The notes under the pieces were generated by a model. It worked only from the letters and a program-made list of their open reading frames with translations. It did no database searches and was not told where the DNA came from. DNA of 21,845 nt from a virus: IMG/VR virus record IMGVR_UViG_3300027917_002810, positions 1 through 21,845 of that record; one strand, 5' to 3'. Made by a program: the position numbers and the translations under genes. Every line of letters starts with the position of its first letter. Position 1 is the first letter of the stretch. Shown in pieces: positions 1 to 21,845 of this stretch.

Positions 1-49
1 CTTTTTCTGGCAAGAAGCTCAGATTTTCTCCGACTTTGTTTATAGCCAT
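1..49 (-). CDS. Start of a further gene, cut by the window edge
   Basis: Only the first 16 codons are present, reading MAINKVGENLSFLPEK. The ATG overlaps the stop of the preceding gene as TAATG, the same coupling seen at five other junctions here, which is why I accept so short a piece. There is too little sequence to assign a function. Confidence 0.5.
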   Translation of the reverse strand, partial: MAINKVGENLSFLPEK

Positions 50-657
50 TATTCTGCCTCCGCCCAAAAATTGTCTAATAGGAAGTCTAGTTCGCCATCC
101 ATGACATCATCTTCATCGCCATCCATGGCATCATCTTCCTCTTCCTCTTTTTCTACATCAACTTTTACTTCTACTTCAACCTCTTCCTCGTCCTTATCTT
201 TTGCCATTTGAGAATCGAAGAAGTCTAGTGCGCTTTGTTCTGTTGCACCGTCATCGTTAAACAGTCCATCAAGATCTTTTTGTGATGGCCTTTTTCCATT
301 AGTAATTTCATAAAACTTTTTAACAGAATCGCCAAGACACCCTTTGGTCTTTTCCATGTCTTTTACAACTTTATCTAGCCCCATTTCTTTAATTTGATCG
401 GCTACGTCAAAATAACGTAATCGTCTGAAAAATTCATTAAGCCCTTCTATAGAAGATCCAACTCCCTTATCTGCATCATGTAGAAAAACAATTAGGTTTT
501 TCTTTACATCATCATCTAGTTTTTTCAGGGGAGCTTTAGGGCGGGCAGAGTAAGACTGGAGCGTTCGATCAATATCTTCAGCAAGATCAAATCGACCCTC
601 ACGGTCGAATTTGTCCGCCATCTTAACGAGCATTTTTATAAGTTCGTCTGATTTCAT
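49..657 (-). CDS. Acidic-tailed protein with N-terminal helical-hairpin module
   Basis: This is a 202-aa protein of unknown function. The ATG at 657 is chosen over an upstream in-frame ATG at 711 because AAGGAG lies about nine bases before it and the longer form would run through the 58-aa gene upstream. Residues 4-34 carry the helical-hairpin module found in several neighbours (LVKMADKFDREGRFDLAEDI). The middle is helical and mixed in charge. From about residue 150 the chain becomes a highly acidic, low-complexity run of E, D, V and K, ending in a hydrophobic patch with Phe and Trp (DFLLDNFWAEAE). Acidic tails of this sort occur in DNA-mimic, scaffold and chaperone-like phage proteins, but none of these roles can be claimed. 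The stop overlaps the next start (TAATG). Confidence 0.8.
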   Translation of the reverse strand: MKSDELIKMLVKMADKFDREGRFDLAEDIDRTLQSYSARPKAPLKKLDDDVKKNLIVFLHDADKGVGSSIEGLNEFFRRLRYFDVADQIKEMGLDKVVKDMEKTKGCLGDSVKKFYEITNGKRPSQKDLDGLFNDDGATEQSALDFFDSQMAKDKDEEEVEVEVKVDVEKEEEEDDAMDGDEDDVMDGELDFLLDNFWAEAE

Positions 658-670
658 TCTCACGCGCTCC

Positions 671-847
671 TTATTCATTCTCGATTGATTCATCAATGTC
701 ACAGTTTTCACAGACTAGCTCATTATCTTCGGCTTCAACTGCAACCACAACAAGTTTGCTACCACACTTAGGGCATTTTTCCTTGTCGCCATCTTTATCA
801 TAGTATGCCAAAACAGGCATAGCATCGCCAGTTTTTCTAAACGCCAT
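671..847 (-). CDS. Small zinc-ribbon protein (58 aa)
   Basis: This is a 58-aa protein that begins MAFRKTGDAM and ends in an acidic tail. It has two Cys pairs, C25-P-K-C28 and C46-E-N-C49, separated by 17 residues, which is a typical zinc-ribbon arrangement. The ATG at 847 overlaps the stop of the preceding gene as TAATG, and GGAG lies about seven bases upstream inside that gene's last codons. Its own TAA is embedded in the AAGGAG that serves the next gene. Small zinc ribbons may bind nucleic acid or stabilise protein contacts. No specific role can be assigned. Confidence 0.75.
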   Translation of the reverse strand: MAFRKTGDAMPVLAYYDKDGDKEKCPKCGSKLVVVAVEAEDNELVCENCDIDESIENE

Positions 848-1440
848 TACTCGCTCCTAGTTAATTGTCTAAGTATTCTTGCTCGCCGTCTTATTCTAAA
901 TTGCAGTTCACTAATTTTCATACGCCCAAGAATATCATGATCAATGTGATTAAAGAGCTGACTGTCTACAACATCAATAATTGATTTCTGACGTTTTTCT
1001 AGTTGAGCAGCAAGTTGTTCTAGTGTCTTTGTAAATCCTTCACGCTCTACTTCATTTAGCAGATCCAGAATAGCTTCGACACCATCAGACAATTCACCAA
1101 TTTCAGCAATAATGATCTCGCGCAACTTGATCATATCTGGGTCGCTTATTTTGGCTAATTTCTCTAATGATATCTTCGTTGAAGACAAAAAATCATTAAA
1201 CGTATCGCGAATCTTACGGCGATATCTAAGTAGTCTACCAAGATATTTGTTTTTCAGCTCGTCTTTTTCTGGCCTTTGTTCTACTATTGCGTCCCGCAGG
1301 TCAGTAACAGTCCTGATAGCTTTATCAAGCTTTTTAAGTATCTTTTTAAAATCGTCCTTAACGATCTTGGCAATAGCGCGTTCTGCGTCGGTAACGACCA
1401 AGGTCATTCTCGGACCAGTTGCAACATTTGTTCGCATCAT
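847..1440 (-). CDS. Helical coiled-coil protein of unknown function
   Basis: This is a 197-aa protein, almost wholly helical by composition, with long heptad-like stretches (residues about 20-160) rich in Lys, Glu, Ile and Leu and an Arg-rich C-terminus (RIRRRARILRQL). No Cys, signal peptide or membrane segment is visible. GAGGG lies six bases before the ATG at 1440, with a second ATG immediately after it. It is the first gene after the only sizeable intergenic gap in this part of the window. A structural or chaperone role would fit the neighbourhood but is a guess. Confidence 0.75.
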   Translation of the reverse strand: MMRTNVATGPRMTLVVTDAERAIAKIVKDDFKKILKKLDKAIRTVTDLRDAIVEQRPEKDELKNKYLGRLLRYRRKIRDTFNDFLSSTKISLEKLAKISDPDMIKLREIIIAEIGELSDGVEAILDLLNEVEREGFTKTLEQLAAQLEKRQKSIIDVVDSQLFNHIDHDILGRMKISELQFRIRRRARILRQLTRSE

Positions 1441-1556
1441 CTATTGCCCTCATGTCAATATTCTCTCAAAAAACGCACAGGTATAGCCGAATACACCACT
1501 CCGTATACATTAATGGCAGAATATTAATAGATTTTTCCTTTATTTGCCTCACTTCA
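1441..1556. other. Intergenic spacer
   Basis: This 116-base spacer is the largest in the window. On the minus strand it holds one weak stem-loop followed by six T residues (annotated separately) and a GAGGG ribosome binding site for the next gene. I see no convincing sigma70 or T4-late-type promoter and no supported small gene. The only ORF is 14 codons long and lacks a ribosome binding site. Confidence 0.5.
1468..1497 (-). terminator. Weak terminator-like hairpin with T6 tract
   Basis: Read on the minus strand, GGTGTA-TTCGGC-TATACC can form a six-pair stem (one G-T pair) with a UUCG-containing loop. It is followed six bases later by TTTTTT. The stem is short and the T tract is displaced, so an attenuator or a chance structure is equally possible. 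Confidence 0.3.
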
Positions 1557-2300
1557 CTATCTGTCAGACGGGCCATATGCCCCTTCTAGATTCCCATAAC
1601 CACTATAAAAATATGCATCAGAAAATCCTTGAAACATTCCAGCGTTCTGGTTGTCGGTAACTCCTGTTCCAACTCGACCATTTGACCTTGCTGGAGCTTC
1701 TTCCTTCTGCTTTTTCTTATCCTTGTCTTTAACCTTATGTTTTTTCTTATTTTTTTCCTTCTTTTCTAGTTTCTTTATTACCTTAAGTATATCATCTATT
1801 GCATCAGCTTCTTCGTAGAGCCCTTGTTTGTCTAATGTATTTGCTAGGTTAGCTAATTTTTCTGCTTCTTGTATACTAAATGTGCCTCTATTTTCCTGCA
1901 TACTTCCTGCACTTCCACCTTCTTCTTGCTGTGGACCACCCACATTAACTTGATCGTCCGGCCTTAATTTAGTTACATCAATAACATTGTCTTCACATAG
2001 GCTTCCGTCAACCGCATTCATAGCCATATATACCTTATCCGATGCATCTATAAAACCAGCTTCTTCTAAAAATCCAGCAATATCTGATAGTTTTGAGAGA
2101 GCCTTTGTTTCTTTATCGTCAGCACTTCCATCATCTGCGTGATGTTTAAAATACTGAACCTCGCGTTCACGCTTTTTTGCACCTGCCAAAGAATTATAAG
2201 TGCCCAAATTCCGCCTCTTTCCGCTCTTGTCTTTCTTTTTACTATAAAGACGATATTTGCCACCTTTTAATTTTTGAATAATAGCAGTTTTAATAAGCAT
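1557..2300 (-). CDS. Basic protein with YRLYS-type domain and two helical-hairpin modules
   Basis: This is a 247-aa protein. Residues 8-53 form a basic segment of the kind YRLYSKKK...NLGTY...AKKRE.EVQYFKHH. From memory, this resembles a short domain common in phage and bacterial hypothetical proteins, of unknown function. Two copies of the local helical-hairpin module follow at about 67-95 (diverged) and 145-177 (LANLANTLDKQGLYEEADAI). A lysine-rich, low-complexity stretch (about 172-200) and a Gly/Tyr-rich tail end the protein. AAGG lies nine bases before the ATG. The gene starts ten bases after its neighbour's stop. The mix of a possible nucleic-acid-binding basic patch and protein-interaction hairpins suggests a virion or DNA-associated role, which is inference only. 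Confidence 0.8.
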   Translation of the reverse strand: MLIKTAIIQKLKGGKYRLYSKKKDKSGKRRNLGTYNSLAGAKKREREVQYFKHHADDGSADDKETKALSKLSDIAGFLEEAGFIDASDKVYMAMNAVDGSLCEDNVIDVTKLRPDDQVNVGGPQQEEGGSAGSMQENRGTFSIQEAEKLANLANTLDKQGLYEEADAIDDILKVIKKLEKKEKNKKKHKVKDKDKKKQKEEAPARSNGRVGTGVTDNQNAGMFQGFSDAYFYSGYGNLEGAYGPSDR

Positions 2301-2309
2301 ACTAGTACC

Positions 2310-2894
2310 TTATAGTTTAAATTCTTCTTTTGGGCCAAGATCTACTTCTGGCGGAAGCTCTGGTGTTGGCATTTCTATTGTTACTGGCGTTCCAGTTGGC
2401 TCGCCACGAGGACCAGTTTGTTCTGGACGCTTATTTGCAACACCTTGTCGTGCCATCATTTCTCTGTTATATATCTCTTGCATCTGTGGGAAATATGCCC
2501 TTGCGGCTCGTGTTTTTGGTCCAGCCCTACCATCTACCACAAGTGGCCGACCAAACATTTCTCTCATTGTTGATCTTGCCATTATTTGTAAATCTCTAAC
2601 CTTTCTATATAGTTGATTAAACTGTCTTTGAAATCTTTGAATTTTAGGAACGGGCACAAACTCTTCTCTACCAGCTGTTCCTTTATCGACAGAAGGAGGC
2701 ACTTGTGGAAGACCTCCGGCACCAGCTCCTGGTGGCATTCTAGTCGGATCGACCGGTCCCATCAGACCTGGGGCCAACTGTTCTCTGAACCCCTCTGCTT
2801 CTCTAATAATATCATCTATAATAGATGCCTCTGCATGCAGACCTTTTTTGTCCAAACTATTAGCTATATCAATAAGTTGTTTGAGGATATTCAT
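2310..2894 (-). CDS. Hairpin-module protein with peptidoglycan-binding-like segment
   Basis: This is a 194-aa protein. Residues 2-34 are a well-kept helical-hairpin module (LIDIANSLDKKGLHAEASII). A Pro/Gly linker follows (about 45-70), then a helical region. Around residues 115-135 the segment VVDGRAGPKTRAARAYF matches the second half of a PG_binding_1 repeat (usual form VDG.fGpkTraAv..FQ). The final third is rich in Pro, Thr and Glu. The first half of a PG_binding_1 fold is not obvious, so peptidoglycan binding is tentative. The start at 2894 is supported by GGGAG seven bases upstream. Confidence 0.8.
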   Translation of the reverse strand: MNILKQLIDIANSLDKKGLHAEASIIDDIIREAEGFREQLAPGLMGPVDPTRMPPGAGAGGLPQVPPSVDKGTAGREEFVPVPKIQRFQRQFNQLYRKVRDLQIMARSTMREMFGRPLVVDGRAGPKTRAARAYFPQMQEIYNREMMARQGVANKRPEQTGPRGEPTGTPVTIEMPTPELPPEVDLGPKEEFKL

Positions 2895-2907
2895 GCCTTT
2901 TCTCCCA

Positions 2908-3294
2908 CTATTTTCTCTTTTTTCTTACACGTTTTAGCCACTCTTCTGTAAGTCGCCTTTGCCTAACTTCCTCTGGTGGTTCCTTATACATCGGCTGAAT
3001 TACTATTACATCATGTTGCCCATTTGGTCTAATAGCAGCCACGTAATAAAACTTATGCGACAATCTTATTTCTGCATCTTCGCCTGGTGTACGTAGCGGA
3101 AACCTATGCAGTGGTTTGGCTTTTGCATAATCTGACGCTATCAGTTCATTAATAATAGCATTATTTCCCAACATTTGTGGCACATTTTGTGTCTGATAGT
3201 ATTTGCGCCAATAGTTGCGGGCAGAAGTGCTAACTCCAATATTTGCAGACGTCCCTCGCTCTACTCCAGCCATATGACGGATAGATAATGCCAT
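2908..3294 (-). CDS. Conserved-looking small protein, unknown function
   Basis: This is a 128-aa protein with a mixed alpha/beta composition and a strongly basic, helical C-terminus (WLKRVRKKRK). The middle has beta-like segments (HKFYYVAAIRPNGQHDVIVI). AGGTGG, overlapping the previous gene's last codons and stop, lies six bases before the ATG. No motif was recognised and no hairpin module is present, unlike its neighbours. Confidence 0.75.
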   Translation of the reverse strand: MALSIRHMAGVERGTSANIGVSTSARNYWRKYYQTQNVPQMLGNNAIINELIASDYAKAKPLHRFPLRTPGEDAEIRLSHKFYYVAAIRPNGQHDVIVIQPMYKEPPEEVRQRRLTEEWLKRVRKKRK

Positions 3295-3297
3295 TTT

Positions 3298-3730
3298 TTA
3301 CCACCTGTTTTTCTTTTCTCTCTTCATCTTTGCTTTTTCTTTTGCTGGCCTATCCCGTTCATTGATTTGCTTACGTTTTTTGTCGGATAAATTATGGAAC
3401 CAGATCTCGCCAATAGTCTTGGCCACTTGCTCTTTAGAATAATCCGGATTATTTTCCTTTATTTTTTTCTCCATTTTATCCCACCATTTTTTTGGTGCCT
3501 TGCCCTTATTCTTTTTTTTTTGACTCCTTAAGGAGTTCATCAAAGTAGCTTGCAAGAGCAATGTCGCCTTCTTGGTCGAAGTGATCGGCCAATGCAACCA
3601 TATCCTCGTCGGTGAGACCAACTCTTTCAGATAATGATTTCATTACCTTCTCAATTTCTGCCGCCTCGTCATACATGCCCTTTTTGTCTAATGTGTATGC
3701 AAGCTTATACAGCTTAACGAGTGTACTCAT
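3298..3730 (-). CDS. Two-frame gene: hairpin-module N-terminus joined to a basic domain across an A10 tract
   Basis: Frame 0 runs from the ATG at 3730 (GGAGG six bases upstream) to a TAA at 3508-3506. It gives 74 aa with two hairpin modules (about 4-33 and 40-68; LYKLAYTLDKKGMYDEAAEI). Right before the stop is a run of ten A (3521-3512). Moving +1 (or losing one A) in this run continues directly into a second frame to the TAA at 3298. That part encodes a basic domain (PKKWWDKMEKK...NPDYSKEQV...IWFHNLSDKKRK) that has no start codon with a ribosome binding site of its own. The joined product would be 143 aa. Whether this is one gene with a homopolymer error, a programmed frameshift or slippage site, or a real break cannot be told from sequence. 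Confidence 0.65.
3512..3529 (-). promoter_or_regulatory. Candidate +1 frameshift/slippage site: SD-like AAGGAG before A10
   Basis: The mRNA reads AAGGAG, then UCA AAA AAA AAA GAA UAA in frame 0. The SD-like hexamer sits three bases before the first AAA codon, the same spacing as the stimulatory SD in the E. coli prfB +1 frameshift. A run of ten A also favours RNA-polymerase slippage. Either event would join the two halves of the surrounding gene. Homopolymer miscounting in the assembly is the main alternative. Confidence 0.45.
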
Positions 3731-3744
3731 TTTATCCTCCGTAC

Positions 3745-4068
3745 TTACATTATATCCATGTTTTTCTTGTCTTTAAGCCATTGTTTACCAGATCTCATAG
3801 TAGATGTGGCATTTTCGATTAGTTTAAATTTAGTTTCTGCCTTCCAAAACATCTGAATTTTGGTTTCATCCATATAAAATTCTTGCCCTTGATCATTTAC
3901 AAACGTTATAACGCCACTTTCTACATCATATGCTGTTGGCGTAGCAATTAAAAGAGTATATGCCTGAACATCGCCATCGGCGTACGACAACCACTCATTT
4001 TCAAATCCAACGAACAGTTCTAGTTTTTGGTTAAGCAAGTTATTTGCTATGAATTTTCCGTTAGGCAT
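3745..4068 (-). CDS. Small beta-rich protein, unknown function
   Basis: This is a 107-aa protein. The first two thirds alternate hydrophobic residues in short strands (KLELFVGFENEWLSYADGDV, YTLLIATPTAYDVESGVITF), suggesting a small beta-barrel. The C-terminal third is basic and helical. The start codon follows the stop of the preceding gene by one base, with AAGGAA upstream inside that gene. No family was recognised. Confidence 0.75.
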   Translation of the reverse strand: MPNGKFIANNLLNQKLELFVGFENEWLSYADGDVQAYTLLIATPTAYDVESGVITFVNDQGQEFYMDETKIQMFWKAETKFKLIENATSTMRSGKQWLKDKKNMDIM

Positions 4069-4069
4069 A

Positions 4070-4465
4070 TTATCGTTCCTTGTTTTTATACATCTCTAAT
4101 TCTTTTCTAGCCTCTTCTTCGCTTTTAAAATAGCCAGATTCACGGGACCATGGTCCACATTGCCCACAGAATCTGCCAATATAATATCCAGCAGCAGACT
4201 TTTGGACATCTAGAGGCATAGGTTCGCCACATTCATCGCATTTCATATCATCCAGATATGCAGGTTCCCTTTCGCCAGTCTCTACATCACGCATAAATCC
4301 TTCTTCTTCTGCTACATATTTCTTTTCTGGGTCCAAATGTGACATAAATTCTGTATCTAGCTCTCCAGCTTCCTTCAAAATCTCGTCTATTTCACTAGCT
4401 TCTGCATGAAAACCTTTCTGGTCCAATAGATTTGCCAATTCAGCTAGTTTGTTCAGAATTTTCAT
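4070..4465 (-). CDS. Hairpin module plus zinc ribbon protein
   Basis: This is a 131-aa protein. Residues 2-33 are a close copy of the helical-hairpin module (LAELANLLDQKGFHAEASEI). A CDEC (C76, C79) and a CGQC (C100, C103) form a probable zinc ribbon, with hydrophobic GYYIGRF between them, and an acidic helical tail follows (SEEEARKELEMYKNKE). GGAGG lies eight bases before the ATG at 4465. The near-identity of its first 33 residues to those of the 194-aa and split-gene proteins nearby suggests a shared tag or interaction module fused to different partners. Confidence 0.8.
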   Translation of the reverse strand: MKILNKLAELANLLDQKGFHAEASEIDEILKEAGELDTEFMSHLDPEKKYVAEEEGFMRDVETGEREPAYLDDMKCDECGEPMPLDVQKSAAGYYIGRFCGQCGPWSRESGYFKSEEEARKELEMYKNKER

Positions 4466-4524
4466 GTTTCATCCTCCACATCTTTCAGCCTTCAATTAAT
4501 CATCATTTTATTAGCAGATTTGTC
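4466..4524. other. Short intergenic spacer after the polyprotein gene
   Basis: This is a 59-base AT-rich spacer. It contains the GGAGG ribosome binding site of the next gene and no visible hairpin or promoter. Confidence 0.4.
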
Positions 4525-7500
4525 CTAATTACGTATAATTGAATCAAATTGCCTATATAGCTCGCGGACATACTTTTGATACTTCATCTGATCATTTTCT
4601 CTTAAATATTTTAATGTTCCGTCTCGCTCCAAAAAATTACGAAATCTGTACACATATAGTTTTCGTTTCGTATCAGGATCCATATCTTTAATGTGTTTAT
4701 TAAATAACTGTGGATATGCTCTATATTCACCATCAGTTACCCAGCTTTTTAAAACATTCTCTTTCATATATTCTATAGAATTAACCATTCTTGCAAAAAA
4801 CTCTACATCAGAAGTAGCATGTTGTTCAGAGAATTCTTCTCCAGAACTTTCTTCGTTATATCTTTGATAAGTGTATGGATCATAATAACTTGGCGTACCA
4901 ACTTCCTTGTGTCTGCTAACTTTTGCACCACAATATGGGCACTCATAATCTTCAGGATATTTGTCAAATTTCTTTTTGCATCTTATGCACTGTATTGCAC
5001 CAAATTCGTCTGGTTTTACCTTTTTTATTCCCTGGCCCATAGATGACTGCATCATGTGTATTAACTCATGCTTGATAGTTGTTTTAATTCCATCATCGTC
5101 ACGCTCGCCAACGCCCCATAATACTATCTCTCTTTTGCTTTCGTCATGATGACCAGCCTTTTCTGGATGAGACCTTTCATACAGTGTAACTGTTAGTCCG
5201 CCATATATATCTTTTTCTTTTAACCATTCGTGCCGATCATATTGTTTTGTATCTGATATATCAAATTTAAAATATTTACTAATTTTTTTTCCATATTTAC
5301 TATCATTATAGTCTAGTGCATATTTACTACGCTCTTCATCAGTAATATGTGATGGATCCTGTGAATACCTAATATAGTCGTACAACGCATCTTCTGCTTT
5401 TTTAAGCGATTTTGATATCGCCCATGCATAATTTGCATACGCTTGATACTGGCGAAGCGGAAGGGCAAAGTCTGTAGAAAGAGAGGAGGAGATATCTTCA
5501 CTTTCTACATTAAACACGACATCTTTAAATCTAGGTTGCGATATTTCTAGACTAGGCAAACGAACATCTCTATAAATTTCTGGTTCGGGCTTATGTTCGC
5601 CATACTCATGTTCTTCTTCCTCTATATATTTAAACAGCCCTTCATTGTTCGTCACAATGTTTTTTGCTTCAGCCCACAGTTTGTTCCAAGCATCTTCCAG
5701 CCATTTTTCATCTATTGTGCTTATTGTTAGTTTTTTTGCCTTTTTATCATATTCAAAATTTATCCATGTTTCTTCATCAACAGGCATATTTCCATTATTT
5801 ACATCAATTGAAATTAATGGAAATGCAAAATAAAAATGTCCACTAAGAACATCGTCGTTATTTTCTGATATATTAAAATTGCAACTGTCTAGTCCTTCTG
5901 AAATTTCTTCGTCCCAATCACCTTTCTCTATCTTCTTAAATTCTTTTTTGAATATTTGATATAATGCTTTAGATCTATGCATAATATCTCTTAAAAAGAA
6001 TGTTATAGTTTTATCTCTTTCTTGATCTATACTTTTTTCTTCTATAGTGTTCAATAATTCATCTTGAGCCTTATATACGCCGTCATGTGCACTTTCTTTT
6101 TCCCAAGTCTTGTGTATAAAAATTGCCCAATCTGCTATTTCTTGATACATCTTTTTTGGATAATCAATTATCCCTGCTAGCCTAGATAATTTAGTCTTTT
6201 TTTTTAAGCCAAGTGGAATCACAGTATGGTCATCGCCGTTCCATATCTCCACCTCATGTATCATACAAGAGCCACTTGGAACCTCACCATCATAAATTTT
6301 CTTCGGTGGTTCCATATATTCTAGAGTTGTATGTGGCTTGTAAGTCGGAAAACTATCAACCAGATCAACCTTAGCGTTCAAGATCGCTTTCTTTAATGCC
6401 TTGTTTAACTTCTTCAGTTCGTCAGATATGATTGTCATCTTTGCAACTTTGCAATCATCGGAATGCTTTGTGGCCGGAAAATATGTTACCTTGTCGTCTA
6501 GTGTTATTTCAAACGGCTCATGTTCCATTGCAACCCGTCTCACGATTTCCTCAACCAAAATCTCGTTACACTCTTTGATCGGGCCAATGTAAAGCGTAGT
6601 TATATGTGGAGTAGAATCATCATGTTCACCTAACGACGGAAATTGCTTCGCGAGTTCCTTTGGAAGCTTAATAAACACACCGGCATTTTTCTTATCACCA
6701 GCACGCTTCGATAGTTTTCTTGGCACATCTCGTGCAGAAAACTTTGAAGCTGACTTATCAAGACCAAGATCCATATACAGCTTCTGTGCCACTTGTGCGG
6801 CCTGCTCTTTTGTAGCTCCTGGGTTTTCTAATTGCCAATCCATTAGCGCCTTTGTGAGTTGGCCAACCCATGGTCCGCCCTTACGGTTGACAAGTTGCAT
6901 AATCTCATTGCCGTTTAGAATTGGCTTAAATTCATGAGCCTTTTCAAGTCCCATTTCGCCAACCTGTTCTTTCATCGATTTAAAATATGTTGGATCAAAT
7001 GTTGACAACCAATCCTTTTTGTGGGCAGAAGTATCGGCCATCGCTAAATCTATAGCATTTTCCCAGTCTTCGCCAATGGTTTGTACAAACTTACCCAATG
7101 CTTTACGACTCTTGTTGCATACCTCATTATTTTTTTGCCTTTGTGGATTAACACGACGAGCAGCATCTATTAATTTTTTAACTTCCTCGATTTCCTCTAC
7201 ACGAATGCCTGGTAATCTTCGCAATGCGTATTCTGCAGCACGCATACTTGCATCTTCGTGGCCATGATAAGTATTTACTTCCTTGTTATCTTCTACTATC
7301 TTTGTCCCTTTAATTTCTGGATCAAGTTTTCCAGCATCATGCATTAATGCAGCAAGATTAATTACAAACTTTTTTGAATCGCTTAGATTTCTGTCTTTAA
7401 TAATTGTCTGTAAATTGCTCAAGGTTTCCATTGTGTGTCCCCACACATCTAGTTCATGGAACGAACTTTTCTGATCCATTTCCCATTCTTCATATTCCTC

Positions 7501-10500
7501 GGGCAATTGTAATACCTCTGACCGTAACTGAAAATCTTTTATCAGCTCCATCGCCATTCTTGGATCTGAAGCTCCTGTTATTATTTTACGAAACTCTTTC
7601 TCTATTCTCTCGCGAGACACCTTGTTTCTAAAGGCGTCCTGAACATCTTCATCACGCACTGCTTCAATTATATCTTCTTTGATTTCAAAATCATAACGAG
7701 ATGCAAATCTAATATACCTAAGGGCTCTTAATGGATCTTCCATAAGAGTTTCTTTTGGCGGAATAGGAGTTCTGATGACGCCCTCTTTAATATCATCGAG
7801 GCCACCAACAAAATCTTCTACTTCGCCAGTATTGATATTATAGAATAATGCATTAATGGTAAGATCCCTACGATGTGCATCCTCTTCTGGAGAATCTGTA
7901 GGAACTATTTGTGGAATACGAGATGTTTCGTCGTATTTTTCTGTACGAAGGTTTACAAAATCGATACTTCGTCCAAGCAAATGTACGACTGCCGTCTCAA
8001 GATGCTTGGATTGTTCTGGGTTAGCCTGTATAACTCCCATGCTGGACTTTTCGCCATGCATATCTGCATATCTTTTAACAAGCTCCGCAAACTTAACGCC
8101 TGACATATTATCAACTGCTATATCTATATCGTCACTTTCGCGACCCATTATTTTGTCACGCACCCATCCGCCTGCTACTCGAAGAGTTGTACTTCGCGCA
8201 GATGACTTAATGGTATTGCGTAACAGATCAAAAATTTGTTCTTCTTGTTCTGTTAAGTCTATTTTTACATCGGCAGCACGTTTTGAAATCCTGCGAGACT
8301 CTTGTTTGAATAGTGGAATTACATTATCACCAAGAATTCCAGGAATTTTTTCTTTGGCCAAATCAACAGCCTTGCCACCTATATTGGTACTCAAAAAGTT
8401 CTTCAATATGTTTAACGAAGCCTCTTGGTTATCATTCCTGCTTTCTAACATGGTATAATAATTTGATAAGCCCCTGTCTTGAATATTTAAGATCACTCTA
8501 ATCATTCCATCAGCATATGTCCATATAACCGACATTTCTGGATTTTCTCTTATTGGAATCTCTCCAGATACATGCAGTATGTGTTCATCTTTCCTAATGT
8601 CAAATGATCCGGGCAAATTTCGAAGCTCTTCTATAATATCCATGGATATTTGAGAAAAGCCTATAAGTTCTCCGGCTCTTTTAGATAGCTTTTTTGACGC
8701 ATTACGATCCCGCAACGATATTGGTTTTTCAACATCGTTATCTAGCCACTCTGGCATCTCTAGCTCAACTTTATGTGGATCCTTAATGTTGCGGGCGGCA
8801 CCAGCACTCTCTTCATAGTCAGGATAATCTTTTTGGAGTCCTAAATCAAAAAAGGAGTCTGGGTTGGTGTCTATTAATTGAACAATAGCACCGCGACCCA
8901 ATTCTGGAAATTTGTGATGTAGATGATAATAGAAAAATGCACGAACATCCTGCTGCGACAAAAACTCAGCAGCCTGTTCAATCATATTTTGGAATTCTTC
9001 CTCTTCACGCTCGTGATATTTAAAGATGAAAAAGAATTTTGCATTATCTTCAATAAGTTTTTTTAATGCCTTTGACTCTAGTTCAGGGTATTCTTTGTGA
9101 AGTCCACGATAGAAAAATTTCTCTGGTTCTTCATCACACAACTTACTGGCTTCAGACTCACTAATATCATGGATGTCGAATTCTGGTTCTTCTTCCTCGT
9201 GTTTCCAACGAAAAATAGGTGCCTTTTCAAACCAATCACCCATCATATCATCAATGCCGAAGCCCATATCTTCTGATGCTGTTTTAATTCCAAACGCTTT
9301 TTCAAATCCATCAATTATTTCATCTGGAGCATTAGAGTTAGTTAAATCTTCATAAATATCTTTAATCTGCTTTTCACGCTCGGCATCGTCCTTTGCTCTT
9401 TTTGATATATGATTGGACGCATATTTTCCTTGTTGCAACACTTGCACAACGGCAGCTCTATCATAGCTGGCACTTTGTATGCGAGTATGTATGCAATTAT
9501 TAGCAGTCTCTATTAGAGGACTCATCTTAACCGGAAGACCAGGGTGTTTAGACACAGCTCTTACAGTGGCGTCAATTTCATACAAATTGCCACCACTAAT
9601 ATCCATACAATTTCCTCTTGCATGACTAAATTTTGTTTTAGTTGGATCTAAAACTGGTGCACCTAATATATATCCGTGATGCTGTTTTAAAAGTTTAGAT
9701 AACTGTCTGCACAGACGTTGGTCTTGCAATTGTTCCATAGATATTCTTTGACCAGTTGCTTTAAACCAGTAGTTTCTAATTATTCTTCGCTGATCATCAG
9801 GAAATCGTTTTCCTGATGTCATTCTTGCTGTTGGCGGAAGAAACGGCTGCAATGTTTTCCATGCATCTAAAATAATTGGAGTTAATTTTACATTTCGTCC
9901 AATTCTCAAATCTTTACGAAGCTCTTGATCAACATCAATAATTGGTGGCAGGCCATCCTGTTGTGGCGTTCTAGCAATATATTTTATTGAATCAATCCAT
10001 TTAACATCTTCTGGTGTTAGTTTAGCCCGCTTTGATAACAAGGGGGTGCCTGATTGTCTTTTTACAAGCGCATCTTTAGATTGATACTGTTGTAATTTGG
10101 TAGCATATTCTTGCGCTGGAGGCATTATAACACTTCTGGACATTTCTATATGAACAGCATTGTTTGCTTTTTCATTTCTTATTTCAGAAATCTGAAGTGC
10201 CTGTGGAAACATGGCTACAACATCATGCACAGCTTTTGTAATAGCATTACGATTTGCTCCAGAAATATCAAAAGCGGTGCTTGTTTGATGTCCGGATTGT
10301 CCTACTTTTGCAACTTCCGGCTTATCTAATTCTTCTGGAGTTTCACTGTTGATTTTATCAACCATAGCGTTTAAAACCCACCTCTGGAACCTATTCCATG
10401 GTTTTTTGCGCTTAGTTGCATTCCAGTATAAAATTCTTACAGATCGTGCACCTATACCTAGATCGTCATTGAAGTTTTTATAATAATATCCACCCCAATC

Positions 10501-11625
10501 TCCTGTTTCTTTGTCAAATCCTACCCATCCGCTACTTCCATCTTCCTTGACTCCCCAGCTTCTCCAGTATTCTAATATTATTTCTGCCTGATAAAACTCG
10601 TCTCTAAATGCACTTGTTAGTGTCGCCCCCTCTGGTAAAAATGGTGCAATAATTCTCCATGCAGCCATCGTGCTAGGATCTTTAATGTCCGCATTTGGAC
10701 CAATACGATTCACATTACGATTTATATCTACTTGTTGTACTAGATTTTCTAGTTCATCTGGATCAGTAACAGTAATAGGGCCTTCTGGAGATTCATTAAT
10801 AGATTTTCCAATTGGCAATTCTTGTTCGGTTGGCTCGACTGCCCTAATGCTAAATGACGCATTCTTCTTTTTATCTTTTTCTTTCTTTTCTTTGCCCTCG
10901 TACTTTTCAACCAATTCTGGATCAAGATATTGATTTTTTAAAGTAGATGGTTCGTGGCCAACTATTTCCGCAACCTCTTCAAGTGCTTCTTTAAAATCTT
11001 TTTTCTTTAATTGCTCTTTCATTAAACGATTTGCATGAAAGCCACGCAGGTCTTTTGCGCTGATATCAAATTCCTTTAGATAACGGTTAACTGTACGGTC
11101 CCATATTTTCTTGCCATCTATTTCAAATATAAAATCATCTTTCTTTTTACCCTTCATTAGATCTCTGACAACTTTAATTACCTTATTATTCTCAAGCACG
11201 ACATTCTGCTCAATGGCACCTTTCCCAGGAAAATCAAATGTCATTTTACCAGTGCCACCCTTAACATGCTTGACTTTTAAAGTTGTTGCGCCATATGTTC
11301 CTTCCTTTGCTGATTCTTCATTACCAATACGCATAGCGGTATCATCCATTATACCAACAATAGCTGCAACAGCACGGCACCGATCATCATCGGAAGTAAG
11401 ATCTTTTTGATATTTGTCTCGAACTTTCCTAAGATTCTTTTCTAGGTTTTTTAGTTTTTCCTTCTTCTCTTTCCAGCGCTTCTCAACGTGCTTTTCGTCA
11501 TATATCCACACGTATCCCTTGTCCGTCTTTTTCTTTTCTTTATAAGCGGGCTTGTCGGATGTAACTTTGGCACATCTTTGTGAAAATGGCCTATTGATTA
11601 ATCGTTTGCTCAATTTCTTGTTCAT
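4525..11625 (-). CDS. 2366-aa multi-enzyme polyprotein (topoisomerase IB, 2x M15, NTase-HD, 2H, metallopeptidase)
   Basis: This is one continuous frame from ATG 11625 to TAG 4525. Domains in order: clamp-less topoisomerase IB (20-250), M15-like 1 (285-505), M15-like 2 (535-725), helical FF/YPEL repeats (745-950), unknown (985-1105), CCA-type nucleotidyltransferase plus HD (1118-1625), 2H phosphoesterase (1643-1808), and unknown plus HELIH metallopeptidase with zinc ribbon (1818-2366). Copies of a K-[LI]-S-K-R-A-like motif lie at residues 4, 529, 739, 979, 1112, 1637 and 1812 (degenerate at 258), always between domains. The start overlaps the preceding gene by 35 bases and has only a weak GGCGGA, 12 bases away, as ribosome binding site. 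Every domain keeps its key residues, so this is not a decayed fusion. I infer a precursor cleaved or targeted at the motifs. A genuine giant multidomain virion protein is the alternative. Confidence 0.9.
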   Translation of the reverse strand: MNKKLSKRLINRPFSQRCAKVTSDKPAYKEKKKTDKGYVWIYDEKHVEKRWKEKKEKLKNLEKNLRKVRDKYQKDLTSDDDRCRAVAAIVGIMDDTAMRIGNEESAKEGTYGATTLKVKHVKGGTGKMTFDFPGKGAIEQNVVLENNKVIKVVRDLMKGKKKDDFIFEIDGKKIWDRTVNRYLKEFDISAKDLRGFHANRLMKEQLKKKDFKEALEEVAEIVGHEPSTLKNQYLDPELVEKYEGKEKKEKDKKKNASFSIRAVEPTEQELPIGKSINESPEGPITVTDPDELENLVQQVDINRNVNRIGPNADIKDPSTMAAWRIIAPFLPEGATLTSAFRDEFYQAEIILEYWRSWGVKEDGSSGWVGFDKETGDWGGYYYKNFNDDLGIGARSVRILYWNATKRKKPWNRFQRWVLNAMVDKINSETPEELDKPEVAKVGQSGHQTSTAFDISGANRNAITKAVHDVVAMFPQALQISEIRNEKANNAVHIEMSRSVIMPPAQEYATKLQQYQSKDALVKRQSGTPLLSKRAKLTPEDVKWIDSIKYIARTPQQDGLPPIIDVDQELRKDLRIGRNVKLTPIILDAWKTLQPFLPPTARMTSGKRFPDDQRRIIRNYWFKATGQRISMEQLQDQRLCRQLSKLLKQHHGYILGAPVLDPTKTKFSHARGNCMDISGGNLYEIDATVRAVSKHPGLPVKMSPLIETANNCIHTRIQSASYDRAAVVQVLQQGKYASNHISKRAKDDAEREKQIKDIYEDLTNSNAPDEIIDGFEKAFGIKTASEDMGFGIDDMMGDWFEKAPIFRWKHEEEEPEFDIHDISESEASKLCDEEPEKFFYRGLHKEYPELESKALKKLIEDNAKFFFIFKYHEREEEEFQNMIEQAAEFLSQQDVRAFFYYHLHHKFPELGRGAIVQLIDTNPDSFFDLGLQKDYPDYEESAGAARNIKDPHKVELEMPEWLDNDVEKPISLRDRNASKKLSKRAGELIGFSQISMDIIEELRNLPGSFDIRKDEHILHVSGEIPIRENPEMSVIWTYADGMIRVILNIQDRGLSNYYTMLESRNDNQEASLNILKNFLSTNIGGKAVDLAKEKIPGILGDNVIPLFKQESRRISKRAADVKIDLTEQEEQIFDLLRNTIKSSARSTTLRVAGGWVRDKIMGRESDDIDIAVDNMSGVKFAELVKRYADMHGEKSSMGVIQANPEQSKHLETAVVHLLGRSIDFVNLRTEKYDETSRIPQIVPTDSPEEDAHRRDLTINALFYNINTGEVEDFVGGLDDIKEGVIRTPIPPKETLMEDPLRALRYIRFASRYDFEIKEDIIEAVRDEDVQDAFRNKVSRERIEKEFRKIITGASDPRMAMELIKDFQLRSEVLQLPEEYEEWEMDQKSSFHELDVWGHTMETLSNLQTIIKDRNLSDSKKFVINLAALMHDAGKLDPEIKGTKIVEDNKEVNTYHGHEDASMRAAEYALRRLPGIRVEEIEEVKKLIDAARRVNPQRQKNNEVCNKSRKALGKFVQTIGEDWENAIDLAMADTSAHKKDWLSTFDPTYFKSMKEQVGEMGLEKAHEFKPILNGNEIMQLVNRKGGPWVGQLTKALMDWQLENPGATKEQAAQVAQKLYMDLGLDKSASKFSARDVPRKLSKRAGDKKNAGVFIKLPKELAKQFPSLGEHDDSTPHITTLYIGPIKECNEILVEEIVRRVAMEHEPFEITLDDKVTYFPATKHSDDCKVAKMTIISDELKKLNKALKKAILNAKVDLVDSFPTYKPHTTLEYMEPPKKIYDGEVPSGSCMIHEVEIWNGDDHTVIPLGLKKKTKLSRLAGIIDYPKKMYQEIADWAIFIHKTWEKESAHDGVYKAQDELLNTIEEKSIDQERDKTITFFLRDIMHRSKALYQIFKKEFKKIEKGDWDEEISEGLDSCNFNISENNDDVLSGHFYFAFPLISIDVNNGNMPVDEETWINFEYDKKAKKLTISTIDEKWLEDAWNKLWAEAKNIVTNNEGLFKYIEEEEHEYGEHKPEPEIYRDVRLPSLEISQPRFKDVVFNVESEDISSSLSTDFALPLRQYQAYANYAWAISKSLKKAEDALYDYIRYSQDPSHITDEERSKYALDYNDSKYGKKISKYFKFDISDTKQYDRHEWLKEKDIYGGLTVTLYERSHPEKAGHHDESKREIVLWGVGERDDDGIKTTIKHELIHMMQSSMGQGIKKVKPDEFGAIQCIRCKKKFDKYPEDYECPYCGAKVSRHKEVGTPSYYDPYTYQRYNEESSGEEFSEQHATSDVEFFARMVNSIEYMKENVLKSWVTDGEYRAYPQLFNKHIKDMDPDTKRKLYVYRFRNFLERDGTLKYLRENDQMKYQKYVRELYRQFDSIIRN
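4528..6174 (-). other. Polyprotein domain 8: unknown region plus HELIH zinc metallopeptidase with zinc ribbon
   Basis: These are residues 1818-2366. The first 320 residues are an unrecognised helical and beta-rich region. Then IKHELIHMMQ gives the HExxH zincin site (H2186, E2187, H2190). A candidate third ligand is E2275 in SDVEFFARM. Between them lies a zinc ribbon, CIRC (2213, 2216) and CPYC (2229, 2232), an unusual insertion right after the active helix. It could cut host proteins or the polyprotein itself. Substrate is unknown. Confidence 0.7.
6202..6699 (-). other. Polyprotein domain 7: 2H phosphoesterase (LigT/2'-5' RNA ligase-like)
   Basis: These are residues about 1643-1808. The two signature H-x-T motifs are STPHITTLYIG (H1674, T1676) and YKPHTTLEYM (H1765, T1767), about 90 residues apart as usual for the 2H superfamily. 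Members hydrolyse 2',3'-cyclic or 2'-5' phosphate bonds or act on RNA ends. Placed next to a tRNA nucleotidyltransferase, an RNA-repair or RNA-signal-degrading role is plausible. Confidence 0.8.
6751..8274 (-). other. Polyprotein domain 6: CCA-adding/poly(A)-polymerase-type nucleotidyltransferase with HD domain
   Basis: These are residues about 1118-1625. The class II nucleotidyltransferase core shows GGWVRD (1152-1157), DIDIAV with catalytic D1166 and D1168, RRDLTINAL near 1252 and EDPLRALRYIRFASRY near 1296. An HD domain follows (H1397, HD 1429-1430, and HGHED near 1454), as in E. coli-type CCA enzymes, where it has phosphatase/phosphodiesterase activity. It would repair or mature tRNA 3' ends. 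Nucleotide specificity (CCA against A) cannot be decided by eye. Confidence 0.85.
8311..8673 (-). other. Polyprotein domain 5: small unknown alpha/beta domain
   Basis: These are residues about 985-1105, bounded on each side by an SKRA motif. Alternating hydrophobic strands (HILHVSGEIPI, MSVIWTYADGMIRVILNI) are followed by helices. No catalytic motif or family was recognised. Confidence 0.5.
8776..9393 (-). repeat. Polyprotein domain 4: acidic helical region with four ~29-aa FF/YPEL repeats
   Basis: These are residues 745-950. After an acidic helical lead-in, four units of about 29 residues start near 825, 853, 882 and 913. Each has the form xxLIxxxPxxFFxxxLxxxYPELE (examples EPEKFFYRGLHKEYPELE and NPDSFFDLGLQKDYPDYE). 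The second unit is the most worn. The pattern suggests a small helical solenoid. I do not recognise the family. Confidence 0.6.
9451..10023 (-). other. Polyprotein domain 3: M15-like peptidase, copy 2
   Basis: These are residues about 535-725, a diverged duplicate of the previous domain. FLPPTARMTSGKR parallels FLPEGATLTSAFR. FSHARGNCMDIS supplies H668 and D675 with the same H-x6-D spacing, and NNCIHTRIQ supplies H713. Both copies have a preceding IGxN...W segment, so the duplication covers the whole domain. Identity between copies is low, which points to an old duplication or to separate acquisition of two family members. Confidence 0.65.
10111..10773 (-). other. Polyprotein domain 2: M15-like peptidase, copy 1
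   Basis: These are residues about 285-505. SGHQTSTAFDIS gives H446 and D453 in the H-x6-D spacing of M15 (D-Ala-D-Ala carboxypeptidase/VanY-like) zinc sites, and NAVHIEM gives H492 as the third ligand. Upstream, FLPEGATLTSAFR matches the usual entry strand. It would cleave peptidoglycan peptides, as virion lysins or endolysins do. The catalytic acid normally just before the last His is not certain, so a binding-only role is possible. Confidence 0.7.
10876..11568 (-). other. Polyprotein domain 1: DNA topoisomerase IB catalytic domain
   Basis: These are residues 20-250 of the polyprotein. Type IB signatures are complete: R99 in MRIGNEE, then YGATTLKVKHV, K135 in FPGKG, R194 in KDLRGFH, H224 in VGHEPS and the nucleophile Y233 in NQYLDPE. 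These correspond to the Arg-Lys-Arg-His-Tyr set of vaccinia topoisomerase. The enzyme would relax supercoils through a 3'-phosphotyrosyl intermediate. The usual N-terminal beta clamp (with an IPPAW-like segment) is missing. Only about 70 lysine-rich residues precede R99, so substrate grip may differ. A recombinase is less likely because YGATTL and GNEE are topoisomerase features. Confidence 0.85.
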
Positions 11626-11929
11626 AGGTCGATGATCCGCCGAATTCAGATTTCATTTGTTGTATTAAATATGCCATAAAACTTCGTAATGTTTTAGCAA
11701 AAGTCTTTTGAAAATAGCTCATGGTCTCGCCACGATCTTCACTTTCACGATAGGTTTTACTTAATTTATCATGAAGCCTTCTAGCCGTATCTATTACCAC
11801 CTTGGCATGTGTTGTATTTTTCTTAGATACAGCTAAATCGAACTCATGTTTTAAAGTTGTTAGCGCTCTATTCAAACTATAACTGTTGTTATAGTCTATA
11901 TACATATCTAGCTTAGTAAAAAAATCCAT
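11591..11929 (-). CDS. Small helical protein between portal and polyprotein
   Basis: This is a 112-aa protein of unknown function. It is helical, with Tyr-rich N-terminal residues (FFTKLDMYIDYNNSYSLNRA) and an amphipathic middle. The ATG overlaps the portal stop as TAATG, so translation is probably coupled to the portal. Its own 3' end overlaps the polyprotein start by 35 bases. Its position after the portal would suit a head-completion or assembly factor, but no motif supports that. Confidence 0.75.
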   Translation of the reverse strand: MDFFTKLDMYIDYNNSYSLNRALTTLKHEFDLAVSKKNTTHAKVVIDTARRLHDKLSKTYRESEDRGETMSYFQKTFAKTLRSFMAYLIQQMKSEFGGSSTYEQEIEQTINQ

Positions 11930-13902
11930 TATGGTCCTGGTGGGGGTGGTGCGCCACCGCCTCCTCCGCCAAGTTCACCGCCCGGAGGTGCGCCACCTGG
12001 AGGTGGTCCCAATCCACCACCTGGCTCACCACCCAATGGTGGTCCACCCGGAGGTGCTCCGCCACCGCCTCCCGGCATTGGTGGAAGTCCCATGCCTCCG
12101 CCTCCCGGCATTCCACCTGGAGGTGCGCCTGCACCAGGAATACCCGCTTCTTCAGCACCTGGCGTTCCTGGTAATGGGGCTTCTGTTGGTTCAATAATAT
12201 CTTCGTCTGGCTTAAGCGAACGCAAAGCACCAAGAGTCATACCCTGTAGTATTTGTTGCTCTTTTGCCAGAATAGCATTATGTATCATTTCTTCTTTAAT
12301 CAACCTACGTTCCTCTTCCATATTTAACCCAAGACTGCGATATAATGTTGTAGTAGATACCTTGTTGTTTTGTGACAACTGATTAAGTACATTAATATAA
12401 TTGTCCATATCGAAAAGAATCATTTTATTCCATTCGACCTCTGGAACAATCAGTTTTTTGTCACCATCTCTGTATTCATAAAATTCTTGAACCTCACTAA
12501 TCGGTGCAAAAATTTTCTTTATTAACCACTGTGCCATCATATTTCTGAAGGTTTCATATCTTTGTTTTAAAACCTCTAGACCAATTGTCGCACTATTAAA
12601 AGAGGCTCCCTCTTGTGTAATTACTGCCTTTGGTACCAATAGACCGTGTAAAATATTGTCCAATATGAAATTCATATCGTTGCTAATATCAATAATTTGA
12701 CCAGAGGCCCCAACACGTTCAACTGCCACGCCAGCATGAGTGATGATTTTGAAATCTTTATCATACTGCGCTGCCTCAAATGTTTGTCTCCATTTTTCTA
12801 ATGCTTCACCAGTTGGATGATATTCGCCCTCTGCCGTTCCACCAACTTTCACTAATGTGATAGGATTTACAAGATTATCAGCTTGAGCAAATTTAGATTC
12901 GCGTAATTTATCATATAACATCAAATCTTTGTAAATACTAACAACCAGTGCAGTTCCATGAATATCATACGGCGAAGATTTCATTGCTAAATGACTAATA
13001 TGAAAATTATCCAAAGGAATATTGTTCCCCTTCCTTATGTGGTATAAAATCTCCTCATCAATTTGTTGTCGCAACTGTTGATCTGCTGGACTACTACTAT
13101 GTACTAGGCGCTGTAACGCGGCATCTGGACGCATAGATATAACTGCTTCGCCACTTAATACAGATGTTTTAATATGGATATAATCTGGATTTTGTACAAC
13201 AATACTTTTCCACATTCCTCTGTTTTCATCAAGTTCTGCATACGGGAATACCTCTCCCATCTTCCAAAACTCCAAAGCCACAGCTTGTAGAACATCAATT
13301 AAATTAATTTCTTCTGCCATGTCTTGAAAAAACTGTTCAACCTTTTGGTCCTTGCACTTGATGTTTATTTTACTAACTGGATATGAAGCATGCAAATTAA
13401 TGCAATTATGCACCAATGGATGAGTGTCATAGAAGTTTCTATTCCAAGCATTCATTGTTATGCGGTCACGAGGTAATTGTAGGTTTGCAATCTGAAATAA
13501 TGGAGAATATACTTCTGGAGCCTGTCTAACCGTACTACCAGTCGCTCCCATTCTGCTACCATCTGATATTGAAACACCAGTGGCAGTTTTTACAAGACCA
13601 TATTTTTCTTTTATTTCTTGTGTACGCTTGTAAGAATTGCTATATACAAGTAACGGTTCTGGACCGCCACTAGACTGACCCGCTTCTGTAGCACGAATCA
13701 ATTCTTCTCGACGATGCTCAGACACGCCTTCTATTGCCCCAAGTTCTTCTGGATTTATCACGCCTCTAGCCTGTAAGTGGTGTTCAGAATTTGACACACC
13801 TTCTTTCACAATTGGTGCAGGTCTCGCCCCAAATTGACCAGACTTAATAGTGGCCATTTTGTTAGGTTTTTCTGATTGCCAATCTCCTCTCTTAATTCCC
13901 AT
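11929..13902 (-). CDS. Phage portal protein with Gly/Pro-rich C-terminal tail
   Basis: This is a 657-aa protein. Portals form the dodecameric ring at one capsid vertex through which DNA is pumped by the terminase. The call rests on length, position directly after TerL, and portal-like core segments: a THPLVHNCINLHA helix near residue 160, then KSSPYDIHGTALVVSIYKDL and KFAQADNLVNPITLVKVGG, typical of the stem and wing. Family membership is not settled. AGAGG lies seven bases before the ATG at 13902. The final 86 residues are a Gly/Pro low-complexity tail, unusual for portals. A KTA tripeptide (GLVKTATGVS) near residue 107 recurs in other proteins here. Confidence 0.85.
   Translation of the reverse strand: MGIKRGDWQSEKPNKMATIKSGQFGARPAPIVKEGVSNSEHHLQARGVINPEELGAIEGVSEHRREELIRATEAGQSSGGPEPLLVYSNSYKRTQEIKEKYGLVKTATGVSISDGSRMGATGSTVRQAPEVYSPLFQIANLQLPRDRITMNAWNRNFYDTHPLVHNCINLHASYPVSKINIKCKDQKVEQFFQDMAEEINLIDVLQAVALEFWKMGEVFPYAELDENRGMWKSIVVQNPDYIHIKTSVLSGEAVISMRPDAALQRLVHSSSPADQQLRQQIDEEILYHIRKGNNIPLDNFHISHLAMKSSPYDIHGTALVVSIYKDLMLYDKLRESKFAQADNLVNPITLVKVGGTAEGEYHPTGEALEKWRQTFEAAQYDKDFKIITHAGVAVERVGASGQIIDISNDMNFILDNILHGLLVPKAVITQEGASFNSATIGLEVLKQRYETFRNMMAQWLIKKIFAPISEVQEFYEYRDGDKKLIVPEVEWNKMILFDMDNYINVLNQLSQNNKVSTTTLYRSLGLNMEEERRLIKEEMIHNAILAKEQQILQGMTLGALRSLKPDEDIIEPTEAPLPGTPGAEEAGIPGAGAPPGGMPGGGGMGLPPMPGGGGGAPPGGPPLGGEPGGGLGPPPGGAPPGGELGGGGGGAPPPPGP
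11932..12189 (-). repeat. Low-complexity Gly/Pro-coding tract at the portal C-terminus
   Basis: The last 86 codons of the portal gene (residues 572-657) encode PGG, GAPPGG and PPG units from repeated GC-rich elements such as ccacctggaggtg, in sharp contrast to the AT-rich surroundings. Slippage between repeats could change its length. Confidence 0.8.
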
Positions 13903-13915
13903 GTTCTACCTCTTT

Positions 13916-15796
13916 TTATAGTCCTGGCAGATATGCTAACACAGGAGCATTGGCTTTAGAATTTATTTGGAAATTCTTAATCTTAAACCCTTGTGTTAGA
14001 AAAAATTTATACGCTAAATAGGCATACATAAGGGCCATTAAACCATCATTTGGTCCTGTCCCTTTTACATATCTGGTTATAACTCTTCCTTGAAATGTTC
14101 TTGTTTCCTTTTCCATTGAACAACAGTGTTCAATTAACCATTGTATTTGTTCATAACTCTTCCATGGAAAACGCACTTTGCTTTTTCTCATGTTACTAAA
14201 AAGCTCTTCTAATATAGTATGATGGTTAACTATGATTCGCAACTCTTCTGGATCATACTTAATTGGATTAACAAGACTGCCACTATTCAGACAACCTATA
14301 ATTCTTCCACCATACTCCCGTTGTAGTTCCGGAACTATATCTGCGCCATAACCTAAGTCGGCTACAGTATTCTTGATATCGAACCTTCTATACATTTCAT
14401 TTACAACATCTTTTTTATGCTGAAAATCCTTTTTCTTTAGCTTAAAAGCATTCTCAATCTGCAAAACCCCTGCCCTATCTACCGATACAATCACAATCGA
14501 TGAAAATGATTTGCCACTGGTTGAAGTTACACTGTCTTCTTTTCCACCCCAGTCAATACCCATAAAAGTTGGCGGACGATATGGAGACATTGCTTTTGCT
14601 TTTAAATCGAACCTGGCATTTGGCACACGAGGAATTCCATATGAAAGCTTTTTATCAATGTTTCTACAATACTGGTATATTTCTTCCTCTGACATTGGCA
14701 GATCAGAACCACTGTAAAATTCTCCAAGTATTTCGTTCTTCCAAATCCTTTCTGAATTGGTAGGATGAATACCAGGCTTTTCCTTCAGTATTGTCTCTTT
14801 ATGAAATTCAGGGATTAGCAATTGATTAAAGTGAAATCCAATATACTGGGGTTCTTCACCATTTGCCAATCGTGGTTGTGACGGAATCCATTTACCACGC
14901 TCTATTGCTCCAATTTTTTCTTGTTGATGATCACAGTGAGGGCATTGTACAATGTTAGCATACAGCCAAATTTCTTCCCAATCATCTTTTCCAAGTTCAT
15001 ATAATTTGAAAAATTTCTTACATACAGCACACCCAAGATGATACATTCTTTTATCAGATGCTTCCCACATCTTATAAAAATTAGAACCACGTTGCAAAGG
15101 AGTTCCAAAATACATTTGAATGCCCTGTCCACGTGGTCCATATCTGGCAGCAGTAAGTGTTCGCTTACTATTACCGATATCATCCTGATTCATTCGCTGC
15201 ACTTCGTCATAAAAAATACAATCGAGCGACATACCATGTAATCTCTGAGCATCATTGGCATTCGAATCGATCCAAAGCTTGTTTTCATTCTTAAATTGCT
15301 TTTCGGTTAGCGTATCATCAGGAACATCAACGCGCCTCTTTCCAGTCTCTTTGTCATATGCCAGCGCATGATCAAGAACATAATTATCCTGTGCAGTACG
15401 CATCATAGTACTTAATTTATCTTTTGCAAATTTTTGTACTAATGCCAATGCAGGAAAGCAGTGTAAGATTCTAATTGGGGGTTTTTCTGGAGATGTACCG
15501 AATAGATCACTGGTACAAAAGTATAGCTCAAGAGCAGTGGCCATAGTGGTAGCACCAACCTGACGACCTTTCACACAAACGACAGGCTTGCCATCAGGCC
15601 CCATCGCCTTGGTTGCAATATAGCGATAAACATCCGCTAAGTATTTCCATCCTGTCCCGCCACCTAACTTTAATGGTTTGCTATCTATAGTAAGATAATT
15701 TTCTGCAAAGGATACTGGATCAACTTTGAGAACTTCTTTCTTGAGGTCTTCAAACCATCTTTCCATAGTGGAATGGGACTGCTTGTTTGCCGTCAC
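13916..15796 (-). CDS. Terminase large subunit (GpA-like)
   Basis: This is the 626-aa packaging motor. It is an ATPase that drives DNA into the prohead and a nuclease that cuts the concatemer. Visible are Walker A KGRQVGATT (76-84), Walker B CIFYDE with D197-E198, coupling motif YFGTP (229-233), and a zinc-binding insert CAVC (256, 259) and CPHC (285, 288) typical of the lambda GpA type. The RNase H-like nuclease acids are D415 (GIDWGG), D480 (VADLGYG) and D584 (GPNDG). The start is GTG at 15796, overlapping the preceding stop as TAGTG. An ATG ten codons later is the alternative. All motifs are intact, so it should be active. Confidence 0.95.
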   Translation of the reverse strand: MTANKQSHSTMERWFEDLKKEVLKVDPVSFAENYLTIDSKPLKLGGGTGWKYLADVYRYIATKAMGPDGKPVVCVKGRQVGATTMATALELYFCTSDLFGTSPEKPPIRILHCFPALALVQKFAKDKLSTMMRTAQDNYVLDHALAYDKETGKRRVDVPDDTLTEKQFKNENKLWIDSNANDAQRLHGMSLDCIFYDEVQRMNQDDIGNSKRTLTAARYGPRGQGIQMYFGTPLQRGSNFYKMWEASDKRMYHLGCAVCKKFFKLYELGKDDWEEIWLYANIVQCPHCDHQQEKIGAIERGKWIPSQPRLANGEEPQYIGFHFNQLLIPEFHKETILKEKPGIHPTNSERIWKNEILGEFYSGSDLPMSEEEIYQYCRNIDKKLSYGIPRVPNARFDLKAKAMSPYRPPTFMGIDWGGKEDSVTSTSGKSFSSIVIVSVDRAGVLQIENAFKLKKKDFQHKKDVVNEMYRRFDIKNTVADLGYGADIVPELQREYGGRIIGCLNSGSLVNPIKYDPEELRIIVNHHTILEELFSNMRKSKVRFPWKSYEQIQWLIEHCCSMEKETRTFQGRVITRYVKGTGPNDGLMALMYAYLAYKFFLTQGFKIKNFQINSKANAPVLAYLPGL

Positions 15797-16374
15797 TATT
15801 GTTTCGCTCCATCATATGTTGCATAATCAGCTACATCATCGTTGTAACTGTCTTCATTATCTAAGCCAACTCTCCCGACATCGGGCTCTCCACTATCAGT
15901 CAATTCCTGTTTAAAGTGTTTTTTACGCTGGTCTATGTATGCTTTAAGTTCATCATCAGTATAACTAACCACATCCTTGCCTAACTTTTCGCGTACAAAT
16001 CTCATTATGGAAAGAGTATTTTTTGTCCCTCCGCTATGTTCACAAAAACTATCGATAGCTCTGCGTAGCTTAGGATCGTCTTCTATCATATTAACTACGC
16101 CTTTCATTTCTTCCGCATGGCGAATTGATAGTGGGCGAGAAGATGCAGTCTTTATATTCTCTTTATCCTCTTCGTCAGTTGCACTTAGTACGTCTAAGCC
16201 AACCTGTTCTCTATAATCCCGCACTCGACTCTCTACGGTTTCATCTTTAATGGCGCTAACTATATCATGGACAGTATCAGATTTAGAATTAGCGATAGAG
16301 TGTAAAAATGCATTAAACCACTCTGGTCCATTTTCGTCTCTAACATATATGTCATTGCGGGATACTTTTGTCAT
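15796..16374 (-). CDS. Protein at the terminase-small-subunit position
   Basis: This is a 192-aa protein, translationally coupled to TerL by TAGTG. The N-terminal half is helical and mixed in charge. A compact helical segment follows (about 98-158; RRAIDSFCEH, IMRFVREKLGKDVVSYTDDE), and the tail is acidic (about 160-192). Location and size suit a terminase small subunit, which binds packaging DNA, but no helix-turn-helix is obvious, so this is positional inference. It carries IKTASSRPLSIRHA near residue 74, similar to the KTA and S-x-R motifs seen elsewhere. GAGG lies five bases before the ATG. Confidence 0.7.
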   Translation of the reverse strand: MTKVSRNDIYVRDENGPEWFNAFLHSIANSKSDTVHDIVSAIKDETVESRVRDYREQVGLDVLSATDEEDKENIKTASSRPLSIRHAEEMKGVVNMIEDDPKLRRAIDSFCEHSGGTKNTLSIMRFVREKLGKDVVSYTDDELKAYIDQRKKHFKQELTDSGEPDVGRVGLDNEDSYNDDVADYATYDGAKQ

Positions 16375-16386
16375 ATTGTCCTCTTC

Positions 16387-16563
16387 TTAGATGTCGATTT
16401 TCCAAACTACCTCTTCTTCTAACTCCTCTTCCGGCAGTATATCTTCTATGTACAATCTGTCTAATTCTTCATTATCAAACTCTTCTTCCTCTTCCAATGC
16501 TTGCTGTGCAAGTATTTCCATAATTAGTTTTTCCAGGTCTTGAGGGACCTCGACAGTTGTCAT
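16387..16563 (-). CDS. Small very acidic protein (58 aa)
   Basis: This is a 58-aa frame, beginning MTTVEVPQDLEKLI and ending EEVVWKIDI, with Glu and Asp making up about 40 percent. AAGGAG lies six bases before the ATG, overlapping the previous gene's TAA. The frame fills what would otherwise be a 200-base gap, and the next ribosome binding site follows directly. No function is recognised. Charge suggests a partner for a basic protein or a DNA mimic. Confidence 0.75.
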   Translation of the reverse strand: MTTVEVPQDLEKLIMEILAQQALEEEEEFDNEELDRLYIEDILPEEELEEEVVWKIDI

Positions 16564-16572
16564 TATATCTCC

Positions 16573-17499
16573 TTAGGCTTGATAGTTAGTCATCCAATCG
16601 ACGCCATCGCCAGCTGCTGGATCAGATGGTTCATTCAAAAGACCACGATCTTTATAGAATGGGTATCCATAATCTGCTACAAGTTGCTGAATTGCTAGTT
16701 CCTCACGAGGCGTGAAGTTGTATTTATTTTTTAGCCGCTCATAGGTTTCTTCGATGTTCTTTCCTGCTGACACCTTAGAATTAATCATTGTTCCAACAAT
16801 GGCTCTTTCAAACGGACTCATATAAACATTAAGAACGGGTGTTGTTGCAGTCTTTTCTAATGTTTCTGGACGAGACTTTTCTGCCTCACAATGCATGCAA
16901 ACTAGCTTGCTATTAGCTGTATCCTGCCACATTGGAGCCTCTGTATTACATTTATCACAGTGTCCTTCGGCATATAGTTTCACATCATAGGCTGCTCTCT
17001 TTGTTCCGCGTAATTTTTTAATTTGCCTATCTAATCGATCAATCATATCATCGATTTCTTTTCTAATGGCATCAATTTGTTGCTCATCAATTACGCCCTT
17101 AAGGTCAGTCCGCATGGCTTTGCTAATTTCACTATCCAATGATTTAAGATATGCTTTAGCTCGCTCGCACCCTGGCACCGTCTCCCCAGTGTGTCGCGGA
17201 ATATTTTTCTTCTTTTCCATTAGGTATTGAACAAACTGTGAGTGGTCTCCATCGTTTGTCCAGTCCTTCACTTTGTCTTCCTTTTTTGGTGGTGAATCAT
17301 CAAATACTGCGTCAGATCCAGGCACGAGCTGTGCATGATCTTCTACATAATCATCCGCTACTGACTCCTCAACAATAAAAGACTCATCTACCGCTACGTC
17401 TGCCTCGTCGATAACAAATGCTTCTTCTTCTACTGCATCCATTACGAAATCGTCGACATCATCCACCCAAAATGCATTTTGTTCGTAGAGTTCTGGCAT
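16573..17499 (-). CDS. Acidic N-terminus plus zinc-ribbon protein
   Basis: This is a 308-aa protein. Residues 10-80 are acidic and hydrophobic in alternation (DDVDDFVMDAVEEEAFVI). Residues 125-165 are a likely coiled coil. A zinc ribbon follows with CDKC (181, 184) and CMHC (201, 204). The C-terminal section (about 218-285; SPFERAIVGTMINSKVS, FTPREELAIQQLVADYGYP) looks conserved and is of a type I associate with phage structural operons, from memory only. GTKRAA (165-170) resembles the polyprotein linker motif, and EKTATT lies at 215-220. AGGAGG lies eight bases before the ATG. Confidence 0.8.
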   Translation of the reverse strand: MPELYEQNAFWVDDVDDFVMDAVEEEAFVIDEADVAVDESFIVEESVADDYVEDHAQLVPGSDAVFDDSPPKKEDKVKDWTNDGDHSQFVQYLMEKKKNIPRHTGETVPGCERAKAYLKSLDSEISKAMRTDLKGVIDEQQIDAIRKEIDDMIDRLDRQIKKLRGTKRAAYDVKLYAEGHCDKCNTEAPMWQDTANSKLVCMHCEAEKSRPETLEKTATTPVLNVYMSPFERAIVGTMINSKVSAGKNIEETYERLKNKYNFTPREELAIQQLVADYGYPFYKDRGLLNEPSDPAAGDGVDWMTNYQA

Positions 17500-17516
17500 G
17501 TTCCAATCCTCCTGAT

Positions 17517-18173
17517 TTATCTGTTAACTTGTCGTGGGCCAAACCATGCGTCTGATAATTCCCATAACAAGCCAGTGTCTCCTCGCTCACTTTCGTATTT
17601 CGCTCTATGTTCTTCCAAATGTTTTTCTATCTTATCAAATGTTTCTTTATATTCTGATTTTGTTTTCTGTAGTTTTTCTAGCAATCCATCTAAAATGTCT
17701 GCTTTTTCTTTTTCTCCGCACTTATCATATTTATCTGCTAGTTTAATAAGCTCCTCTACAGTAGTTGATCCAAGCAAACTAAATAGACCAAAAAACAAGT
17801 TACGGCTTTCATTATTATCAGCATAAAACCCAAGTGGATAGCCATATAGCCCATCAAGCCCTATGCCGTGAAATGTTTTCGGATATAATGGACTGCCTTT
17901 AAGTGCCGGAGTTCTCTTTCCAGCAGCAGTATCTCCGAAATCACAATCTACCTTACCATGTTCTTCTAAGACTTTATCTGCATACGGACATCCCTTACAC
18001 CCTTTATGATATGCGTACACAAGCCTATTTGCTCTTTTTACCCTATCTTCTTCTGCAGGCGCCATTCTATGAATCGCGTCACCAGCATTACCACACGCCT
18101 CTGGAATCGGCAGACCAAACGGACAATCCCTAACATTCTTTCCGCGTATAGTTGCTTTTTTACATTTAGACAT
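17517..18173 (-). CDS. Cys-rich protein with hairpin module
   Basis: This is a 218-aa protein. The ATG at 18173 overlaps the preceding stop as TAATG and is preferred over an ATG at 18209, which would overlap by 37 bases. The first 80 residues have Cys at 4, 17, 27, 59, 62 and 77, in segments such as CPFGLPIPEACGNAGD and GCKGCPYADK, suggesting zinc or an iron-sulfur cluster. Residues 139-170 hold the helical-hairpin module (LIKLADKYDKCGEKEKADIL), and the C-terminus is a likely coiled coil. The Cys block looks like a conserved family, but I cannot name it. Confidence 0.8.
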   Translation of the reverse strand: MSKCKKATIRGKNVRDCPFGLPIPEACGNAGDAIHRMAPAEEDRVKRANRLVYAYHKGCKGCPYADKVLEEHGKVDCDFGDTAAGKRTPALKGSPLYPKTFHGIGLDGLYGYPLGFYADNNESRNLFFGLFSLLGSTTVEELIKLADKYDKCGEKEKADILDGLLEKLQKTKSEYKETFDKIEKHLEEHRAKYESERGDTGLLWELSDAWFGPRQVNR

Positions 18174-18949
18174 TATCGTGGTGTCCCATAATCCAAGTTT
18201 CGTCGCCAAAAAGCCGGCTTCTTGTCTTTTACTTCATCTTCGTGAGGATCCATTTTCTTCAATTCTGTATAGTAATCTTGTTCTTCTTTATCTTTACCAC
18301 CCTTAAGTTGTTCGGCCAAATGATCTCCAGCAATTTCTTTTGCTATTTCTGGGTCATTAGTATGTTCCATTTCTACTTTTTGTCCCATTTCTAATTGCTT
18401 TTTATTCATTTCATCATATTCCACGTCATCGCCAGCCCCACCCTTTAGCTTATCTTTCTTAGCATGTTTGATGGCAACATCACGGAAAATTTCTGAACCA
18501 CGAACACCAGCTACAGCATTTGCCTGTGCTTCATCCCACGCTCTTCTGTTGTCTGGATTACCGAACCAAGACGATACCTCTGCCCACGATTTTCCGGCCA
18601 AATACTTTACCATGTCACCAAAACTACGATCCTTCTTTACTTTTCTCCGCACCGGCGTAGTAGGAATTGGCTCTAATGGTAATTCTTCTAATGATGGACC
18701 TTCCAAATTGTCATCAGCTTCTTGTGGCGCCACCTGTTGTCCGGGTGCAACTGTAACCGTCTGCTGACCAATAGCTTCATCTATTTTTCCTTCTACCTGA
18801 TCATTTAATTGTGTAACAAGATCTGTTATTTGGCCCACTTTATCATCTTCACTCATACCACTGTTCTTAAGTATATTTGTCAACTGAGCGAGTGTATCAG
18901 TGACAAGTTTTTTTATTTCTTGTTTTTTAAGTTCTGCTGTTTGTGGCAT
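18173..18949 (-). CDS. DUF5661-like protein
   Basis: This is a 258-aa protein. The N-terminal 60 residues are helical, then comes a Pro/Gln linker. The C-terminal half includes KVEMEHTNDPEIAKEIAGDH and DYYTELKKMDPHED, which match the pattern VEMEHT..p..A.eIA.DHL.E..DYY..L..M of the DUF5661 family as I remember it. That family is widespread in phages and bacteria and has no established function. A KYLAGKSWAEVSSWFGNPDN segment near 117 is unassigned. Both ends overlap neighbours as TAATG. It is probably a virion or assembly protein by neighbourhood only. Confidence 0.75.
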   Translation of the reverse strand: MPQTAELKKQEIKKLVTDTLAQLTNILKNSGMSEDDKVGQITDLVTQLNDQVEGKIDEAIGQQTVTVAPGQQVAPQEADDNLEGPSLEELPLEPIPTTPVRRKVKKDRSFGDMVKYLAGKSWAEVSSWFGNPDNRRAWDEAQANAVAGVRGSEIFRDVAIKHAKKDKLKGGAGDDVEYDEMNKKQLEMGQKVEMEHTNDPEIAKEIAGDHLAEQLKGGKDKEEQDYYTELKKMDPHEDEVKDKKPAFWRRNLDYGTPR

Positions 18950-19716
18950 TATAGGGCCCTCGCTAATTGACGTCTTTGTATTAATATGTCTGAAATTGTT
19001 TTGGTTGTTGGAACTAATGGTAAAAGTTTATATTCAATTAGCATCTCCATTCCCTTTTCATCATCCAATCGTACAATTTCATTCATCTTATCTTGAACAA
19101 ACTTAACAGGAAGCTCTTGTATTTTCTTCCTATTATTTAGCATCGTAGTTTTTAATTTATTATCAATCTTAAAATCAAATCGGATCGCAAACTTTATCGC
19201 TCTTAAAATTCTCCGTGGATCAACATTGATTGTAATCTCTGGATCCACTGGACATTTAATAATTCCTGCCTGTATATCTCCGATTGCTTCTCCTGTTACA
19301 TCATAAACTGCTGTGAAATCCAGGCTCTCAAGCAAAGTATTCATCGTAAAATCTCTGCTATATAATTCTAGCTTCATAGAATCCACATCTTTGACTCCCA
19401 TTTTATCGAGTTCTTCTTTAATTCCTGGAGCAAGAAAATTGCTCGAAAAATCTATATGGAGTCCTCTAAAATCTACCGAAGCGTGTCCGTCATCATATGT
19501 TCTATAATAACTTCCCTTCAGCTTTCTGTGTAACTCTTCCGCCAGAACTAGCGAGCTTTTGTCGCCAGTTGTAATATCAATATCATTTATTTTAGATATT
19601 TTCTTTCTAATACCAATAATACGATCTCGTGGAACACCGCCAACCATAAATGGCTGTGACATTCGCTTGGAGTTTGCGACCTCCGTCATTATAAGTAGCA
19701 GTTCCTCAAGTTTCAT
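18949..19716 (-). CDS. Stand-alone CCA/poly(A)-polymerase-type nucleotidyltransferase
   Basis: This is a 255-aa protein of the class II tRNA nucleotidyltransferase/poly(A) polymerase superfamily. Visible are GGVPRD (26-31), NDIDIT with catalytic D45 and D47, a third acidic strand LHIDF (D89), SRDFTMNTLL (120-129) and VDPRRILRAIKFAIRF (165-180). It stops soon after the core and has no HD domain, so it is shorter than cellular CCA enzymes (about 400 aa). It probably adds nucleotides to RNA 3' ends, likely repairing tRNA. It starts three bases after the previous stop with no clear ribosome binding site, so it probably relies on reinitiation. The polyprotein carries a second, HD-containing relative. 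Confidence 0.85.
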   Translation of the reverse strand: MKLEELLLIMTEVANSKRMSQPFMVGGVPRDRIIGIRKKISKINDIDITTGDKSSLVLAEELHRKLKGSYYRTYDDGHASVDFRGLHIDFSSNFLAPGIKEELDKMGVKDVDSMKLELYSRDFTMNTLLESLDFTAVYDVTGEAIGDIQAGIIKCPVDPEITINVDPRRILRAIKFAIRFDFKIDNKLKTTMLNNRKKIQELPVKFVQDKMNEIVRLDDEKGMEMLIEYKLLPLVPTTKTISDILIQRRQLARAL

Positions 19717-19719
19717 CTG

Positions 19720-21222
19720 TTACTTTGGCTCTGTTGGTAGTTTCTTTTGAACTTCTCCAACAGGTTTCTCTAGCAATCCACCAGTATCGATTGGTTCCGC
19801 TGGTGGCGCTGGAGGAGCAGGAGGTACCGCTGCAGCTGGAGGCGGACTAGCAGGCGGAACATTTTTCGTTATGTCCTTTGTCTTACTGGTTCCGCTACCA
19901 CGCAATTTGGCAACAATGCTCTCAACCTTGTTGCTTGCATAACCAAAAGCTTCAATCATCTTTGATTGTGCATCAGTTAATTCTGGAAAATAACTTGCCA
20001 TTCCCAGTTCATTCAAAAGAATATCAATACTAGCCAGCTCCCTTATCATATCACGAGATTTAAGTAGCTTACTAACACCCTCAAGTCTGTCGATAATTGT
20101 TGTAATTGTAAACATTGGCGCACTATTGGCAGGCAAATTTGGCTTATTAGGCTCTCCGACCGGAAGAACGTCTACCACATCTTTTCCAACAGCTGGCTCT
20201 GGCTCTGCAGCCGTTTTGAGAAAAGTCGCTCCTTCTTCAAAGCCAAACATTTTAATTCTGTTTGCAGAACGAATAATACAATCTTGAATAGATGCGTATG
20301 CATTTAGTTTGCTAATACTTTTTTCCAAAACATGAATTTCATCATATATATTTTCCAGACTTTGTTGTGGGAGAATATCATTGTATTTATCTATAAGTCG
20401 CTTAAGAGAACGAAGTCGTGAACGCATTTTTACCTTAAATGTCTTGGCTTTTTCTAATTCTTGCTCGCGCTTAGTTTTTTGTCCGTCATCCGCTTTAAAT
20501 GTTGACATATTCATACCATCGTTCGCACGATCTTCACGATTAATCCAAGACTGAGGAATTGGTATTTCACCCTCTGCTTTTTTGGTTAGTTTAGCATTTT
20601 TCACGTTATATTTCTCCGTAGTTCCGTCCTCGTAATATCGCATCCAGTTAACAAATTTTTGTGTTTCGTCTGGATCCCAATCGGCTGTAAAATGTTCTAT
20701 AGCAGCTTTTCGACTCATATTTTTCTTACTATGTAGTAAACCATAAATGTTTTTCAGTGTTCCTATCCATTTATCTATATCATGAATGGGATCACGATTT
20801 TCTTTTCCCATTGTGTTTGGATAAGCTTTCTTTGAAAGTTTTTCACACAACCACTTGTGGGTCAATAAACGATGATCTGTTAAATTATCAAGACTATAGT
20901 CCTCATTATCTTTGTGCGAAAAAAGATATTGGCACAGATCTTTCTTCTTATCCGGTGCCAAATTCATTCCAAAAGTATCATCTAAAATATCATCTGCAAA
21001 GTGATGAACAAAGAAATAAACATTGTAGTCTTTGTCGCTATTTACGCCAAAATCACTCGCATCTCTTGCATCTTGGATGAGTTCGTCAGACAAACCATCA
21101 GTCATACCAGATTTGGCAGCATGGAACATGCGCCTAACCATATACTCGTTAAGCAACCCATCTTTATATGCCTGTATAATTTTTTCGATATGCTTATTGC
21201 TCATCCTTTGACTCTCCGCCAT
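19720..21222 (-). CDS. Probable virion structural protein with SKKA-type linkers and Pro-rich tail
   Basis: This is a 500-aa frame. An ATG six codons in (21204) has GGAG about nine bases upstream, whereas 21222 has none, so a 494-aa product is quite likely. The protein is helical throughout. EKLSKKAYPN (about 127-136) and AKLTKKAEGE (210-218) are close to the polyprotein linker motif, and FLKTAAEPEP (334-343) carries the KTA form. Residues 378-441 (LEGVSKLLKSR, ASIDILLNELGMASYFPEL, KVESIVAKLRG) look like a conserved segment of phage structural proteins, judged from memory. A Pro/Ala-rich stretch (455-478) precedes the end. No enzyme motif is visible. Confidence 0.8.
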   Translation of the reverse strand: MAESQRMSNKHIEKIIQAYKDGLLNEYMVRRMFHAAKSGMTDGLSDELIQDARDASDFGVNSDKDYNVYFFVHHFADDILDDTFGMNLAPDKKKDLCQYLFSHKDNEDYSLDNLTDHRLLTHKWLCEKLSKKAYPNTMGKENRDPIHDIDKWIGTLKNIYGLLHSKKNMSRKAAIEHFTADWDPDETQKFVNWMRYYEDGTTEKYNVKNAKLTKKAEGEIPIPQSWINREDRANDGMNMSTFKADDGQKTKREQELEKAKTFKVKMRSRLRSLKRLIDKYNDILPQQSLENIYDEIHVLEKSISKLNAYASIQDCIIRSANRIKMFGFEEGATFLKTAAEPEPAVGKDVVDVLPVGEPNKPNLPANSAPMFTITTIIDRLEGVSKLLKSRDMIRELASIDILLNELGMASYFPELTDAQSKMIEAFGYASNKVESIVAKLRGSGTSKTKDITKNVPPASPPPAAAVPPAPPAPPAEPIDTGGLLEKPVGEVQKKLPTEPK

Positions 21223-21845
21223 CTAATACTTCAAATTCAGCCTCTTGTAGTTCCTTTAAGTCTACTTGCGGTGCGGGTAATTCAGGTCTATACGACAGGG
21301 CACCTAACTTTTCCTTCAATTTTTCCATAAATCTTAATGCCGCGTTTGGCTCAAACTCTGCAATACACTCTCTAATCACGTCGCGCAAGACATCTATTTG
21401 ATCATTTATAACCGTAACATTAACATTATAATCTACAGTCTTATCGGCCAGCCCTTCAACAAACTTTTTATATTGTCCTAAAAGAGCCATTTGTCTGTCT
21501 ATAAATTGGCGCAGCTCTTTGTCGCCCTTTGCCGCAACTGCTTCACCACTAGCAACAGCATTATACCAATATTCCATCCTACTTTCAATAACGGCATCTA
21601 GCTCTAAAATTTTACGAGCAACATCTAGTTTTGAATCTACAATTTCTTGAAGCTTTTTATTATAAGCATCAGATGCCTCAAGCTGCTGCTGTCGCTGTTG
21701 TTCTTCAAGCTGATGTTTTTGTGTTCGTCCAACTTCTTGAAGATCTTTTAAAACCTTACCCTCTAGCTGTAATTTGTTTTTTCTAAACGTTTGTAATGTA
21801 ACAGACGATAGCCAAAGCTTTTTATTGTTTGGATATTTTTCCTTA
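21194..21845 (-). CDS. Coiled-coil protein, 5' end outside the window
   Basis: The frame is open from the window edge to the stop at 21194, giving at least 216 codons. An internal ATG at 21577 is not taken as the start because the upstream codons are coherent and coiled-coil in character (QHQLEEQQ-like, Gln/Glu-rich, then LQEIVDSKLDVARKILEL). The rest is helical and ends in an acidic tail (EVLDGGESKDEQ). Its 3' end overlaps the next gene by 11 or 29 bases depending on that gene's start. Function is unknown. It may be a minor structural or scaffold-like protein. Confidence 0.75.
   Translation of the reverse strand, partial: KEKYPNNKKLWLSSVTLQTFRKNKLQLEGKVLKDLQEVGRTQKHQLEEQQRQQQLEASDAYNKKLQEIVDSKLDVARKILELDAVIESRMEYWYNAVASGEAVAAKGDKELRQFIDRQMALLGQYKKFVEGLADKTVDYNVNVTVINDQIDVLRDVIRECIAEFEPNAALRFMEKLKEKLGALSYRPELPAPQVDLKELQEAEFEVLDGGESKDEQ

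Follow-up and report, generated by a model that had tools for sequence, protein, structure and literature searches.

One frame of 7.1 kb in the window (the whole stretch of viral DNA that was analysed, 21,845 nucleotides of IMG/VR record IMGVR_UViG_3300027917_002810) joins unrelated enzymes in a single polypeptide, with a short peptide tag recurring at the boundaries between them. On sequence comparison, the tag and the modular design were judged to be real, selected and modular. Since related viruses shuffle the parts at the tags, the frame probably encodes a modular, virion-delivered toolkit in which the tags would guide loading, cutting or both.

Genomic setting and modules of the giant ORF

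The preliminary description had reported a single multi-domain frame, and this was confirmed by the start and stop codons, by Pfam and fold matches and by the M15 and zincin motifs. The frame lies in a leftward late-gene block, where it comes after terminase large subunit, portal and a 112-aa ORF.

13916..15796, minus: terminase large subunit (PHROG 675, E 9e-56)
11929..13902, minus: portal protein (PHROG 16240, E 1.5e-57)
11591..11929, minus: small conserved ORF of 112 aa between portal and giant ORF
4525..11625, minus: giant multi-enzyme ORF (ATG at 11625, TAG at 4525, 2366 aa)

The terminase and portal genes lie directly upstream of the giant ORF in relatives as well as in the window, and a head maturation protease/scaffold ORF lies downstream in four records. 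An assembly artefact was ruled out by the presence of the same design in independent contigs. A second, short nucleotidyltransferase gene (18949-19716; PolyA_pol head, E 2.6e-10) is located upstream of the terminase gene in the window, and most relatives have one.

The giant ORF was divided into the following modules.

10855..11571, minus, aa 19-257: topoisomerase IB module (Pfam PF01028)
10039..10839, minus, aa 263-529: M15-like module a
9421..10023, minus, aa 535-735: M15-like module b
8722..9393, minus, aa 745-968: conserved module, taken as helical
8302..8673, minus, aa 985-1108: module X, followed by different neighbours in relatives
6790..8274, minus, aa 1118-1612: CCA-adding-type nucleotidyltransferase and HD domain (Pfam and fold match)
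6208..6699, minus, aa 1643-1806: 2H phosphoesterase module (Pfam and LigT/CPDase fold match)
4528..6174, minus, aa 1818-2366: HExxH zincin-type metallopeptidase module with zinc ribbon (HELIH and SDVEFFAR conserved)

Pfam matches above cut-off were obtained for Topoisom_I (PF01028, aa 51-255, E 8e-32), PolyA_pol (aa 1148-1285, E 7e-29), HD (aa 1394-1491, E 1e-4) and 2_5_RNA_ligase2 (aa 1667-1777, E 6e-9). The topoisomerase module is 65-83% identical to those of three relatives. An AlphaFold2 model of aa 1105-1830, covering the nucleotidyltransferase-HD and 2H modules together (mean pLDDT 82), matched CCA-adding enzymes (9kma, E 8e-28) and LigT/CPDase-type 2H proteins (5h7e, 4qak and 5ldm, E about 1e-4).

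The M15-like modules gave only weak profile matches to D-Ala-D-Ala carboxypeptidases (E 0.4-0.9), and those of relatives matched VanY (E ~0.03). Their H, D and H positions are invariant in nine copies, two from the window and seven from relatives. We infer that the C-terminal module is a zincin-type metallopeptidase from HELIH and a downstream glutamate motif; the two motifs (KHELIHMMQ and SDVEFFAR) are kept in two relatives. No match of this module to Pfam zincin models was obtained, and its AlphaFold2 model was poor (pLDDT 46, built from only three sequences).

Related giant frames

A direct search of viral contigs with the full protein returned no relative, and the topoisomerase alignment had no match in 84,980 species genomes. 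Relatives were reached through a terminase search (11 related loci), a topoisomerase search (two more contigs) and 2H and nucleotidyltransferase searches, which added others. Eight giant frames in these relatives, some of them truncated at a contig end, carry the modules in other orders.

G010: 2634 aa, in a 162-kb record
G011: 2621 aa
G008: 475 aa, cut by contig end
L054: 849 aa, cut by contig end
L055/G013: 1290 aa, in a 206-kb record
L085: 2602 aa
L073: 1619 aa, cut by contig end
L006: 194 aa, cut by contig end

The relatives re-join modules at tags. The zincin comes first and the topoisomerase second in L054, whereas the zincin is last in the window. Module X precedes the nucleotidyltransferase in the window and 2H in G010, and in G011 the protein ends with it. 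In G011 the 2H module is instead a separate downstream gene with the start MKLISRRHKEA, which has the tag at residue 4; a search for domains as separate, N-terminally tagged genes had been proposed in the preliminary description. Its reading of separately tagged proteins that had become fused is upheld by the reordering of modules with the tag at the joins, and by unrelated late genes that start with the tag.

Other modules occupy the chains of some relatives. A LigD 3'-phosphoesterase domain (PF13298) is present in G010 and L073 (E 5e-22 and 1.5e-23), together with a LigD primase-like match (PF21686) that fell below cut-off in both. An ART-like module takes the same slot in L006, with a weak match to PF18760 ART-PolyVal (E 0.07). 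The zincin module is absent from several relatives' chains, and two chains stop a few residues past a tag. L085 has a duplicated tag-bounded block with YPxL-type repeats (aa 917-1482 and 2201-2599), the second part of which is 83% identical between copies.

Several further features were noted in the larger records. The G010 portal (L033:493-4734) has 1413 aa, against 657 in the window, and contains two insertions that resemble inteins, one of them matching LAGLIDADG; the major capsid gene of G010 (L034:16221 to L042:470) is split by several homing-endonuclease-like ORFs. In L034:309-4106 and G013:193256-197284 the maturation protease is fused to a very long scaffold-like tail in which RRAYWLGGGGxNEPTPGKxKY blocks are repeated. 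The first 43 kb of G010 (L040, L037) encode elongation factor Ts, trigger factor, DnaJ, ClpP, an M16 peptidase and a class-V aminotransferase resembling cysteine desulfurases, which is an unusual, host-like proteostasis set.

The boundary tag

The tags of the giant ORF, with their variants, are as follows.

11599..11613, minus, aa 5-9: N-terminal tag LSKRL
11572..11586, minus, aa 14-18: variant tag FSQRC at the topoisomerase module start
10840..10854, minus, aa 258-262: tag FSIRA at the topoisomerase/M15 boundary
10024..10038, minus, aa 530-534: tag LSKRA
9394..9408, minus, aa 740-744: tag ISKRA
8707..8721, minus, aa 969-973: tag ISLRD, first of a doublet
8674..8688, minus, aa 980-984: tag LSKRA, second of the doublet
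8275..8289, minus, aa 1113-1117: tag ISKRA, partly in a low-pLDDT stretch
6727..6741, minus, aa 1629-1633: tag FSARD, first of a doublet
6700..6714, minus, aa 1638-1642: tag LSKRA, in a low-pLDDT linker
6175..6189, minus, aa 1813-1817: variant tag LSRLA before the zincin

An SKRA-like motif had been described at the N-terminus and at nearly every boundary, with different codons each time. Five [LI]SKRA copies (530, 740, 980, 1113 and 1638), each spelled with a different set of codons, bear this out, against 0.005 copies expected from residue shuffles. The exact form required correction elsewhere: the N-terminal copy is LSKRL and not SKRA, the topoisomerase/M15 and pre-zincin boundaries carry FSIRA and LSRLA, and two sites have an upstream partner (ISLRD at 969, FSARD at 1629). 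Such doublets, 7-12 residues apart, recur. Where the window has FSQRC, relatives have ISKRA, LSKRA or ISIRA, and where it has LSRLA before the zincin, L054 has ISVRA. In the AlphaFold2 model, tags coincide with low-pLDDT stretches between confident domains, as expected of a recurrent polyprotein boundary in unstructured linkers, linker disorder being modelled for aa 1105-1830 only.

The consensus was [LIF]-S-x-R-[A/D/H], with information dropping sharply on both flanks, over 62 boundary sites that were chosen by eye with the motif in mind. At matching boundaries identity was 100% for S, 86% for R and 73% for A, against 5-37% in the flanks, S being fixed in part by how the sites were picked and the flanks having been compared ungapped. 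Since S, R and A are kept while their linker neighbours diverge, we take the tag to be under selection.

As a partial guard against circularity, modules were called with the motif residues masked, and 38 independent module copies outside the source sequences were scored. A strict tag lay near the start of 24 of these, against 4.5 expected from circular shifts, and 24 was never reached in 20,000 circular-shift trials; related chains are pooled here, so the true significance is lower, although the effect is still large. Of the remaining starts, some have degenerate tags only and some have no tag. Module-homology ends fell within 20 aa of a tag in 39/70 cases in a junction test in which related pairs enter more than once and the motif is left unmasked; the masked test is the one to trust.

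Tags are not confined to giant frames, and in the two large records they cluster in late genes. G010 has every copy between 43 and 146 kb, its first 43 kb being free of tags; part of one ORF is counted twice in this list. In G013, 7 of 15 copies are in the giant ORF and most others in neighbouring head and tail genes. Several unrelated late genes, whose products may be virion cargo, carry the tag at residues 3-12. Neither the major capsid protein of G013 nor the protease/scaffold ORF of G010 or of G013, which are typical substrates of a maturation protease, contains the pattern [LIF]SxR[AHD].

A DNA-level repeat or recombination site was ruled out as the source of the tags by codons that differ copy by copy, and internal translation starts behind the tags by a start codon distance that is not constant (1 to 43 codons). 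Tags of the SLR and SIR type may resemble encapsulin cargo-loading peptides.

Two other elements were observed in late regions. A small HExxH-type tail-region protein, with weak eCIS_core and M91 matches, starts with tags in G010 (L042:12237-12758, LSMRH) and in G013 (about 159.7-160.3 kb, LSKRH and ISKRA). A hairpin-like helical element of about 21-30 aa (LAxxLDxxGxxxEAxxID) occurs in many late proteins, frequently towards the N-terminal end: in the window at 49-711, 1557-2300, 2310-2894 and 4070-4465, in G010 at 43-82 kb (7 matches) and in G013 at 187-202 kb (5 matches), all in late regions. This element, too, may serve in loading or docking.

Proposed explanation and alternatives

Virion packaging followed by injection is the favoured reading, on three grounds: the place of the ORF after the portal gene, its domains of polyvalent type, and the precedents set by P1 DarB and the T4 internal proteins. 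We put at even chances that the giant ORF encodes a phage polyvalent protein among the head genes that is packaged and injected, with the tags serving in loading, processing or both. Packaging into the virion had been raised in the preliminary description as a possibility; what the present analysis adds to it is the gene position.

The frame, its modules, their reshuffling at tags, the selective conservation of the tag, the place after the portal gene and, for part of the chain, the predicted linkers are what the data show. From these we infer packaging, injection, a loading role of the tags, cleavage and payload functions for the giant chain, as follows. The chain of unrelated enzymes would be packaged in the head and enter the cell with the DNA. 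Late proteins that were once separate would have borne the tag at the N-terminus as a virion-loading signal; the tag would have been retained upon gene fusion, and would now be the place where the chain docks to the prohead and, more probably than not, where it is cut to release separate enzymes. The M15 domains would help in crossing the cell wall, the nucleotidyltransferase-HD and 2H modules (with LigD in relatives) would repair the ends of RNA or DNA or else break down nucleotide alarm signals, and topoisomerase IB would adjust the incoming DNA. The specific version in which one tag per enzyme is both loading signal and precursor cut site, and in which phages swap enzymes at the tags, is put forward tentatively, as rather less than an even prospect.

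The position of the tags bears on both roles. Tags near residues 3-9 of separate genes are easier to understand as loading signals than as cut sites, and a tag at the very start of such genes suggests a loading signal; tags kept in internal linkers suggest cutting or multivalent docking. Processing at the tags is plausible. The protease/scaffold and capsid proteins without tag speak against the maturation protease as the cutter, and the small tail-region zincin (itself starting with tags) and the zincin modules are alternative candidates. Two chains end just past a tag, where a cut would do little, and this counts against cutting. The missing zincin in several chains and the module starts with degenerate or no tag count against the proposed explanation as a whole.

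The tags could instead only dock an uncut chain of ~270 kDa to the prohead core or capsid wall, the chain being packaged and injected whole. Large cargo of this kind has precedents in P1 DarB (250 kDa, packaged through an N-terminal signal) and in the N4 virion RNA polymerase, which is packaged unprocessed, and the N-terminal tags of separate genes and the untagged capsid and scaffold proteins also agree with it. One tag would be enough for loading, however, and the internal copies would need another reason, such as multivalent binding; we regard this alternative as possible but on the unlikely side. That the tags are purely recognition sites, for the maturation protease or for a zincin acting on its own chain, with no loading role, appears improbable. 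Predicted unstructured linkers around the tags, a maturation-type protease gene downstream in four records and the metallopeptidase autoproteolysis proposed for P1 DdrB would suit pure cut sites, but the untagged capsid and protease/scaffold ORFs, the several chains without zincin and the tags at the extreme N-terminus of separate genes would not.

A tag that is a relic or neutral linker from repeated fusion or recombination, functionless now, would account for module joins that coincide with tags, for the two chains that stop just past one and for the tandem duplication of a tag-bounded block in one chain. Against it stand the conservation of S, R and A beside diverging linker neighbours, codon spellings that differ between tags and recurrence of the tag on unrelated late genes, and we give it very little weight.

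If the proposed explanation is true, the tag would be a readable signal that predicts virion-borne phage proteins and module starts, of the kind that the P1 study sought among Dar proteins without success (PMC9024508). It would also account for the way in which phages build up and trade sets of injected enzymes, and would provide a natural example of loading multiple enzymes into a capsid. With its CCA-type repair, 2H, LigD, topoisomerase IB and wall peptidase activities, the payload would suggest end-repair and counter-defence from the very onset of infection.

Comparison with known systems

The closest cultured relative of the maturation protease is gp19 of Bacillus phage G (34% identity over 96% of the query), and the capsid protein of that phage is related by inspection. 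Phage G has no giant multi-enzyme ORF adjoining its portal gene, and no boundary-like tag was seen in the 26-kb head region inspected, where one ISKRG lies inside the capsid protein. The uncultured phage LR745208 (485 kb) is similar in having topoisomerase IB fused to another enzyme after the portal, with a related protease downstream. The fusion, of a HAD-like phosphatase and topoisomerase IB, lies directly after the portal region (L069:7305-8831); it differs from the giant ORF in having just two recognised domains, joined without an SxRA tag.

Prohead cuts of the T4 type follow glutamate motifs. In T4, a short N-terminal targeting sequence brings the internal proteins and Alt into the prohead, and the prohead protease cuts it off; the SPN3US relative cuts at AXE (PMC7411985). 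The tag of the giant ORF differs in that it ends in R-A and is lacking from capsid and scaffold, and targeting and cutting are putative here.

P1 DarB (250 kDa) is packaged in the head via a short N-terminal targeting sequence of more than 9 and fewer than 30 residues, in which truncations implicated residues 6-10; a consensus among Dar N-termini was sought and not found (PMC9024508). The giant ORF product is similar in size and, like DarB, would probably be packaged in the head. Dar proteins have one signal per protein, whereas the giant ORF has one per domain, and the domains differ.

The preliminary description knew of no phage system with this content. This was too strong, as the general kind is that of the polyvalent proteins encoded by phages and conjugative elements, which are very large, multidomain and portal-terminase-linked (Iyer et al., 2017, PMC5512222). 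As in those proteins, unrelated biochemical activities (at least two domains) are joined in one polypeptide and domains shuffle between members. Zincin peptidase, 2H, Pol-beta-type nucleotidyltransferase, primase, DD-peptidase and ART classes are common to both; in the giant ORF itself this published repertoire is represented by 2H and nucleotidyltransferase, from Pfam and fold, and by zincin and M15/DD-peptidase, from motifs and weak matches. Topoisomerase IB, CCA-adding-type nucleotidyltransferase-HD and LigD modules were not found in the text on polyvalent proteins, which also describes no recurrent boundary tag or linker (PMC5512222), and a narrow search of the open-access literature did not return the same content with a tag-delimited design. 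The kind of protein is thus already known, and the new part, relative to the literature searched, is the content together with the tag.
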